A stretch of DNA of 64,000 nucleotides, taken from contig NZ_JAAEDI010000004.1 in the NCBI RefSeq assembly GCF_018129025.1, positions 124,001 to 188,000 of the forward strand. The letters are read 5' to 3'. Shown here in pieces: positions 1-64,000 of this stretch. This stretch comes from Neoroseomonas terrae. Lineage in GTDB: Bacteria > Pseudomonadota > Alphaproteobacteria > Acetobacterales > Acetobacteraceae. The first letter of the stretch is position 1; each line of letters starts with the position of its first letter. Below the pieces are notes generated by a model. That model was given only the letters and a program-made list of their open reading frames with translations, did not search any database and was not told the origin of the DNA. A program made the position numbers and the translations under genes.

Positions 1-1224
1 GACACGATTGCGCGCGATGTCGCGCGGGCCATGCACATCGCCCGGTCCGGACGGCCGGGGCCCGTGCATCTGTCGCTGCCGACGGACGTGCTGGAGGCCC
101 CCTCGGCCGCGCCGGACCTGCCGGACGCCGCTGCCTTCGCGCCGCGGTCCATGCCGCTGTCGGCGGAGGCCGCGGCCTCGATCGCCGCCCTCATCGCCGG
201 GGCCGAGCGGCCGGTGATGGTCGTGCCGCCGGCCATGTGCACGCCAGCCGGGCGGCGGGCGACTGCGGCGCTTTCGGCCGCCGCCGCCCTGCCGGTCGTG
301 CCGATGGAAAGTCCGCGGGGCCTCGGCGATCCGTCGCTCGGGGCCTATGCGCAAGCTTTGGCGGAGGCCGATCTTGTCGTGCTGCTCGGCAAGGCGCTGG
401 ATTTCACGCTGCGCTTCGGCCGCGCGCCGGCGATCGCGGCCGATGCCCGCTTCGTGGTGGTGGACCCGGACGAGGCGCTGCTGGCGCGCGCCGCGAGCGC
501 GTTGGGTGACCGGATCGCCGTCGCCGCGCTGGCAGGCCCGGCAGAAGCGGTGGCGGCGTTGACGGAGGCCGTCGCGCCGCATCCCGGCCGCACGTGGGTT
601 GAACGCCTGGCCGGGCACCTTGCCTTCCGCCCTGCCGAATGGGCCGCAATGGCCAACGCGCCGGGCGGGCCGATCCATCCCGCGACGCTGTGCCAGGCGC
701 TGCGCCCCTTCCTCGATGCGCCGGATGCCGTGCTGGTCAGCGATGGCGGCGAGATCGGGCAGTGGGCGCAAGCAATCCTCCAGGCGCCGGCACGGCTGAT
801 CAACGGCGTGGCTGGGGCGATCGGCCCCTCCATTCCCTTTGCCCTGGCGGCGCGCTCTGCGCGGCCCACCGGCCGCATCCTGGCAGTGCTGGGGGACGGC
901 ACCTTCGGCTTCCATATGGCCGAGTTCGATACAGCAGTGCGCCACGGCCTGCCCTTCGTCGCCGTGGTCGGCAACGACGCGCGGTGGAATGCGGAGCACC
1001 AGATCCAGCTCCGCACCTACGGCGCGGCGCGGGCGCACGGGTGCGAGCTGGCCCCAGGTACGCGCTACGACCTCGCGGTCTCGGCGCTCGGTGGGCATGG
1101 GGAGTTCGTGACGCAGGCCGCTGACATCGCCCCGGCGGTGGAGCGCGCCTTCGCCAGCGGCAAGCCGGCCTGTGTCAATGTCCTCATCGCCGGGCAGGCA
1201 GCACCCTCGGTTCGCATGGGATGA
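1..1224 (+). CDS. ThDP-dependent enzyme, acetolactate-synthase-like (5' truncated)
   Basis: The reading frame is open from the first base. It begins inside the conserved SGRPGPVHLSLP segment that closes the N-terminal pyrimidine-binding domain of this family, so the start lies upstream of the window. About 407 residues remain: the central domain and the C-terminal diphosphate-binding domain, with the GDGTFGF motif (about nt 895-915) and the following GND that bind Mg-ThDP. The family includes acetolactate synthase, benzoylformate decarboxylase and oxalyl-CoA decarboxylase, all cytoplasmic ThDP carboligases or decarboxylases. The substrate cannot be read from this fragment. Nothing downstream on the same strand is obviously linked, and an AT-richer gap of about 180 bp follows. 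Confidence 0.85.
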   Translation, partial: DTIARDVARAMHIARSGRPGPVHLSLPTDVLEAPSAAPDLPDAAAFAPRSMPLSAEAAASIAALIAGAERPVMVVPPAMCTPAGRRATAALSAAAALPVVPMESPRGLGDPSLGAYAQALAEADLVVLLGKALDFTLRFGRAPAIAADARFVVVDPDEALLARAASALGDRIAVAALAGPAEAVAALTEAVAPHPGRTWVERLAGHLAFRPAEWAAMANAPGGPIHPATLCQALRPFLDAPDAVLVSDGGEIGQWAQAILQAPARLINGVAGAIGPSIPFALAARSARPTGRILAVLGDGTFGFHMAEFDTAVRHGLPFVAVVGNDARWNAEHQIQLRTYGAARAHGCELAPGTRYDLAVSALGGHGEFVTQAADIAPAVERAFASGKPACVNVLIAGQAAPSVRMG

Positions 1225-1406
1225 TCGGGCATGGAATATACTGAATTCAGAAGTAAATAATACTCGACTACGCAGATGGTCGGTCGAAGGACGCAGTATA
1301 GGGATTTGATTTTGACTGAGCCTTAATATCGCCACATTGCGTTCTTCTAGCCCTGACTGTCACTGGGGGTGGGCAGAGGTTTGATCTTTCTGTCGGTTTG
1401 TGGTCG

Positions 1407-2198
1407 ATGGCGACCATGACGACCGCGAATGCATTGCCGGCCACCCCCAGCCGGCGACATCGAGCGGCCCCCCTGTGCCTCCTGGCGCGGGGCGCCCATC
1501 ACCTCAGAACCAGGTTGCACCGGCTGCGGAACGCCCGCCGGACCCGCTTGCTGCTTTCCCCGCTCTGGACGACCGCGCTGGTCGGCACGATGGCGATGTC
1601 CGCCTGTGCCCAGGCGGAGTTGCCGCCACAGCCGGTCGCCGCGGTCGAACCCGCGGCGACGCCGCGCGAGGACCTCTCGCCGCGCGCCGCCTGCCTCGAC
1701 GCCGCCCGCGAGGCGGAGCGCGAGCACAACCTGCCCGAGGGGCTGCTGGTCGGAATCGCGCTGAACGAGAGCGGGCTGCACGCCCATGCGCTGAGCATTG
1801 GCGGCCGCGCATTCTATCCCGAGAAGAAGGAAGAGGCCCTGCGCCTGATCCGCGCCGCCGGCGGCCGCGCGATGGTCGGCTGCCTGCAGGTGAACTACGC
1901 GGTGCATGCGCGCGGCGGGCAGGACTGGCCGCTCGACCCGTATAGGGCCGCGGAATGGGCGGCGAACTACCTGCTCCAGCACTACGAGACCTATGGCGAC
2001 TGGAGCATGGCGCTGGTCCGCTGGCACGGTGGGACGCCCGGCATGACCACGCGGCTGGTGTGCCGCGTCCGGTCGAAGATCGATGTCGTGGCGCCGGACA
2101 GCAGCCTGTTTACGGAACGCTGCCGCGGAACGCAGGCGCAGATGGCGGCGTTCCGGCGGGATGGGCGGGCGCTGCTGGAACTGGCGGAGGCGCAGTAG
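1407..2198 (+). CDS. Lytic-transglycosylase-like (SLT fold) exported protein
   Basis: The C-terminal half resembles the SLT lysozyme-like fold: GLLVGIALNESG carries the expected catalytic Glu, followed by VGCLQVNYAVHARGG and ALVRWHGG, as in secreted muramidases that cleave peptidoglycan. A hydrophobic stretch (LLLSPLWTTALVGTMAMSAC) precedes the mature part. It could be a signal peptide, possibly with a lipobox ending at Cys. The start is uncertain. ATG codons at 1407 and 1416 would leave a long basic N-terminus, TTG at 1515 would give a conventional signal peptide, and ATG at 1590 would remove most of it. A palindromic repeat element lies 67 bp downstream. The role in wall turnover is inferred from fold motifs only. 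Confidence 0.7.
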   Translation: MATMTTANALPATPSRRHRAAPLCLLARGAHHLRTRLHRLRNARRTRLLLSPLWTTALVGTMAMSACAQAELPPQPVAAVEPAATPREDLSPRAACLDAAREAEREHNLPEGLLVGIALNESGLHAHALSIGGRAFYPEKKEEALRLIRAAGGRAMVGCLQVNYAVHARGGQDWPLDPYRAAEWAANYLLQHYETYGDWSMALVRWHGGTPGMTTRLVCRVRSKIDVVAPDSSLFTERCRGTQAQMAAFRRDGRALLELAEAQ

Positions 2199-2264
2199 CG
2201 CGAGGCTCAGGGCGGCGGCCGCGATCACGGGGCGGGCGGCTCTGATCCTGCCGCTGTCGTCGTT

Positions 2265-2488
2265 GGAGGGGCTTTGCCCCTCCAAGCCACCCCAGCAAAG
2301 GCCGAAAGGCCTTTGCAAACCTCAATTTGGTGCGCTGCGCCGCTGGCAGAGTTGATGCCGGAACGCGCCCTTGCGCACGAACCGCGCCTGAAACGGGCGG
2401 CAAAGCCTGCCGCGCTCGACACCAACAGATTGCGGTCCAGGGGGTCCAACCCCCTGGCGGGGTGGCTCGGAGGGGCGGCGCCCCTCCG
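2265..2488. repeat. Composite palindromic intergenic element, copy 1
   Basis: Four perfect hairpins lie in mirrored order. Outer left 2265-2283 has stem GGAGGGGC/GCCCCTCC. Inner left 2295-2316 has GCAAAGGCC, loop GAAA, GGCCTTTGC. Inner right 2437-2457 has CCAGGGGGT/ACCCCCTGG. Outer right 2468-2488 has CGGAGGGGC/GCCCCTCCG. Read inward from either end, AGCCACCCC follows the outer hairpin, so the two halves are inverted repeats whose inner stems differ in sequence. The core of about 120 bp has no supported gene. The element sits between convergent gene ends (2198 and 2531) and matches the elements at 12666, 24451, 36641 and 38635. Confidence 0.9.
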
Positions 2489-2530
2489 ATCTCCGCAGCC
2501 AGGTCGCCAGAAAGGCCCCTCGGCTCTCGG

Positions 2531-3880
2531 TCAAGCCGTCACCCGCGCCAGCACACGATCCACGAACGCGCCCGCCGACCCCAGATAGGCCGCCGGATCG
2601 GTCATCGCGGCGATCGCCGCCTCGTCCAGCCGGGCGGAGACCCGCGTGTCGCGCATCAGCGCCGCGGTCAGGCCGATCCCCTCGGCGATGGCAAGGTCGC
2701 AGGCGTCGTTGACGATGTGGTGGGATTCGCCGCGCCCGAATACCGGGGCAAGGCCCATCATCACCGCCTCCGACACGATCAGCCCGCCGGTGGCATCCAG
2801 GTTTCGGCGCATGCGCGCAGGATCGACGACCAGGCCGCCGGCGATGAAGCGCGCCTGGGACAACGCGCCGTGGGCGAGGAGGAAGGCCTGGGGCAGGGCG
2901 AGCATCTCGGTCTGCCAGGGGCCGGTGCCCCGTTCGAAATCCTGCGCCATGGAGGCCAGCATCTGCGGCACCAGCGCGTGCACGCCGCGCGCCTGGGACA
3001 GCACGTATTCGCAGGCGATCGGATTGCGCTTCTGCGGCATGGTCGAGGAGCCGCCGCGGCCGCGGACATGCGGTTCGGAGACCTCGGCGATCTCCGACTG
3101 CATCATCAGCATGACGTCGGTCGCCAGTTTGGAGAGCGAGCCGCAGAGGATGCCGAGCCAGCAGCCGGCTTCGTTGATCCCGTCGCGGGCGACATGCCAG
3201 GGGACGTCGGCCTCGGCGAGGTCGAGTTCCTTCGCCAGTTCGCGCGTCACGGCCAGGCCCTTGTCGCCGAGAGATGCCAGCGTGCCGGCGGCGCCCCCGA
3301 AGGACAGGCGCAGCGCGCGGCGGCGGATGCGCGGCAGGTCCTCGAGCGAAGCCAGCAGCGGGGCGAGCCAGACCGCGACCTTGTAGCCGAAGGTCACCGG
3401 CAGCGCGTGCTGGAGATGCGTGCGCCCCGCCATGACCGTGTCGCGATGCGCCGCCGCCATCGCGGCGAGGGCGGCGACGGTCGCACGGAGATCGGTCTCG
3501 ACCAGCGCGAGGCCGTCGCGGATCTGGAGCACCAGCGCGGTGTCCATGATGTCCTGCGTGGTCGCACCCCAATGCGTCCAGCGGCCGGCTTCCGGGCCGG
3601 CCAGTTCGGAGAGCTGCTTCACCAGGCCCACCACCGGGTACCCGGTGTTGCGCGTGGCGCCGGCCATCGCCGCGAGGTCGAGCTTCGAGGCGTCGGCGGC
3701 CTCGGTGATGACCGGCGCGGCCTCGGCCGGGATGATGCCGAGCCGCGCCTGGGCGCGGGCCAGCGCGGCCTCGACATCCAGCATGCGTTGCAGGAAGGCG
3801 TGCTCGCCCATGGCGGCGCGCATGGCATCGGTGCCGTAGAGCGCGCCGAGCACGGCGCCGTCGGCGGGGTTCACGGGCAT
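2531..3880 (-). CDS. Fumarase/aspartase-superfamily lyase, PcaB-like (3-carboxy-cis,cis-muconate cycloisomerase family)
   Basis: This 449-residue protein carries the superfamily signature GSSTMPQKRNP on the mobile catalytic loop, plus RWTHWGATTQDIMDT and GRTHLQHALPVTFG. These are arranged as in bacterial 3-carboxy-cis,cis-muconate cycloisomerase of the protocatechuate branch of the beta-ketoadipate pathway. Adenylosuccinate lyase is the nearest alternative, but the length and the HWGATTQD form favour the PcaB group. The ATG at 3880 starts the recognisable MPVNPADG sequence; an in-frame ATG at 3916 would add twelve unconserved residues. No other pca genes are adjacent, so the physiological substrate is uncertain and it may belong to another aromatic or dicarboxylate route. 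Confidence 0.78.
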   Translation of the reverse strand: MPVNPADGAVLGALYGTDAMRAAMGEHAFLQRMLDVEAALARAQARLGIIPAEAAPVITEAADASKLDLAAMAGATRNTGYPVVGLVKQLSELAGPEAGRWTHWGATTQDIMDTALVLQIRDGLALVETDLRATVAALAAMAAAHRDTVMAGRTHLQHALPVTFGYKVAVWLAPLLASLEDLPRIRRRALRLSFGGAAGTLASLGDKGLAVTRELAKELDLAEADVPWHVARDGINEAGCWLGILCGSLSKLATDVMLMMQSEIAEVSEPHVRGRGGSSTMPQKRNPIACEYVLSQARGVHALVPQMLASMAQDFERGTGPWQTEMLALPQAFLLAHGALSQARFIAGGLVVDPARMRRNLDATGGLIVSEAVMMGLAPVFGRGESHHIVNDACDLAIAEGIGLTAALMRDTRVSARLDEAAIAAMTDPAAYLGSAGAFVDRVLARVTA

Positions 3881-3981
3881 GGTTGGCGCTTCCTCGCTGG
3901 TCTTGGTCGGCGCCATGAAACCGCGACGGCGCCGCCGCGCAAGGGGTGCCGGCGCGTCAGCCAGGCGACGGCCGCATCGCG

Positions 3982-5094
<1,113 letters not shown>

Positions 5095-5243
5095 GGCGGG
5101 ACTCCGTATTGGCGGGCCGCACCTTCGCGTGGCAGGCGGCGGCGCCGCAACCCCCGCCGGGCAGGCCGGCCGCAACCCGTTTGCATCTCGACCCGCCGCC
5201 GTCTCATGATGCCGGGAATGAAATGAAGCAGGAGGAGATGACG

Positions 5244-5723
5244 ATGGCCCATCGGATGCGCGTTCCGCTGCTCGGCGCCGGCTTCGCGGCGGCCTTCACG
5301 GCAGGGCTCCTCGCCCACCACCTGGTTCCGGCGGCCGGCGCGCAGTCCGGACCGCCGCCGCTGGCGCCGCAGATCATCAACCTGTTCAGCATGACGGATG
5401 AGGAGATCGGCAGCCTCGCGCCGAATAGCGATCTGCGCAGCCGGCTGCTCGCCGCGACGCCCGACGGGACGGTGTCCGTGCAGAGCGGCAATGTGCCGCG
5501 GCATTACCATGCCGACGCGAACGAGATTCAGCTCATCCTTCAGGGAGAAGGCTCGTTCTGGCTCGGGGACCGCGAGGTGCAGGTGAAGCCCGGCGACCTG
5601 ATCATCATCCCGCGCGGCACGCCACATGCCGGATCCCGCGCGACGACCGGGCGGTTCCGCGCGTTGGCGATCAAACTGCCGCCGCAGCGGGCCGGTGATA
5701 CCGTACCGGCGCCGGCACCCTGA
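5244..5723 (+). CDS. Exported cupin-domain protein
   Basis: The protein has 159 residues with a signal peptide of about 30 residues ([18 protein letters not shown]) and a single cupin barrel. The cupin metal motifs are visible: [17 protein letters not shown] (motif 1, two His and one Glu) and [15 protein letters not shown] (motif 2 His). The ATG at 5244 is chosen over 5238 and 5223 because GGAGG at 5231-5235 sits 8 nt upstream of it. Such small periplasmic cupins bind a metal and often a small acid or sugar; the ligand is unknown. It converges on the TRAP operon, ending 3 bp from dctM, but is not co-transcribed with it. Confidence 0.82.
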
Positions 5724-5726
5724 CCG

Positions 5727-7049
5727 TCAGCTCAGCAGACGCACCAGCGCGAGCGACAACCAGGGAAAGGCGATGCACAACCCCAGCCGGATGAAATCCG
5801 TCGCGAGATAGGGCAGCACGCCGCGATAGATCGCGCCGATCGGCACGTCGCGCGCAAGGCCGCTCACGACGAAGACGTTCAGCCCGATCGGCGGCGCGGT
5901 CAGCCCGATGCCGACCACGGTCAGCACGAGGATGCCAAACCAGATCGCCGTCTCCTCCGTCGTCAGGCCGAAGTCCAGCGCGGTGATGACGGGGAAGAAC
6001 ACCGGCAGCGTCAGCAGCATCATCGCGAGCTCGTCCATCACCGCGCCGAGCACGATGTAGACGGCGAGGAAGGCGCAGAGCACGCCGAGCGGCGGGAAGC
6101 CCTGCTCCGACACCCAAACGGCGAGCAGGTCCGGTGCCTGGGACAGCGCAAGGAAGGCGTTGAAGACCTCGGCGCCGAGCAGGATCGCGAAGATCATCGC
6201 GGTGGTCTCGGCGGTGGCCTTCAGGCTCTCCACCAGCTCGCGCGGGCCGAGGCTGCGGCGGGCGAGGCCGACCAGCAGCGTGGCGGCGCAGCCGACGGCC
6301 GCGCTCTCGGTCGGCGTGAAGATGCCGCCATAGATGCCGCCGACCACGGCGACCGCGATCAGCAGCACCGGCACGACGGCGCGCAGCGCGGCGCGGCGGT
6401 CGGCGGGCGGCACGCGCGGGCCGGCGGGGCAGAGCGCGGGCCGCCGCCGCACCACCACGGCGATGGTCAGCAGGTAGAGGACGGTGGCGAGCAGCCCCGG
6501 CACCAGCGCCGCCATGAACAGCTTGGCGATGTTCTGCTCGGTGCTGATGGCATAGACGACGAGGATCACCGAGGGCGGGATCAGGATGCCGAGCACGCCG
6601 CCCACCGCGATCGTCCCGGCCGCGAAGCCCGGCGCGGCGCCGTAGCGGCGCAGTTCCGGCAAAGCGGCCCGCCCGAAGGTCGCGGTGGTCGCGACGGAGG
6701 AACCGCACACCGCGCCGAACCCGGCGCAGGCGCCGATCACCGCCATGGCGAGCCCGCCGCGGCGGTGCCCGACCAGCGCATTCGCCGCGGCGAACAGGTC
6801 GCGCGCCAGCCCGCCGCGTTCCGCCAGCGCGCCCATCAGGATGAACAGCGGAATGACGGACAGCGTGTAGTTCGCGAACAGGAAGAAGGGCGTCGTCTTC
6901 AGATAGGCGAGCAGCCGCGCCGTATCGACGATATAGGCATAGCCCGCGCAACCCACGGCCAGCATGGCGAGCCCGATCGGGCAGCGTAGCACCAGCAGGC
7001 CGAGCAGCGCGGCGAAGCCGAGGCCGGCGACGATGAATTCCTCGGCCAT
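5727..7049 (-). CDS. dctM: TRAP transporter large permease, DctM type
   Basis: This very hydrophobic 440-residue protein has about twelve predicted membrane segments and the family's typical sequences near the N-terminus (LLGLLVLRCPIGLAM) and in the middle (GGVLGILIPPSVILVVY, FTPTESAAVG). It is the sodium- or proton-coupled translocation subunit that accepts substrate from the periplasmic binding protein. The start at 7049 (MAEEFIVAG) is one base from the end of dctQ, so the two are translationally linked. It is the last gene of a five-gene operon beginning with dgoK, which suggests the transported compound is a galactonate-type sugar acid. Confidence 0.92.
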   Translation of the reverse strand: MAEEFIVAGLGFAALLGLLVLRCPIGLAMLAVGCAGYAYIVDTARLLAYLKTTPFFLFANYTLSVIPLFILMGALAERGGLARDLFAAANALVGHRRGGLAMAVIGACAGFGAVCGSSVATTATFGRAALPELRRYGAAPGFAAGTIAVGGVLGILIPPSVILVVYAISTEQNIAKLFMAALVPGLLATVLYLLTIAVVVRRRPALCPAGPRVPPADRRAALRAVVPVLLIAVAVVGGIYGGIFTPTESAAVGCAATLLVGLARRSLGPRELVESLKATAETTAMIFAILLGAEVFNAFLALSQAPDLLAVWVSEQGFPPLGVLCAFLAVYIVLGAVMDELAMMLLTLPVFFPVITALDFGLTTEETAIWFGILVLTVVGIGLTAPPIGLNVFVVSGLARDVPIGAIYRGVLPYLATDFIRLGLCIAFPWLSLALVRLLS

Positions 7050-7050
7050 G

Positions 7051-7536
7051 TCAGCCGCGCCCGCGCAGGAGCCATCCGGTCCAGTGCAGCGCGACGAGGC
7101 CCGTCGCCGCAAAGCAGGCCGCGCCGATCCCGATCGCCCACCAGATCGGGATGCCGAGCATGCCCATGGTGACGGAACCGTTGCCGAAAGCCTCCATCGC
7201 GCCGACCGCCATGCGTTCGGCGAGCACCAGCGCCACCACGCCCCACACCAGGTTCCAGAAGGCGTCGATCGCGGCGTTGGCGCGCCGCGGCAGGCGGGTG
7301 GTGAAGCTGTCGACGAAGATGTTGGCGCGCATCAGCGTGCCATAGGCGAGGAAGCCGAGCACGGCGAGCCCGCCGCCGACCTGCACCATCTCCACGTCGC
7401 CGGTGATGGGCGTGCCGAGCAGCCAGCGCATCAGCACCGAGGCGGTGACCATCGCCGCGACCGCGAGCAGCACCAGACCCGCCGCCACGGCGAGGACGCC
7501 GGCGAGGCGCGAGACGGGGCCCGGCGGCGGCGTCAG
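7051..7536 (-). CDS. dctQ: TRAP transporter small permease, DctQ type
   Basis: About 161 residues with four predicted membrane helices, including LAGVLAVAAGLVLLAVAAMV near the N-terminus and the family-typical VLMRWLLGTPITGDVEM region. It forms the membrane complex with DctM. No ATG is present near the expected N-terminus. The coordinates use a CTG at 7536 that overlaps the dctP stop, while a GTG at 7488 would cut into the first helix. Translation is probably coupled to dctP. The stop lies one base before the dctM start. Confidence 0.85.
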   Translation of the reverse strand: MTPPPGPVSRLAGVLAVAAGLVLLAVAAMVTASVLMRWLLGTPITGDVEMVQVGGGLAVLGFLAYGTLMRANIFVDSFTTRLPRRANAAIDAFWNLVWGVVALVLAERMAVGAMEAFGNGSVTMGMLGIPIWWAIGIGAACFAATGLVALHWTGWLLRGRG

Positions 7537-8582
7537 GACACGCCCTGGCCGAGCCGGGTGACCATTCCCTTCGTCTCCTCGACCAGCGCGGCGCCGTCGA
7601 TGCTGCGTTCGCGCATCTGGGCGACCCAGGCGGTGGTCACGGGGGCCGTGGCCTCGATCCAGCGGGCCTTCTCGGCCTCGCTGATCTCGGTGATGGAATT
7701 GCCACGGCGGCGGGCGGTCTCCTCGACCTTCGGGCCTTCCTCGTCCCACACCCTGGCGGCCATCACCGCGGCCACCTCGCCCGAATTGGCGTCGAGCACG
7801 CGCTTCAGGTCGTCGGGCAACGACTGATACCGCGCCGGGTTCATCGCGAGGATCATGGACGCCGAGTAGAAGGTCGGGCTGCCCGGGATGCCGACGTGGT
7901 AGCGCGCCATCTCCTGCAGGCGGATCGAGGGCACGACCTCCCACGGCACGACGGCGCCATCGATGACGCCCTGCGACATCGCCTCGGGCACCTGCGGCAC
8001 CGGCATCCCGATCGGGGTCGCGCCGAGCGCCTTCAGGCCTTCGCCGGCCTGGCGCGTGGGGAAGCGCAGCTTGAGGCCGCGCAGATCCTCCATCGTCTTC
8101 ACCTCGCGCTTGGCGTGGATCAGCCCACCATCATGCGCCCAGGCGGTGACGACGTGCGTTTCGGCGAATTCGGTGGTGCGCATGTGGCGGTCGAACAGCG
8201 CCCAGGTCACGCGCGCATTCACGCTGGCCCGGCGATGGGCGATGAAGGGCAGCTCGATGACCTCGATGCGCGGGAAGCGGCCGGGGGTATAGCCGGGCAG
8301 GGTCCAGACGAGGTCGGCCACACCGTCCTTCGCCTGGTCGTACAACTGCGGCGGCGCCCCGCCGAGCTGCATCGAGGGGAAGATCTGGATGCGCAGGCGG
8401 CCGCCCGATTCCTCCCGCACCTTGTTGGTCCAGGGCACCAGGAAGTGGCGGTGGACGTTGGACACGGCGGGCAGGAAGTGGTGCAGCCGCAGCGTGACCT
8501 CCTGCGCCGCGGCGCGGCGGGAGGCGAGCATGGCGGGTGCGGCGAGCGCCGCCCCCGTGAGCAGCCGGCGTCGGTCAAGCAT
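7533..8582 (-). CDS. dctP: TRAP transporter periplasmic substrate-binding protein, DctP family
   Basis: The 349-residue protein has a signal peptide with a twin-arginine-like start (MLDRRRLLTGAALAAPAML) followed by LRLHHFLPAVSNVH. The DctP core is clear, with EDLRGLKLRFPT, whose Arg is the conserved carboxylate-binding residue of the family, and the APDxMSQGVIDGAV-type region (here PEAMSQGVIDGAV). It captures an organic acid in the periplasm and delivers it to DctQM. It follows dgoA by 74 bp in the same direction. The ligand is inferred from the neighbouring dgoK and dgoA to be galactonate or a related hexonate. Confidence 0.9.
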   Translation of the reverse strand: MLDRRRLLTGAALAAPAMLASRRAAAQEVTLRLHHFLPAVSNVHRHFLVPWTNKVREESGGRLRIQIFPSMQLGGAPPQLYDQAKDGVADLVWTLPGYTPGRFPRIEVIELPFIAHRRASVNARVTWALFDRHMRTTEFAETHVVTAWAHDGGLIHAKREVKTMEDLRGLKLRFPTRQAGEGLKALGATPIGMPVPQVPEAMSQGVIDGAVVPWEVVPSIRLQEMARYHVGIPGSPTFYSASMILAMNPARYQSLPDDLKRVLDANSGEVAAVMAARVWDEEGPKVEETARRRGNSITEISEAEKARWIEATAPVTTAWVAQMRERSIDGAALVEETKGMVTRLGQGVS

Positions 8583-8656
8583 CTGGTCGTCTCCCGTCAG
8601 CCCGCCGGAATCGCCCCCGGCTTCGGCGGCACATTCGGTCGAAACCGGCGGCACTT

Positions 8657-9277
8657 TCAAGCTGCGCCGAGCGCCTCTCGCAGCGCGCGCGCCTTCTGCT
8701 GCACGGCGGCGGGCGTGTCGCCCGGGCGGTAGAGCGAGGAGCCGACGCCGACGCCGGCCGCTCCCGCCGTCTTCCAGGCGGCGACGTTCTCCGCCCCGAT
8801 GCCGCCGACCGGCAGCACCGCCGTGCCCGTCGGCAGCACGGCGAGCAGGGCACGGAGCACGGCGGGGCTCGCCGCCTCGGCCGGGAACAGCTTCAGCGCA
8901 TCGGCCCCGGCGGCGAGCAGGGCGAAGGCTTCGCCCGGCGTGAAGAAGCCGGGGCAGGCGATCAGCCCGCGGGCGCGCGCCGCCAGCACCAGCGGCGGGC
9001 TGCAATGCGGCGTGACCATCAGCTTCGCCCCGGCGCGGACGACGGCGGCGACCTCGTCCTCGGTCGTGACGGTCCCGGCGCCGACCAGCGCGCGGTCGCC
9101 GAAGGCGGCGTGCAGCCGGCGGATGCTCTCGAGCGCATTGGGCGAGTTGAGCGGCACTTCCAGGATGCCGAGCCCCTCGGCGAGCAGGGCGGTACCGATC
9201 GCCTCCACCTCCTCCGGCCGGATGCCGCGCAGGATGGCGACGATCGGGCAGGCGTCGAGCCAGGGGGCCATGCTCAT
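8657..9277 (-). CDS. dgoA: 2-dehydro-3-deoxy-6-phosphogalactonate aldolase
   Basis: This 206-residue class I aldolase of the KDPG/KDPGal family has E40 in ILEVPLNSP and the Schiff-base Lys K129 in ADALKLFPAE. Phosphate-binding glycines follow (LPVGGIG, GVGVGSSLY). LEVPLNSP rather than the EITLRT form, and pairing with dgoK, favour the galactonate branch: KDPGal is cleaved to pyruvate and glyceraldehyde 3-phosphate. Its ATG (9277-9275) overlaps the dgoK stop in an ATGA, so I chose this start over the upstream in-frame ATG at 9301. It sits second in the operon. Confidence 0.9.
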   Translation of the reverse strand: MSMAPWLDACPIVAILRGIRPEEVEAIGTALLAEGLGILEVPLNSPNALESIRRLHAAFGDRALVGAGTVTTEDEVAAVVRAGAKLMVTPHCSPPLVLAARARGLIACPGFFTPGEAFALLAAGADALKLFPAEAASPAVLRALLAVLPTGTAVLPVGGIGAENVAAWKTAGAAGVGVGSSLYRPGDTPAAVQQKARALREALGAA

Positions 9278-10152
9278 GGCAGGTGCTCCGCCACGCGCCA
9301 CAGCCCGCGGGCGGCCGCATCCGGCTCGGCGAGGCGGTGCGGGACGCCGAAGATGTCGAGCGCTGCGGCATAGCGCGCGGCCAGGTGGTCCGCGCCGATC
9401 AGCAGCACCGGCGGGGCGACGCCGTCCTCCAGCGCAGCGGCGACCTCATGGCCGATCAGCAAACCGGACAGGGTGGAGGCGGCTTCGTCCTCCTGCATCT
9501 CGTCGAACAGGGCGGCGGCGCGCAGGCCGAACAGATGGTGCAGCAGCCCGCCACCCTGGCGCGCGCGCGCGAGGCCGCGGGCGAAGCCGCCGGCATGGTG
9601 CGGGGCTGCGGTGTCCATCATCCGGGCCAGGATGGTGTGCGACGACAGCACGGCGAAGGCCTCTCCGGTGAAATGGGTGGTGAACCCCAGCACGCTGCCA
9701 TCCTTCACCCGTGCCCATTTGGAGTGGCTGCCGGGCAGGCAGACGGTCATCTCGGCACCGTCGCGGGCGGCGCCCAGGATCTGGGTTTCCTCGCCCCGCA
9801 TGACCTCGGGCACGCCATGCCTGTCGCGGCAGGTCAGGCCGGGCAGCACCTGCACCGTCGCGCCATCGAAGGGGATGGGGATCGCGGCGCCGGCCAGGCC
9901 GTCGAGACCGGCGGGGCAGGGGAGGTAGGGCGCCTCGCGCCAGCCCTGGCGGCTGCCGACCATGCCGCACATCAGCACGCGATCCTCGCCATCGGCGATC
10001 CAGTCCCCGACCACGGCGCGCAGGGTACCGGGAAAGCCGTCGGGCGGGACGGTCAGGATGCCGCGGGGCGTGTAGCGATGTGCGGCCACCTTGCCATCAC
10101 GCGCGAAACGATAGGCACGCAGGCTCGACGTGCCCCAGTCGATACCGATCAT
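9274..10152 (-). CDS. dgoK: 2-dehydro-3-deoxygalactonokinase
   Basis: The 292-residue protein starts with MIGIDWGTSSLRAYRF, the first phosphate-loop motif of the actin/hexokinase-like sugar kinases, and contains CLPGSHSKWARV and THFTGEAFAVL, typical of DgoK. It phosphorylates 2-dehydro-3-deoxy-D-galactonate at O6 with ATP, producing the substrate for the overlapping dgoA product. It is the first gene of the dgoK-dgoA-dctP-dctQ-dctM operon. No dehydratase (dgoD) or GntR regulator gene is present here, so the upper part of the pathway must be encoded elsewhere. Confidence 0.92.
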   Translation of the reverse strand: MIGIDWGTSSLRAYRFARDGKVAAHRYTPRGILTVPPDGFPGTLRAVVGDWIADGEDRVLMCGMVGSRQGWREAPYLPCPAGLDGLAGAAIPIPFDGATVQVLPGLTCRDRHGVPEVMRGEETQILGAARDGAEMTVCLPGSHSKWARVKDGSVLGFTTHFTGEAFAVLSSHTILARMMDTAAPHHAGGFARGLARARQGGGLLHHLFGLRAAALFDEMQEDEAASTLSGLLIGHEVAAALEDGVAPPVLLIGADHLAARYAAALDIFGVPHRLAEPDAAARGLWRVAEHLP

Positions 10153-10208
10153 TCAACCCTCTCGCAGGTCTGCGCGTCGCATGCCAAAGACTTCGCGGTG
10201 GTGCAATG

Positions 10209-10223
10209 AATACGTCGTACTCT
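10209..10223. promoter_or_regulatory. Imperfect palindrome upstream of dgoK (possible operator)
   Basis: The sequence GAATACGTCGTACTC has arms GAATACG and CGTACTC around a central T, with one mismatch; the core TACGTCGTA is a perfect palindrome. It lies 57 bp upstream of the dgoK start in a short, relatively AT-rich gap. It is a plausible repressor site for the sugar-acid operon. No regulator gene is nearby to support it. Confidence 0.3.
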
Positions 10224-10294
10224 ACTGCATCACCGCAAAAGGGTTCATTCCTCGGCATGGTCGTGTTCGCGGCACGGAGGCTGAGCCGGCACGC

Positions 10295-11011
10295 TCAGGC
10301 GATCCGGGCCAGCGGGCCGAGGGTGGGAACCTTAGATGGATCGACGCCGGCAAGGCGCAGCGCGCCCCACAAAGCGATCGCGACCGAATCGAGCACCGGG
10401 ACGTCCGGCACGGCAATCGCGGCGTCCAGCCCGCGGAAGTTGGTGCAGTGGACGGCGATGGCGTCGCAGCCTTCCGCCGCGACCTCCCGCACCAGCCGCG
10501 TCACCAGCGCCGGGGCGTGCCCGGCGAAGGAGAAGTTGCCGGGGTCTTCGAGGTGCCGCTCCGCGGCCGGCTCGAAGCCCTCGGCGCGCAGATTGGCGAG
10601 GATCGCCGTCTGCACGGTGCCGAGGTAGGGCGTGACCAGGCCGATGCGCCGCGCCCCGAGCAAACGCAGCGCCTCGTGCAGCGCGAGGGTCGCGGTGGTG
10701 CACGGTATGCCGGTCGCTGTCGTGACCGCGGCACATACCGCGCGGTCGGCATCGAGCCCGAGCCAGGCGCCGGAGGTGCCGTTCCAGCACAGCGCATGGA
10801 CCTTGGCGTCCGCCAGCATCTCCGCGGCTGCGACCATCGGCGCGGCGTCGAACTGGCCGGTCGAGCCGCCCTCCAGGCTGATCGACAGCACCCGAAGGCG
10901 CTGGAAATGCGCGGTGATATGCGGCGTGCCGGCGAGCAGCGAGGCTGTCGCCGGCTCCAGCACCGTGTTCGAGGACGGGGTCAGCATCCCCAGCCGGATC
11001 GCGCCGGCCAT
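10295..11011 (-). CDS. Asp/Glu racemase superfamily protein, maleate-isomerase / arylmalonate-decarboxylase-like
   Basis: The 238-residue protein starts with IRLGMLTPSSNTVLEP, the SSNT motif of the maleate cis-trans isomerase and arylmalonate decarboxylase group. Two candidate catalytic cysteines are present: C75 in HALCWNGTS and C189 in AVHCTNF. Maleate isomerases use a Cys pair at equivalent places, whereas arylmalonate decarboxylase has one, so an isomerase or racemase is more likely. Its ATG overlaps the stop of the upstream ABC permease gene (TGATG), linking it to the importer operon. The product presumably acts on the imported compound, which remains unidentified. Confidence 0.75.
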   Translation of the reverse strand: MAGAIRLGMLTPSSNTVLEPATASLLAGTPHITAHFQRLRVLSISLEGGSTGQFDAAPMVAAAEMLADAKVHALCWNGTSGAWLGLDADRAVCAAVTTATGIPCTTATLALHEALRLLGARRIGLVTPYLGTVQTAILANLRAEGFEPAAERHLEDPGNFSFAGHAPALVTRLVREVAAEGCDAIAVHCTNFRGLDAAIAVPDVPVLDSVAIALWGALRLAGVDPSKVPTLGPLARIA

Positions 11012-11844
11012 CAGCCGCCCGCCGCCAGGCGCGGGTCGTTCTGCCCGCGCGTCGCCCAGCCGGTCGTGCGGTCCTCGATGGTCACCGCCACCCAGTACAT
11101 CAGCACCCCCATGATGCCCGTCACGATCAGCCCCGCGAAGACGAGGGGCACGTCGAAGCGGGATGACGCGACCAGCATCAGATGCCCGATGCCTTCATTC
11201 GCCGCGACCGTCTCGCTGATGATCGAACCGACGAAGGCCACCGTGATCGCGACCTTCAGCGAGGCGAAGAAATACGGCATCGCCCGCGGCAGGCCAACCT
11301 TGGTGACGATATCGACCGGCCGGGCGCCGAGGGCACGCAGCACGTCGCGCAGTTCCGGTTCCACGGTGGCGATGCCGGTCGCGACATTCACCACGATGGG
11401 AAAGAAGGAGATCAGGAAGGCGGTCAGCGCCGCCGGCCAGAAGCCTGCGCCGAACCAGATCACCAGGATCGGCACCACCGCGACCTTCGGCACCGAGTTG
11501 AAGGCGATCAGCAGCGGATACAGCCCGCGATAGACCAGCACCGAGGACCCGATCGCCACCCCCAGCAGCAGGCCGAACACCACGGCCATGGCGAAGCCGA
11601 CGAAAGTGGTCAGCAGCGTGGCCCAGGAATTCGTCAGCAGCGGTTGCCACCACTTGATCATGCTCTCGGCGATGGCGGATGGCGCCGGCAGGATGAAGGG
11701 CTCGATGCCGAACAGGCGGACGGCGGCTTCCCACAGGAGGAACATCCAGGCAGTCACCAGCCAGGGAAGCGCGGCCTCCAGCCGGCGGCGGCGCCGCGCG
11801 GCGGCGGCGAGCGCCTGGGCGGAACGGGCGGCCTTACCGCGCAT
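11011..11844 (-). CDS. ABC importer permease, SsuC/TauC/ThiX-like
   Basis: The 277-residue inner-membrane protein has about six predicted helices and the binding-protein-dependent permease loop. The EAA-type region (RALGARPVDIVTKVGLPRAMP) contacts the ATPase, and its N-terminal half (LWEAAVRLFGIEPFILPAPS) is typical of sulfonate, nitrate and pyrimidine-precursor importers. The start at 11844 overlaps the 3' end of the ATPase gene by 11 bp. It is the third gene of the operon SBP, ATPase, permease and maleate-isomerase-like protein. Confidence 0.9.
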   Translation of the reverse strand: MRGKAARSAQALAAAARRRRRLEAALPWLVTAWMFLLWEAAVRLFGIEPFILPAPSAIAESMIKWWQPLLTNSWATLLTTFVGFAMAVVFGLLLGVAIGSSVLVYRGLYPLLIAFNSVPKVAVVPILVIWFGAGFWPAALTAFLISFFPIVVNVATGIATVEPELRDVLRALGARPVDIVTKVGLPRAMPYFFASLKVAITVAFVGSIISETVAANEGIGHLMLVASSRFDVPLVFAGLIVTGIMGVLMYWVAVTIEDRTTGWATRGQNDPRLAAGG

Positions 11845-12640
11845 CGGCGGTCTCCCCCTTGCGGGCCTCGGCGATGCGGTCGCGGAGCTCGTGGACGATG
11901 GCCTGGAACTCCGCCTCATAGGTCTGGTCCAGCCGGCGTGGGCGAGGGTAGGGGACCCGGCGCTCGGCGATGATGCGCCCCGGGCGGGCCGACATGATCA
12001 GCACGCGGTCGGCCAGGTAGACGGCTTCCTTCAGGTCGTGCGTCACCAGGATCACCGTGGGTTTCTTCGCCATCCACACCGACTGCAGGACATCCCACAG
12101 ATCCTCGCGCGTGAAGACGTCGAGCGCGCCGAAGGGTTCGTCCAGCATGAGCAGCCGCGGGTCATGCACCAGAGCGCGGCACAGAGAGGCGCGCTGCTGC
12201 ATCCCGCCCGACAGTTGCCAGGGATAGCGGTCCTCGAAGCCTTCGAGGCCGACCATCTTCAGCAGGTCCCGCGCCTTGCGCTCATACTGGGCGCGCTGGG
12301 CGCGAAGCTGGCCGCGATGCGGGCGCACCACCTCCAGCGGCAGCATCACGTTGGGCAGGATGCGGCGCCAGGGCAGCAAAGTCGGGTTCTGGAAGGCCAT
12401 GCCGGCGATGGAGAGCGGGCCGGTGACCTCCCGTCCATTCACGACGACTGTGCCCTCGGTCGGCGGCCACAGGCCGGTGACGAGGCGCATCAGCGTGGAC
12501 TTGCCGCAGCCCGAGGGGCCGACCACGGCGACGAATTCCCCTTCGCCCACGGCCAGCGAGGCATCGCGCAGAGCGAGAGTCCCCTCGACGCCGCCATAGC
12601 GCATTGAGACGCGGTCGATGTGGACGAAGGGTTCGGTCAT
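11834..12640 (-). CDS. ABC importer ATP-binding protein, SsuB/TauB-like
   Basis: The 268-residue protein has Walker A GPSGCGKST at residues 41-49, signature LSGGMQQR, Walker B LLMLDEPFGALD and switch THD. All catalytic residues are present. The start at 12640 (MTEPFVHIDRV) is preferred because the frame upstream runs into the palindromic repeat element at 12666-12916. That element separates this gene from its binding-protein partner by 289 bp and adds several strong hairpins to the operon mRNA, so expression of ATPase and permease could be lower than that of the binding protein. Confidence 0.92.
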   Translation of the reverse strand: MTEPFVHIDRVSMRYGGVEGTLALRDASLAVGEGEFVAVVGPSGCGKSTLMRLVTGLWPPTEGTVVVNGREVTGPLSIAGMAFQNPTLLPWRRILPNVMLPLEVVRPHRGQLRAQRAQYERKARDLLKMVGLEGFEDRYPWQLSGGMQQRASLCRALVHDPRLLMLDEPFGALDVFTREDLWDVLQSVWMAKKPTVILVTHDLKEAVYLADRVLIMSARPGRIIAERRVPYPRPRRLDQTYEAEFQAIVHELRDRIAEARKGETADAR

Positions 12641-12665
12641 GATGCGTTGGCGGTCCCGGTGTGAT

Positions 12666-12916
12666 CGAAGGGGGCTTTGCCCCCTTCGAGCTTCCCCCAC
12701 CAAAGGCCGAAGGGCCTTTGGAAACCAATACCTGGCGCCCGGCGGAGCGGTTGCTTGCCCCGGCGGTGTTCGCATCGCGCCCGGTGCGTCGGATTCGATT
12801 TGGAACGCTGGGCGCAATCTTCAGGCACAACCACTGTGCCCGGCACCAGAAGGAGGTTTCCAACGGCCTTTCGGCCTTTGGTGGGATGAGGTTCGGAGAG
12901 GGGCAAAGCCCCTCTC
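12666..12916. repeat. Composite palindromic element, copy 2 (inside an ABC operon)
   Basis: Outer left hairpin 12666-12688 (CGAAGGGGGC/GCCCCCTTCG), inner left 12700-12721 (CCAAAGGCC, GAAG, GGCCTTTGG), inner right 12860-12881 (CCAACGGCC/GGCCTTTGG, one mismatch) and outer right 12896-12916 (GAGAGGGGC/GCCCCTCTC). The order and mirror symmetry match the other copies, but the inner right stem here is of the AAAGGCC type. It lies between the SBP stop (12930) and the ATPase start (12640), all on the minus strand. The core has no supported gene. Confidence 0.88.
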
Positions 12917-12929
12917 TGAGAGGTCCCCC

Positions 12930-13952
12930 TCAGATCCGCCGATCCGCCGCCGGCGGCAGGAAGTCCGGCGTGTAGATCTGCGCGCCCTGCAGCCGCGGGG
13001 TCAGCCCGTAGGCCTCCTCCACCTGCTGGATGCCCGTCTGGAGCCGCGCGGGGTCGACCGAGGACAGGCCGTTCGCGCGGACGTTGTCGCTCATCACCAC
13101 CCGCTCGACGTTCAGCTCGTTGCGCTCGCGCTCCAGCGCGACGTCGGTCAGCGGTTCGACGCGCTTCAGGATGTCGAGCATCTCCTGCTGGTTCCGCATC
13201 GTCTCGATGAAGGCCTTGATGAGCGCGGCATTCACGGCACGCAGGGCATCGGGGCTCGATTCCATGAAGCGCCGCGTGGTGAGCAGCGCACCGCCGTACA
13301 GGTTCAGCCCGTGGTCGTAATACATCATGATGCGCTGCTGGTTGAGGCCGAGGCCGATGCCCTTCAGCGCCAGCGCCGAGGTGGTGACGAAGCCCGTCAC
13401 GCCATCCGCCTCGCGCCGCACCAGCATCGGCTCCCGCAGGGCCGGCGTGACCGAGAGGAAGGTGACCTTAGACGCGTCGATCCCGGCCGTCTTGGCGAAG
13501 GCGGGAAACAGCTGCCGCCCGGCGTCGAACTCTGGCGCCGCGAGCCGCTTGCCTTCGAGATCCTTCGGCGTGCGGATCGGCCCGTCGGCGCGCACGATGG
13601 CGCAGAGCGGGCTGCGGTCGTGCAGCATTGCGAAGGCGACGATGCCGCGGTCCGGGTTCTCGGCCATGAAACGGATCGCCGGGTTGATGTCGGCATAGCC
13701 GATGTCGTAGGCGCCGCCGGCCAGCGCGACGGGCACGTTGCCCGAGCCCTGACCGCGATCGACGGTGACGTCGAGGCCCGCGGCGCGGAAGTATCCCTTC
13801 TCCCGCGCGACCAGGGCGAAGGCGTTGGGCGACTGGTAGGCCCAGTCCAGGATCATGCGCACCCGCGTCGCCTGGGCGCGGGCCAGGCGGGGGGCGGCCA
13901 GCAGGCTGCCGGCGGCGAGCAGCGCGGCGCGTCGGTTGAGGCCAGGGACCAT
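12930..13952 (-). CDS. ABC importer substrate-binding protein, NMT1/SsuA-like
   Basis: The 340-residue periplasmic protein has a signal peptide with paired arginines (MVPGLNRRAALLAAGSLLAA). The mature part carries VRMILDWAYQSPNAFALVA and YFRAAGLDVTVDRGQGSGN, characteristic of the NMT1/THI5-like fold that binds thiamine precursors, sulfonates or small heterocycles. DIGYADINPAIRF is the typical mid-domain sequence. It is the first gene of the importer operon. The ligand is not identifiable; the maleate-isomerase-like protein at the operon end argues for a carboxylate or ring-derived compound rather than thiamine. Confidence 0.87.
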   Translation of the reverse strand: MVPGLNRRAALLAAGSLLAAPRLARAQATRVRMILDWAYQSPNAFALVAREKGYFRAAGLDVTVDRGQGSGNVPVALAGGAYDIGYADINPAIRFMAENPDRGIVAFAMLHDRSPLCAIVRADGPIRTPKDLEGKRLAAPEFDAGRQLFPAFAKTAGIDASKVTFLSVTPALREPMLVRREADGVTGFVTTSALALKGIGLGLNQQRIMMYYDHGLNLYGGALLTTRRFMESSPDALRAVNAALIKAFIETMRNQQEMLDILKRVEPLTDVALERERNELNVERVVMSDNVRANGLSSVDPARLQTGIQQVEEAYGLTPRLQGAQIYTPDFLPPAADRRI

Positions 13953-14137
13953 GTCTGAGTCTCCTCTGTCGCGGCGGCTGCCGGCGGGGGTCGCTCTCTG
14001 CGGCATCCGATGGCCGGACGGCAAGACGCCCGAAGCGGTTCCGTCACGGTTTTCGGGTCGGGTGCGGCGCTTATGCCCGGGAAGCCGGCATCCGCTGGCG
14101 CTATATCGGACCGCTGCAACCACCGCGAGGTATGACG

Positions 14138-14512
14138 ATGTTCGAGGTGCTGCCGGAATCCGGCCCCGATCTGTTGGCCATCCGGGTGCGGGGAAGGCTG
14201 AGCCGGGAGGACTACGCGCGGCTCAACCCGTGGCTCGATGAGGAACTCGTGCGCAACCCGCGGCCCGCCATGCTGGTGGACATGCGCGGCTTCGAGGGGT
14301 TCGAGGGGCCCGGGGCGCTGCTCGATGACATGCGCTCGGGCGTGCGGCACTGGAACGACCTCGGCCGCATGGCGCTGCTCGGCGACCATCCCTGGGTGGC
14401 GTGGATGGTGTCGCTGGTCGCGCCGCTGATGCGGGCCGAGATCCGCTATTTTGGACCGGACCAGCAGGAGGCGGCCTGGGCCTGGGCGCGGCAGGTCAGG
14501 GCGGCACCATGA
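14138..14512 (+). CDS. SpoIIAA-like (STAS/SEC14-type) protein
   Basis: A 124-residue soluble protein with alternating strands and helices (DLLAIRVRGRLSREDYARL, PAMLVDMRGFEGFEG, RMALLGDHPWVAWM), matching the SpoIIAA-like family of small proteobacterial STAS-fold proteins, whose function is poorly known. The ATG at 14138 is chosen because GCGAGG at 14125-14130 lies 7 nt upstream; the ATG at 14132 is too close. It is divergent from the ABC importer operon, and its last 17 bp overlap the end of the convergent hypothetical gene. Confidence 0.75.
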   Translation: MFEVLPESGPDLLAIRVRGRLSREDYARLNPWLDEELVRNPRPAMLVDMRGFEGFEGPGALLDDMRSGVRHWNDLGRMALLGDHPWVAWMVSLVAPLMRAEIRYFGPDQQEAAWAWARQVRAAP

Positions 14513-15140
14513 AGGCCGAGGCGGCACAGGCTCGCCCGAGCAGGGAGCGCATCGCCGGGTTGGCGTGACCTTCATGGGCGGTCAGCGCATCCATCGGGCA
14601 GAAATACTCGTGGGGATGCGGCACCTGATGCCGGGCGAAGCCGTCATAGTGGTCCCGTTGGAGGCCATAGAGCACGCGCAGGTCACGCACCGGCAGGCTG
14701 AAGCCGGCAACGGGTTCGGCTTTCAGGAACGGAATGATCCGCCAGCGTGGCGTGGGGTCGTTGGCCTGCAGCGGCGCGAGCAGCCAGGGCAGCGGACAGT
14801 GCGCGAGCAGGGAGACGGTCGACGGCGCGAAGCGTGAGCGCTTGTCGAGCAGGTTCTGGAAGGTCGAACAGGCCTCGATGCAAAGGATGTCGGCATAGGG
14901 GTCCGCCGGCGTGCCGCCGAAATGCAGCCAGAGCCCGTCGGGAATGGTCCGCATTCGATCCGATCCGGGGATCTTCAGATAAGGCTGGGCGACCGGTTCG
15001 CCGTCGCAGGGTCGGCCGCGGAGCCAGGCACCCTGGGCGCCGATGGTGCCAGGCGGATGCTGGGGCCAGGTCTTCAGCCGGTCCCGGACAACGTTGTCGA
15101 GCCGGCGGGGACGGCGCAGCAGGGTCTGTACTTCGCTCAC
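14496..15140 (-). CDS. Conserved-looking hypothetical protein
   Basis: A 214-residue soluble protein that I do not recognise. It is rich in Pro, Trp and His with no signal peptide or membrane segment. Segments such as IPDGLWLHFGGTPADPYADI and EACSTFQNLLDKRSRF look like a genuine fold, and third-position GC is high. A GTG at 15140 gives MSEVQTLLRRPRRLDN; a TTG at 15167 would add nine residues. Neither has a clear ribosome site. It converges on the STAS-like gene with a 17 bp overlap, and an unusually AT-rich stretch lies upstream (15168-15330), so it may have been acquired with that segment. Confidence 0.6.
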   Translation of the reverse strand: MSEVQTLLRRPRRLDNVVRDRLKTWPQHPPGTIGAQGAWLRGRPCDGEPVAQPYLKIPGSDRMRTIPDGLWLHFGGTPADPYADILCIEACSTFQNLLDKRSRFAPSTVSLLAHCPLPWLLAPLQANDPTPRWRIIPFLKAEPVAGFSLPVRDLRVLYGLQRDHYDGFARHQVPHPHEYFCPMDALTAHEGHANPAMRSLLGRACAASAFMVPP

Positions 15141-15456
15141 AGCAGGAATGTTCGCCCCGTTTATCAACTTAAAGGCGAGTTAATAGCAATCACAGGAAGT
15201 GAAACAAGACAAAATATCAACCATTTGGTTGGTTCGGCGCGTTTTGACGCGAAGGAAACGCCAGAAATTGCCGTCGATGAGCCCCGATATTTAACATGAC
15301 ATCTGAAGTAGAGTCCCTAACAGATTCCAGAGAGTCGCGATTTCGAGACTGGTCCGCCGCGTCGCCCCCCAGCGCCGCGAATGGCGGATTTGGAGGGACT
15401 CGGGCGCATGGGATGAACCTCGGCGCCGGCATTCAACCGCTGAAGAGGAGATACCC

Positions 15457-15810
15457 ATGGCAATCCGCAGGCTGGCCGAGGAGCAGCGCCTGTCCGGCGC
15501 GGTGGTGGCGGGCGGCATGATCTGGCTGGCCGGCCAGGTCGCCGACGATGCGACGCTCGACACCGAGGGACAGACCGCGGACATCCTCCGTCAGATCGAC
15601 GCCCTGCTGGCCGACGCGGGGACCGACAAGCGCGCCCTGGTCAGCATCCAGATCGTGCTGGCGGATATCGGCGATGCGCCGGCGATGAACCGGGCCTGGG
15701 ATGCCTGGCTGGACCCCGCGCAGAAGCCGGCGCGGATGACGATCCAGGCGCCGCTGGTCAATCCCGACTGGAAGGTCGAGATCACCGGCGTCGCGCTCGC
15801 GCCGCGGTAG
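15457..15810 (+). CDS. RidA/YjgF-family protein
   Basis: The 117-residue protein matches the short YjgF form: MIWLAGQVADDATLDTEGQT, LLADAGTDKRALVSIQIVLAD, MNRAWDAWL and a C-terminal VEITGVALA. Family members hydrolyse reactive enamine/imine intermediates from PLP enzymes, using a conserved Arg in RMTIQAPL-type sequences (here ARMTIQAP; canonical RidA has R-x-x-V/T). GAAGAGGAG lies 6-14 nt before the ATG. It stands alone between two unrelated genes. Confidence 0.88.
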   Translation: MAIRRLAEEQRLSGAVVAGGMIWLAGQVADDATLDTEGQTADILRQIDALLADAGTDKRALVSIQIVLADIGDAPAMNRAWDAWLDPAQKPARMTIQAPLVNPDWKVEITGVALAPR

Positions 15811-16185
15811 CAGGCGGTGGCGGGGCGGCCGGTCGGCGGCGCCACGGCGCCATGAACGGATGCGTCCGATGCGCACGCCGCCCGCCCCGCTGTCCGTGTC
15901 GCGCGCCCCGGCCGCGCCGTCGACGATGGCCGAGGTCCAGGCGCTGATGAACGACCCCGACATCGGCGGCGCGATGGACGGGGACGAGATCCCGCGCCTC
16001 GACCTGGGCTGCCCGGTCTCTTTCGCCGGTTCTCGGCCGGGCGCAGCGCAGCGGCCCGGCCCGTCCGCCGCCCATCGCGCCTGTTCGCGGCGGCCCGCTT
16101 CCGGCATACGCAACCCCGCCGCCGTCCCGGCGTCATTCCGCCGCAATCGGGCGCAGAATGCGGCCGTCTCCTGGAAGGCTGACCG
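15811..16185. other. Gap without a supported gene
   Basis: In 375 bp between ridA and the epimerase gene I see no convincing coding region. One open frame of 109 codons ends in an ATGA overlap with the epimerase start, but it is low in complexity (Arg, Pro and Ala runs) with no recognisable fold. No repeat element or clear terminator was noticed. Confidence 0.5.
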
Positions 16186-17178
16186 ATGAGCGATGCGACA
16201 TTCTGGCGCGGCCGGCGCGTGCTGGTGACGGGCGGAGCCGGGTTCCTCGGCTCGAACCTGTGTCACGCGCTGGCGGCCCACGGCGCGCGGGTGACCGCGC
16301 TCGATGCCATGATGCCCGACGGGGGCGCTTCCGCCCGCAACCTGGAAGGCGCGGGGGTGTTGCTGGTGCGCGGGGACATCCGCGACACCGAGCTGCATTC
16401 GCTCTGCGAGGGCGTGGACGTGCTGTTCAACATGGCCGCCCAGACCAGCCACATGGGCGGCCAGAAGGACCCGGTCGCCGACATCGCCATTAACGCCGTG
16501 GCCCAGGTGAGGCTCATCGGCGTGATGCGGGAGGTCGCGCCGAAGGCCGCCGTCATCCATGCCTCCACCCGCCAGTTCTATGGCCGCCCGCGGTCGCTGC
16601 CGGTCGATGAACTGCACCCGGTCAACCCGCCCGACGCCAATGGCGTGTCGAAATGGGCAGGCGAGCAGTACTGGCTGCTGGAACAGCGGGTGCACGACCG
16701 CCCGGTGGTCTCGCTGCGCCTGACCAACTGCTACGGCCCGCGGCTGCGCATCCGCGACGCGCGGCAGACCTTCCTTGGCATCTGGATCCGCCGCGTGCTG
16801 GAAGGGGAGCCCTTCGAGGTGTGGGGCGGCGCGCAGCTTCGTGACCTGACCTACGTCGAGGATGTGACCGACGCCTTCCTGATCGCGGCTGAAAAAGCAG
16901 CGGAACCAGCGCTTTCCGGGCAGGTCTTCAACCTTGGCGGAAGCCCACCGACCTCGCTGACCGACTTGGCTGAGCGGCTGATCGCGGCGAATGACGGCAA
17001 GGGCGATTACCTCACCAAGGAATTCCCCGCCGACCGCGCGCCGATCGACATCGGCTCCTATGCCGCGGACGACCGCGCCTTCCGAAACGCTTCAGGCTGG
17101 GCGCCGCGGGTCGACCTCGATGAGGGGTTGCGCCGCTCCCTCGCGTGGTATCGTCCGCGCCTCGCCGACTACCTGTAA
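16186..17178 (+). CDS. Extended-SDR NAD-dependent sugar epimerase/dehydratase with altered catalytic Tyr
   Basis: The 330-residue protein has an N-terminal Rossmann domain with TGGAGFLG at residues 15-22, D64 in RGDIRD, and the ASTRQFYG strand typical of nucleotide-sugar epimerases. The usual YxxxK pair appears as N152-G-V-S-K156: Lys is kept and Tyr is replaced by Asn. The protein may be a member of the minor epimerase group with this change, or have a different activity. It precedes a DegT/DnrJ-type aminotransferase by 13 bp, so the two probably make an amino sugar nucleotide for surface polysaccharide. Confidence 0.85.
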   Translation: MSDATFWRGRRVLVTGGAGFLGSNLCHALAAHGARVTALDAMMPDGGASARNLEGAGVLLVRGDIRDTELHSLCEGVDVLFNMAAQTSHMGGQKDPVADIAINAVAQVRLIGVMREVAPKAAVIHASTRQFYGRPRSLPVDELHPVNPPDANGVSKWAGEQYWLLEQRVHDRPVVSLRLTNCYGPRLRIRDARQTFLGIWIRRVLEGEPFEVWGGAQLRDLTYVEDVTDAFLIAAEKAAEPALSGQVFNLGGSPPTSLTDLAERLIAANDGKGDYLTKEFPADRAPIDIGSYAADDRAFRNASGWAPRVDLDEGLRRSLAWYRPRLADYL

Positions 17179-17191
17179 GGCAGACCGCCCC

Positions 17192-18331
17192 ATGAACGCG
17201 CCCACCCTCGCCACGATCCCGCAGGCCGACCCCGGCGCCGGCTACCGCGCGCAGAAGGCCGAGATCGACGCCGCCGTCGCGCGCGCGCTGGAATCCGGCT
17301 GGTACATCCTCGGCAAGGAAGGCACCGCCTTCGAGACGGAATTCGCCGACTGGCTCGGCCTGAACCGCGCCGTCGGCTGCGCCAACGGGACCGACGCGCT
17401 GGCGCTGATCCTGCGCGGCCTCGGCATCGGGCCGGGGATGACGGTCGCCACGGTCTCCCACACCGCGGTCGCGACGGTCGCCGCGGTCGAGATGACCGGC
17501 GCGACGCCATTGCTGCTCGACATCGACCCCGACACCTACACCATGGACGCGGATGAGCTGCTCTCCGTCCTCGATGACCCGCCGCCGGGCCTGCCGCCCA
17601 TCAAGGCGGTGATCCCGGTGCATCTGTACGGCCAGGCCTGCGATCTCCGTCCCATGCTGGAGGCGACCCGGGACGCCGGCATTCCGCTGATCGAGGATTG
17701 CGCCCAGGCGCATGGCGCGACGCTGGACGGGCAGAAGCTCGGGACCTTCGGCACAGCAGCGGCGTTCAGCCTGTACCCGACCAAGAATCTCGGCGCGCTC
17801 GGCGATGGCGGGGTGCTGGCGACGGATGATGCCGATCTCGCCGACCGCATCGCCGCCATCCGCCAGTATGGGTGGAAGGAGCGCTACATCAGCGCGATGG
17901 TCGGCGTGAATTCCCGGCTGGACGAGGTGCAGGCGGCGATCCTGCGCGTGAAGCTGACGGCGCTCGATGCCGGCAATGCGCGCCGGCAGGCCATTGCCGC
18001 GGCGTATGACGAGGCGCTGGCCGGCGGGCCGATCGAGGCGCCGATGCGCCGGCCGGGCGCCGGCCACGTCTTCCACCAATACGTCCTGCGCTGCCCGAAC
18101 CGGGCCGAGGCGCAGGCGCATTTCAAGGCGCTTGGCGTCGGCACCGGCATTCACTACCCGGTGCCGGTCCATCTCCAGGCGGCCTACAAGGATCGCACGC
18201 CGCTCGGCCCCGCCGGCTGCGCCGAGACGGCGCGCGCGGCGGAGGAAGTGCTCAGCGTCCCGATGTATCCGGAACTGTCGGATGCGCAGGTGGAGCGGAT
18301 CTGCGGGGCGCTGCGCGGCCTGGCGGGGTGA
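17192..18331 (+). CDS. DegT/DnrJ/EryC1/StrS-family PLP sugar aminotransferase
   Basis: The 379-residue protein has the fold-type I features of nucleotide-sugar aminotransferases: ANGTDAL at residues 64-70 for phosphate binding, D169 in PLIEDCAQAHGA contacting the PLP pyridine, and K198 in SLYPTKNLGALGDGG as the Schiff-base Lys. GIHYPVPVHLQAAY near the C-terminus is typical of enzymes acting on UDP- or dTDP-keto sugars. The ATG lies 13 bp after the epimerase gene, which suggests coupled synthesis of an amino sugar. Confidence 0.93.
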   Translation: MNAPTLATIPQADPGAGYRAQKAEIDAAVARALESGWYILGKEGTAFETEFADWLGLNRAVGCANGTDALALILRGLGIGPGMTVATVSHTAVATVAAVEMTGATPLLLDIDPDTYTMDADELLSVLDDPPPGLPPIKAVIPVHLYGQACDLRPMLEATRDAGIPLIEDCAQAHGATLDGQKLGTFGTAAAFSLYPTKNLGALGDGGVLATDDADLADRIAAIRQYGWKERYISAMVGVNSRLDEVQAAILRVKLTALDAGNARRQAIAAAYDEALAGGPIEAPMRRPGAGHVFHQYVLRCPNRAEAQAHFKALGVGTGIHYPVPVHLQAAYKDRTPLGPAGCAETARAAEEVLSVPMYPELSDAQVERICGALRGLAG

Positions 18332-18449
18332 AGGGAACGGGCGGATGCCCCGTGGTGGCAGCCGCGCGGTCACTCTTGTGTTGAAATGAGGTCGCGCTTG
18401 CCGTGATCATGCCGTCCTCCGTGGCCGCGGGCCACGGGAGGGAACGGCG

Positions 18450-19337
18450 ATGGCGATCGCGATCCGCCCGGCCACCTCTGAGGATCTCGACCCGGCCCAG
18501 CGCCTTGTCGAGCGCGGTATCCTCGACCTACGTGCGCGCCATGGGGTCGGCCTCCCGCTGGCGCTCGGCCCGCCCGATTTCCAGCGCCCCTGCCTCGAGG
18601 AGGACCCATCGGGGCTTTGGGTAGGCGAGGCCGAGGGCACGGTGCGCGGCTTCGGCTTCAGCTGGATGTGCGAGCGCTTCTGGTTCCTGGCGCAGCTTTT
18701 CGTGGAACCGGGCGAACAGGGGAGTGGCCTTGGCCGGACGCTGCTGTCGCGCACGATGGAGCAGGCGCGGCGGCGGGGTGCCGAAAACCTTGCGCTCATC
18801 ACTTTCGCCTATAACCGCGTCTCGACCGGACTCTACATCCGCCACGGGATGTTTCCGCGCGAGCCGATCTACCTCATGGCCGCGCCAGCCGGCGCAGTAG
18901 GGTTGCCCGAGCCGGCCCCCGATCTCGATGCCGTGCCGGCCGAAAGCAGCTGGATGCGTCAGATCGACGAAGCGGTGCTCGGCTTCGGGCGCGACCGGCA
19001 CCACGCCATGCTGCTGGCCGGCGGCGAGACCGCGCTCGGCTTCGCGCGCGGCGGCCGGATCGTGGGCTATGCCTATGTCTCGACGATAACAGGCCATGTC
19101 GGCCCGGCGGCGATCCTGCCCGGCGAGGATGTCGCGGGGGTGCTGCGACGGGCGCTCCGCGTCGCACTCTCTGGCGGCGCGAAGAGCGCATCGATCTTCG
19201 TGCCGGGGCGCTGCGGCCCCGGCCTGTCGGCGATGACCGAAGCCGGCCTGCGGATCGAGGAGCCCTTCGTGCTGCTCGCCGCGCGGCCATTCGGCATCTG
19301 GGACAACTACGTGCCGGCCGATCCGGGATACATGTGA
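18450..19337 (+). CDS. GNAT-family N-acetyltransferase, two-domain
   Basis: The 295-residue protein has an N-terminal GNAT domain (IRPATSEDLDPAQRLVERG). The acetyl-CoA loop is in LFVEPGEQGSGLGRTLLSR (Q/GxxGxG/A pattern), and the following ITFAYNRVSTGLYIRHGMFP is a typical C-terminal GNAT segment. The second half (from about residue 150) repeats a degenerate GNAT-like pattern without a complete CoA loop. The substrate is unknown. It lies about 118 bp downstream of the aminotransferase on the same strand; a role in acetylating the amino sugar is possible but unproven. Confidence 0.78.
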   Translation: MAIAIRPATSEDLDPAQRLVERGILDLRARHGVGLPLALGPPDFQRPCLEEDPSGLWVGEAEGTVRGFGFSWMCERFWFLAQLFVEPGEQGSGLGRTLLSRTMEQARRRGAENLALITFAYNRVSTGLYIRHGMFPREPIYLMAAPAGAVGLPEPAPDLDAVPAESSWMRQIDEAVLGFGRDRHHAMLLAGGETALGFARGGRIVGYAYVSTITGHVGPAAILPGEDVAGVLRRALRVALSGGAKSASIFVPGRCGPGLSAMTEAGLRIEEPFVLLAARPFGIWDNYVPADPGYM

Positions 19338-19353
19338 CGGGCCGGCGCGCCGC

Positions 19354-20073
19354 TCAGCGCGCCTCCAGCGCCTGGATGATCGGTTCCATGCTGTGCGGGT
19401 GCGGCGCCTGCGTCGGGCAGGCGATGGTCTGCAGCGGCATGCCGACATGGCTGCCGAACATGCTCACCGGATCCCAGTTCCCGCGGAAATTGGCGATGGG
19501 GACGAAAGCGTCGGAGCCGGTCGCGGCCACCGCCTGGTTCAGCGCCGTCACCAGCGCGCCGCCCAGCCCGAGGCTGCCGAGGCTCGCGAGGAAGCTGACG
19601 CCCGCCGACCCCGCACCACCCACCGCGGCGCGGATCGGGTTGGAGGAAAGCTGGTTGACCAGCGCGAGCGCGCCCGGCGAGTTCCAGGTGATGCCCGGCA
19701 AGCCTAGGATGGCGCCCACCATCTGCACGAAGGCGCCGCCCAGGGAATGGCCGGTCAGCCAAGTGATCTCGGCCTGGCGCGAGACGCCGGCGGTGAACTC
19801 CAGCGCGTCGTTCAGCTTCATGGCCAGCGCATTCAGCCCCATGCCGATGCCGCCGAGGTCGGCTGCGACGGCATCCTTCAGGTTCGCCGTGCCGCGGAAG
19901 CAGACGCAGGCGATCTTGTTGCCCGACCCCCGCCAGTACACGCGCGCGCAGAAATTGTCGTTCTCGTACAGGTCCTGGACCTGGCTGGTGTGCCAGTCGC
20001 GCAGCATGCTGGAATCAGCCGTGCGCGTGTAGATGTCGTTGGCAATGCGGGCCATGTTGAGGATGTCGTACAT
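19354..20073 (-). CDS. Lipase class 3 (alpha/beta hydrolase) protein
   Basis: The 239-residue protein has the nucleophile elbow TGHSLGGAF with S110, and the preceding CVCFRGTANLKDAVAADL segment that forms the oxyanion region of class 3 lipases. Asp 201 (NWDPVSMFG) and a late His (H209 or H227) are candidates for the rest of the triad. There is no signal peptide, so it appears cytosolic or is exported by an unknown route. The long Gly/Ala-rich insert at residues 150-175 may be a lid or membrane-contact segment. It converges on the GNAT gene. Confidence 0.78.
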   Translation of the reverse strand: MYDILNMARIANDIYTRTADSSMLRDWHTSQVQDLYENDNFCARVYWRGSGNKIACVCFRGTANLKDAVAADLGGIGMGLNALAMKLNDALEFTAGVSRQAEITWLTGHSLGGAFVQMVGAILGLPGITWNSPGALALVNQLSSNPIRAAVGGAGSAGVSFLASLGSLGLGGALVTALNQAVAATGSDAFVPIANFRGNWDPVSMFGSHVGMPLQTIACPTQAPHPHSMEPIIQALEAR

Positions 20074-20350
20074 CGTCGCCTTCGATCCGTAGAATGTCGA
20101 TGCGGCGGCATACGGCGCTGGTGTTCGTACCGATAGCGATCCAGGTCACAGGCGCGGGATGCGCCTGAAACGCTTCATCGAGCGCAAACGTTCCTGGCAC
20201 GACGACTCGGCGTGCGGTTCCCCGTCGATTGCATACCGCAGCACGGCGCGAAGCGGTAATTAGCCGCCTCGGCCGGATCGTAGCCTGCCCACGGTACGCG
20301 AAGGCCACGCGCGGATCGCATCCGTGGCCGAGGCGTTGCTTAGCGTCGTA

Positions 20351-21349
20351 TCAGGCGGCGCTCCGCCGTCCCCAGCCGGCATTCACCAGAGGCGAGCCGG
20401 CGCCGAGCCGCTGTCGCGCTGTCGCGTATTCCGCTGCCAGCCGGTCGACCAGCGCGGCGGCGGGCACGATCTCCTTGAGCCCGCTCACCGACTGGCCGGC
20501 GCCCCAGATGTCCTTCCACTTGCGCTTGCGGTCGGTGCCGAAGTTCATCTGCGATCCCTCGATACCCGCGAGGTTCTCGGGGTCCAGGCCCGCGGCGCGC
20601 AGCGATGGCTTCAGGTAGTTGCCGTGCACCCCGGTGATGAGGTTGGTGTAGATGATGTCCGCCGCGCCGGCGCCGACGATCATCGCTTTGTAATCCTCGA
20701 CCGCGCGGGCTTCCTGCGTCGCGATGAAGGCCGTGCCCATATAGGCGAAGTCGGCGCCCATCGCCTCGGCGGCGAGGATTGAGCGGCCATGCGCCATGGC
20801 GCCCGACAGCGCGATCGGCCCGTCGAACCAGGCGCGGGTCTCCTGCAGCATCGCGAAGGGGGATTGCGCGCCGGCGTGCCCGCCCGCGCCGGCAGCGACG
20901 AGCACCAGCCCATCGGCGCCTTTCTCGATCGCCTTGTGAGCGAAGGTCTGGTTGATCACGTCGTGGATGATGTGGCCGCCATAGGAATGGACGGCGTCGT
21001 TCACCTCGGGCCGCGCGCCGAGGCTGCTGATGATCAGCGGCACCTTGTGCTTCACGCACAGCGCGAGGTCCTGCTCCAGCCGATCGTTTGACCGGTGCAC
21101 GATCAGGTTGATGGCGAAGGGGGCGGCGGGGCGGTCGGGATACGCCGCGTCATGCGCCGCCAGCCGTTCCTTGATCTCGGCGAGCCACTCGTCGAGCTGC
21201 TCGACCGGCCGGGCGTTGAGCGACGGCATGGATCCGATCACACCCGAGGTGCATTGCGCCACCACGAGGTCCGGCACCGAGATGATGAACAGCGGCGAGC
21301 CGATCAGCGGCAGCCGCAGGCGGCCCTTGAGGGTTTCGAGCAGGGTCAT
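20351..21349 (-). CDS. Nitronate monooxygenase / 2-nitropropane dioxygenase family
   Basis: The 332-residue FMN TIM-barrel protein has LPLIGSPLFIISVPDLVVA at its N-terminus, the family motif VAAGAGGHAG with catalytic-type H158, and GADFAYMGTAFIATQEA for FMN phosphate binding. It oxidises alkyl nitronates such as propionate 3-nitronate with O2 in class I members. The closely related enoyl reductase FabK shares the fold, but HAG and the C-terminal region favour the NMO group. It follows the beta-lactamase-fold gene in the same direction, 73 bp downstream. Confidence 0.85.
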   Translation of the reverse strand: MTLLETLKGRLRLPLIGSPLFIISVPDLVVAQCTSGVIGSMPSLNARPVEQLDEWLAEIKERLAAHDAAYPDRPAAPFAINLIVHRSNDRLEQDLALCVKHKVPLIISSLGARPEVNDAVHSYGGHIIHDVINQTFAHKAIEKGADGLVLVAAGAGGHAGAQSPFAMLQETRAWFDGPIALSGAMAHGRSILAAEAMGADFAYMGTAFIATQEARAVEDYKAMIVGAGAADIIYTNLITGVHGNYLKPSLRAAGLDPENLAGIEGSQMNFGTDRKRKWKDIWGAGQSVSGLKEIVPAAALVDRLAAEYATARQRLGAGSPLVNAGWGRRSAA

Positions 21350-21422
21350 GGCGGTTCCTCGTACGTCGCGCCAAGCCTTGCCGGGTTGGGCGACGCTTGT
21401 CGAGGTCCGCCCAACCGATCGG

Positions 21423-22391
21423 TCAGGCGAGGGCGGCGATGGTGCGCGCCAGCGCGGCGCGGAGCGTGGCGGCGAGCCGCTCCGCCACCGGCGGCGCGCT
21501 GTCGGCCTCGCCTGGCCAGTTGGCGCCCCAGAAGAAGGTCGCCCGCACGGGGCCGGCTATCATCTGCCCGGCGACGGCGATGGCCTGCGTCCCGTTCCAG
21601 TCGATACTGCCGCCCTTGCCATAGGCCATGATGTCCGCCGGGGCGACGCGCGGCATGGCATCCGCCCAGGAACTGATGCGCTTGAACTCGGCAAGGGAGG
21701 AAGGCTGCGCAAAGACCTCCCCGCCAAGAGCCCGGCCGTACCAGGTGCAGAGATCCTGTGCCGTGCTCACCATCGTCTCGTGCGGATTGATCACCGGCAG
21801 CATCGGGCCCGTCGCCTGCCCCTCGGCAAGCGCCTGCACCCGCGCCCAGCCGAGGTCGGTGCCTGGCGGCGCTCCGGCAAGGGTCGAGAACATGATGCGC
21901 GTGCTGTCGGGTAGCCGGGTGCTGCCGGCCAGGCCCATCTCGGCAATCAGGCGGCGCACCCGGGGCGCGCCGATGCGACGCAGCGCCATGTCGGTCGCGG
22001 TGTTGTCGCTGTGGCTGATCATCGCCTCCAGCGCCGTGCGTGCGGAGGCGGTGCCGGTGAGGCCGCCGAGGACCGGGCTGACCAGGGAGCGGACCTCGTC
22101 GTTGACGGGCAGCGGCTCGTCGAGCGAGAGCCGTCCCGCCTCGACCTCCTGCAGCCAGGCGCCGAGGATGAAGGTCTTGAGGCAGCTTCCGACGAAGACG
22201 GGCGCCGTCTCCCGGTGCGCAGCGCGCAGGCGGCCCTTGGGGCCGGTGGCGTCGATCAGCGCGGCGGTGTCGCCGGGCAGGCCGGCGAAGCGGCGGACCG
22301 CCTCATCAAGCGCGGCGTCCGTGGCCGGCTGAGCGACGGCGCCCGCAACCGGCCCGGCGGCGAGCAGCAGGGGAAGGCGGCGGCGTTGCAT
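21423..22391 (-). CDS. Class A beta-lactamase-fold serine hydrolase
   Basis: The 322-residue exported protein has a signal peptide (LPLLLAAGPVAGAVAQ). The three serine-acylase motifs are S69-C-L-K72, S128-D-N130 (SHSDNTATD) and K259-G-G261 in place of KTG. I could not find the ExxLN omega-loop Glu that drives deacylation in true class A beta-lactamases, so it is more likely a penicillin-binding or esterase-like hydrolase than a resistance enzyme. It is divergent from the carbamoyltransferase gene. Confidence 0.8.
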   Translation of the reverse strand: MQRRRLPLLLAAGPVAGAVAQPATDAALDEAVRRFAGLPGDTAALIDATGPKGRLRAAHRETAPVFVGSCLKTFILGAWLQEVEAGRLSLDEPLPVNDEVRSLVSPVLGGLTGTASARTALEAMISHSDNTATDMALRRIGAPRVRRLIAEMGLAGSTRLPDSTRIMFSTLAGAPPGTDLGWARVQALAEGQATGPMLPVINPHETMVSTAQDLCTWYGRALGGEVFAQPSSLAEFKRISSWADAMPRVAPADIMAYGKGGSIDWNGTQAIAVAGQMIAGPVRATFFWGANWPGEADSAPPVAERLAATLRAALARTIAALA

Positions 22392-22639
22392 GGCGGGACC
22401 TCGGGGCAGGGCGGGCGGCTACGATGCTCGACCGGCGTCGATGAGGGCAATCGCAATCCCGCGCACCGCACCGAAAGCCGGGTTCGTCGCATGCGATCCT
22501 GGCCGGCGACCCCCGCTACGTGCGCCGCGCCGTCGAGCGGCCCGCCCGGACCGCGGACCATTCCCCGGTCGGGCGATCTGCTCTATCCCCAGGCCCGGTC
22601 GGTCGCCGTGGGCGGCCAGGGAGGGACCGTCGCGCCGTC

Positions 22640-24367
22640 ATGCTCATACTCGGTCTCTTCTCGGGCTATCACGACGCCTCCGCCTGCCTCAGCGATGACT
22701 ACCGCCTGGTCGCGGCGGTGGCCCAGGAACGCATGACGCGCCGCAAGGCCGATGGCGGAAGGCTGCCCATCGAGGCGATGGAGGAGTGCCTGCGGATCGC
22801 CGGCACCGACCGTCGTGAGATCGGTGCCGTGGTGCTCGGCCGCGGTCCGTTCCCCATGCGCTACTACATGCACCTGCCGTTCGACCGCCGCGTGGAACGC
22901 GCCGCTCGCGCGGCAGCGGGGCGGGAGAAGCAGAAGTCGATGGAACGCGAATGCGTCCGCTACCGCCGCCTCGACAGCGAGGCGATGTTCGACGCCGCCC
23001 GCTTCCTCGCCGATCTCGGCCTGCCCGCCGGCATCCCGGTGCGGTTCTTCAACCACCACCTGGCCCATGCCCTGCCGACGCTGTTCCACACCGACTGGGA
23101 AGACGCGCTGATCTACACGTCGGATGGCGGCGGCGACAATGTGCAGTACTCGCTGCGCGCATTCCGCGAGGGCCGCCTCAGCACCTGGTACGGGGAGGAC
23201 GACGAACTCGCCCGGCCGATGCGGATCGACAGCCTCGGCCTGGCCTATGGTTATGCCACGGAGGCGCTCGGCTTCCGCATCAACCGGCACGAAGGCAAGC
23301 TCACGGGCCTCGCCGCCTTCGGCGAGCCTGCGATCGCCCCGGCGCTCGCCGCCCGCTTCACAGTGACTGATGTGGGGGAGGTGCTCTCCGACTTCGCCGA
23401 CAACGCGGCGATGCGCGGCTTCGTCCACGACTGGGCGAGGGGCCAGCCACGCGAAGTCGTCGCCGCATCGGTGCAGAAGGTGCTGGAGGATGCGACGATC
23501 GCGGCGGTCGGACGGCTGCTCGCCCGTGCCGGCGGGACGCGCCGCGTCGGCCTGTCGGGCGGCGTGTTCGGCAATGTCCGGCTGAACCAGAAGCTCGCGG
23601 ATCATTTCGGGCTCGCCGAGATGTTCGTCTATCCGGCGATGAGCGACCAGGGGCTGCCATATGGCGGCGTGCTGCAATACCTGCTCGAGCGCGACGGGAT
23701 GGCGACCTGGCTACGGCAACGCCACCGGCTCGACCACCTCTATCTCGGACGCGACTGGGGGGCGGAGGCCGGCCGCGTCCTCGGCGACACGCCCGGCCTG
23801 CGCGGGGCGGAGAGCGACGGCCTGTCGCCCGCCGCGGCGACGGCGCAGCGCCTCGCCGCGGGGGAGGCGGTGGCGATCTTTACCAAGGGCATGGAGTACG
23901 GCCCGCGCGCGCTCGGCGCGCGATCGATCCTGGCCGCGCCGTTCGACGTCGGCATCAACCAGTCCCTGAACGACCGCTTGGACCGGTCCGAGTTCATGCC
24001 CTTCGCGCCAGTGGTGCGGGAGGAGGACGCGGATGCGATCTTCGACCTCGGCCGCGCCAAGGCCTATGCGGCGCGCTTCATGACCGTGACCTGCGACGTG
24101 AAGCCGGATTGGCGCGGCCGCATCGCCGCCTCGGTCCATGTGGACGGCACGGCGCGGCCGCAGGTGATCGGCCGCGACGCCAACCCACTGTACCACGACA
24201 TCGTCACGGAATTCGCGAAGCTGACCGGCGTGCCGGTGCTGATCAACACGTCGTTCAACGCGCATGAGGAACCGATCATCAACACGCCGCAGGAATGCGC
24301 GCGGGCGCTGCTCGATGATCGCGTGGACGGGGTGGTGACGGAGGACGGGGTGTTCGTGCGGGGGTAG
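22640..24367 (+). CDS. NodU/CmcH-family carbamoyltransferase
   Basis: The 575-residue protein starts with MLILGLFSGYHDASACL, the Kae1-like ATP-binding domain that forms carbamoyl-adenylate. It has FNHHLAHALPT with the metal-binding His residues and a C-terminal domain with EYGPRALGARSILA, the family hallmark. Family members transfer carbamoyl from carbamoyl phosphate to hydroxyls of antibiotics, Nod factors or polysaccharides. The acceptor here is unknown; the sugar nucleotide genes about 5 kb upstream make a surface glycan possible. The ATG at 22640 fits the family start better than upstream codons. Confidence 0.9.
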   Translation: MLILGLFSGYHDASACLSDDYRLVAAVAQERMTRRKADGGRLPIEAMEECLRIAGTDRREIGAVVLGRGPFPMRYYMHLPFDRRVERAARAAAGREKQKSMERECVRYRRLDSEAMFDAARFLADLGLPAGIPVRFFNHHLAHALPTLFHTDWEDALIYTSDGGGDNVQYSLRAFREGRLSTWYGEDDELARPMRIDSLGLAYGYATEALGFRINRHEGKLTGLAAFGEPAIAPALAARFTVTDVGEVLSDFADNAAMRGFVHDWARGQPREVVAASVQKVLEDATIAAVGRLLARAGGTRRVGLSGGVFGNVRLNQKLADHFGLAEMFVYPAMSDQGLPYGGVLQYLLERDGMATWLRQRHRLDHLYLGRDWGAEAGRVLGDTPGLRGAESDGLSPAAATAQRLAAGEAVAIFTKGMEYGPRALGARSILAAPFDVGINQSLNDRLDRSEFMPFAPVVREEDADAIFDLGRAKAYAARFMTVTCDVKPDWRGRIAASVHVDGTARPQVIGRDANPLYHDIVTEFAKLTGVPVLINTSFNAHEEPIINTPQECARALLDDRVDGVVTEDGVFVRG

Positions 24368-24450
24368 GCGCAGCGTGTGAATTGGAGACGGGCGTAACCC
24401 CTTGCCAAGCCTCACCCCGTCACGGATGCCCATCCATGTTGGGTCCGCAT

Positions 24451-24669
24451 AGGCCCGAGGCCTTCGCAAACCATGACCTGGTGTTGGGCCCTGCGGTCAG
24501 TTGCGAGCGGAAAGCCGTCCGTAGCGCGCGCGCCTGGAAGACTCCTCAGGCGTCGGGCGCAGGAGCTTCCTCCGATCGTCCGGCTGCCTTTCGTGCACCG
24601 CGCCGAGTAACGGTTTCCAAAGGCCTCGGGCCTTTGGCGGGGTGGGTCCGGGAGGGGCAGAGCCCCTCC
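24451..24669. repeat. Composite palindromic element, copy 3 (left half degraded)
   Basis: The right half is intact: inner hairpin 24617-24637 (CCAAAGGCC/GGCCTTTGG) and outer hairpin 24651-24669 (GGAGGGGC, AGA, GCCCCTCC). On the left only a short AGGCC/GGCCT pair (24451-24463) remains, followed by GCAAACC and ACCTGGTG, which match the inner border of other copies; the left outer hairpin is missing. It lies between the convergent ends of the carbamoyltransferase and beta-propeller genes. The remainder of the 336 bp gap shows no gene. Confidence 0.75.
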
Positions 24670-24703
24670 TGGCCTTCGCGTGAAAAGCGTCGCGCGCCGC
24701 GTA

Positions 24704-25681
24704 TCAGCCGGGCGTCAGCGCCGCCACCCCGATCCCGGCCTCACCCTGCACCGCGTAGTAGAGAAACACCCGTCCGCCATCCTCCAGGATGCACGGATCG
24801 CGGAGCTGGTTGACCGGGTGATTGATCGCCCCGCGCCAGGATCGTTCAAGCGGAAGATCGGCGCCTTCCCACGCCATCTCGGGACGCAGCAGCACCGTCT
24901 CGCCCTCGGCGCGCCAGGACATCCAGTCGCCGGTGAGGTCGATGGTGGAGAGCAGGATCGATTCCGGCGTGTCGCCGACCCGCGTCCAGAACACCTCCAG
25001 CGCGTCGCCGCGCAGGCGCAGCGCGGTGTGGCGCTGGGTAGCGGGGAACAGGGTCGGGCCGCGTTCGAAGCCTGTCAGCCCGTCCTTGGAGCGGAACATG
25101 ATCCCCGGCATGGCAAGCGCATAGGTCCAGCCGCCATGGTGGAAGACCCGGAAATAGGATGGGCCGAGCAGGTCAGGCAGCGCCTTGAAGCGGATGCCGT
25201 CCTCGGACAGCGCGACGCGGCTGCGCTGCGTCCGGAAATCGGCGAGGCCGTGGAAATACATCACGATCCGCCGGTTCGCCTCATCGACATGCACGTCGGG
25301 GGAGGCGATGTGCGGGCAGGTGGCGTCGATCATCGGGTCGGGGATGCCGGTCGTGCCCTCGGGCGCGCGGCCGGGCAGGCGGTCGCCGCTCTCGACCTCG
25401 GCCGGGATGGCCGGCGGCGTCATCGGGAACAGGCTGTCCGGCAACGCCAGGCTGCCCGGCGCATGCACTTTCCACGGCCCTTCCGGCGCATCGGCATAGG
25501 CGAGGCGGATGTAGTCGCCCTTGTGGTCGGCGAAGTAGCAATAGTAGCGGCCGAGGCGATCCTTCACCCAATCCGGCACGCGGATGACCGACGGGCCCTG
25601 GATGTTCGCGCCCATGCGGTCGTCCATGCCCGGGCGGATCGCCGGGTTGCCGGGTAGGCGGCTGACTGAGTAGCGGGTCAT
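24704..25681 (-). CDS. Hypothetical protein resembling five-bladed beta-propeller glycosidases
   Basis: The 325-residue protein has repeated short strands with motifs such as RYYCYFADHKGDYIRLAYAD and INHPVNQLRDPCILEDGGR, which resemble GH43/GH32-type five-bladed propellers that act on sugars. LRDPCILEDGGRVFLYYAV is the pattern of the conserved Asp-bearing blade. No signal peptide is visible. I cannot assign catalytic residues or a substrate. Its start is 4 bp from the end of the upstream Bug-type binding protein gene, suggesting co-transcription. Confidence 0.6.
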   Translation of the reverse strand: MTRYSVSRLPGNPAIRPGMDDRMGANIQGPSVIRVPDWVKDRLGRYYCYFADHKGDYIRLAYADAPEGPWKVHAPGSLALPDSLFPMTPPAIPAEVESGDRLPGRAPEGTTGIPDPMIDATCPHIASPDVHVDEANRRIVMYFHGLADFRTQRSRVALSEDGIRFKALPDLLGPSYFRVFHHGGWTYALAMPGIMFRSKDGLTGFERGPTLFPATQRHTALRLRGDALEVFWTRVGDTPESILLSTIDLTGDWMSWRAEGETVLLRPEMAWEGADLPLERSWRGAINHPVNQLRDPCILEDGGRVFLYYAVQGEAGIGVAALTPG

Positions 25682-25685
25682 TCTT

Positions 25686-26663
25686 TCACTCCGATCGCAG
25701 GCCGAGTTCGGCAACCAGCGCGCCGAATCGCGCATGGTCGCGGCGCATCTGCTCGGCGAGCGCCTCGGGGCCCAGGTCGAACAGGCCTGCCCCGGCCGGC
25801 ATGCGCGTCGCGAAGGCAGGCACGGCAAGGGCTGCCTTGGTGTCGGCAGCGATGCGCGCGGTGATCTCCCGCGGCAGGCCGGCCGGTCCGAGTACCGCCT
25901 GCCAGGCATGGGCGAATTCCACCTGCGGCGCGACCTCGGCGATCGAGGGCGCATCCGGCAGTTCCGGCATGCGTCGGCGCGGCGTCGCGACCACGGCGCG
26001 CAGCTCTCCCGTCTGGATCGCCGGCTGCACCACCGAGAAGCTGTCCATCGTCGCCTGCACCCGGCCCGCCAGCAGGTCTGCGAGGCCGGCAGGGCTGGTG
26101 CGGTAGGGGACGTGCTGCGCGGGGAAGTCCAGCCCGCGCCGCAGGATCTCGAAGTTCAGGTGCGGCACGGTGCCGTTGCCGGCGGAGTAGTAGAAGAAGG
26201 GGTCGTTCGCCGGCCGCGCCCGCGCCGCCGCGACGAAATCGGGCAGCGTCGTGATGCCGAGATCGCTGCGCAACGTCAGTGCACCGGATGAGACGGTGAC
26301 GCCGGCAACCGGCGTCAGGTCCCGCAACGGGTCGTAGGGTGCGCGCGTCATATGCGGCGTGATGACCAGCGCCGCCATGGCGACCAGACCGAGCGTGTAG
26401 CCGTCGGGCGCCGCGCGGGCGATCTGCTGGACACCGATCGCACCGCCCGCGCCCGGCTGGTTGTCGGCGACGACACGCTGGTTCCAGCGCTGCTGGAGAT
26501 CCTCGGCCAGCACGCGGGCGACATGGTCGGCCAGGTTGCCCGCCCCGTAGGGCACCACCAACCGCACCGGCTTGCTCGGCCATCCCGCCTGGGCGAAGGC
26601 GAGGCGCGGCGCGGCGAGCGATGCCGCCCCCACCAGGACGAGGCGGCGCGATGCGCTGGCCAT
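25686..26663 (-). CDS. Bug-family tripartite tricarboxylate transporter binding protein
   Basis: The 325-residue protein has a signal peptide with paired Arg (MASASRRLVLVGAASLAAP) and the Bug/TctC core: PSKPVRLVVPYGAG, NQPGAGGAIGVQQIARAAPDGYTL, and APSIAEVAPQ late in the sequence. These bind carboxylated or amidated small molecules in the periplasm. No tctA or tctB membrane genes are nearby, so it is an orphan. It is co-directional with the beta-propeller gene and divergent from the PEPC-like gene. Confidence 0.9.
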   Translation of the reverse strand: MASASRRLVLVGAASLAAPRLAFAQAGWPSKPVRLVVPYGAGNLADHVARVLAEDLQQRWNQRVVADNQPGAGGAIGVQQIARAAPDGYTLGLVAMAALVITPHMTRAPYDPLRDLTPVAGVTVSSGALTLRSDLGITTLPDFVAAARARPANDPFFYYSAGNGTVPHLNFEILRRGLDFPAQHVPYRTSPAGLADLLAGRVQATMDSFSVVQPAIQTGELRAVVATPRRRMPELPDAPSIAEVAPQVEFAHAWQAVLGPAGLPREITARIAADTKAALAVPAFATRMPAGAGLFDLGPEALAEQMRRDHARFGALVAELGLRSE

Positions 26664-26777
26664 GTGCGTTTCCTCCACCAGTATCGGCGGAAGCTGGCAT
26701 GGGGATCGCAGGCCGGCAACGCGGCCTCCGGCGTTTGAGACTCGCCAGAGGCTCCTTCGCGGGTGCAGCATGCGTCG

Positions 26778-29555
26778 ATGAATGACGCGACGCCGACCGA
26801 CCTGCTCGCCGACCTGATGGCCCGCCTGCGCGCGGCGCGGGAGGCCGCGGCGGCCGATCCCTTCGGCGATCCGGTGCTGCTGGTAGCGCTCGATCTCAGC
26901 CGCGCCATCGATGAAGGGCGCGTCGGCATCGAGGCGCTGGCGGAACTGGCCGGCCGCATGGCGCGGGAGGCCGCGCAGGCGCGGGCGCAGCGACTGGCCG
27001 CCTATGTCGGCATGGGCGACGATGCGGCGGCGCTCGCGGTCGTCGCGGCGCGGCTGGTGCGGCCCGACCCCGAGGACAGCCCGGTTCCCTTCGCGGCCTT
27101 CCGCGATGCGGTCGAGCGCACCCGCTTCGCCGCGGTCTTCACCGCGCACCCGACCTTCTCCATGCCGCTCGCGACCGGCACGGCACTGGCGGAGGCCGCC
27201 GGCGGCGAGGCGCTGCCGGAGGGCCTGTCGCATCGGCCGGCGCCGGTGACGCTCGAGGAGGAATTCGCCCAGGCCGCGTCGGCGATCGCGCGCGGGCGGG
27301 ATGCGCTCGATGCCCTGTCCGCCGCGCTGTTCGAGGCGGCGCGCGCCAATTGGGGGGAGCGCGCGCTGCAGCTTCGCCCCCGGCCGGTGATCCTGACGAG
27401 CTGGGTCGGCTACGACACCGACGGCCGCACCGATATCGGCTGGCACGACACGATCCGGTTGCGGCTGCGCATGAAGCGGCTGCAACTGGCGCGGCTCGCC
27501 GGGCGGTTGGAGCCGCTCGGCGCCTGCGCCGCGCCGATCGTCGCGCGGGCGCGGGAGGCGGAGGCGGCCGTCGCCGCGCAGGAGGCCGCCGCGCCGGCGA
27601 AGCCCGATGCCGAAACCACCCGCGCCTTCGCCTTGGCGATGATCGACAGCCGGGAAGCGGCGCTGACGACGCCCGACCCGCTGCTTGCGCTGTTCCCGGC
27701 CGCCGTCGATGCGGCGCCGGACGGTGAGGCGCGCCTGGCGCTGGCGGTGCAGCGCGCGGGGCTCGCCGCGCATGGGCTGGCGCTGGCGCACACACATGTC
27801 CGGCTGAACGCGGCACAGGTGCACAATGCGCTGCGCCAGCGGCTCGGCATCGCCGCGGCGCCGGAGGATCGCGCCGCGCGGCGCGGGCTGCTCGCCGAGG
27901 TCAACGCGGCGCTGGCGGAGGTCGAGGCGGTCCCGCTCGATTTCGGCTCGCTGCTGGCGGAACAGGCTTCCGCGGTCCGGCTGGTGATGACCTGCGCGCA
28001 GGTCATCAAGCATGTCGACGGCAGCCAGCCGATCCGCTTCCTGATCGCCGAGACCGAGACGGGCTACACGCTGCTCGCCGCGCTGTGGCTGGCGAAGCGC
28101 TTCGGCATCGCCGACCGGGTGGAGATCTCCCCACTGTTCGAGACGGCGGATGCGCTGGAACGGGGCGAGCGGGTGTTGGAGGAAGCGCTGCGGAGCCCGC
28201 ATTTCCGCGACTACATCCGCCGCCATGGCCGGCTCTGCCTGCAGTTCGGCTACTCCGATTCAGGGCGCTATGTCGGGCAGCTGGCGGCGTCGTACCTGGC
28301 GGAACGGCTGAAGATCCGGCTTGCCGAGCAGATGCGTCGCCACGGGCTGGAAGGCGTCGAGCTCGTGCTGTTCGACACCCATGGCGAGAGCATCGGCCGC
28401 GGCGGACACCCGGACAGCCTGGCGGATCGCTTCGCCTATCTCTCGCCGCCGGCGGCGCGCGCGGCGCTCGCTACGGCAAAGCTGCCGCTGCGGGAGGAGA
28501 CGGCCTTCCAGGGCCTCGATGGCTACCTGCTGTTCGGGACCGACCGCCTCGCCCTCGCGACGGTGGCGCGGATCGCGGAGCACGCCTTCGCCGTGCCCGG
28601 CGAGACCAACGATCCGATCTATGAGGAAGCGGATTGGGGCACGGATTTCTTCGCCACGATCCGCCGCGAGATGGCGACGCTGGTCGAGGACCCCGGCTAT
28701 GCCGCGCTGCTCGGTGCCTTCGGCCCGGGGCTGCTGGACAAGACCGGGTCACGCCCGGCGGCCCGGCAATCCGACACCGGTGGGCCGGCCCGCATCACGC
28801 ATCCGTCGCAGCTGCGCGCCATTCCGAACAACGCGATCCTGCATCAGCTCGGCTTCCTGGCGAACACGCTGCACGGGCTCGGCGCCGCGGCCGTCGCGCA
28901 TCCCGACAATTTCGCAGACCTCGCCGAGCGGTCGCCGCGCTTCGCGCGCGCGCTGGCGATGGCGCGGCGGGCGGCGGCGTGCTCGGACCTCGGGGTGCTG
29001 CGGGCGGCGGTCGACATGCTCGACCCGTCGCCCTGGCTGGACCGGGCCGGGTTCACGAAGCGGCCGGGGCGGCGGGAGGCCCTGACGGCCGTCTCCGCCG
29101 CGCTGGAACGGCTCGGCCTGTCGGCCGCCACGCGCCGCATGTACCGGCGCCTGCAGGCGGACCACCAGGCCTTGCGCGCCGCCTGGCCGGACCTGCCGGC
29201 GATGCCGGACCGGCTGGTGCTGGTGCATGCGCTGCGGCTGTGCCTCGTGCAGCGGCTATGGCTGCTCGCCGTCTCGCTGCCGGAGTTCAGCCCGCGCCAC
29301 GGCGCGACGCGGGACAACCTGATTGCCCGCCTGCTGCAACTGGACGTCCCGCCGGTGCTCGACCTGCTCGGCGAGATCTTCCCCGCCGTCCCCGATCCGT
29401 CGAGCGGGCTCGATTTCGGCGAACCGGCGGGGCCGCGCGAAGGGGCGTCCTACGCCGCCGAGCATGCCGCGATCTTCGTGCCGATGGGGCGCATCTTTGC
29501 GCTGGTGCGGGAATGCTCGGCGGTGATCAGCCATGAGGTCGGCGCCTTCGGCTGA
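26778..29555 (+). CDS. Phosphoenolpyruvate carboxylase homologue with altered catalytic loops
   Basis: The 925-residue protein aligns with PEPC along its length. FTAHPT (H124), an ISPLFETADALERG segment, GYSDSGRYVG, a second glycine motif (SIGRGGHP), GSRPAAR and LRAIP are recognisable. PEPC normally makes oxaloacetate from PEP and bicarbonate. Here the first glycine motif, FHGRGG in canonical enzymes, reads FDTHGE, so the catalytic His and Arg are missing. The Lys in GYSDSxKD is Arg, RAIPW lacks the Trp, and the C-terminal QNTG is absent. The protein is full length with no frameshift. It may be a distinct subfamily or a non-PEPC enzyme. The ATG at 26778 is preferred over the GTG at 26763. Confidence 0.75.
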   Translation: MNDATPTDLLADLMARLRAAREAAAADPFGDPVLLVALDLSRAIDEGRVGIEALAELAGRMAREAAQARAQRLAAYVGMGDDAAALAVVAARLVRPDPEDSPVPFAAFRDAVERTRFAAVFTAHPTFSMPLATGTALAEAAGGEALPEGLSHRPAPVTLEEEFAQAASAIARGRDALDALSAALFEAARANWGERALQLRPRPVILTSWVGYDTDGRTDIGWHDTIRLRLRMKRLQLARLAGRLEPLGACAAPIVARAREAEAAVAAQEAAAPAKPDAETTRAFALAMIDSREAALTTPDPLLALFPAAVDAAPDGEARLALAVQRAGLAAHGLALAHTHVRLNAAQVHNALRQRLGIAAAPEDRAARRGLLAEVNAALAEVEAVPLDFGSLLAEQASAVRLVMTCAQVIKHVDGSQPIRFLIAETETGYTLLAALWLAKRFGIADRVEISPLFETADALERGERVLEEALRSPHFRDYIRRHGRLCLQFGYSDSGRYVGQLAASYLAERLKIRLAEQMRRHGLEGVELVLFDTHGESIGRGGHPDSLADRFAYLSPPAARAALATAKLPLREETAFQGLDGYLLFGTDRLALATVARIAEHAFAVPGETNDPIYEEADWGTDFFATIRREMATLVEDPGYAALLGAFGPGLLDKTGSRPAARQSDTGGPARITHPSQLRAIPNNAILHQLGFLANTLHGLGAAAVAHPDNFADLAERSPRFARALAMARRAAACSDLGVLRAAVDMLDPSPWLDRAGFTKRPGRREALTAVSAALERLGLSAATRRMYRRLQADHQALRAAWPDLPAMPDRLVLVHALRLCLVQRLWLLAVSLPEFSPRHGATRDNLIARLLQLDVPPVLDLLGEIFPAVPDPSSGLDFGEPAGPREGASYAAEHAAIFVPMGRIFALVRECSAVISHEVGAFG

Positions 29556-29565
29556 GGCCGGCCGA

Positions 29566-29973
29566 TCAGAACCCGACGCAGGCCTGCCGGTAGACGGTCA
29601 GCACCGATTGCTGGCGGAAGCGCGCCTTCCACGCATCCCCGACCGGGCGCAGCCGGTCCCGCGCCGCGGCCGCATCGCTGCCGGGGAGGACCAGCACCAG
29701 GACGCGGCTGGGCTCCTGGACGAGGCGTCCATCGGTGCCGCGCCACTGGCCCCGGCCCTCGAGCGCCGTCAGCCCATCGGGGAAGGCCGGCGTGACGGTG
29801 TCGGCGAGGAAGCCGCGCCATTCCGCTTCGCTGACCGGGTCGCGGCCGCGGACGTTCTGGCCGAAATAGGCCTCCGCGACGGTGGCTGCCGTGGTGCCGG
29901 CGGGGCAGCCCGGCGCGGACGCGACGCAGTCGGCGGTCAGGCCGGCAAGCAGCAGCGCCGCGCCAGCCCTCAC
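29566..29973 (-). CDS. DUF3574-type small exported protein
   Basis: The 135-residue protein begins at a GTG (29973) that forms a GTGA overlap with the stop of the upstream EamA gene. A short hydrophobic start (ALLLAGLTADC) suggests export. The mature part has EAYFGQNVRG, WRGFLADTVTPAFPDGLT, GRLVQEPSRVLVLVL and SVLTVYRQACVGF, matching the DUF3574 family, whose function is unknown. It is the last gene of a four-gene operon with a methyltransferase, a GT2 and an EamA subunit; a link to surface glycolipid modification is possible. Confidence 0.75.
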   Translation of the reverse strand: MRAGAALLLAGLTADCVASAPGCPAGTTAATVAEAYFGQNVRGRDPVSEAEWRGFLADTVTPAFPDGLTALEGRGQWRGTDGRLVQEPSRVLVLVLPGSDAAAARDRLRPVGDAWKARFRQQSVLTVYRQACVGF

Positions 29974-30320
29974 GCCGTCGTCGCCAGCCAGGCGACGCCG
30001 GCCGAGATCAGCGCGATCGCGCCGATCTTCTGCACCCCCAGCGATTCCCCGAAGGCCGCCCAGCCGATGACGGCGATGACGACGTAGGACGCCGCGGTGC
30101 AGGGCAGCGCGACGCTCATCGGGATCTTCCGCAGGGCGATGATGTAGAGCAGCGCCGCCCCGCCGTAGAACACCAGCCCGACCATGGTCGGAATGCGGAA
30201 CAGCTGGTCGATGAAGCCCGCCTCGGCCGCGACCGAGCCGGAGGCGCCCGACTTCAGCAGCACCTGCCCGAGCAGGGAGGTGCAGATCGCCGCGCCCAGC
30301 GCCAGCCAGTACATGGTCAT
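29970..30320 (-). CDS. Four-helix EamA/SMR-type membrane protein (flippase subunit-like)
   Basis: The 116-residue protein has four predicted helices and an SMR-like pattern (MYWLALGAAICTSLLGQVLLK, PCTAASYVVIAVIGWAAFGE), similar in size to ArnE/ArnF and to small multidrug-resistance subunits. The ATG overlaps the GT2 stop in an ATGA. Next to a polyprenyl-phosphate-type GT2, a role in flipping a lipid-linked sugar is more likely than drug efflux. Functional assignment is from context. Confidence 0.8.
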   Translation of the reverse strand: MTMYWLALGAAICTSLLGQVLLKSGASGSVAAEAGFIDQLFRIPTMVGLVFYGGAALLYIIALRKIPMSVALPCTAASYVVIAVIGWAAFGESLGVQKIGAIALISAGVAWLATTA

Positions 30321-31300
30321 GGGGTCTGGTCCCGGGCCGGGATGATCTCCCGCACCACACCCTGGGGCTTGCCGTTCGCCGACATGAAGGCGCGGCCGAC
30401 ATACTCGCCCATCACGCCGAGCACGAGGAACTGCACCCCGGCGATCAGCAGCGTGACGGTCATCAGGGATGCCCAGCCGGAGGGCGTCTCCCCGAGCATC
30501 GCCTCGACGATGGTCCAGAGGGCGGCGACCAGGCCGAGGATGCCCATGCCGACGCCGGCGAAGATGGCGAGCCGCAGTGGCAGGACCGAGAAATTGGTCG
30601 CGAGGTTCAGCCAGAGTCGCACCAGGCGCCGCATCGTGTAGTTGGACCGGCCCTCGACGCGCGCGAAGTGCTTGACCTCGATGCTGTCCAGCCGCTGCGT
30701 GATCTGCATCAGCAGCCCGTCGATGTAGGGGTAGGGGCCGCGGTACTTCACCACTTCCCGCACCGCGAGCGCCGACATGCAGCGGAAGGAAGAGAGGTAC
30801 AGCCCCCTCGGCTTGTCCATGAGCTGGTCGGCGACCCAGTTCGCGAAGCGGGAGCCGATGTTGCGCCAGCCCTCATGCTCCTTCACCGCGTAGCGCGTGT
30901 AGACCACGTCGAAGCCGCCGAGGCGGGCGTGGTCATACAGCTTCAGCACCTCCTCCGGCGGGTTCTGGAGGTCGTCGTCCATGGTGATGACATAGGCGCC
31001 GCGGGCATGGCGCAGCCCGGTCATGACCGCGTTGTGCTCCCCGAAGTTGCGGGCGTGCTCGATGAAGGTCAGCGGCACCGTCGCGGTGCGGGCCAACTCG
31101 CGGCAGACATCGCCGGAATTGTCCGGGCTGCCGTCGTTGACCAGCACGATCTCGATGCCGCCCTCGGGCCTCAGCCTGGACAGCTCGGCGACCAGCGTGC
31201 CGACGGTCGCGGCACCCCGATAGACCGGCACGACGATGGAAAGCCCGACCGGCTGCATCGCCCCGGCCGAAATGGTGGTCATGAACTCCGTCTCCGACAT
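30317..31300 (-). CDS. GT2 family glycosyltransferase, ArnC/DPM1-like
   Basis: The 327-residue protein has a cytosolic GT-A domain: SIVVPVYRG, NDGSPD (55-60), the metal-binding ITMDDDLQNPP and EGRSNYTMRRL. Two helices follow at the C-terminus (about 245-267 and 279-298). This matches transferases that load a sugar onto undecaprenyl phosphate. The ATG overlaps the methyltransferase stop (TGATG) and the stop overlaps the EamA start (ATGA), so the genes are translationally coupled. The sugar is unknown. Confidence 0.92.
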   Translation of the reverse strand: MSETEFMTTISAGAMQPVGLSIVVPVYRGAATVGTLVAELSRLRPEGGIEIVLVNDGSPDNSGDVCRELARTATVPLTFIEHARNFGEHNAVMTGLRHARGAYVITMDDDLQNPPEEVLKLYDHARLGGFDVVYTRYAVKEHEGWRNIGSRFANWVADQLMDKPRGLYLSSFRCMSALAVREVVKYRGPYPYIDGLLMQITQRLDSIEVKHFARVEGRSNYTMRRLVRLWLNLATNFSVLPLRLAIFAGVGMGILGLVAALWTIVEAMLGETPSGWASLMTVTLLIAGVQFLVLGVMGEYVGRAFMSANGKPQGVVREIIPARDQTP

Positions 31301-32046
31301 CAGGGCCGCGTCGCGACCAGAAGGATCGATCCGCCGGCAGGATAGCGCAGGCCGGCGCGCCCCGCCGCCCGCTCGATCGCGGTGGTGGCGTGCAGCGTGG
31401 CATCGAGCCAGGGCGGGAAGGGGGCGACGTCGCTCTTCGCCGCCTCGTCCGAGCGCAGGATCTTGCGCTGCAGGACCATCAGCGGCAGCAGCAGTGCGTT
31501 CCAGTACCGCGCCTCGACGGCCGCGAAGCCGGCCGCGGCCAGCAGCGCGCGGCCCTGGCGGGCCGTGAAGCGGCGATCATTGTGGACCCGCACGTCATGC
31601 GCGGAGCGCAGCCATTGATAGGCCGGCAGGTTCAGCACCAGCGTCCCGCCCGGGACCAGCACGCGGCGGAACTCCGTCAGCGCTGTCGCCGGATCGACAG
31701 CCCGGTGGCACAGCACGTCGCAGGAGGTCAGCGCCGCGAAGGCGCCATCGGCAAAGGGCAGGCGGTTGGCATCGCCCGCTGCGGCGACCACGCCGGACTT
31801 GGCCGCGGCGCGCGCGGCGGCGGCCGGGTGGTAGTCGAGCCCGGCCAGCGGGCGGCCAAGCGCCGACAGCCGCCGCAGCAGCCCGCCCGTGCCGCAGCCG
31901 GCATCGAGCACCGCGCCGTCCGGCCCCGGGCGGCGGCGCAGCGCATCGGTGACGCGGGCATGCAGGGCGCGATACCACCACATGCGCTCCTCGGCCGCGT
32001 CCATCAGGTCGTATTCGGCGGGTTCCACAGCTTCTTTTCGTCGCAC
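31300..32046 (-). CDS. Class I SAM-dependent methyltransferase
   Basis: The 248-residue protein has motif I VLDAGCGTGGLLRRL, an acidic residue after strand 2 (GLDYHP), DANRLPFADGAF and LTEFRRVLVPGGTLVLN, all typical of class I methyltransferases. The N-terminal AEYDLMDAAEERMWWYRALH is a conserved lead-in for this subgroup, often found with polyprenyl-sugar GT2 genes. A GTG at 32046 is used; the GTG at 32028 is also possible, and the ATG at 32004 would remove the lead-in. It is the first gene of the operon. Confidence 0.88.
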   Translation of the reverse strand: MRRKEAVEPAEYDLMDAAEERMWWYRALHARVTDALRRRPGPDGAVLDAGCGTGGLLRRLSALGRPLAGLDYHPAAAARAAAKSGVVAAAGDANRLPFADGAFAALTSCDVLCHRAVDPATALTEFRRVLVPGGTLVLNLPAYQWLRSAHDVRVHNDRRFTARQGRALLAAAGFAAVEARYWNALLLPLMVLQRKILRSDEAAKSDVAPFPPWLDATLHATTAIERAAGRAGLRYPAGGSILLVATRP

Positions 32047-32141
32047 CGCAGCAAGGCCGCAACATGGCAGGACCTCGTCCGGTGCGCCTCTATTCCAGTT
32101 GCATCCGGCAATTTCGATTCATAAAGGATGGGTCGTCCTCC

Positions 32142-33746
32142 ATGACACCGACCCAACGCCATCCCGAGTCCGGCCAGGCCGACCCCTACGCCGCGATCGG
32201 TGCGGCTGCCCCGGCACCTGCCTCGGCGCTGCGCGCGCGGGTTTTGCGCGGGGTCGGCTTCGTGCCGGCCTTCGTCTTCCTGGTCGCCATCCTGCTGCCG
32301 CCGCTGAACCATGACGTCGCGGCGGTGCTGGATTTCTCGCGGCGCTGGCTCGCGGGGGAACGGCTCTATGTCGACCTCGTCGACGTGAATCCGCCACTGA
32401 CCTTCATCCTGAACCTGGTGCCGGCGGCGCTGGCGCGATGGACGCCGCTGGCACCCGCCCAGGCGATGCTGCTCTGCCTGCTCGGCTTCGCCGCGCTGGT
32501 CTGGCGGATGGCGGACGGGCTGCGGCGGCGGGATGCCGAAGGGCCGGTCGAGGCCGCGGTGACGACCGCCTGCCTGCCGCTGCTGCTGGTCATGGCCGGG
32601 TCCGATTTCGGGCAGCGCGACGTGCTGATGGGCATGGCGGCCATCCCGTACTGCCTGCTTGCCGCGCGGCGAATTGAGGGGCCGCCGGCGCCCGGCCGGC
32701 TGGCAATGGCGACCGTCGCGGTGGCGGCGCTCGCCTTCGCGCTCAAGCCCTATTTCCTCGTCGTGCCGCTGGCGGTCGAGGCGCTGGTGCTGCTGCGCCG
32801 CGGCCCGGCCCGCGCGCTTCGGGACCCGGTGCCCTGGCTGATGGCGGGCATCTGGCTGGCCTACCTGCTTGCCGTGCTGGCGTGGTTCCCGGCCTATGGG
32901 CGGCAGGTGCTGCCCTTCGCCTGGGCGGTCTATGGCGACATCCACGGGCCCGGGCCGTGGGGCGTGCTGGTCACGGACATGCTGGGCGCGGCGGCCTTCC
33001 TGCTGCTGCTTGCCCTGCCGCTGGCGCTGCGGCGCGACGCCGGGGCCTTCGTGCAGGCGATGGCCGTCGCCGCCTGCGGTGCCTTCGCGAGCGCATGGAT
33101 GCAGCACAAGGGCTGGCCCTACCACGTGATGCCGGTGACCATCCTCGGCTGCGGCGCCGCCGCCGTCGCCGCGGCGCGCTGGGCTGATGGCGCCCTGCCG
33201 GAGGTCCGCGCCCGCGCCGCCGCGCCGGCGCTTGCCGCCGTCGCCGCCTTCGCCGTGCTGCTCTACGCCGTTCGCGGCGGGGAGGCGCCCTGGCGGGAAG
33301 CCGCCTACCAGCAGGAACCCGGCGGGCAGATCGCCGCCTGGCTGCGGCAGAATGCGCATGGCGCCGACGTGCTGGCGCTGAGCCCCGACATCTATCCGCT
33401 GCAGCCCGCCCTGACCTATGCCGAGGCGCGGCAGCGCCTGCATGCGATGAGCACCTGGCCGCTCCAGGGCGCCTATCGCCACTGCCCGGCGGGCGACGAG
33501 CCCTATCGTCCGCCCGAGGAAATGGGCCGCGCCGAGGCGCTCTTCTTCCGCCGCACCGCCGACGACTTCGCCGCGCAGCCGCCGCGCGTGCTGGTGGTGA
33601 CGCGCGATGCCCGCATCCCGGCCTGCGGCGGCCGCTTCGACCTGCTGGAGTATTTCCTCGGCGATCCCGCCTTCGCCCATGCCTTCCGGCACTTCCACCT
33701 GGCCGCCGAGATCGACGGCCACCGCTTCTACCTCCGGCAGTACTGA
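32142..33746 (+). CDS. GT-C-like polytopic membrane protein
   Basis: The 534-residue protein has about ten predicted helices. An N-terminal periplasmic loop carries acidic residues and YVDLVDVNPPLTFIL, reminiscent of the acid-xN-PP motif of GT-C transferases that use lipid-linked sugars. A C-terminal soluble domain (from about residue 400) may be periplasmic. It is divergent from the GT2 operon, which fits a pair in which GT2 charges the lipid and this enzyme transfers the sugar. The ATG at 32142 is chosen; an in-frame ATG at 32064 would add 26 polar residues. Confidence 0.72.
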   Translation: MTPTQRHPESGQADPYAAIGAAAPAPASALRARVLRGVGFVPAFVFLVAILLPPLNHDVAAVLDFSRRWLAGERLYVDLVDVNPPLTFILNLVPAALARWTPLAPAQAMLLCLLGFAALVWRMADGLRRRDAEGPVEAAVTTACLPLLLVMAGSDFGQRDVLMGMAAIPYCLLAARRIEGPPAPGRLAMATVAVAALAFALKPYFLVVPLAVEALVLLRRGPARALRDPVPWLMAGIWLAYLLAVLAWFPAYGRQVLPFAWAVYGDIHGPGPWGVLVTDMLGAAAFLLLLALPLALRRDAGAFVQAMAVAACGAFASAWMQHKGWPYHVMPVTILGCGAAAVAAARWADGALPEVRARAAAPALAAVAAFAVLLYAVRGGEAPWREAAYQQEPGGQIAAWLRQNAHGADVLALSPDIYPLQPALTYAEARQRLHAMSTWPLQGAYRHCPAGDEPYRPPEEMGRAEALFFRRTADDFAAQPPRVLVVTRDARIPACGGRFDLLEYFLGDPAFAHAFRHFHLAAEIDGHRFYLRQY

Positions 33747-33758
33747 TGACGCGGCACG

Positions 33759-34688
33759 ATGGCTGATTCTGCACCTGCGCGCCGCGGCGGGCTCAGCATC
33801 CCGACGGGGGCCGAGACGGTTCGCGGCATCCTGCTGATCCTGCTCGCCTACGTCGTGATCACCGGGGCCGATGCCTCGGTGAAATGGGTGCTGCCGGAGG
33901 TCGGTGTCGCCGTCTCGATGCTGGCGCGCGGCGTGGTGGGGTCGATTGCCGTCTTCATCTTCGTGCGCGGGCGGGGGCTGCGGCCGCACAACGTGAAGCT
34001 GCTGACGGCGCGCGGGCTGCTGCACTGCACGGTCTCGGCGGTGTGGTATTGGGCGTGGGTGCGCGGCATGGCGCTGGTCGATTCCTATGCCATCTCCGCC
34101 GCCGCGCCGCTGCTGATGACGATCCTCGCCATCCCGATCCTGGGCGAGAAGGTCGGCTGGCGGCGCTGGACCTCGACGCTGGTCGGCTTCCTCGGCGTGC
34201 TGTTCATGCTGCAGCCCGATGGCGACCTGTGGCGCTTCGAGACGCCCTTCCTGATGGTCGCGGTCTGCATCATGGCGCTGACGCGGATCTGGACGCGGGT
34301 GCTGACGGCGACCGACGAGCCGGCGGGCATCGCCTTCTGGCTGATGGTCGCGCATATCCCGGCCGGGCTGCTGCTGCTGCCCGCCTTCCCGGCGCCGGCC
34401 ACGATGCCGGGGCCGGGCGTCCTGGTCGCGCTGCTGTTCTTCGGCGTGGCCAACGCCATCGCCCATATCCTGTTCGCACGGGCCTTCGCCCTGGCGCCCG
34501 TCTCGGTCCTCGCGCCCTACGAATACTCGCCGCTGCTGCTGGGTGGCGTGCTCGGCTTCCTGATCTGGGCGGAGGTGCCGGCCTGGACCACGCTCGCCGG
34601 CGCCGCCGTCGTCATCGTCGCCGGGCTGTACAACCTGCATCGGGAGCGGGTGCGCCGGACCGCCGAGAAACGCGACGGCGGCCGCTGA
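33759..34688 (+). CDS. EamA/DMT-family permease
   Basis: The 309-residue protein has ten predicted helices in two EamA repeats. ILAIPILGEKVGWRRW is the conserved loop after the first half and LLGGVLGFLIWAEVPAW that of the second. These proteins export amino acids or metabolites, but substrate cannot be predicted. The stop overlaps the start of a paralogous gene (TGATG), and the two are the second and third genes of a plus-strand run. Confidence 0.88.
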   Translation: MADSAPARRGGLSIPTGAETVRGILLILLAYVVITGADASVKWVLPEVGVAVSMLARGVVGSIAVFIFVRGRGLRPHNVKLLTARGLLHCTVSAVWYWAWVRGMALVDSYAISAAAPLLMTILAIPILGEKVGWRRWTSTLVGFLGVLFMLQPDGDLWRFETPFLMVAVCIMALTRIWTRVLTATDEPAGIAFWLMVAHIPAGLLLLPAFPAPATMPGPGVLVALLFFGVANAIAHILFARAFALAPVSVLAPYEYSPLLLGGVLGFLIWAEVPAWTTLAGAAVVIVAGLYNLHRERVRRTAEKRDGGR

Positions 34689-35596
34689 TGCCGCTGCGCC
34701 ACGACATCCGCCGCGGTGCCCTGATGATGCTGGCGGCGACCGCGCTGTTCACGGTGATGTCCGCGATCATCAAGGGCGTCTCCTCCGAGATTCATTTCAT
34801 CGAGATCATGTTCTTCCGGTCCGCCTTCGCCCTGCCGGTGATGATCGCGATGGCCGCGCGCGGGCGGAACTGGGCGGCGTTGCGGACGAAGCGGCCGGGC
34901 GGCCATGTGTTGCGCGCCTTCACCGGCACCATGGCGCAGGGCTGTTCCTTCTTCGCGCTGACCGTGCTGCCGCTCGCCGAGCAGACCGCTCTGACCTACA
35001 CGACGCCGCTGTTCGTCACGATCCTGTCGATCCCGTTCCTCGGCGAGAAGGTCGGCATCCATCGCTGGTCGGCCGTGCTGTTCGGCTTCGGCGGGATCAT
35101 GGTGATCGCGCTGGGGGATGGCGCCTTCCAGGCCGGCGCCATGCCGACCGGCATCGTCGCCGTCGGCATGGCGGTGGCGGTGATCCAGGGCGCCTGGTCG
35201 GCCATCACGACGCTGCTGGTGCGCAGCCTGTCCGCGACCGAATCCTCGACGACGATCGTGCTGTGGCAGTCCCTGCTGATGACGCTGTTCACCCTGGTCG
35301 CGCTGCCCTTCATCTGGACCACGCCGAGCCTGTGGGAGTTCATCCTGCTGGTGCTGGTCGGGCTGATCGGCGGCGTGGCGCAGGTGCTGCTGACGGAAGC
35401 CTATGCGTCGGCGCAGGTTTCCGCGCTCGGGCCGTATTCCTACACCTCGATCCTGTGGTCGGTGGCGATCGGCTGGGTTGTGTTCTCCGACGTGCCGTCC
35501 TGGAGTACGGTCGCCGGCGCGGCGGTGATCGTCGCGTCGGGGCTGTACATCCTGCACCGGGAGCTGAAGCGCGCGGCGATGCGGAGGAACCAGTGA
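34688..35596 (+). CDS. EamA/DMT-family permease (paralogue)
   Basis: The 302-residue protein has ten helices with the same pattern as its upstream neighbour (LSIPFLGEKVGIHRW, SVAIGWVVFSDVPSW). The TGATG junction implies translational coupling. The conserved spacing suggests duplication or a two-gene exporter acquired together; a heterodimer is conceivable but not shown by sequence. Confidence 0.88.
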   Translation: MPLRHDIRRGALMMLAATALFTVMSAIIKGVSSEIHFIEIMFFRSAFALPVMIAMAARGRNWAALRTKRPGGHVLRAFTGTMAQGCSFFALTVLPLAEQTALTYTTPLFVTILSIPFLGEKVGIHRWSAVLFGFGGIMVIALGDGAFQAGAMPTGIVAVGMAVAVIQGAWSAITTLLVRSLSATESSTTIVLWQSLLMTLFTLVALPFIWTTPSLWEFILLVLVGLIGGVAQVLLTEAYASAQVSALGPYSYTSILWSVAIGWVVFSDVPSWSTVAGAAVIVASGLYILHRELKRAAMRRNQ

Positions 35597-35757
35597 GTTG
35601 GGTACGCCTCGAGCGCCGGCGCACGCATCAGCTTGCTTGGCTACGCGCCCCGCGCCGTTCCACGGCACGCGGCCGGATGGTCTGGGCGCGGTCGAGCTGT
35701 GCGCTTTCGGACCGGGGCCTTGCCCCAGGCCGACGATGAGCTGAAAGGGCCGACGGT

Positions 35758-36636
35758 ATGAGCATTCCCTTCATCCGGGAGGATACCCTGCCGCCCGGAG
35801 AGGTGCAGGAGGTTGCGCCGGGCGTGCGGCGCGTGCTCTGCGGCAATCCCGGGCCCTTCACCTATCGCGGCACCAATACCTGGATCATCGGCGGCGGCGG
35901 CTCGGTCGCGGTGCTCGATCCGGGCCCGGTGGATGAGGCGCAGCTATCGGCCATCCTGCGCGCGACGGAGGGTGAGCGGATCAGCCACATCCTCGTCTCC
36001 CACACCCATCGCGACCATTCCCCGGGCGTCGCCGCGCTACAGGCGGCGACCGGTGCGCGGTCCTACGGCTTCGGCCCCCACATGACGCCGCCGGATCAGG
36101 GCGGAGAAGGCGGCGACCACGGCTTCCGGCCGGATGTGACGCTGCCCGACGGCGGCACGGTCGAGGGCGATGGCTGGCGGCTGACGGCGCTGCACACGCC
36201 GGGGCACTGCGCCAACCATCTTTGCTTCGCGCTCGAAGGCACCGGCATCCTGTTCAGTGCCGACCATGTCATGTCGTGGTCCACCACCGTCGTCAGCCCG
36301 CCGGACGGCGACATGGCGGCCTATATGCGGTCCCTCGCGCGGCTGGCCGCACGCGACGACCGGCTGTACCTGCCCGGCCACGGCCCGCCGCTGCCTGAGC
36401 CCGCGCCCTTCGTCGCGGCGCTCGCCGCCCATCGGCGCGAACGGGAGGAGATGGTCCTGTCAGCGCTGCGCGTTGCCGGCCGCGCCACGGCGCAGGAACT
36501 GGTGCCGCCGGTCTATGGCCCAGCGCTCGACGCACGGCTGCTGCCGGCGGCGGCACGCAGCCTGCTCGCGCATCTGATCAAGCTGCAGGCGGAAGGCGCG
36601 GCGGCTCGCGACGGCGAGGCCTGGGCACCGCGGTAG
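35758..36636 (+). CDS. MBL-fold metallo-hydrolase, LACTB2-like
   Basis: The 292-residue protein has the metal motif H82-T-H84-R-D86-H87 in SHTHRDHSPG, then HTPGHCANH and SADHVMSW for the other ligands. The C-terminal winged-helix-like domain with YLPGHGPPL resembles LACTB2-type hydrolases and endoribonucleases. It is cytosolic with no signal peptide. The substrate is unknown; thioesters, RNA ends or lactams are possible. The gene stops 5 bp before a palindromic repeat element. Confidence 0.88.
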   Translation: MSIPFIREDTLPPGEVQEVAPGVRRVLCGNPGPFTYRGTNTWIIGGGGSVAVLDPGPVDEAQLSAILRATEGERISHILVSHTHRDHSPGVAALQAATGARSYGFGPHMTPPDQGGEGGDHGFRPDVTLPDGGTVEGDGWRLTALHTPGHCANHLCFALEGTGILFSADHVMSWSTTVVSPPDGDMAAYMRSLARLAARDDRLYLPGHGPPLPEPAPFVAALAAHRREREEMVLSALRVAGRATAQELVPPVYGPALDARLLPAAARSLLAHLIKLQAEGAAARDGEAWAPR

Positions 36637-36640
36637 TATT

Positions 36641-36859
36641 GGAGGGGCTTTGCCCCTCCAAGCCACCCCAGCAAAGGCCGAAGGGCCTTTGCAAACCTCA
36701 ACCTGGTGCGGTGCGCGGCTGCCCGAATGGGTGCCGAAACGCGCCGGTGCGCGCTGGGCGGGTGCAGGCCGGCTGCCGTGCCCGGCGCCAGACGATTGCG
36801 GTCCAGGATGCCCAGCATCCTGGTGGGGTGAGGTTTGGAGAGGGGCGACGCCCCTCTCC
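36641..36859. repeat. Composite palindromic element, copy 4
   Basis: Outer left 36641-36659 (GGAGGGGC, TTT, GCCCCTCC), inner left 36671-36692 (GCAAAGGCC/GGCCTTTGC), inner right 36803-36823 (CCAGGATGC/GCATCCTGG) and outer right 36837-36859 (GGAGAGGGGC/GCCCCTCTCC). Relative to copies 1 and 5, the inner right stem changed from GGGGGT/ACCCCC to GGATGC/GCATCC on both sides, keeping all pairs. It fills the gap between convergent MBL and helicase genes. Confidence 0.9.
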
Positions 36860-36870
36860 AACGCACACCG

Positions 36871-38526
36871 TCACTGCCGCGCGCGCGGCTTGCGGGGCGG
36901 ACCCTTCACCGGCTGCATCGGCACGATGTGGATATGCTCATCCTCGCTGCCCGACCGCCGCACCGCCGATGCGAAGCGCGTGGCGGCGTAGGGTGCGACC
37001 TCGAACTGCGTCTCGCGCGCCAGGATGCGGATGCGCCCGATCTCCTGCCGCGTGACATGGCCGCGACGGCACAGGAAGGGCAGCAGCCATTTCGGGTCGG
37101 CGCGGCCGTCGCGGCCGACATCCATGCGGAACCACACGCCCTCCTGGCCACCTGCCGGTGCCGCCTCGCGGCGCGGCGCAGCGTCGCGCGCCGGCGCGCG
37201 GTCGGTGATCTCGGTCAGTTCCTCCGGTGCAGGCAGCGGCGCGCGCAGCACGCGCAGCAGCGCCGCGACCGCGGCTTCCGGCGCCGGGGCGGCCTCGGCC
37301 AGCAACTGCCGGGCGAGGGCGAGGTCGTCCTCGCTGCCCTCCTCCGTCATCAGGCTGCGCGCCTGTTCGCCGAGGCGCTGGTCGTCGCGGCCGCGCACCA
37401 GCTCGACCGATGGCGCTGGCGCCCATCCGGCTTTCACGCGCGCCGCGGCGATCAGCCGTTCGCCCAGCCGCCGGCGGGTATGCGGCACCAGCAGCACGGA
37501 CACGCCCTTGCGCCCCGCGCGCCCAGTGCGGCCTGAACGGTGCAGCAGCGTTTCCGGGTCCCGCGGCAGCTCGGCATGGATGACGAGGCCGAGATCCGGC
37601 AGGTCGATTCCGCGCGCCGCCACATCGGTCGCGACGCAGACGCGCGCCCTGCCGTCGCGCAGGTTCTGCAGCGCGCGGTTGCGTTCCGCCTGGGACAATT
37701 CACCCGACAGCGCGACGGTGGAGAAGCCGCGCTCCGCCAGATTGCCGTGCAGCCGGGCTACGGTGGCTCGCGTCGCGCAGAACACCATGGCGATGCGCGC
37801 ATCCTCGAGCCGCAGCACGTTCACGACCGCGCGCTCGATCTCATGCGGCGCGACGAGGGCGGCGCGATACTCGATGTCGCCATGCGGCTCGGCCTGGCTG
37901 GTCGCCTCGATGCGCAGGGCGTCGCGCTGGTAGCCCTTCGCCAGCGCCGCGATGCCACGCGGCACGGTCGCGGAGAACAGCAGCGTGCGGCGTTCGGCCG
38001 GCGTCTCCTCGAGGATCGCCTCCAGCTCCTCCTTGAAGCCGAGGTCGAGCATCTCGTCCGCTTCGTCGAGCACGACGGCGCGCAGTGACGCCGGCGCCAG
38101 GTTGCCGCGTTCGAGGTGGTCGCGCAGCCGGCCCGGTGTGCCGACGACGATGTGCGCACCCTGGGCGAGCTGGCGGCGTTCCGCGACCGGGTCCATGCCG
38201 CCGACGCAGGAGACGATGCGCCCGCCAGCCGGCGCGTAGAGCCAGGTGAGTTCCGCCTTCACCTGCAGCGCCAGCTCGCGCGTGGGTGCAACGACGAGCG
38301 CGAGAGGCGCGCCCGCGGGCGGGAGCCGCGGCGCGTCGCCGATCAGTTCGGGCGCGAGGGCCAGGCCATAGGCGACGGTCTTGCCCGACCCCGTCTGCGC
38401 GGAAACGAGCAGGTCGCGCCCTGCCGCATCGGGGGTCAGGACGGCGGACTGCACGGCGGTGGGTTCGGCATAGCCACGGGCGGCAAGCGCATCGCGCAGC
38501 GGTGCGGGAAGGTCGGCGAAGGACAT
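36871..38526 (-). CDS. DEAD-box RNA helicase, DbpA-like
   Basis: The 551-residue protein has Walker A AQTGSGKT at residues 43-50, APTREL, LDEADEML, LFSAT, ATDVAARGID and HRSGRTGR, the complete set of DEAD-box motifs. A C-terminal domain (about 465-540) with WFRMDVGRDG, the GRIRI strand and FEVA resembles the DbpA RNA-binding domain that targets 23S rRNA hairpins. It probably acts in ribosome assembly. It is flanked on both sides by copies of the palindromic element (36641 and 38635), which would place strong hairpins near both ends of its transcript. Confidence 0.92.
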   Translation of the reverse strand: MSFADLPAPLRDALAARGYAEPTAVQSAVLTPDAAGRDLLVSAQTGSGKTVAYGLALAPELIGDAPRLPPAGAPLALVVAPTRELALQVKAELTWLYAPAGGRIVSCVGGMDPVAERRQLAQGAHIVVGTPGRLRDHLERGNLAPASLRAVVLDEADEMLDLGFKEELEAILEETPAERRTLLFSATVPRGIAALAKGYQRDALRIEATSQAEPHGDIEYRAALVAPHEIERAVVNVLRLEDARIAMVFCATRATVARLHGNLAERGFSTVALSGELSQAERNRALQNLRDGRARVCVATDVAARGIDLPDLGLVIHAELPRDPETLLHRSGRTGRAGRKGVSVLLVPHTRRRLGERLIAAARVKAGWAPAPSVELVRGRDDQRLGEQARSLMTEEGSEDDLALARQLLAEAAPAPEAAVAALLRVLRAPLPAPEELTEITDRAPARDAAPRREAAPAGGQEGVWFRMDVGRDGRADPKWLLPFLCRRGHVTRQEIGRIRILARETQFEVAPYAATRFASAVRRSGSEDEHIHIVPMQPVKGPPRKPRARQ

Positions 38527-38634
38527 AGGGGGGTACTTCCGATAGACGGCGCGGTTGGTGGGCCGGGTGGCCGGTGCAGTCAAGTTGCGACGGGTTGGGA
38601 TGCCCGGCGGCTTTGGTGATTGCGCTGTTGCTGA

Positions 38635-38858
38635 CGGAGGGGCCTTGCCCCTCCGGACCACCCCAGCAAAGGCCGAAAGGCCTTTGCAAACCTCCGTTTG
38701 GCGCCGCGCAACACGGGCGGGAAGGGTGCCGAGGGGCGCTCTTGCGCGCGAAACGTATTTGGAGGGGATAACAACGCCGTCATGCACGGCACTGACAGAT
38801 TGCGGTCCAGGGGGTCCAACCCCCTGGCGGGGTGGTTCGGAGGGGCGGCGCCCCTCCG
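38635..38858. repeat. Composite palindromic element, copy 5
   Basis: Outer left 38635-38655 (CGGAGGGGC/GCCCCTCCG), inner left 38666-38687 (GCAAAGGCC, GAAA, GGCCTTTGC), inner right 38807-38827 (CCAGGGGGT/ACCCCCTGG) and outer right 38838-38858 (CGGAGGGGC/GCCCCTCCG). It is nearly the same as copy 1 at both ends, but the core differs. The right end touches the stop codon of the GNAT gene at 38859. It lies upstream of the helicase. Confidence 0.9.
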
Positions 38859-39317
38859 TCAGAGCGATGCGTCCCGATCCAGTCGGATCACATAGGATCG
38901 CCAATCCGCCTGCTCGGCGATGCGTTCATAGAGCGCGATGGCGCCACGATCCGCCTCAGGCACGATCCAGCGCAGATGCGACCAGCGGCGTTCGCGCCCG
39001 ATGGCGCACAGCGCGTCGACCAGCGCGCGGGCGAGGCCCTGGCCGCGCCGGTCGGGCCGCACGAACAGGTCGTCCAGCGCGCCGCAGCGTCGGGCGAAGA
39101 CCGCTTCGGGCAGGTCGAAGAAGATCGCGAAGGCGAGCAGTTCCTCGCCTTCCGATGCGACGAGGATCTCGGTGCGCAGATCGGCGGCGAGCATCGCTGC
39201 GGCATCCGCACCCGACGCGGGGCGGCTACCGGTGAGCGTGTCGCGCATCTCGGCGGCGTAGGATTCTAGAAGGGGAGCGAGGCGATGGCGCTCGGCAGGC
39301 GGCAGTGGCGCGATCAA
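38859..39317 (-). CDS. GNAT-family N-acetyltransferase (TTG start)
   Basis: The 152-residue protein has the GNAT core, with LDDLFVRPDRRGQGLARAL for acetyl-CoA binding and the C-terminal IVPEADRGAIALYERI. No ATG lies before the domain. A TTG at 39317 is preceded by GAGGAG with 6 nt spacing, so I chose it. The substrate is unknown. It follows the H1-like gene but a strong terminator separates them. The stop abuts a repeat element. Confidence 0.8.
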   Translation of the reverse strand: MIAPLPPAERHRLAPLLESYAAEMRDTLTGSRPASGADAAAMLAADLRTEILVASEGEELLAFAIFFDLPEAVFARRCGALDDLFVRPDRRGQGLARALVDALCAIGRERRWSHLRWIVPEADRGAIALYERIAEQADWRSYVIRLDRDASL

Positions 39318-39334
39318 GCGGAACTCCTCACGCG

Positions 39335-39367
39335 AAAAGGGCGCCGCCCGCGATGCGGACGGCGCCC
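39335..39367 (-). terminator. Rho-independent terminator of the H1-like gene
   Basis: Read on the minus strand, a GC-rich stem of 13 pairs (GGGCGCCGTCCGC with GCGGGCGGCGCCC, one G-U pair) closes a 3 nt loop and is followed directly by TTTT. It lies 24 bp after the H1-like stop codon and before the GNAT ribosome site. Confidence 0.85.
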
Positions 39368-39390
39368 CGTCGCCGGGATCGGCGATAGCC

Positions 39391-40020
39391 TTAGCTGACC
39401 GGGGTTTCCGGCATCGAGGGCTCGGACGCCGCGGCGGCGGCGGCGGCCTTCGCAGCCTTGTTCGCCGCGCGGGTGGCGGCAGCCTTGCGCGCCGCCTCGA
39501 CACGGGCGGCGGACTTCACGACGGCCTTCTTCGGCGCGGCGGCCTTCCTGGTGGTCTTCGCGGCCTTGGCGGCGGGCTTGCGAGCGGTCGCCTTCTTCGC
39601 GACGGGCTTGCGGGCGGTCGCCTTCTTTGGCGCAGCCGCCTTCCGGGCTGCCGGCTTGCGGGCCGTGGCCTTCTTCGCGGCGGGCTTCTTCGCGACCGCC
39701 TTCCTGGCAGTCGGCTTCTTCGCGGCGGCGCGCTTCGGAGCGGCCTTCTTCGCGGCAGCGCGCTTCGGCGCACCCTTCTTCGCGGCTGCCTTCTTGGGCG
39801 CGGCCTTCTTGGGTGCGGCCTTCTTGGCTGCGGTCTTCTTCGCGGCCGGCTTCTTGGCGGCTGCCTTCTTGGGCGCGGCCTTCTTGGCAGTGGCCTTCTT
39901 CGCGGCCGGCTTCTTGGCGGCCGCCTTCTTGGCCGGTGCCTTCTTCCGCGCCGAGGCCATGGCCATGGGCTGCGCGCGCAGGCCTTCCTCGGTCTCGGTG
40001 GTCTCGATGATGTCCGTCAT
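39391..40020 (-). CDS. Histone-H1-like Lys/Ala-rich nucleoid protein
   Basis: The 209-residue protein is almost wholly a low-complexity tail. After a short acidic lead ([13 protein letters not shown]), tandem units of the kind [10 protein letters not shown] and ARKPAA run to about residue 160, then Ala-rich [17 protein letters not shown]. Such proteins resemble the C-terminal tail of histone H1 and bacterial HctB or AlgP-type proteins that bind DNA nonspecifically. It is strongly basic, likely intrinsically disordered and nucleoid-associated. The tandem repeats make its length prone to vary by slippage. It has its own terminator, so it is probably monocistronic. Confidence 0.88.
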
Positions 40021-40618
40021 GACGTCTGGTGTCTCCGTGCGTTCCGGTGAATGAGGCGCGACGCATCCAAGTGCGGCGGCGCCTTAGGCGACAGCAGGTG
40101 GAAACCAGCCGGCGTTCGGCGCGCGGATCCCGTTGCGCGCTCCGTCGGCTGCTTGGCGATCGTCGGGTCCTGGGCGGCGCAGCGCGGTGCGATGGCGGCA
40201 TATCCCCGCCGCATCTCGCATCCGGCTTCTCTCCCGGCTGGTCGGCGCGACGGCGTCGCGCGTCCTGCCGATGCGGGTTGGAAAGCGAAGCGCGCCGTCC
40301 GTCCCATGAGTCTGCGGTCCATCGACCGTCCTTCCCTGCTGCGGCGGTCACCCTTGCGATGCGTCGTTGGTCCCCGGTGCACCGCGATCCGATCCTGTCG
40401 TGCGGAGCGATGTGCGAGAGAGCGAGTCCGACGAATCGCGCAAGATGATTCGCGCGCACATCACGCTATCTGCACGCGCATATTGCGTGTCAACAGAATC
40501 CGTGCGTACGCGCGCGCAAATCGCACGTCGTCGTCGTCGCGATGCGGATTGTGTTGCGTGGGTGTCGCGCCTGCGGCGCGAAGGTGGCGCGCAACGCATC
40601 GTCGCGCGCCACGTTCTC
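40021..40618. other. Gene-free region upstream of the H1-like gene
   Basis: No convincing gene in about 600 bp. The open frames here are Arg/Ser-rich shadows. The stretch 40440-40560 has an unusual texture of alternating GCGC/TGCG runs with short AT tracts. It should contain the promoter of the H1-like gene, but no clear -35/-10 pair was identified. Confidence 0.5.
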
Positions 40619-40649
40619 CTCCCGCCGAGTTGCCGTCGCGCGGCGGGAG
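40619..40649 (-). terminator. Possible terminator hairpin after prpC
   Basis: A 9-bp perfect stem, CTCCCGCCG with CGGCGGGAG, encloses a 13 nt loop 11 bp beyond the prpC stop. No U-tract follows on the minus strand, so termination may be weak or factor-dependent. Confidence 0.45.
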
Positions 40650-40659
40650 GAAGCGTCGT

Positions 40660-41793
40660 TCAGCCGCGCTGCGGCAGCGGCACGACAGGGCGCTGCTCGA
40701 CGCCGGTGTAGACCGACAGCGGGCGGATGAGGCGATTGTCGGCGGCCTGTTCCAGCACATGCGCCGCCCAGCCGGTGATGCGGGAGCAGACGAAGATCGG
40801 CGTGAACAGCGGGATGTCGAAGCCCATCAGGTAGTAGGCGGGCCCTGCCGGGAAATCGAGGTTCGGGTGGATGTTCTTCCGCTCCAGCATGATCTTCGCG
40901 AGCACGTTGGAGGTGTTCATCCAGCGCTTGTCGCCCACCACCTCGGCCATGATCTCGGCGTACTTCTTCATGGTCGGCACACGGCTGTCGCCGGTCTTGT
41001 AGACGCGGTGGCCGAAGCCCATCACCAGCGCCTTGTGGTCGAACTTGCCTTCCAGCCAGCCGGCGGCGGCCTCGGGGGAGGGGATCTCCTTCAGCATGTG
41101 CATCACCGCCTCGTTGGCGCCGCCATGCAGCGGGCCCTTCAGCGCGGCGATCGCCCCGGTGATGGCGCCATGCATGTCCGCCATGGTCGAGCAGATGGTC
41201 CGCGCCGTGAAGGTCGAGGCGTTGAAGGTGTGCTCGGCGTACAGGATCATCGACACGTCGAAGGCGCGGATGACCTCGGGCTGCGGCACCTTCCCGAACA
41301 CCATGTGGAAGAAGTTCTCGCAGAAGGACAGTGAGGGGTCGGGCGCGATCGGCGCCTGCCCCTTCGAGGCCCGGTGCGCGGCAGCAACCGCGGTCGGGAT
41401 CTTGGCGAGCAGCCGCATCGCCTTGCGCCGCTGGGCGGCATCCGAGATGTCCTCCGATTCCGCATCTTCCATGCCCATGAAGGAGACGGCGGAGCGGATC
41501 GCATCCATCGGATGCGCGTCCTTGGGGAACTCGGCGATCACCCGCAGCAGCGCGGGGGTGAGGGCGCGGTTCGCCTTCTCCTCGGCCTGGAAGGCGGCGA
41601 GCTCGGCCTTTGTCGGCAGCTCCCCGTTCCACAGCAGGAAGGCGGTCTCGTCGAAGGAGGCGAGCTCGCAGAGGTCCTGCACGGCGTAGCCGCGATAGGT
41701 GAGGGAGTTGGTCTCCGGCATCACCTTCGAGATGGAGGAGACGTCGGCCAGGACGCCGACCAGGCCCTTCTTGATGTCAGGCGCGTCGTTCAT
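40660..41793 (-). CDS. prpC: 2-methylcitrate synthase / citrate synthase II
   Basis: The 377-residue protein is of the short, dimeric citrate-synthase type. Active-site residues are H223 (PLHGGANE), H262 (GFGHRVYKTGDSR) and D313 (NLDFPAGP). The short form without the N-terminal zinc-binding domain, and the upstream prpD, favour methylcitrate synthase: propionyl-CoA plus oxaloacetate to 2-methylcitrate. A general citrate synthase cannot be excluded. It lies 61 bp after prpD and was probably expressed with it. Confidence 0.88.
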   Translation of the reverse strand: MNDAPDIKKGLVGVLADVSSISKVMPETNSLTYRGYAVQDLCELASFDETAFLLWNGELPTKAELAAFQAEEKANRALTPALLRVIAEFPKDAHPMDAIRSAVSFMGMEDAESEDISDAAQRRKAMRLLAKIPTAVAAAHRASKGQAPIAPDPSLSFCENFFHMVFGKVPQPEVIRAFDVSMILYAEHTFNASTFTARTICSTMADMHGAITGAIAALKGPLHGGANEAVMHMLKEIPSPEAAAGWLEGKFDHKALVMGFGHRVYKTGDSRVPTMKKYAEIMAEVVGDKRWMNTSNVLAKIMLERKNIHPNLDFPAGPAYYLMGFDIPLFTPIFVCSRITGWAAHVLEQAADNRLIRPLSVYTGVEQRPVVPLPQRG

Positions 41794-41854
41794 GGGTTTC
41801 CTCGGTCGCTGGTGGGGATCGTGCCGGCGGGCGTCGCCGCCCGCCGGCGCATGC

Positions 41855-43381
41855 TCAGAAGATGCCGGGCTTGCTATCGGCCAGGCCGTCCTTCGGCAGG
41901 GCGACGTTCAGCGCGCCGAGCTCGCCGGCCTTCAGCCGGGGCAGGTCCTGCACCACCTCGATGAAGCGGTTGGCCTCGCGGGCGGACAGGATGCCGTCCG
42001 TCAGCGTGCGGAACTTGTTGATGTACTGCGCGCGGGCGAAGGGGCGCGCGCCGTTCGGGTGGGCATTCGCCACGCCCAGCTCATCCACCAGCGTCGAGCC
42101 ATCCTTGAACAGGATCTCGACGCGACCGCCGAAGGCGAGCTCGTCGGGGTCCTTCGAATGGTACTTGCGGGTCCATTCCGGGTCCTCGACCGTCGTGACC
42201 TTCTGCCACAGGCGGACGGTGTCGGCGCGGCCGGCGCGCTTCGGCGCGTAGCTGTCCACATGGTGCCAGCGCCCGTCCTGCAGGGCGATCGCGAAGATGT
42301 ACATGATGGAGTGGTCGAGCGTCTCACGGCTCGCCTTCGGGTCCATCTTCTGCGGGTCGTTGGCGCCGGTCCCGATCACGTAGTGGGTGTGGTGGGAGGT
42401 GTGAATGACGATCTTCTCGATCGCGTCGAAGTCGCTGATCTGCTCCCGCATCCGGAAGGCGAGGTCGATCAGTGCCTGCGACTGGTACTCCGCCGAGTGC
42501 TCCTTGGTGTAGCTCGACAGGATGGCGCGCTTGGCTTCGCCGGCCTCGGGCAGCGGCACGTGGTAGTAGACCGGCCCATAAACGTCCTGGCGGTTCGACC
42601 GGCCGGACAGCACCCAGGCGATGACGGAATCCTCGCCCTCATAGATGGGGGAGGGCGCGCCCTCGCCGCGCATGCAGCGGTCCACCGCCTCGATCGCCAG
42701 CTTGCCGGCATGCGCCGGGGCATAGGCCTTCCAGGAGGAGATCTCACCCTTGCGCGACTGGCGGAAGGAGATGGTGGTGTGCAGCGCCTGCTGGATCGCC
42801 TGGAACACCACTTCCTGCTTCAGGTTCAGCAGGGTGCCGATGCCGGCGGCGGCCGAGGGCCCGAGATGGGCGATGTGGTCGACCTTGTGTTCATGCAGGC
42901 AGATGGCGCGCACCAGGTCGATCTGCAGCTCATACCCGGTGGCGAGGCCGCGGATCAGGTCGCGGCCGGACTTCTCCATCGCCTGCGCGACGGCGAGCAC
43001 GGGCGGGATGTTGTCGCCGGGGTGGGAGTAGTCGGCGGCGAGGAAGGTGTCGTGCATGTCGAGCTCGCGCACCGCGGTGCCGTTCGCCCAGGCCGCCCAT
43101 TCCGGCGAGACCGTCGTGCCAGACTTCACGCCGAACACCTGCGCGCCGCCGGCCTTCTTCGCATGGCCGAGCGCCATGCCGCGCGCCGAGACGACGGGGC
43201 GGCGGTTGATGGCGGCGATGGCGACCGAGGCGTTGTCGATGACCCGGTTGATGATCATCTCCTGGACGTCCTTCTCGACCGCGACCTTGTCGGTCGCGAC
43301 GCCGGCCATCTTCCAGGCGAGTTGGTCCTCGCGCTTCAGCAGCGACTTGGACGGGTGGACCTTCACGGGGTGGAGCTTCAC
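41855..43381 (-). CDS. prpD: 2-methylcitrate dehydratase, MmgE/PrpD family
   Basis: The 508-residue protein has the PrpD signatures: [69 protein letters not shown] and [20 protein letters not shown]. It dehydrates 2-methylcitrate to methylaconitate without an Fe-S cluster. The GTG at 43381 is chosen because GGGAG lies 7 nt upstream; a second GTG at 43366 is possible. It heads the prpDC operon and is divergent from a LysR gene, which is the likely regulator. Confidence 0.9.
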
Positions 43382-43464
43382 GGGCGTTCTCCCTAAGCGA
43401 CGAACAGGATGGCCCGTGTTGTGCGCCGGGATTGCATGATCGTCCATTCCGATTGACCTGAGCG

Positions 43465-43487
43465 CGCGATAGCATTTCCGTATCGCG
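43465..43487. promoter_or_regulatory. LysR-type operator between prpD and the LysR gene
   Basis: A perfect dyad, CGCGATA and TATCGCG, is separated by 9 nt. It contains ATA-N9-TAT, giving the T-N11-A pattern recognised by LysR regulators (T at 43470, A at 43482). It abuts the ATG of the LysR gene, which suits autorepression, and lies 84 bp from the prpD start, within reach of its promoter. Confidence 0.65.
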
Positions 43488-44393
43488 ATGGATTTTCGTC
43501 TGGTGCGCCGGCTCGGGGCCTTCCTCGCGGTGGCGGAGGAAGGGCATTTCGGACGCGCCGCCGCGCGGCTGGGGATTTCCCAGCCGCCGCTCACCGCGCA
43601 GATCCAGGCGCTGGAACGCGAGCTCGGCGTGCGGCTGCTGGAACGCACGGGCAAGGGCGCGCGGCCGACGCGGGAAGGCGAGGCGCTGCTACCGCTCGCG
43701 CGCCGTGTCGCGGGCGATGCCGCGGAGCTGGAGGCGCTCGCACGCGAATTGCGCGCGGGGCGGTCGGCGCCGGTCGCGATCGCCTGCGTCACCTCGGCGT
43801 TGTTCGACTACCTGCCGCCGCTGGTACGCGTCATGCAGGCCGCGCGGCCGGAAGCCGCGGTCAGCGTGCGCGAGATGGACACCGCGCCTGCGATGGAGGC
43901 GCTGCGGCGTGGCGAGGCTGACCTGGCGCTGCTTCGCGCGGATCATGAGATCGCGCCGATCCGTCTGCGCCCGCTCGGCGAGGATCGGCTGATGGCCGCG
44001 CTGCCCGTCGGGCACGCGATGCTGGATGGCCCCGATCCGTTGCCGCTGGCGCTGCTGGCCGAGGCGCCGATGCTGGTGCTGCCGCGCGCGATCAGCCCGG
44101 CCTATTCGGATGCGATGACGGCGGCGTGCCGTGCGGCGGGCTTCGCGCCCGTCGCGGTGCGGGAAGTGGGATCGGCAATGGCGCAGCTCGGCTTCGTCGC
44201 GGCCGGGTTCGGCGTGGCGCTGGTGTCGGAGGGCATGGCGACGCTGAACCCGCCCGGCGTCGAGTTCCGCGTGCTCGCCGGGCCGGTCCGCGGCGTCGGT
44301 GTCGCGCTGGCGTGGAATGCGGAGCGGGAGAGCGAGGCGGTGCGCCTGGCGCTGCGCATCGCGGAGGACGTCTTCCCCCGCGGCGGCGCCTGA
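43488..44393 (+). CDS. LysR-family transcriptional regulator
   Basis: The 301-residue protein has the N-terminal winged HTH ([20 protein letters not shown] then [22 protein letters not shown]) and a type 2 periplasmic-binding fold effector domain from about residue 90. It is divergent from prpD and convergent with the phosphonopyruvate-hydrolase-like gene, and is the probable regulator of one or both. A T-N11-A dyad overlaps its own promoter region. The effector is unknown; 2-methylcitrate or a phosphonate are guesses from context. Confidence 0.92.
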
Positions 44394-44423
44394 ACCGCAC
44401 TCTATATATATGCGTGCGCGTTG

Positions 44424-45290
44424 TCAGCGCAGGAAGCGCTTCTCGATCTCCCGCATCGCATCGTCGCCCTGCAGGGCGAAGATGTCCTGCACCGAGGCGA
44501 TGCCGTCCTCGACGCCGGCGATGCCGCCCTCGGCCAGGATGCGCGCGAAGGTGTCCCGCATCGCACCCACCGCCGCGCGGATCGCGTGGTTGCCGCAGAT
44601 GATCAGACCGACCTTGTTGAGCGCCGCGACATCCGCGAAGGAGAGCTGAGGGTAGGAGGTCGGCACCAGCACCAGCGGCACGCGGCCCGGCCAGGCGCGG
44701 CAGAAGGCGACGATCTCGTCAGGCGTCTTCTGCTTCGAATGGATCAGCACGGCATCGGCGCCGGCCTCGGCATAGGCCGCGCCGCGCTTCAGCGCCTCCT
44801 CCTGGCCCAACCCTGCGATCAGTGCCTCGGTGCGCGCGATGACCAGCGGGCCGCCGTCGATGCGGGCGGCTTCGATCTTGCCCTGGAACTCCTCGACGGG
44901 GACGAGTTCCTGCCGGCCGCCGACACGCAGCGAGGAATCCTTCGGGAAGGTCTTGTCCTCCATCACCACCGCCGCGACGCCGGCCGCGGCGTAGCGCGGG
45001 ACCAGGTAGGCGACCGACACCGCATTGCCGCTGCCGGTATCGATGTCGGCGACGACCGGCGCGTCCTGCACCTCCACCATCGCGCGCATCGCGGCGAGAT
45101 GCGTGTCCCAGGACAGGATCGAGGCGTCAGGCACCGCATGCGCGGCGGAAAGTTCGAAGCCGCTGCCCCAGACGGCGTCGAAGCCGGCCTCGGCGGCAAG
45201 CTTGGCGGACAGCGCGTTGTGCGCCGACATGGCGATGGCGGGGCGGGCGGTATCGAGGCGGGCGCGGAGCCGGCTGCTGGGCGTTTCCAT
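44424..45290 (-). CDS. PEP mutase / isocitrate lyase superfamily enzyme, phosphonopyruvate-hydrolase-like
   Basis: The 288-residue TIM-barrel protein has WGSGFELSA at 41-49, ADIDTGSGNA with metal-binding Asp, EDKTFPKDSS at 111-120 and ILIHSKQKTPDE-like VLIHSKQKTPDE. The EDKxFPK loop belongs to the PEP mutase and phosphonopyruvate hydrolase group. Methylisocitrate lyase has KxCGH instead. In the gating loop, S119 occupies the position that is Asn in PEP mutase and Thr in the Variovorax hydrolase, as I recall. Likely reactions are P-C hydrolysis of phosphonopyruvate or a C-C lyase step. The start is ATG 45290; 45305 would add five residues. Confidence 0.78.
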   Translation of the reverse strand: METPSSRLRARLDTARPAIAMSAHNALSAKLAAEAGFDAVWGSGFELSAAHAVPDASILSWDTHLAAMRAMVEVQDAPVVADIDTGSGNAVSVAYLVPRYAAAGVAAVVMEDKTFPKDSSLRVGGRQELVPVEEFQGKIEAARIDGGPLVIARTEALIAGLGQEEALKRGAAYAEAGADAVLIHSKQKTPDEIVAFCRAWPGRVPLVLVPTSYPQLSFADVAALNKVGLIICGNHAIRAAVGAMRDTFARILAEGGIAGVEDGIASVQDIFALQGDDAMREIEKRFLR

Positions 45291-45407
45291 GCCGCGATGC
45301 TCCATCGCGTTGGCAGCGGCAGCAAGACGGACAACCCGGCCCGGGGTGGGCATTGCGCGCCGTCGGCGGTAGCCTCCGCCGCGCGAGTGACCAGGAGGCG
45401 AGCCCGC

Positions 45408-46799
45408 ATGTCCGACACGACCCCCTTCGACCGCGTGATCCGCGGCGACATCGTCCTCTCCGATCGCATCCTGCGCGACGGCTACGTCGCCATCCGCGGC
45501 GGGACGATCGCGGCGATCGGAGAAGGGATCAGCCCCCTCGCCAGGGAGATCGTGGACTACGGCGGCAAGTACGTGATGCCCGGGCTGGTGGATGGGCACA
45601 TGCACACCTCCTCCTCCCGCGGCTGGCCCGGCATCGACGGAGCGTCGAAGTCGGCAGCGGCGGGTGGCGTCACCACCTGCGTCGACATGCCCTATGACGT
45701 GCCGCGGCCGGTAACGGATGCCTCGATCCTCGCCGAGAAGATCGAGGTGGTGAACGCGACCTCCCATGTCGACATGGCGCTGTACGGCACCATCACGAAG
45801 ACCGGCGGTATCGATGCCATCGCCGGCCTCGCGGAAGCGGGCGTCTGTTCCTTCAAGCTCTCGACCTACGAATACGATCCGGTCCGTTTCCCGCGCATCG
45901 ACCACCCGACCATGGTCGCCGCCTTCCGGGAGATCGCGAAGACCAACCTGATGGTGGCCATCCACAATGAGGACCAGGAGATCGTGGTCCGCATGACGGA
46001 GGAAGCGAAGGCCGCCGGCAACACCTCGCCGATCTGGCACTGCCGCACCCGCCCGCCGCTGTGCGAGAGCATGGCCGATTTGGAGATCTTCGAGATCGGG
46101 CTCGAGACCGGCGCGCATGTCCACATCGCGCATTCCTCGCTGGCCCGCGGCTTCGACATTGCCGAGGTGTTCCGCCGCATGGGCGGCAAGGCGTCCGGCG
46201 AGGCCTGCATCCAGTATCTGTGCATGACCGAGGAGGACATCATCCGCCTCGAAGGCTTCGGCAAGTGCAACCCGCCCTTCCGCACGGCCGAGGAAGTGTC
46301 GCGGATGTGGGACGCGTTCGCGGCCGGCAAGGTGGCTTACGTGTCCACCGATCACGCGCCGTGGCCCTATGAGAAGAAGAAGTACACCGGTGACATCTTC
46401 TCCGTCGGCGCCGGGCTGACGGGCCTGCAGTCCTTCGCGCCGCTGATGTTCACCCTGCTGACGGAACGCTCCCTGCCCATCACGCTGATGGCGAAGTATT
46501 GCGCCGAGCGTCCGGCGAAGTTCCACGGCCTGTTCCCGAAAAAGGGCGCGATCCGCATCGGCTCGGATGCCGATTTCGTCGTGATGGAACCCGGCGACTT
46601 CACCTTCGACGCGAAGGACATCCAGGACGAACCGGATGCGCGCTGGTCCCCTTATGACGGGCGCCACATGGCCGCGCGCGTCGCCGCCACTTGGCTGCGC
46701 GGGGCCTGCATCTGGGACGGCAAGGCGGTGCTCGCGAAGCCCGGCGCTGGACAATTCGTGCCGCGTCAGCACAACGGGACCTATGTCGGGGAAGAATGA
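45408..46799 (+). CDS. Cyclic amidohydrolase (dihydropyrimidinase / hydantoinase / allantoinase family)
   Basis: The 463-residue protein has a binuclear metal site: H64-x-H66 (DGHMHTSSS), carboxylated Lys K150 (CSFKLSTYE), H186 (AIHNEDQE), H242 (HIAHSS) and D315 (STDHAPWP). These enzymes open cyclic ureides such as hydantoin, dihydropyrimidines or allantoin. AGGAGG at 45393-45398 lies 9 nt before the ATG. It is the first gene of a six-gene run ending in an N-carbamoyl-D-amino-acid hydrolase, so a D-hydantoinase-type role is the best guess. It is divergent from the phosphonopyruvate-hydrolase-like gene. Confidence 0.88.
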   Translation: MSDTTPFDRVIRGDIVLSDRILRDGYVAIRGGTIAAIGEGISPLAREIVDYGGKYVMPGLVDGHMHTSSSRGWPGIDGASKSAAAGGVTTCVDMPYDVPRPVTDASILAEKIEVVNATSHVDMALYGTITKTGGIDAIAGLAEAGVCSFKLSTYEYDPVRFPRIDHPTMVAAFREIAKTNLMVAIHNEDQEIVVRMTEEAKAAGNTSPIWHCRTRPPLCESMADLEIFEIGLETGAHVHIAHSSLARGFDIAEVFRRMGGKASGEACIQYLCMTEEDIIRLEGFGKCNPPFRTAEEVSRMWDAFAAGKVAYVSTDHAPWPYEKKKYTGDIFSVGAGLTGLQSFAPLMFTLLTERSLPITLMAKYCAERPAKFHGLFPKKGAIRIGSDADFVVMEPGDFTFDAKDIQDEPDARWSPYDGRHMAARVAATWLRGACIWDGKAVLAKPGAGQFVPRQHNGTYVGEE

Positions 46800-47073
46800 G
46801 CGGCCGGAAGGCCACTGGATCAAGCGGCCGAAGCGCACCTCGCGCATCGGCAATGCGCCGCCGCCGCGCGATAAGCCGGGCTTCTGGCAGGCCGTGGTCG
46901 CGATAGGCGTCGGGCTGATCATCGGCCTGCTCGCCGCAAGCTACGCCGCGCAGGCGGGCATGCGGGAGGGGCTGCCGGGCCTCGCGCTCGGCGGCGGGCT
47001 GTGCCTCGGCACCATCGTCGTCTGGCGCCTGTTCGGCGGCACGCTCGAGGATTTCCGCGACCTGTTCCGCTGA
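46783..47073 (+). CDS. Small two-helix membrane protein
   Basis: The 96-residue protein has a basic, hydrophilic start (KRPKRTSRIGNAPPPRDKP) and two predicted helices, about residues 35-56 (VVAIGVGLIIGLLAASYAA) and 66-84. The ATG at 46783 lies inside the end of the amidohydrolase gene (17 bp overlap), so the two are co-transcribed. I do not recognise the family. It could assist the orphan binding-protein-dependent uptake encoded downstream, but that is speculation. Confidence 0.7.
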   Translation: MSGKNERPEGHWIKRPKRTSRIGNAPPPRDKPGFWQAVVAIGVGLIIGLLAASYAAQAGMREGLPGLALGGGLCLGTIVVWRLFGGTLEDFRDLFR

Positions 47074-47171
47074 CGGTTGCCGGCGCTTCACGAAGCGTTG
47101 AAGATCGCGGGGCATTTTGGCCCCCGGGGTGCTTCGCAGGGTCGTCGCCCCGACTGATGGAACGCGCGCGC

Positions 47172-47669
47172 ATGAGCACCGGCGACTACTATGTGAAGCA
47201 CCTCGCGGTGGACCTGCCGCTGACCGCCGCCGAGCGCATCGCCGATGCAACGCTCGCGGCCGGCCGCGGCGCCGGGCTGCTGCCGCTGACCGTCGTGGTG
47301 CTCGATGCCGGCGGCCATGCCGTGGTGCTGAAGCGCGAGGACGGCTCGGGCATCCTTCGCGCCGAGATCGCCACCGGGAAGGCCTATGGCGCGCTCGGCA
47401 TGGGCATCGGCAGCCGCGTGATCCGCGACCGTCTGAAGGAACGGCCGGCCTTTCAAGCCGCCATCGCCGCGGCTTCGGATGGCCGCTTCATCCCCGTACC
47501 CGGCGGCGTGCTGGTGTGCCGCGCCGATGGCGCGGTGATCGGCGCGGTCGGCGTATCCGGCGATGCCTCCGACAAGGACGAGTACGCCGCGATCGAAGGG
47601 GTGCGCGCCGCGGGCTTCACCCCCCATCCAGAAAACCCATCGGAGACATGGCGCGATGCCGGATTGTGA
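47172..47669 (+). CDS. GlcG/HbpS-family protein (heme-binding-like)
   Basis: The 165-residue protein has the GlcG/HbpS fold pattern: LPLTVVVLDAGGHAVVLKRED, IATGKAYGALGMG, GRFIPVPGGVLVCR and AVGVSGDASDKDEYAA. Family members occur with glycolate, propanediol and many catabolic genes; some bind heme and most have no proven function. The ATG at 47172 is preferred to 47157 because it starts the recognisable fold. It is one bp from the downstream Bug gene. Confidence 0.82.
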   Translation: MSTGDYYVKHLAVDLPLTAAERIADATLAAGRGAGLLPLTVVVLDAGGHAVVLKREDGSGILRAEIATGKAYGALGMGIGSRVIRDRLKERPAFQAAIAAASDGRFIPVPGGVLVCRADGAVIGAVGVSGDASDKDEYAAIEGVRAAGFTPHPENPSETWRDAGL

Positions 47670-47670
47670 C

Positions 47671-48648
47671 ATGACCACCCGCCGTGCCCTGCTGGCCGTC
47701 GCCGGCGCTGCGCTCGCGGCGCCTGCCATCGCGCAGGAAGCCTATCCCTCCCGCCCGATCCGCCTCGTCATCCCGTTTCCGGCCGGCGGGCCGACGGATG
47801 TCTATGCCCGCTTCTATTCCGAGCGGCTGTCGCGCGAACTCGGCCAGCCCGTCGTCACGGAGAACCGCGGCGGGGCGGGCGGTGCCATCGGCTCGCTGGA
47901 AGTCGCGCGCGCAAGGCCGGACGGATACACGCTGCTGTTCGGCACGGCTTCCACCCACGCACTCTATCCGTTGGTGACGCGGCAGCCGCAATTCGACGTG
48001 ACGCGGGACTTCACTGTGGTCGCCGAGATCGGCGGCGGCCCGCTGGCCTGGGTCGTGCACCCGTCGCAACCCGCGACGCTCGCCGCCTTCATGGCGGCGG
48101 CGAAGACCGCGCAACCGCCGCTTTCGTACGGCTCGCCAGGCACCGGCACGCTGATGCACCTGGCGACCGAACTGATGAAGCAGGGCGCGGGCAACGTGCC
48201 GATGACGCATGTGCCGTATCGCGGTGCCGCACCCGCGATGAACGACGTCATCGCCGGCACGCTGGCGATGGGGGTGAACACATTTGGCGCGGCGCTGCCG
48301 CTGCATGAGGGCGGCCGGGCGCGGATGCTTGGCATCGCGACGCCGCAGCGCCACCCGCGCGCGCCGGATGTGCCCACGGTGGCGGAGGCGCTGAACCTGC
48401 CGGGGTTCCAGGCGGTGCTGTGGCACGCTGTGTTTGCGCCGCCCGCAACGCCCGCGCCGGTCCTGGAGCGGCTATCGGCCGCCACCAACGTCATGCTGGC
48501 GGATGCGGCCTTCCGCGCGGCGCTGGATGGTGCGGGGATCGTCGCCTCCTCCCCGGGCACGCCGGCCTCCGCCGCGGCGTTCATCGCGGCGGAGACCGAG
48601 CGCTACCGCCCGATCGTCGACGCGATCCGTCCCGAACTCGAAGGCTGA
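47671..48648 (+). CDS. Bug-family TTT binding protein
   Basis: The 325-residue protein has a signal peptide (MTTRRALLAVAGAALAAPAI) and the Bug core: YPSRPIRLVIPFPAGGPTDV, ENRGGAGGAIGSLEVARARP and DVPTVAEAL. It would capture the substrate of the ureide operon in the periplasm. No tctAB genes are in the window, so uptake may use membrane subunits encoded elsewhere. It lies one base after the GlcG-family gene. Confidence 0.92.
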   Translation: MTTRRALLAVAGAALAAPAIAQEAYPSRPIRLVIPFPAGGPTDVYARFYSERLSRELGQPVVTENRGGAGGAIGSLEVARARPDGYTLLFGTASTHALYPLVTRQPQFDVTRDFTVVAEIGGGPLAWVVHPSQPATLAAFMAAAKTAQPPLSYGSPGTGTLMHLATELMKQGAGNVPMTHVPYRGAAPAMNDVIAGTLAMGVNTFGAALPLHEGGRARMLGIATPQRHPRAPDVPTVAEALNLPGFQAVLWHAVFAPPATPAPVLERLSAATNVMLADAAFRAALDGAGIVASSPGTPASAAAFIAAETERYRPIVDAIRPELEG

Positions 48649-48724
48649 GGCCGGGCCTCCCCACGGCCGAGATTGCGATCGATCCCGTGACGCCGCAGGA
48701 TGACGGGCGTCCGCGAGAGGAACC

Positions 48725-48910
48725 ATGTCGCAATCGTCACCGATACCGGTCGCCGTTGCGGGTGCCGCCGGCGCGATGATCGGGCGTCTCGCGGTCAGCG
48801 GCTGGCCGGTCACATCGGGTGACTGGTTCGGCGTGCTGGCCCTTGGCGCGGTGGTCGCCCTCGGTGTCTATGTCGTCCTCCGCTTCATGGCCAGGAGACG
48901 ACAGTCTTGA
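48725..48910 (+). CDS. Small two-helix membrane protein
   Basis: The 61-residue protein has helices at about residues 8-26 and 34-54 (WFGVLALGAVVALGVYVVL) and a basic end (RFMARRRQS). GAGAGGA precedes the ATG by 3-9 nt, and the stop overlaps the TTG start of the following hydrolase gene. It is not recognisable by family. Its position within the operon makes it a real gene. Confidence 0.72.
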   Translation: MSQSSPIPVAVAGAAGAMIGRLAVSGWPVTSGDWFGVLALGAVVALGVYVVLRFMARRRQS

Positions 48911-49854
48911 GTCAGCGCATCCTTCGCATCGCCGGCGCCCAGATGGGCGGCAACCAGAAGGCCGACAGCCGCAAGGCGATCCTCGACCGCATGATCGCGC
49001 TGGTCGAGGATGCGGCCGGGAAGGGGGCGAAGCTCGTGGTCTTCCCCGAACTGCCCTTCACCACCTTCTTCCCGCGCTGGCTGTTCGAGAGCACCCAGGA
49101 ACTCGACACCTATTTCGAGCGGGAACTGCCGGGGCCGCAGACCCGGCCGCTGTTCGACCGGGCGAAGGAACTCGGCGTCGGCATGTATGTCGGCTATGCC
49201 GAGCTGACGCCGGAGGGGCGCCGCTACAACACGGCCGTCACCACCGGGCCTGACGGCGCGATCCTGGGCAAGTACCGCAAGATCCACCTGCCGGGCACGG
49301 TGGAGCCCCGCGCGGGCGAGCGCTTCCAGCAGCTCGAGAAGCGGTATTTTGAGTATGGCGACATGGGCTTTCCCGCCTTCCGCGGGCCGGAAGCCTGGGG
49401 CAGCCCCGTCACCGGCATGCTCATCTGCAACGACCGCCGCTGGCCGGAAGGCTGGCGCGTCTATGGCCTGCAGGGCGTCGAGCTGATGCTGATCGGCTAC
49501 AACTCCGCGGCCTATGACCCGATGGGCGGCGCGACGGAAAGCGCCGATCTGCGCACCTTCCACTCGACGCTGGCGGCGCAGGCCAATGCCTACATGAACG
49601 CGACCTGGGCGGTCTCCGTCGCCAAGGCGGGCGACGAGGACGGATCGGGGCTGATCGGCGGGTCCGTGATCGTCGATCCGAACGGCATCGTGGTGGCGGA
49701 AGCGAAGACGCTCGGCGACGAGGTGATCGTGGCCGATGCCGATCTCGACGCGACGCGCCAGGGCAAGGAGAAGATGTTCAACTTCGCCGCCCATCGCCGG
49801 CCGCAATGGTACCGGCCGATCATCGACCAGGTGGGGGCGGTTCCGCCGGCCTGA
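48907..49854 (+). CDS. N-carbamoyl-D-amino-acid hydrolase, nitrilase superfamily (copy A)
   Basis: The 315-residue protein has the nitrilase triad E48 (VVFPELPFTTFFP), K125 (KYRKIHLPG) and C174 (LICNDRRWPE), with the family-typical LEKRYFEYGDMGFP. It hydrolyses N-carbamoyl-D-amino acids to D-amino acid, CO2 and ammonia, the second step after a hydantoinase. The start is a TTG whose TTGA overlaps the upstream stop, so translation is coupled. It is about half identical by eye to the 53143 paralogue. Confidence 0.9.
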   Translation: MSQRILRIAGAQMGGNQKADSRKAILDRMIALVEDAAGKGAKLVVFPELPFTTFFPRWLFESTQELDTYFERELPGPQTRPLFDRAKELGVGMYVGYAELTPEGRRYNTAVTTGPDGAILGKYRKIHLPGTVEPRAGERFQQLEKRYFEYGDMGFPAFRGPEAWGSPVTGMLICNDRRWPEGWRVYGLQGVELMLIGYNSAAYDPMGGATESADLRTFHSTLAAQANAYMNATWAVSVAKAGDEDGSGLIGGSVIVDPNGIVVAEAKTLGDEVIVADADLDATRQGKEKMFNFAAHRRPQWYRPIIDQVGAVPPA

Positions 49855-49861
49855 CGCGGCG

Positions 49862-51013
49862 TCAGCCCTCGCCCCGCTTCGCGAGCGCCAGTTCGACCCA
49901 GCGCCGCGTCTCGGCCTGGGGGCTGTCCAGGCCGCGCCGGATTTCCGGCAGGTAGCGCGGCGGCAGGTGCGCGAGCACCTCCGCGAAGAAGAGCTGCGCG
50001 CGGGCCACATCGTCCTGCGCGTCGCCATCCCGGTCCGGCAGCTCGGCCTTCTCCCAGCTCAGCCCGTCGAGGCGGGAGAGCATGTCGCGGATCTCGGCCA
50101 CGCCGCAGCGGCAGGCCAGCCCGGCGGCTGCCGCGATCGGCGTGGGCACGGTGACGTCGAGCCCGCCGCGCGCCTCCTCCAGCATCGCGTCGAGGGCAGA
50201 AAGCTCGGTGATCAGCGTGCCCATCCAGCTCGCCTGGATATCGCCTGCGATCGACAGGCCTTCCTCGAACCAGGCCTGTTCGGCGGCGAGGTCGGGGAAG
50301 GATGGCGGCTCGGTTTCGACGCAGCCCTGGAACTGCGCGTCCCACGCCGCGATGCGGGCGACCAGCGCGCCGTCCAGGTCGAGATCGGCCGCGTCGATGA
50401 GCGCATCCTGCGCATGGTCGCGCAGCGGCGGCAGGCCGAAGGCGGGTTGCAGCCGCACCATCCGCGGGCCCGATGGCGAGAGCGGACCGGCGAAGGGCAG
50501 GGCGAGCGCCGTCCAGAAGGCCTGGCGCAGCAGCAGCCCGGCCACGGCCGCGGCAATGCCCAGCAGCGCCGGCAATTCCAGCAGCGGCGGCTCGATCCAG
50601 GCCCGCCAGACGCCCTGCCGGTCCAGCCACAACACGATCGCCGTCGCCACCGTGTACACCACGAGGGCCTGCACCACGGACCGCCGTCCGCGTCGTGTCG
50701 CCTCATCCGCCGTCGGCAGTGCGCGCGACGCCCAGGCCAGGTAGCCCGCCTGCAGCAGCGCGGCGGCAACGAAGAAGGCGGGCGCCCAGCGCGACAACAC
50801 GGCCAGCGACAGGCCGGACGCGAAGACCAGCGTCCCGCCCAGCATCCAGATCTGCGTGCGTCGCCGTTCCGCCGGCGCGCTGCCGTCGCCCAGCGCGGCC
50901 AGCATCTGGTCCAACATCGCCTCGGCCGGGAGGCGGCGCAGCAGCATGAGCCCCGCCACCACGTAGAACAGGCCGATGGCGACAGCGAGCAGGGTCAGCG
51001 ACGGATCATCCAT
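49862..51013 (-). CDS. Hypothetical polytopic membrane protein
   Basis: The 383-residue protein has about five or six helices in its N-terminal half (LLAVAIGLFYVVAGLMLLRR, LGGTLVFASGLSLAVLS, VVYTVATAIVLWLD, LLGIAAAVAGLLLRQAF) and a soluble C-terminal half with many acidic and Trp residues. I do not recognise the family. It lies on the opposite strand, converges on the DCase gene with 7 bp between, and separates the two ureide operons. The ATG at 51013 is chosen; several in-frame Met codons lie just upstream. Confidence 0.68.
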   Translation of the reverse strand: MDDPSLTLLAVAIGLFYVVAGLMLLRRLPAEAMLDQMLAALGDGSAPAERRRTQIWMLGGTLVFASGLSLAVLSRWAPAFFVAAALLQAGYLAWASRALPTADEATRRGRRSVVQALVVYTVATAIVLWLDRQGVWRAWIEPPLLELPALLGIAAAVAGLLLRQAFWTALALPFAGPLSPSGPRMVRLQPAFGLPPLRDHAQDALIDAADLDLDGALVARIAAWDAQFQGCVETEPPSFPDLAAEQAWFEEGLSIAGDIQASWMGTLITELSALDAMLEEARGGLDVTVPTPIAAAAGLACRCGVAEIRDMLSRLDGLSWEKAELPDRDGDAQDDVARAQLFFAEVLAHLPPRYLPEIRRGLDSPQAETRRWVELALAKRGEG

Positions 51014-51129
51014 GCCGCCCATCATCGGCAGCGCCGCGCTTCGGTCCACCATGCGCCCGTTGCCGCCGGCGCGCCGCTGGTCGCACACTCCCCGGAAACA
51101 GGGCGCGTGACGCCCGAGGAGGAAGCACC

Positions 51130-52887
51130 ATGGACGGCATCCTGACCGGCGGCGCGCTCGACACCGTGGCCGCCGCCTGGCTCGAGCGGTTCGGCGCGGC
51201 GCTGGAAGCGGGGTCGCCGGACCAGCTCGCCAGCCTCTTTGCCCGGGACTCCCACTGGCGCGACCTGCTGGCGTTCGATTGGGAGTTGAGCAGCGTGACC
51301 GGCGCATCGGCGATCGCGGCGAAGCTGCTGGCGCTGGCGGTCAAGGCGCAGCCCCGGGGCGCCGAGCTCGCTGCCGGCCGCACGCCGCCGCGCCGGATGA
51401 CCCGTGCCGGCACCGACTGCATCGAGGCGATCTTCACCTTCGAAACGGTCGTCGGCCCCTGCAACGGCGTGGTGCGCCTGGTCGCCGAGGAGGGCGAGCA
51501 TCGTGCCTGGACGCTGATGACCGCGCTCGACGAGATCCGCGGCCATGAGGACCCGGCGAACGGCAAGCGCTGGCAGGATGTGGATTGGAAGCGGAATTTC
51601 GGCGGGGAGAACTGGCTCGACCGCCGCAAGCAGGCCATCGCCTATGTCGATCGCGACCCCGCCGTGCTCGTGGTGGGGGCGGCCCAGGCCGGGCTGTCCA
51701 TCGCGGCGCGGCTGTCGCTGCTCGGCGTCGATACGCTAGTGGTGGACCGGGATGAGCGCGTCGGCGATTCCTGGCGCAAGCGATACCACGCGCTGACCCT
51801 GCACAATGAGACGCGGGTCAATCACCTGCCCTACATGCCGTTTCCCAAGTCCTTCCCGGTGTTCATCCCGAAGGACATGCTGGCGAACTGGTTCGAGCTC
51901 TACGCCGAGGCGATGGAACTGAACGTCTGGACCGGCACGGAACTGATTGCCGGTACATGGGACGAGGCGGCGAAACGCTGGACTGTGACGCTGAAGCGCG
52001 CGGATGGTTCCGAACGCATCCTGCATCCCCGCCACATCGTCATGGCGAATGGCGTGTCCACCACGCCGGTCATGCCGAACCTGCCGGGGTTGAAGACCTT
52101 CAAGGGCACGGTGCGGCATTCCGGACGCTACGGCAGCGGGCTCGACTGGGCGGGCAAGCGAGCGCTGGTGCTCGGCACCGGCACGTCGGGGCACGACGTG
52201 GCGCAGGACCTCGCGGTCTCCGGCGCGGCGCAGGTGACGCTGATCCAGCGCCGGCCGACGCTGGTCGTCAGCCTGAAGGAAGCGCAGGCGCCCTACATGC
52301 TTTACGACGAGGAGATCAGCTTCGAGGACAAGGACCTCCTCGCGACCTCCTACCCCTATCCGGTGATGCGACGGTCCCACCAGCGCATGGCGACGATGTG
52401 CGCGCATGCCGACCGCGCGCTGCATGAGGGGCTGGAACGGCGCGGCTTCCGCCTGACCCAGGGCGAGGACGGCACCGGCTGGCAGATCATGTATCAGTCG
52501 CGCGGCGGCGGTTACTACTTCGATGCCGGCTGTTCACAGATGGTCATCGATGGCCGCATCGGCCTCATGCAATATGCCGATATCGAGAGCTTCGGGCCGG
52601 ACGGCGCCATGATGAAGGACGGCAGCATCGTGCCGGCGGACCTGATCGTGCTTGCTACCGGCTATGAGGGCCAGGCGGCGGCCGCGCGGCGGGTCTTCGG
52701 CGATGCCGTGGGCGACCGCATCGGCAAGGTCTGGGGCTTCGACGAGGAGGGTGAACTGCACGGCATGTGGCGCCCGACCGGCCAGCCCGGCCTGTGGTTC
52801 CACGCCGGGGGGTTGGCGCAGTGTCGCATCTACTCGAAGGTGCTGGCGTTGCAGATCAAGGCGCGGGAATTGGGGATGGCCACATGA
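51130..52887 (+). CDS. Flavin-dependent monooxygenase with N-terminal NTF2/SnoaL-like domain
   Basis: The 585-residue protein has an N-terminal cone-shaped NTF2-like domain (about 10-140). The FAD domain follows, with LVVGAAQAGLSIAARLSLLG, where the middle Gly of GxGxxG is Ala, then DRDERVGDSWRKRYHALTLH and GTGTSGHDVAQDL for NADPH. ATGYE closes the site as in flavin monooxygenases of the YUCCA/Baeyer-Villiger class. It probably hydroxylates a small substrate. It is translationally coupled to a 66-residue protein, and an N-carbamoyl hydrolase gene follows. Confidence 0.88.
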   Translation: MDGILTGGALDTVAAAWLERFGAALEAGSPDQLASLFARDSHWRDLLAFDWELSSVTGASAIAAKLLALAVKAQPRGAELAAGRTPPRRMTRAGTDCIEAIFTFETVVGPCNGVVRLVAEEGEHRAWTLMTALDEIRGHEDPANGKRWQDVDWKRNFGGENWLDRRKQAIAYVDRDPAVLVVGAAQAGLSIAARLSLLGVDTLVVDRDERVGDSWRKRYHALTLHNETRVNHLPYMPFPKSFPVFIPKDMLANWFELYAEAMELNVWTGTELIAGTWDEAAKRWTVTLKRADGSERILHPRHIVMANGVSTTPVMPNLPGLKTFKGTVRHSGRYGSGLDWAGKRALVLGTGTSGHDVAQDLAVSGAAQVTLIQRRPTLVVSLKEAQAPYMLYDEEISFEDKDLLATSYPYPVMRRSHQRMATMCAHADRALHEGLERRGFRLTQGEDGTGWQIMYQSRGGGYYFDAGCSQMVIDGRIGLMQYADIESFGPDGAMMKDGSIVPADLIVLATGYEGQAAAARRVFGDAVGDRIGKVWGFDEEGELHGMWRPTGQPGLWFHAGGLAQCRIYSKVLALQIKARELGMAT

Positions 52888-53084
52888 TCGAGGTGGTGCA
52901 GGACGAGGAAACCGGCCATTTCCGCGTCGTGACCTTCCGGGGCGAGACGCTGGGGCTTACGACGACGCGTGCCGCGGCGAACGACCTCGCCGAACTGATG
53001 CTGGAAGCCTGGGAGGAAGCGATCGGCGCCGCGGCGGCCCGGGCGCGCATGAAGCACGGCGCTGCGGTGATCGAGCCGCGCTGA
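52884..53084 (+). CDS. Small hypothetical protein coupled to the monooxygenase
   Basis: The 66-residue protein begins at an ATG overlapping the monooxygenase stop (ATGA). It is soluble with a beta hairpin start (IEVVQDEETGHFRVVTFRG) and a helical end rich in Ala and Glu. I know no family. The overlap and the high third-position GC support a real gene; a partner or regulator of the monooxygenase is possible. Confidence 0.65.
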   Translation: MIEVVQDEETGHFRVVTFRGETLGLTTTRAAANDLAELMLEAWEEAIGAAAARARMKHGAAVIEPR

Positions 53085-53142
53085 TCTCCCGCCGCTCGCC
53101 GCGCCGCGCTAGGGTTTCCGCTTCCGCGCAGGAGACCCGATC

Positions 53143-54114
53143 ATGACCCGCAGCCTCGTCCTCGCCGCCGCGCAGCTCGGCCCCATCCAGAAGGCAGACG
53201 GGCGCGACGTCGCCGTGGGCCGCATCGTGCGGCTGATGGAAAAGGCGCACCGCATGGGCGCGCAGGTGGTGGTCTTCCCGGAACTGGCGCTGACCACCTT
53301 CTTCCCGCGCTGGTACGAGGAGGATATCGCGGTCGCCGACCATTGGTACGAATCCGCGCTGCCCTCCAACGAGACGGCGCCCATCTTCGAGGCGGCGCGG
53401 AAATACGGCATCGCCTTCCACCTCGGCTACGCCGAGAAGACGCCGGACGGGCACCGGTACAACACCGCCGTCTTCGTCAGCCCGAATGGCGAGATCATGC
53501 TGAAGTACCGCAAGGTCCATCTGCCGGGGCACAAGGACTACGACCCGATCCGCAAGGTGCAGCATCTGGAGAAGCGGTATTTCGAGGTCGGGAATCTCGG
53601 CTTCCCCGTGATGCGCGCGCCGGTTGCCGGCCACGACGTGAATGTCGGCATGATGATCTGCAACGACCGCCGCTGGCCGGAATCCTGGCGCGTGATGGGG
53701 CTGCAGCAGGTCGAGCTGGTCATGCTCGGCTACAACACGCCGTCGCTGAACATGGACAATCGCGGCTTCGAGGCGCACCACCTGCGCGTCTTCCACTCGC
53801 ACCTGACGATCCAGGCCGGCTGCTACCAGAATGCCTGCTTCGCGGTGGCGACGGCGAAGGCGGGCACGGAGGACGGGCACGAGCTGTTCGGCCATTCCAT
53901 CATCGTGAACCCGCAGGGTGAGATCATGGCCCAGGCGACCTCCTGGGGTGACGAGCTGATCGTGGCTGATGCCGATCTCGGCATGTGCGAACTCGGCCGC
54001 ACGACGATCTTCAACTTCGAGAAGCATCGACGGCCGGAAGCCTATGGCCGCATCACCGACCAGGTGGGCAGCGAGCCGCCGGCGACATGGTCGCCCCGCC
54101 GCGCAGCGGAGTAG
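53143..54114 (+). CDS. N-carbamoyl-D-amino-acid hydrolase, nitrilase superfamily (copy B)
   Basis: The 323-residue protein has E47 (VVFPELALTTFFP), K124 (KYRKVHLPGHKDYDP) and C173 (MICNDRRWPE), with FNFEKHRRPE near the end. The KVHLPGHKDY form is closer to the Agrobacterium D-carbamoylase as I recall it than copy A is. It is the third gene of the monooxygenase operon, 58 bp after the 66-residue gene. Two paralogues in one region suggest different N-carbamoyl substrates. Confidence 0.92.
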   Translation: MTRSLVLAAAQLGPIQKADGRDVAVGRIVRLMEKAHRMGAQVVVFPELALTTFFPRWYEEDIAVADHWYESALPSNETAPIFEAARKYGIAFHLGYAEKTPDGHRYNTAVFVSPNGEIMLKYRKVHLPGHKDYDPIRKVQHLEKRYFEVGNLGFPVMRAPVAGHDVNVGMMICNDRRWPESWRVMGLQQVELVMLGYNTPSLNMDNRGFEAHHLRVFHSHLTIQAGCYQNACFAVATAKAGTEDGHELFGHSIIVNPQGEIMAQATSWGDELIVADADLGMCELGRTTIFNFEKHRRPEAYGRITDQVGSEPPATWSPRRAAE

Positions 54115-54124
54115 GCCAGCGCGC

Positions 54125-55138
54125 CTAACCCGCCAGCCGATGCAGGCTGTCGCGCAGCGTATTCGGATCGGGGCTGCCGCGGCTGCGCAGCGCCTGATGC
54201 CGTTCGCGCAGCGCGACGAGCACCGCGCGGCCCGCCGCCGGGTCGATCAGCCGGGCCGGCTGGGACGCGGCGTGCCGGGCGCCGATGGCCGCGAGGCCCA
54301 GCGCGACGCGGCGGCCCGGTGCCTCCCGCAGCCGCTGGTCGGCCAGCGGGGAAACGCTCCAGCCATAGGCCTCCGCCAGCCGGTCGAGCGTCGTCGCGCC
54401 CATGACCCGCGTGATCCCCACCTGGCGCAGCGCGGCGACGACATCCTGGGCCCGATCCGATCCCACTTGGTTCAGCAGCGGTCCCAGTGTCGTCGCCTCC
54501 CGGTCCGAGGATGCGATCAGGCTGTCGAGCAGTTCGACGAGCGCCTCGTTCGGTTCGATCAGTCGGCGGCCGGTGCGCGCGCGGCTGATGAGGCCGCCGG
54601 CGAAGCGCACGACGCCGAGCGCACTGCCGCCATAGGGCAGGCTCTCCACCAGTTCGGTGCCGTCGGAGGCATAGCGTTCGATCAGGGTGCGGAGCGCCTC
54701 CGCATCCTCCGACGCGCGGTCCAGCATGGCGTCGAAGGCTTCGGGGTCGCGCCCCGCGGCGACATGGCCGAAGGCGCGATAGCTGTCGCGCAGCCCTTCG
54801 AGCGCTTTCCGGCCCTGGTCCAGCACGAGGCTCGCGGCCGCGAGCCGCGCATCCGCGGCCGCGACCTCCGGCCGCGCACGCAGCGCCTCCACCGTGGTGC
54901 CGCTGGGCGCGGTGAGGGCGGCGCGCAGGAGGAGGAGGTCCCGCGCCCGTTCCACGCGCTGCCGCGCGGCCGAGACATCGTCGATGAGACGCCGCGACGC
55001 GGCCTCGCCGTCCTGCGCCAGGCGCGCTGCCTCCGCCGGCGGCACGCCACAGGCCGACGGTAGGATGGCGAGTGCCGTCAGCGCGACGCGTCGCGGCAGG
55101 CACGGAGTGCGCTTGGTGATGCGATGACCCTGCTGCAT
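54125..55138 (-). CDS. Hypothetical lipoprotein
   Basis: The 337-residue protein has a signal peptide ending in a lipobox-like ILPSACG and a mature part that is largely helical with heptad-like Ala/Leu/Arg spacing (SRRLIDDVSAARQRVERARD). I do not recognise the family. It converges on the DCase B gene. The ATG at 55138 fits the signal peptide; upstream in-frame Met codons would extend it without similarity to a signal sequence. Confidence 0.68.
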   Translation of the reverse strand: MQQGHRITKRTPCLPRRVALTALAILPSACGVPPAEAARLAQDGEAASRRLIDDVSAARQRVERARDLLLLRAALTAPSGTTVEALRARPEVAAADARLAAASLVLDQGRKALEGLRDSYRAFGHVAAGRDPEAFDAMLDRASEDAEALRTLIERYASDGTELVESLPYGGSALGVVRFAGGLISRARTGRRLIEPNEALVELLDSLIASSDREATTLGPLLNQVGSDRAQDVVAALRQVGITRVMGATTLDRLAEAYGWSVSPLADQRLREAPGRRVALGLAAIGARHAASQPARLIDPAAGRAVLVALRERHQALRSRGSPDPNTLRDSLHRLAG

Positions 55139-55238
55139 GAGCCGATTGTGCCGCGCAGCCTCGGCGAGGTCATCGATCGGATGCATCGATGACCAATCCG
55201 TGCTTCGTGCCGGAGCCGGCACGCGTGACGGCGCAGGG

Positions 55239-56360
55239 TCAGGCGCGTTGCAGCAGCGGCACCTCGGCGCCTGCCGCCGGCCGTCGCCCCGCGATGCCGG
55301 CCCGGATGCGATCGAGCGCCGGTCCGTCGGTCAGCACGGGCGCGCAGGCCCTCTGTGCATAGTTGCCGTCCCGGGGTGCGAAGTCCTTGATGAGAGCAAC
55401 GACCGCCGCATTGTCGAAGTTCTGCCGGTTGCCGTCGTCGAGATAGGATTCCGCCGGCGCGCCATTGGCGATGAGCACCGCATGCTCGGCCAGTTCGACG
55501 TGCCAGTAGGTGACGCGCAGCGTGTGGCGTTCCTGCGCGATGCCGTCACTATCCGCCAGGAGCCGAGCAGCCACCAGTCGACCGTCGATCAGCAGCGCAT
55601 GGTCGGGCGAGACGCGCAGGTCGCGGGCGGGAATGCCGTCCCCGAGCGCACCGGCGCGGATGCGGATGGGCGCCACAGCCGCGCGCCGCGGATGCGCGGC
55701 GAGGTTCAGCCGCGAATGCCCAAGCCAGGTAACCGGCATGAAGGCGTTGCGGCCCCCGCGGCTTGCGACGACGAGGTCGCCGATGCGCAGCGCCTCGACC
55801 GGAACTTCGCCCCGGACAGTCATGATGGTGGTGCCCTCGGCGAAGCAGGGCGTGGGCGTGTCGGCTTCCACGATGGCCGCGTCGAGGATGCGGAGCGTTT
55901 CGCCCGTGGCGTTGATCGTAACGATCGTCATCCCGCCATCGATATTGGTCGTGTAGCCGCCCGGTGCGTAGATGACGACCGTGTTGGATCCGTCGCCGCC
56001 GTAGATGGAATCGTCGCCGTCGCCTTCGTTGTAGTAGACGGTGTCGTCGCCCCCTTCGCCATGGACCTGGTCGTCGCCGATGTTGCCGGCGAGCAGGTCA
56101 TTGCCGGCGCCGCCGCGCAACTCGTCATCTCCCTCGCCGCCGATCAGCGTGTCGTTGCCCGCATCGCCCGCGAGATAGTCGTCGCCGGCATCGCCCATCA
56201 GGTTGTCCGCGCCGGCGCCGCCATACAGGAAGTCGCCGCCGTCCTGGCCACGCAACGTGTCGTTGCCGTCGAGCCCGTCCGCTACGTCGGAGAATTCCGT
56301 TCCGACATACGAATCATTCCCGTCGGTCGCCTCAGGCCCCGGCGTCCAGCTTCCTGACAT
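55239..56360 (-). CDS. RTX calcium-binding protein with Hint_2 domain (copy A)
   Basis: The 373-residue protein begins with RTX nonapeptide repeats (GGxGxDxLxG type) over about residues 15-125 that form a calcium-binding parallel beta roll. A C-terminal Hint_2 domain follows: PCFAEGTTIMTVRGEVPVEA with nucleophile C172, and the conserved RVSPDHALLIDG. Hint domains can self-cleave by N-S acyl shift; whether this one does is not visible. No signal peptide, and RTX proteins are usually exported by type I secretion. It has a close paralogue immediately upstream. The ATG 56360 is chosen over TTG 56363. Confidence 0.85.
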   Translation of the reverse strand: MSGSWTPGPEATDGNDSYVGTEFSDVADGLDGNDTLRGQDGGDFLYGGAGADNLMGDAGDDYLAGDAGNDTLIGGEGDDELRGGAGNDLLAGNIGDDQVHGEGGDDTVYYNEGDGDDSIYGGDGSNTVVIYAPGGYTTNIDGGMTIVTINATGETLRILDAAIVEADTPTPCFAEGTTIMTVRGEVPVEALRIGDLVVASRGGRNAFMPVTWLGHSRLNLAAHPRRAAVAPIRIRAGALGDGIPARDLRVSPDHALLIDGRLVAARLLADSDGIAQERHTLRVTYWHVELAEHAVLIANGAPAESYLDDGNRQNFDNAAVVALIKDFAPRDGNYAQRACAPVLTDGPALDRIRAGIAGRRPAAGAEVPLLQRA

Positions 56361-56557
56361 CAACGATCATCCCCTCGCAGAATGTCGCGGATGCTGCGGA
56401 TGGGGCCGGTATGCCGCAACGCCGGTTCGGGTCATGCGCGGTGAAGATCAGGCGAAGATTTGAGGCTTTGCTGCCGCAGGCACGACGGCTCCCGCCGACC
56501 AGGGCGCCTCGTCGACGATGTTCCCGGATCGCGATGCACGCGATCCGGGAGATGGGA

Positions 56558-57616
56558 TCAGGCGCGCTGCCTGAGGGCATGTGCCGTCGACACCCGCGCC
56601 GCGATGGCGGCCCGGATGCGGTCGAGCGCGGGACCTTCGGTCAGCAGCGGTGCACAGGCGCGTTCGGCGTAGCTGCCGTCCCGGTGGGAGAAGTCCTTGA
56701 TCAACGCGACGACGTCGCCGTTGTCGAAGCTCTGCCGGTTGCCGTCGTCGAGATAGGATTCCGCCGGTACGCCGTTCGCGATGAGCACGGCATGCTCCTC
56801 GAGCTCCACATGCCAGTAGGTGACATGCGGCGTGTGGCGTTCCTGCGTGATGGTCTCATCGTTCACCAGAAGATGCGCCGGGACCAGGTTGCCGTCGATG
56901 AACAGCGCATGCTCCGGGGAGACGCGCAGGTCGCGGGCAGGCGCCCCGTCTCCCAGCGCCTCGGCGCCGATGCGGATCGGCGCGACGGCCGCGCGGCGCG
57001 GATGGGCGGCGAGGTCCACCCGCGAATGGCCGATCCAGGTGATCGGCATGAAGACGCTGCGGCCCTTGTTGCAGGCGACGGCCAGATCTCCGATGCGCAG
57101 AGCCTCGACCGCGACCTCCCCGCGGGCTGTCATGATCCTGGTGCCTTCGGCGAAGCAGGGGAGGGGCGTGGAGGATTCGACGATCTTCGCGCCGCTGACA
57201 TAGAGGTGGTCGCCGCCTTCCTTGAAGTCGACCCGCGTGAAGATGCCATCCGTCGAGGTGGTGTAGCCGCCGGGCGCATAGACCAGCACCTGGTCCTTGC
57301 CGACCCCGCCGAAGATCGTGTCGTCCCCGTCACCCTGATTGTAGAAGAAGGTGTCGTCGCCGCTGCCGCCGACCAGCAGGTCGTTGCCGGTACCGCCGCT
57401 GAGCACGTCGTCGCCGCGGCCGCCGATCAGGACGTCGTCGCCGGTGCCGCCCAGCAGGCTGTCATCTCCGTCGCCGCCATAGAGCAGATCCGAGGCGCCC
57501 TCGCCTAGCAGCGTGTCGTTGCCGCCCTCGCCATCCGCGACATTCCAACTGTTGGAGCCGGTGTAGGAATCGTCCCCATCCGTGGGGCCGGGGCCGGGCG
57601 TCCAATTTCCTGTCAT
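56558..57616 (-). CDS. RTX calcium-binding protein with Hint_2 domain (copy B)
   Basis: The 352-residue protein has the same layout as copy A: opening MTGNWTPGPGPTDG, RTX repeats over about residues 12-105, and the Hint_2 domain beginning at PCFAEGTRIMTARG with C154 and ending in RVSPEHALFIDG. About 60-70% of C-terminal residues agree by eye. It is likely a tandem duplication. The ATG at 57616 matches the paralogue start; AAAGG lies 12 nt upstream. It sits next to an AT-rich intergenic region that likely contains the promoter. Confidence 0.87.
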   Translation of the reverse strand: MTGNWTPGPGPTDGDDSYTGSNSWNVADGEGGNDTLLGEGASDLLYGGDGDDSLLGGTGDDVLIGGRGDDVLSGGTGNDLLVGGSGDDTFFYNQGDGDDTIFGGVGKDQVLVYAPGGYTTSTDGIFTRVDFKEGGDHLYVSGAKIVESSTPLPCFAEGTRIMTARGEVAVEALRIGDLAVACNKGRSVFMPITWIGHSRVDLAAHPRRAAVAPIRIGAEALGDGAPARDLRVSPEHALFIDGNLVPAHLLVNDETITQERHTPHVTYWHVELEEHAVLIANGVPAESYLDDGNRQSFDNGDVVALIKDFSHRDGSYAERACAPLLTEGPALDRIRAAIAARVSTAHALRQRA

Positions 57617-58012
57617 GCGGCGGGTCATCCTTTCGATTGAAGTTCTCGGAAGCGTCTTCGTCTGCTTCCGATCCAGTTTCGACGTGGAAAAGCTGCGGAT
57701 TAACGCCGGAAGTCGCAATACAGACTGGCTGAATTTGCAATCAACTTACTGAAAAGCGATAATAAAATAGTGATCAGACGAGTGGATATTGGTCGGATTT
57801 ACCAGCGTATTTGTTGATTGTGGCGCCAATATACACGGCATGGGGGCGCGGAAATATTACTGAAGTCTTGATAATAGAGTTCAGGGGGAGATCGCTATTG
57901 ATGGTCGTGAAACTCTCTCGCGATGCAAGTTCAAGGCGATCGAACCCGATGGTTCACGCGCCGCCGCAGGGCGGCCTTCGCGCCATCCCGACGAGCAGGT
58001 AAGATCGGCGCC
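57617..58012. other. AT-rich intergenic region
   Basis: This 396 bp gap between divergent genes is markedly lower in GC than the surroundings, particularly 57690-57900, with AT-rich runs such as GCGATAATAAAATAG. No gene is supported. It holds the likely promoter of copy B of the RTX-Hint pair and of the small lipoprotein. Confidence 0.6.
57715..57744 (-). promoter_or_regulatory. Candidate sigma-70-like promoter for the RTX-Hint genes
   Basis: On the minus strand TTGATT (57744-57739) and TATTGC (57720-57715) are 18 nt apart, within the AT-rich region and about 100 bp upstream of the copy B start. The match to a consensus is only fair. Confidence 0.3.
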
Positions 58013-58339
58013 ATGAACGCCCGCATGACACCCCTCGCACGTCGCCTTCTGGTGACGGCCGTGCTCCTGGCCGGCGCCTGCGAACAGCGCCCGCCCGTCC
58101 CCATCACCTATGTGCCCCAAGGGCCGGCCGTCGCCGGGGGTGCGACGCCGGCGGAACAGGACTCACGCCGGCTGAACCGCGTCATGCAGCGTGACGAGCG
58201 TGCGGATCGAGCCGCGGATGCGGATCCCTATGCGGCCGCCATGGCGGGCACGCCCACGCCCTCGACCCAACTCGAGGTCGGCGGCAACGAGCCGGAATCG
58301 GACGTCCCGCAGATTTCCATCCCCTTCAGCGGGATCTGA
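58013..58339 (+). CDS. Small lipoprotein (twin A)
   Basis: The 108-residue protein has a lipoprotein signal (RRLLVTAVLLAGAC). The mature part is Pro/Ala-rich with TPAEQDSRRLNRVMQ. That segment is mirrored by TPEEQAARRLQRALG in the 93-residue protein on the other side of the ABC exporter, so the two form a related pair. Function is unknown. A likely terminator follows 10 bp after the stop. Confidence 0.75.
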   Translation: MNARMTPLARRLLVTAVLLAGACEQRPPVPITYVPQGPAVAGGATPAEQDSRRLNRVMQRDERADRAADADPYAAAMAGTPTPSTQLEVGGNEPESDVPQISIPFSGI

Positions 58340-58349
58340 GAGACCCTTC

Positions 58350-58375
58350 GGAAACGCGCCTCGCGGCGCCTTTCC
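58350..58375 (+). terminator. Terminator-like hairpin after the small lipoprotein
   Basis: Stem GGAAACGCGCC with GGCGCCTTTCC, one mismatch, and a 4 nt TCGC loop. It starts 10 bp after the stop codon and no long U-tract follows. Confidence 0.55.
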
Positions 58376-58517
58376 GTGTCCGGCGCCGAACCGCATCGCC
58401 ACCCGGCCAACCCCTGTCAGGCGAGGGTGCCGGCGCTTCCAAACACCGTTTGAATGGACCCCGCATTCGCCGAACGGACCGCACCACGGGGCAGGTGCCG
58501 ATCCGACGGCGAATGCT

Positions 58518-60305
58518 TCAGACCACGTCGGCGAGGCCCTCCGCCTGGCGGCGGAACAGGCCGGCGTAGATACCCTCCGGCCGTGCCAGCAGCGCGGCAT
58601 GGCTGCCTTCCTCCGCCACGCGGCCACGGTCGAAGACCAGAATGCGGTCCATCGCGCGCACCGTGGACAGCCGGTGCGCGATCACCAGCGCGGTGCGGCC
58701 CTTCAGCAACCGCTCCATCGCGTCCTGGATCATCGCCTCGCTTTCGGAATCGAGCGCCGCCGTCGCCTCGTCCAGAACCAGGATCGGCGCATCGGCCAGG
58801 AAGGCGCGGGCCAGGGCGATGCGCTGGCGCTCGCCGCCCGACAGCTTCACCCCGCGCTCGCCGACCAGCGTGTGCATGCCGCGCGGCAGCCGGGCGATGA
58901 AGCCGTCGGCATGCGCCAGGCTCGCGGCGCGCAGGATCTCAGCCTCGGACGCACCCGGGCGGCCATAGGCGATGTTCTCCGCGATCGAGCGGTGGAACAG
59001 TACCGGTTCCTGCGCGACGACCGCGATCGAGCGGCGCAGGCTTGCCTGAGTCACGCCGGCAATGTCCCGCCCGTCGATGGTGATGCGCCCCTCGGTCGGG
59101 TCGTGCAGGCGCTGCAGCAGCTTCACCAGCGTGGATTTGCCCGACCCCGAATGGCCGACCAGCCCGATGCGCTCGCCACCGGCGATGCGGATGTCGAGGT
59201 CGCGATAGAGCGGCGTGACGTGGCCGCCATAGCGGAAGCCGACATGCTCGAACCGGATGGCGCCTTCGGTCGCGCGCAGCGGTGCGGCACCCGGCGCGTC
59301 GGCGATCGCCGGGCGCGTGGCTTCCAGCGCGACCGCGTCCTCCAGCTCGTTCACGCTGCGCTGGAGGTTGCTGATGTGATAGCCGACATCGCGCAGATAG
59401 CCCTGCACCACCAGGTACATGGTCAGTGCCGCCACCACGTCGCCGGGCGTCGCGTGCCCCAGGTGCCACAGCAGCAGCGCTGCGCCGATCACGGCGCCGC
59501 GCAGCAGCAGCAGCATCGCATCCTGCGCCGCATTCGCCGCGGTGCCGCGCAGCCAGGCGCGTTCGGTCCGCTGCCGCCAGCGCCGCAGCAGCCCGCCGAG
59601 CAGCGCATCCTCCCGCGGTTCCGCCGCGAAGGACTTCACCACGGCGTTGGCGCCGATCGAATCCGACAGCGCGCCGCCGAGCCGGCTGTCCCAGCGGTTG
59701 GACAGCCGCGAGGCCGGTGCGACCCACAGGATCGACAGCCCCGCCGTCAGCCCGATATGCGCGAAGGCACCGAGCAGCACCACGAGGCCGAGCCAGGGCG
59801 ACAGCGTGGCCAGCATTCCCGCCGCGGCGACCAGCACGACGAAGGAGGGCAGCAGCGCGATCAGCACGGTGTCGTTCAGCAGGTCGATCGCCCACATGCC
59901 GCGCGAGATCTTGCGCACGGTGGACCCCGCGAAGGTCTCCGCATGCCAGTCAGCCGAGAGGCGCTGCACGCGCGCAAAGGTGTCGTGCGCGAGGCCGGTC
60001 ATGTTGCCGAGCGTCAGGCGGATCACCGCGCGGATGCCGCCATAGCGCAGGGCCGCCATCCCGGCGCCGAGCGCCACCATGCCGGCGAGCAGCCACATCG
60101 ACCTGCCGAACGCATCGGGCGCGCCGGTGCTGACGGCATCCGTCAGCCGTCCGGCGAGCAGCGGCATCGCGACATCGCACAGCACGGCCGCGAGCATCAG
60201 CGCGACGCAGAGCGGGGCGGTCATGCCCTCCCGCCGCCAACGGGCCAGGATGAAACGCAAGGCGGCGCGGAACGGGTCCGCCTGCCCGGAATCAGGATTT
60301 GCCAT
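58518..60305 (-). CDS. ABC exporter, fused membrane and ATPase domains (MsbA-like)
   Basis: The 595-residue half transporter has six predicted helices (about residues 30-310) and an ATPase domain with Walker A GHSGSGKST, signature LSGGERQR and Walker B ILVLDEATAALD. It works as a homodimer or a heterodimer. There is no C39 peptidase domain, and no membrane-fusion or TolC gene is nearby, so it is more likely a lipid or metabolite exporter than a type I protein secretion ATPase. It is flanked by two related small lipoprotein genes on the opposite strand. Confidence 0.9.
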   Translation of the reverse strand: MANPDSGQADPFRAALRFILARWRREGMTAPLCVALMLAAVLCDVAMPLLAGRLTDAVSTGAPDAFGRSMWLLAGMVALGAGMAALRYGGIRAVIRLTLGNMTGLAHDTFARVQRLSADWHAETFAGSTVRKISRGMWAIDLLNDTVLIALLPSFVVLVAAAGMLATLSPWLGLVVLLGAFAHIGLTAGLSILWVAPASRLSNRWDSRLGGALSDSIGANAVVKSFAAEPREDALLGGLLRRWRQRTERAWLRGTAANAAQDAMLLLLRGAVIGAALLLWHLGHATPGDVVAALTMYLVVQGYLRDVGYHISNLQRSVNELEDAVALEATRPAIADAPGAAPLRATEGAIRFEHVGFRYGGHVTPLYRDLDIRIAGGERIGLVGHSGSGKSTLVKLLQRLHDPTEGRITIDGRDIAGVTQASLRRSIAVVAQEPVLFHRSIAENIAYGRPGASEAEILRAASLAHADGFIARLPRGMHTLVGERGVKLSGGERQRIALARAFLADAPILVLDEATAALDSESEAMIQDAMERLLKGRTALVIAHRLSTVRAMDRILVFDRGRVAEEGSHAALLARPEGIYAGLFRRQAEGLADVV

Positions 60306-60600
60306 GGTCAGGGCACGGCCGAGGCCGTGTCTCTTTCAATCAGGGGGAATGGAAGGAAGGGCACCGGCAAGGAAGCCGGGCAGGGCGGCGCTCGTGCCTA
60401 GGCGAGCCGCGGAGCGTCGGGCGGGCGATGGGAATTCATCCGACACTCCTTTCCTTCAAGGTTGAACCGTAGCGTGGACACAGACATAGACAGGCGTCCG
60501 GCCGCCGCCAAGGCACGAGCATGTTACACCATCGATACCCTTCGCCGCAACGTCGCAGCGCGCTAATGTCCTCTGACGCCGATCGACGAGAAGGATGCCC

Positions 60601-60882
60601 ATGCACCGCACCACCTTGATGGCCCTCCTGCTCGCGACCGCCTGCGCCGAGCCGCCGCCGGCGCGAATTGTTGCCCCGAGCGCGCCGCTGCCGGCGCCGG
60701 TGCCGATCGGAACGCCGGAGGAGCAGGCCGCCCGCCGGCTGCAGCGTGCGCTGGGCCAGAGCGGGCAGGGCGACCCCGCGCGCCAGACCGGCGAACCGCG
60801 CCAAGCGCCGTTCGACATCGGCGGGCAGGGACAGGGGCCCGTCATGCCGGATCAGGTATCGCCGGCGTTTCGCGGGCTGTAG
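60601..60882 (+). CDS. Small lipoprotein (twin B)
   Basis: The 93-residue protein has a very short lipoprotein signal (MHRTTLMALLLATACAE) and a Pro-rich mature part with VPIGTPEEQAARRLQRALG and a Gly/Gln-rich tail. The ATG at 60601 is chosen because GAGAAGG lies 7 nt upstream; the ATG at 60595 is too close to it. It resembles the small lipoprotein at 58013. Confidence 0.72.
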   Translation: MHRTTLMALLLATACAEPPPARIVAPSAPLPAPVPIGTPEEQAARRLQRALGQSGQGDPARQTGEPRQAPFDIGGQGQGPVMPDQVSPAFRGL

Positions 60883-60901
60883 CGGCGTCCGGCCGCCGGC
60901 G

Positions 60902-61579
60902 CTACTCGGCGGCGAGCCGCATCCGGCCGCCGCGTGCGGCCACGACCGCGAGCAGTGCCTGCGATACCGCCGCCTGGCACGGTTCGATCACCGGCACGCC
61001 GCAGGCCTCCTCGGCGAAGTCCCGGTGTCCCGCCATGCCGGCGCAGCCGAGGATCACCGCCTCCGCGCCCATCGCCACGAGCTCTTTCGCGGCCTCGGCC
61101 AGCCGGGCGCGCGGCGCGACCGGGTCGGTCAGCACTTCCATGTCGAGGTTGAGCGGCATGGTGCCGGCAAGGCGATCATCCACCCCCATCGCCTGCAAGG
61201 CCCGGCGCTGGCGCGGCTTCGACTTGTCGGTGAAGGCGATGATCCCGAAGCGTTCCCCGCGCATCATCGCCGCCGCGACGGCGCAGCGCAGCGGGCCGAA
61301 GACCGGCCTGTCGGTCACGGTGCGGACGGCTTCGAGCCCGGGGTCGGAGACGCAGCCGATGATGTAGGCGTCGGCCGCCTCGCGCTCGACGGTGCGGCAG
61401 AGCGGCTCGGCAATGCCGTACCAGTCGCGCCAGGTGACGATGGCGGGCGGTCCTTCCTCCAGCCGGATCACGTCCAGCCGTGGCAGGCCGGGCGCGGCGA
61501 AGGGCGCGATTGCGGCGGCGATCCCGTCCGTGCAGGACAGGCTCGAATTCGGATTGATCACCAGGATGCGTTCGGCCAT
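60902..61579 (-). CDS. Asp/Glu/hydantoin racemase family protein
   Basis: The 225-residue protein has LVINPNSSLSCTDGI, C76 in IIGCVSDPGLEAV and C179 in ILGCAGMAG, the two Cys that act as acid and base in the hydantoin and aspartate/glutamate racemases of this fold. The GCxxDPGL form matches hydantoin racemases rather than Asp racemase. It could racemise 5-substituted hydantoins for the D-specific ureide enzymes 10 kb upstream, but it is not in the same operon. Confidence 0.85.
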   Translation of the reverse strand: MAERILVINPNSSLSCTDGIAAAIAPFAAPGLPRLDVIRLEEGPPAIVTWRDWYGIAEPLCRTVEREAADAYIIGCVSDPGLEAVRTVTDRPVFGPLRCAVAAAMMRGERFGIIAFTDKSKPRQRRALQAMGVDDRLAGTMPLNLDMEVLTDPVAPRARLAEAAKELVAMGAEAVILGCAGMAGHRDFAEEACGVPVIEPCQAAVSQALLAVVAARGGRMRLAAE

Positions 61580-61713
61580 CCGCCATCCTCGCGCCGGTCG
61601 CATGCCTGGTTCAAGCCCTGTCCTGGCCCTAGATGCTTGAATGACGGTCGCCGGGCGTGCATCATGCTGCAACGCACAATGGGCGCCGCCAGAGCCCCGC
61701 GAAAGGAACGCCA

Positions 61714-62163
61714 ATGCCCTGGGACTCGCAGCCCGCCAGCCCCGCGGAAGCATCGGTCCGGCTGCCCGTCGGGACGATGCTGGTGCGCGGGGCCATGGGA
61801 CGCTGCCCGGTCTGCGGCCGGGGCCGGCTGTTCAACGGCTATCTGCGTCTGGCCGACGAATGCTCGAACTGCCACGAGCCGCTGGGCCGCATCCGCGCCG
61901 ATGATGCGCCGCCCTACTTCACCATCCTGATCGTCGGACATGTGCTGGTGCCCTTCGTCTTCATGGCGGAGAAGGCGTGGTACCCGCCGATGTGGCTGCA
62001 CATGGCGCTCTGGCTGCCGCTCTTCGCGGTTCTCAGCGCGCTGTTCCTGCGGCCGATCAAGGGTGCGGTGGTGGCCTGGATGCTGCGGCTCGGCCTGACG
62101 GGCACCGAACACGGGGCGCCGATCATGCCGGCCCCGCCGCGAGAGGGCTCGCCGGATGCCTGA
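61714..62163 (+). CDS. DUF983-family zinc-ribbon membrane protein
   Basis: The 149-residue protein has a zinc ribbon with CPVCGRGRLF and CSNCHEPLG, then two predicted helices (FTILIVGHVLVPFVFMAE and LHMALWLPLFAVLSALFL). This matches the DUF983 family of alphaproteobacteria, of unknown function. AAAGGA lies 5-10 nt before the ATG. The 3' end overlaps the start of the UPF0262 gene by 8 bp. Confidence 0.87.
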   Translation: MPWDSQPASPAEASVRLPVGTMLVRGAMGRCPVCGRGRLFNGYLRLADECSNCHEPLGRIRADDAPPYFTILIVGHVLVPFVFMAEKAWYPPMWLHMALWLPLFAVLSALFLRPIKGAVVAWMLRLGLTGTEHGAPIMPAPPREGSPDA

Positions 62164-62626
62164 CCAGCGCCTCATCCGCCTCGAACTGCCCGAGGAACCG
62201 CCGGCGCCATCCGCCTTCGCCGAGGCGGACCGCCGCCAGGCGATCGCGGACCTGCTCGCGGCCAACAGCTTCGATCCGCCGGACCTGCCCCCCGGCCCCT
62301 ACGCCCTGGTGGTATCGGTGCGGGAGGGGCGGCTGGTCCTCGACATCCGCGACGTGGACAACCGGCCGCTGCATGTCCTGGCGCTGGCGCTCGGCCCCTT
62401 CCGGCGGCTGATCAAGGACTACCACATGGTGGTCGAGGCGCATGAGCAGGCGGTGGCCGAAAGCGGCCCGGAAAGCCGCGTCCAGGCGATCGACATGGGT
62501 CGCCGCGGCCTGCACAACGAGGGGGCGGAGCTGCTCCGGCAGCGCCTCAAGGGCCGGATCGAGGTGGATTTCGAGACGGCGCGGCGGCTGTTCACCCTGC
62601 TCTGTGCGTTGCACCAGCGGATTTAA
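62156..62626 (+). CDS. UPF0262 family protein
   Basis: The 156-residue protein matches UPF0262, small soluble proteins of alphaproteobacteria: LIRLELPEE at the start, LLAANSFDP, LVLDIRDVDNRPL and the C-terminal IDMGRRGLHNEGAELLRQRL. Function is unknown. It overlaps the DUF983 gene by 8 bp, so they are co-transcribed. Confidence 0.88.
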   Translation: MPDQRLIRLELPEEPPAPSAFAEADRRQAIADLLAANSFDPPDLPPGPYALVVSVREGRLVLDIRDVDNRPLHVLALALGPFRRLIKDYHMVVEAHEQAVAESGPESRVQAIDMGRRGLHNEGAELLRQRLKGRIEVDFETARRLFTLLCALHQRI

Positions 62627-62728
62627 ATTGACCCTGGAGGCTGGCGCCGCCATCCGGCTGTTGCAGCCGTGGTGGGGGGCTGCGCGTTGCTGACGCGTCC
62701 CCGGCGCGCGAACGACGAAGGAGAGGCA

Positions 62729-63829
62729 ATGAAGATCGACGGCACCTGGTATCGCAGCGTGCGCGTGGATGCGGAGGATGGCTGGTCCGTCCGCATCCTC
62801 GACCAGACGAAGCTGCCCTGGCAGGTGGAATGGCTGCGTTTGACCAATGAGGACCAGGTCGCCCGCGCCATCCGGTCCATGCAGACGCGCGGCGCACCGC
62901 TGATCGGCGCGACGGCGGCTTATGGCGTGGCGCTGGCGATGCGGCGCGATCCCGGGACGTTGGAGGAGGTGTGCCGTCGCCTCGCCGGCACGCGCCCCAC
63001 GGCGATCAATCTGCGCTGGGCGATCGACCGGATGCTCGTTGCGCTGCGCAACCAGCCGCCCGATGCGCGCGTCGCCGCCGCCTATGCCGAGGCCGCCGCC
63101 ATCGCCGACGACGACGCCGCGACATGCGAGGCGATCGGCCGTCACGGCCTGCCGCTGTTGCAGGAAATCGCCAGCCGCAAGCCGAACCAGCCGGTCAATG
63201 TGCTGACTCACTGCAATGCCGGCTGGCTGGCGACGGTGGATTGGGGCACGGCGCTCGCGCCGATCTACATGGCGCATGATGCCGGCCTGCCGATCCATGT
63301 CTGGGTGGATGAGACACGGCCGCGCAACCAGGGCGCCGCGCTGACCGCCTTCGAACTCGGCGCGCATGGCGTGCCGCATACCGTCGTGACGGACAATGCC
63401 GGCGGGCACCTGATGCAGCATGGCGAGGTCGATATCGTCATCGTCGGCACTGACCGCGTGACGCGCACCGGGGACGTCGCCAACAAGATCGGCACTTACC
63501 TGAAGGCGCTGACCGCGAAGGACAACGGCGTGCCCTTCTGGGTGGCTCTGCCGCATTCGACGCTCGATATGCGCGTCGGCGACGGCGTGACGGAGATCCC
63601 GATCGAGGAACGCAGCCAGGCCGAGGTGACGGACCTGACAGGCCGGACCAGCGACGGCCGGATCGAGACGATCCGCGTCGTCGCCGGCGGCAGCCCGGCC
63701 GCCAACCCGGCCTTCGACGTGACGCCGGCACGGCTGGTGACGGGGCTGATCACCGAGCGCGGCCGCATCGCCGCGACCGGAGAGGCGATTGCCGCGATGT
63801 ATCCCGAGAAGGTCGCCGAGCCCGCTTGA
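62729..63829 (+). CDS. mtnA: S-methyl-5-thioribose-1-phosphate isomerase
   Basis: The 366-residue protein has the family motifs RGAPLIG, LTHCNAGWLAT with C162 and VGTDRVTRTGDVANKIGTY with D242, the catalytic Cys/Asp pair that converts the aldose MTR-1-P to the ketose in the methionine salvage pathway. GAAGGAGAGG precedes the ATG at 62729 by 4-13 nt. Some homologues act on ribose-1,5-bisphosphate-like or deoxyribose sugars; no other mtn genes are in view. Confidence 0.92.
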   Translation: MKIDGTWYRSVRVDAEDGWSVRILDQTKLPWQVEWLRLTNEDQVARAIRSMQTRGAPLIGATAAYGVALAMRRDPGTLEEVCRRLAGTRPTAINLRWAIDRMLVALRNQPPDARVAAAYAEAAAIADDDAATCEAIGRHGLPLLQEIASRKPNQPVNVLTHCNAGWLATVDWGTALAPIYMAHDAGLPIHVWVDETRPRNQGAALTAFELGAHGVPHTVVTDNAGGHLMQHGEVDIVIVGTDRVTRTGDVANKIGTYLKALTAKDNGVPFWVALPHSTLDMRVGDGVTEIPIEERSQAEVTDLTGRTSDGRIETIRVVAGGSPAANPAFDVTPARLVTGLITERGRIAATGEAIAAMYPEKVAEPA

Positions 63830-63860
63830 CCGGCCGCGCCGCGGGGGCAGGATCGCGGCC

Positions 63861-64000
63861 ATGGAAACGCTCAAGGAACTGGCCGAGGCCCTCGGCCCGC
63901 GGAACTGCCTGACCGAAGCTGGCGATGTCGCGCCCTATGCGGTGGATTGGCGCCAGCATTGGCATGGCACGCCCGCCGCCGTGTTGCGCCCGGGCACGAC
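63861..64000 (+). CDS. FAD-linked oxidase (3' truncated)
   Basis: The first 46 residues (METLKELAEALGPRNCLTEA) and the following APYAVDWRQHWHGTP match the N-terminus of FAD-binding type 4 dehydrogenases such as D-2-hydroxyglutarate or D-lactate dehydrogenase. The gene continues beyond the window, so the FAD-binding PP motif and active site are not visible. It lies 31 bp downstream of mtnA in the same direction. Confidence 0.78.
   Translation, partial: METLKELAEALGPRNCLTEAGDVAPYAVDWRQHWHGTPAAVLRPGT

Follow-up and report, generated by a model that had tools for sequence, protein, structure and literature searches.

A repeat dispersed through the genome of Neoroseomonas terrae is probably a non-coding element of two facing modules, each of which can fold as a hairpin with a third strand and is constrained as DNA. 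The window in which it was recognized is a stretch of 64,000 nucleotides (C4:124001-188000) from a draft genome of 5.77 Mb in 67 contigs, and an earlier sequence-only reading of it had described five copies of a palindromic element with covarying hairpin stems. Two features are absent from that reading: the large size of the family, and a new observation made here, that the C-rich linker is, copy by copy, the 3' arm of the outer hairpin read backwards.

Anatomy, copy number, and placement of the element

Five copies were read directly in the window, four of which (at 2265, 12666, 36641, and 38635) have both halves, and the fifth, near 24451, has an intact right half (about 24601-24669) and a degraded left half (Table 1). 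From the outside in, a half-unit consists of an outer hairpin with a 3-nt loop (for example, TTGGAGGGGC-TTT-GCCCCTCCAA), 1 to 3 bases, a C-rich linker (CCACCCC and variants), usually 1 base, an inner hairpin (for example, CCAAAGGCC-GAAG-GGCCTTTGG), and an AAACC/ACCGC box; the second half has the same order on the opposite strand, and the halves face each other across a variable core. The mirror architecture reported by the sequence-only reading is evident at all five window sites, its description of an unusual composite build was right, and the stems differ between copies yet remain paired as it stated, with one mismatch in the right inner stem of copy 2. Copy 5 ends with its right outer hairpin at 38858, directly adjacent to the stop codon, starting at 38859, of a minus-strand gene (38859-39317, from codon-usage gene calls).

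Table 1. Parts of the five element copies, with positions in the window
Feature	Position	Strand	Basis or remark
Copy 1 left outer hairpin TTGGAGGGGC-TTT-GCCCCTCCAA	2263..2285	+	read directly; stem is a perfect 10 bp
Copy 1 left linker CCACCCC, proposed third strand	2287..2293	+	mirrors the outer 3' arm, A opposite A
Copy 1 left inner hairpin GCAAAGGCC-GAAA-GGCCTTTGC	2295..2316	+	read directly
Copy 1 left AAACC box	2317..2321	+	read directly
Copy 1 right inner hairpin CCAGGGGGT-CCA-ACCCCCTGG	2437..2457	-	read directly
Copy 1 right linker GGGGTGG, proposed third strand on the G-rich strand	2459..2465	-	read directly
Copy 1 right outer hairpin CGGAGGGGC-GGC-GCCCCTCCG	2468..2488	-	read directly
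Copy 2 left outer hairpin TCGAAGGGGGC-TTT-GCCCCCTTCGA	12665..12689	+	read directly
Copy 2 left linker CTTCCCCC	12691..12698	+	exact mirror of arm CCCCCTTC
Copy 2 left inner hairpin CCAAAGGCC-GAAG-GGCCTTTGG and AAACC	12700..12726	+	read directly
Copy 2 right inner hairpin CCAACGGCC-TTTC-GGCCTTTGG	12860..12881	-	read directly; one mismatch
Copy 2 right linker and outer hairpin	12883..12919	-	read directly and half-unit profile
Copy 3 left half, degraded	24374..24473	+	read directly; absent from half-unit profile matches
Copy 3 right half, intact	24601..24669	-	read directly and half-unit profile
Copy 3 right inner hairpin CCAAAGGCC-TCG-GGCCTTTGG	24617-24637	-	read directly
Copy 3 right linker GGGGTGGG	24639-24646	-	read directly
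Copy 3 right outer hairpin GGAGGGGC-AGA-GCCCCTCC	24651-24669	-	read directly
Copy 4 left outer hairpin TTGGAGGGGC-TTT-GCCCCTCCAA	36639..36661	+	read directly
Copy 4 left linker CCACCCC	36663..36669	+	read directly
Copy 4 left inner hairpin and AAACC	36671..36697	+	read directly
Copy 4 right inner hairpin CCAGGATGC-CCA-GCATCCTGG	36803..36823	-	read directly
Copy 4 right linker GGGGTGAGG	36825..36833	-	exceeds the left linker in length; its own outer arm GGAGAGGGG is longer too
Copy 4 right outer hairpin TTGGAGAGGGGC-GAC-GCCCCTCTCCAA	36835..36861	-	read directly
Copy 5 left half: outer 38635-38655, linker 38658-38664, inner 38666-38687, AAACC 38688-38692	38635..38692	+	
Copy 5 right half: inner 38807-38827, linker 38829-38835, outer 38838-38858	38807..38858	-	

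The family is large. A BLAST-type similarity search gives at least 43 matches genome-wide, at least 40 of which span at least 212 of 224 nt at 78 to 100% identity (40 of 311 candidates scored). A profile of the half-unit finds 160 matches (E < 0.05) in 1.264 Mb of the genome and 0 in the same sequence reversed, and the single-stranded DNA fold of copy 1 reaches -82.2 kcal/mol compared with -52.1 in dinucleotide shuffles (z -7.7), none of the 200 shuffles being as good; together these exclude chance. The strict pattern GGAGGGGCNNNGCCCCTCCNNNCCWCCCC likewise occurs 147 times in the genome and 0 times when written backwards. With 52 profile matches in 800 kb of large contigs picked regardless of copies, the genome total is estimated by extrapolation at about 375 half-units. 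Half-units seem denser on G000 C30-C34 and C46 than on parts of C1 and C2, although this is an unfair count because the small contigs were picked for holding copies.

At E < 0.001 there are 151 half-units, forming 61 two-module elements and 29 unpaired modules. Most elements are about 220 bp (54 of the 61 are 190 to 260 nt), and 5 adjacent module pairs less than 400 nt apart are in an order other than facing. The best pair among the 61 is 94.6% identical (one 100% pair of neighbors with shared flanks was left out), so no very recent burst is seen. Nearly all modules (146 of 151) are in gaps between genes called by a codon-usage script, and in the 800 kb elements are present in 9 of the 88 convergent gaps, 19 of the 329 tandem gaps, and 2 of the 95 divergent gaps; gaps of these three kinds that are at least 100 nt long, occupied or not, number 39, 116, and 75, respectively. 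Solo halves in tandem gaps have no favored orientation (4 versus 6). At L229:1819-2279, two full elements are separated by 28 bases. A candidate autonomous element at L165, with two modules 658 nt apart around reading frames, looks more like ordinary genes with a module at each end.

Distribution and turnover among relatives

By DNA similarity, the element is present in 37 of 99 genomes including its own: 30 of the 34 other genomes of the genus (31 of 35 with N. terrae), 6 of 24 from other Acetobacteraceae genera, and 0 of 40 from other families. The strict pattern is found in 10 of 249 genomes of the family, N. terrae included, and has no match in 384 other genomes sampled across the class, of which just 4 belong to the family. 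An exact pattern for the inner hairpin matches at least 94 stretches in named genomes; the matches listed are from Neoroseomonas, Siccirubricoccus, Rhodovarius, Belnapia, Paracraurococcus, and Paeniroseomonas, as well as Roseomonas sp. HF4, R. rubea, and two Acetobacteraceae MAGs. Divergent relatives are undercounted by the half-unit profile because it was seeded with copies from N. terrae itself.

Elements are present or absent at orthologous sites and are gained and lost between species. At the copy 1 site, the element is missing from a short gap in G001, present as a single half in G012 and G032, and absent in G003 (by reading); at the copy 2 site, G032 retains the left half and G003 has none; and at the copy 5 site, G032 has a short gap without the element, and G003 is without the preceding gene and hence not comparable. 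Among the 30 orthologues listed for the gene upstream of copy 4, the family lies behind the gene only in N. terrae and G032, and the downstream gene is also the same at four of these 30 loci, N. terrae included (by reading). These two genomes have different inner hairpins in the one gene gap at 36641, and a stem swap in place was considered there; it was dropped because G001 and G012, which have the same neighbors by reading, have no element, and independent gains are possible.

Cores vary among relatives in the 26 loci listed. Six copies in N. soli and N. oryzicola are 109 to 126 nt in total with almost no core, four copies in S. phaeus are 151 to 154 nt, and one copy each in N. alkaliterrae and N. 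nitratireducens has a core with a third long hairpin; other copies in N. soli (149 nt) and N. alkaliterrae (159 nt) are exceptions to the pattern. At L145, L148, and L193 (two relatives and one IMG/VR contig), a long third hairpin of the ATCGGGG..CCCCGAT type makes up the core, and at G028:C8:97417-97569 there are three outer-hairpin units in direct tandem with 62-base spacing.

A second repeat family, GGTCGGGGGAG..CTCCCCCGA.CCCCCTCC..TTTTTCTGTCT, has a different sequence with the same outer hairpin and mirror linker. It is seen at L060:14580-14720 and L217:14565-14850, and also at L070, L072, L218, and L226; several copies have a TTGGCGCC-like box common to the first family, and by reading it is also downstream of the orthologue of gene 35758-36636 in G003, G015, and G028. 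The flanks at L002, L003, L005, L008, L018, L021, L026, and L028 contain a further outer inverted repeat (CCGATACTTCCGCTGTCGAGTT .. GATCTCCGATGGCGGAAGTATCGG) followed by CTGATTA / TAATCAG, and some have remains of another module pair further out, forming layered palindromes. An extended outer flank, CCGATACTTCC.., was considered as a possible case of an element nested within an element: among 11 of its 13 genome matches, 8 adjoin known copies, L203 is a further copy, L201 is a remnant, and L199 looks coding.

Covariation in two and three strands

The compensated stem changes noted in the sequence-only reading are strongly supported, and both hairpins covary relative to shuffles in N. terrae and in its relatives. 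Inner stems, each with its complement, include CCAAAGGCC, GCAAAGGCC, CCAGGGGGT, CCAGGATGC, CCAGGTGCT, CCAGGCCAT, CCAAGGGCC, CCGAGGGCC, and CCAAATGAC; parsing gave 17 different perfect inner stems of 9 bp and 76 different perfect outer arms. In N. terrae, the pairs of the inner stem are Watson-Crick in 91 to 99% of modules, in a set pre-filtered for at least 7 of 9 pairs, compared with shuffled means of 48 to 96%. Extension pairs 3 to 5 of the outer stem are Watson-Crick in 75 to 95% (32 to 59% shuffled), and the sixth is weak, at 41% versus 24% in N. terrae and not above shuffles in relatives (36%, with a shuffle maximum of 38%). For nearly all varying pairs, Watson-Crick pairing is more frequent than in any shuffle.

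Mismatches on the strand as written are 11 G.T and 20 A.C in 2520 inner-stem cells, and 9 G.T and 32 A.C in outer extension pairs 1 to 4. As an A.C on the written strand is a G.T on the G-rich strand, there is a mild wobble lean on the latter, which fits folding of single-stranded DNA there and would also fit RNA of that strand; structural RNA usually shows far more wobble, a difference that is not decisive against RNA on its own. The earlier claim that compensation implies selection on structure holds in part: the covariation is strong, but template switching can also perfect a hairpin, and compensation is therefore only half of the case for selection.

The relationship between linker and arm was examined in 350 modules, of which 238 distinct ones were parsed and 232 have a linker of at least 8 nt. 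For example, arm GCCCCTCC occurs with CC(A/T)CCCC, GCCCCTCTCGG with GCTCTCCCCG, GCCTCCCTCGA with GCTCCCTCCG, and GCCCCCTTCGA with GCTTCCCCCA. Across 141 distinct pairs, mirror identity is 0.835 versus 0.714 when shuffled (maximum 0.736; z 17, and z 18 in strict register), a match that pure-C tracts make partly easy, as the shuffled identity of already 0.71 shows; it is present in both N. terrae (z 7.4, 53 pairs) and its relatives (z 16.8, 104 pairs). A direct-repeat model is above shuffles but less so than the mirror (0.666 versus 0.628, z 5.4), and two complement models show no excess over shuffles in the 141 pairs. The whole tract is an exact mirror, with A or T accepted opposite an arm T, in 196 of the 232 modules (36 are not exact). 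By arm type, 27 of 33 have an exact mirror in at least half of their modules and 6 fail, compared with 67 of 1056 passing among cross combinations of one type's arm with another's linkers, where some types are a single module, three are at exactly half, and one is trivially short. Copies are related, and thus sequence counts are not event counts, a concern that the per-type test answers only partly.

Lengths vary together as well: among distinct pairs with a run of four, the first C-runs of arm and linker agree in 81 of 95, and the corresponding figures are 20 of 21 (runs of three), 11 of 11 (five), 5 of 5 (two), and 2 of 3 each for the rarer runs of six and one. Where an element has two different outer arms, the linker matches its own arm in 59 cases and its partner's in 4, with 2 ties, which rules out left-right cruciform pairing as the origin of the linker rule. 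A triplex at the inner hairpin involving AAACC was also considered, and the mirror rule fails there by eye.

The bases found in the linker indicate which type of triplex is plausible. Opposite G the linker has C at 738 of 746 positions, and the 173 positions opposite A comprise 96 T, 69 A, 7 G, and 1 C, counted in the 120 of 141 distinct modules with equal first runs, a choice that favors first-run agreement. The purine motif takes G.GC, A.AT, and T.AT triads and cannot form in RNA, whereas the pyrimidine motif takes only T opposite A (PMC4666352). The presence of both A and T opposite A is the purine-motif pattern, which makes DNA the better reading than RNA. The order on the G-rich strand is third strand, purine arm, pyrimidine arm, which is that of class I (PMC4666352), and the module fits as a candidate class I purine-motif intrastrand DNA triplex on this strand; the other strand may correspond to class III. 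In the ITxF definition, a class I motif comprises a third-strand block, a loop of 1-6, a purine block, a loop, and a pyrimidine block, with stems of 6-15 and at most 1 mismatch, and a strict class I motif is present on the expected strand in 111 of 160 modules (49 are missed). Our own implementation of an R-Y-Y motif finder (stems of at least 7, loops of 3-6 and 1-6) identifies 123 motifs in the 1.264 Mb, 114 of them in the hairpin-repeat family and, by reading, the other 9 in the second repeat family, versus 0, 0, and 0 in three Markov shuffles.

Possible mechanisms and relationship to known repeats

In the mechanism that we propose, a module exposed as single-stranded DNA would form its Watson-Crick outer hairpin, the adjoining linker would enter the groove as a third strand, and the second hairpin would follow. 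The constraint is most likely at the level of DNA rather than RNA, and the folded ends most likely act on single-stranded DNA at replication forks, where they could block the fork, label the element for copying, or do both. We infer from the patterns of sequence change that triplexes may form in cells and may be what is selected; forks as the site of action, and this route to new copies, would be further steps of the same model.

An action as RNA, with the repeat serving as a transcription terminator or a stabilizer of mRNA ends in 3' untranslated regions, would suit the gap occupancies given above and the mild G.T lean on the G-rich strand. However, avoidance of divergent gaps is equally expected from insertion tolerance, wobble is rare on both strands, solo halves in tandem gaps do not favor an orientation, and, as read directly in the window copies, neither hairpin is followed by the T-run of an intrinsic terminator, the C-rich linker being there instead. 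Linker A is also common and would be unacceptable to a pyrimidine-motif RNA triplex, and Rfam families have 0 matches in the window at gathering thresholds; we consider the RNA reading quite unlikely. Similarly improbable is that folding is not selected at all, with template switching perfecting the hairpins and the mirror match arising as a by-product of the shared ancestry of C-rich modules. The copies are indeed related, and palindrome correction would yield covariation with few wobble steps, but shared ancestry does not readily account for the 59:4 preference for the own arm in mixed elements or for the 27 of 33 arm types, and template switching copies antiparallel and therefore cannot yield a parallel (mirror) match of linker and arm.

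How the element moves is a separate question. The sequence-only reading placed it with MITE/REP-type elements and suggested looking for target-site duplications and a RAYT transposase, and membership in either group is not borne out. A classical MITE, a non-autonomous transposon moved in trans by a DDE transposase with the hairpins as terminal inverted repeats, is unlikely, although the repeat resembles MITEs in its size, facing inverted ends, high copy number, lineage-specific cores, and presence or absence at orthologous sites. The terminal inverted repeats are present but vary in sequence while keeping their structure, with 76 distinct perfect outer arms; solo halves are frequent (29 of 151 modules); and an unsystematic look at the loci read revealed no longer copy with a transposase between the ends. 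At the best of 196 offset pairs, flank identity is 32 to 34% where the null averages 26%, a small excess that is uncorrected for offset choice, but there are 0 identical 4- to 9-mers at the best offsets among the 63 elements scanned, and thus no clear target-site duplication, noting that the true element end is uncertain in copies with extended flanks. Mobilization as a REP/BIME-like repeat by a RAYT (Y1) transposase acting on single-stranded hairpins is highly improbable, although a RAYT may have been lost after the spread. It would account for intergenic inverted dimers of hairpins, but Y1_Tnp (PF01797) has 0 matches in the N. terrae genome and is absent from 33 of the 34 other genomes of the genus, the exception (G027, 77% complete) having no element match; Y1 and the element were found together in none of the 59 genomes searched, N. 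terrae included, and as a control PF01797 was detected in 5 of 14 named genomes. The tags are rare too: within the 14 nt preceding the outer core, GTAG occurs in 7 of 128 N. terrae and 2 of 142 relative flanks, and CGTC in 7 of 128 and 5 of 142, respectively, as scored at the foot of the outer rather than the inner hairpin.

Tentatively, the repeat may instead represent a new class of DNA that is mobile or spreads itself, with ends that would be recognized in the form of folded single-stranded triplex-hairpin modules by factors other than a Y1 transposase or a DDE enzyme that makes duplications. If so, the three-strand covariation would be, as far as we have searched, the first evidence from evolution, and not from prediction alone, of an intrastrand DNA triplex being important to living bacteria. 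Whether DNA triplexes have a cellular role has long been asked, up to now mostly through predictions and folding in vitro, and here some two dozen arm types (27 of 33) have a third strand that changed alongside, the kind of evidence that is used for RNA structure. The open-licence literature, in the portions available, yielded neither covariation evidence for bacterial triplex repeats nor a description of a hairpin-repeat family in 31 of 35 genomes of this genus. Natural matched and mismatched modules are available for direct tests.

REP/BIME sequences are short intergenic palindromes, often inverted dimers, located between convergent or unidirectional genes, as is the case here, and CGTC REPs also occur without a dedicated transposase (PMC3733652). 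They differ in that the N. terrae repeat has no conserved tag and no Y1 gene, and a mirror third strand is not part of the REP definition in the available text, which also lists CGTC repeats as missing from the Acetobacteraceae (PMC3733652).

Among triplex repeats, class I accounts for 41.6% of all predicted triplexes, and the alphaproteobacterium Rhodospirillum photometricum is named as rich in G/C triplexes (PMC4666352); for these reasons such motifs may already be in the ITxF database, and the available text of that paper makes no mention of Roseomonas or of Acetobacter- or Acidiphilium names. The nearest known repeats are BoxC/PIT/TM-ECO, found in Escherichia coli and others, which are also G/C-rich, three-block sequences capable of forming a purine-motif intrastrand triplex (PMC4666352). 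In E. coli, PIT elements are reported to stop polymerase in vitro but showed no in vivo effect, and TM-ECO is not found with mobile elements and varies in number between strains (PMC4666352). The TM-ECO consensus, CCCTCNCCC N3-6 GGGNGAGGG N3 GGGNGAGGG, has 0 matches in the 1.264 Mb of N. terrae. TM-ECO is always intergenic in E. coli K-12 and is sometimes in inverted pairs (five cases) (PMC4666352), compared with 146 of 151 intergenic modules here, where facing pairs predominate. TM-ECO is class II (PMC4666352), whereas the hairpin-repeat family fits class I, with the block order reversed, and, unlike in TM-ECO, its candidate triplex motif is embedded in a larger unit that also contains a box and a second covarying hairpin.
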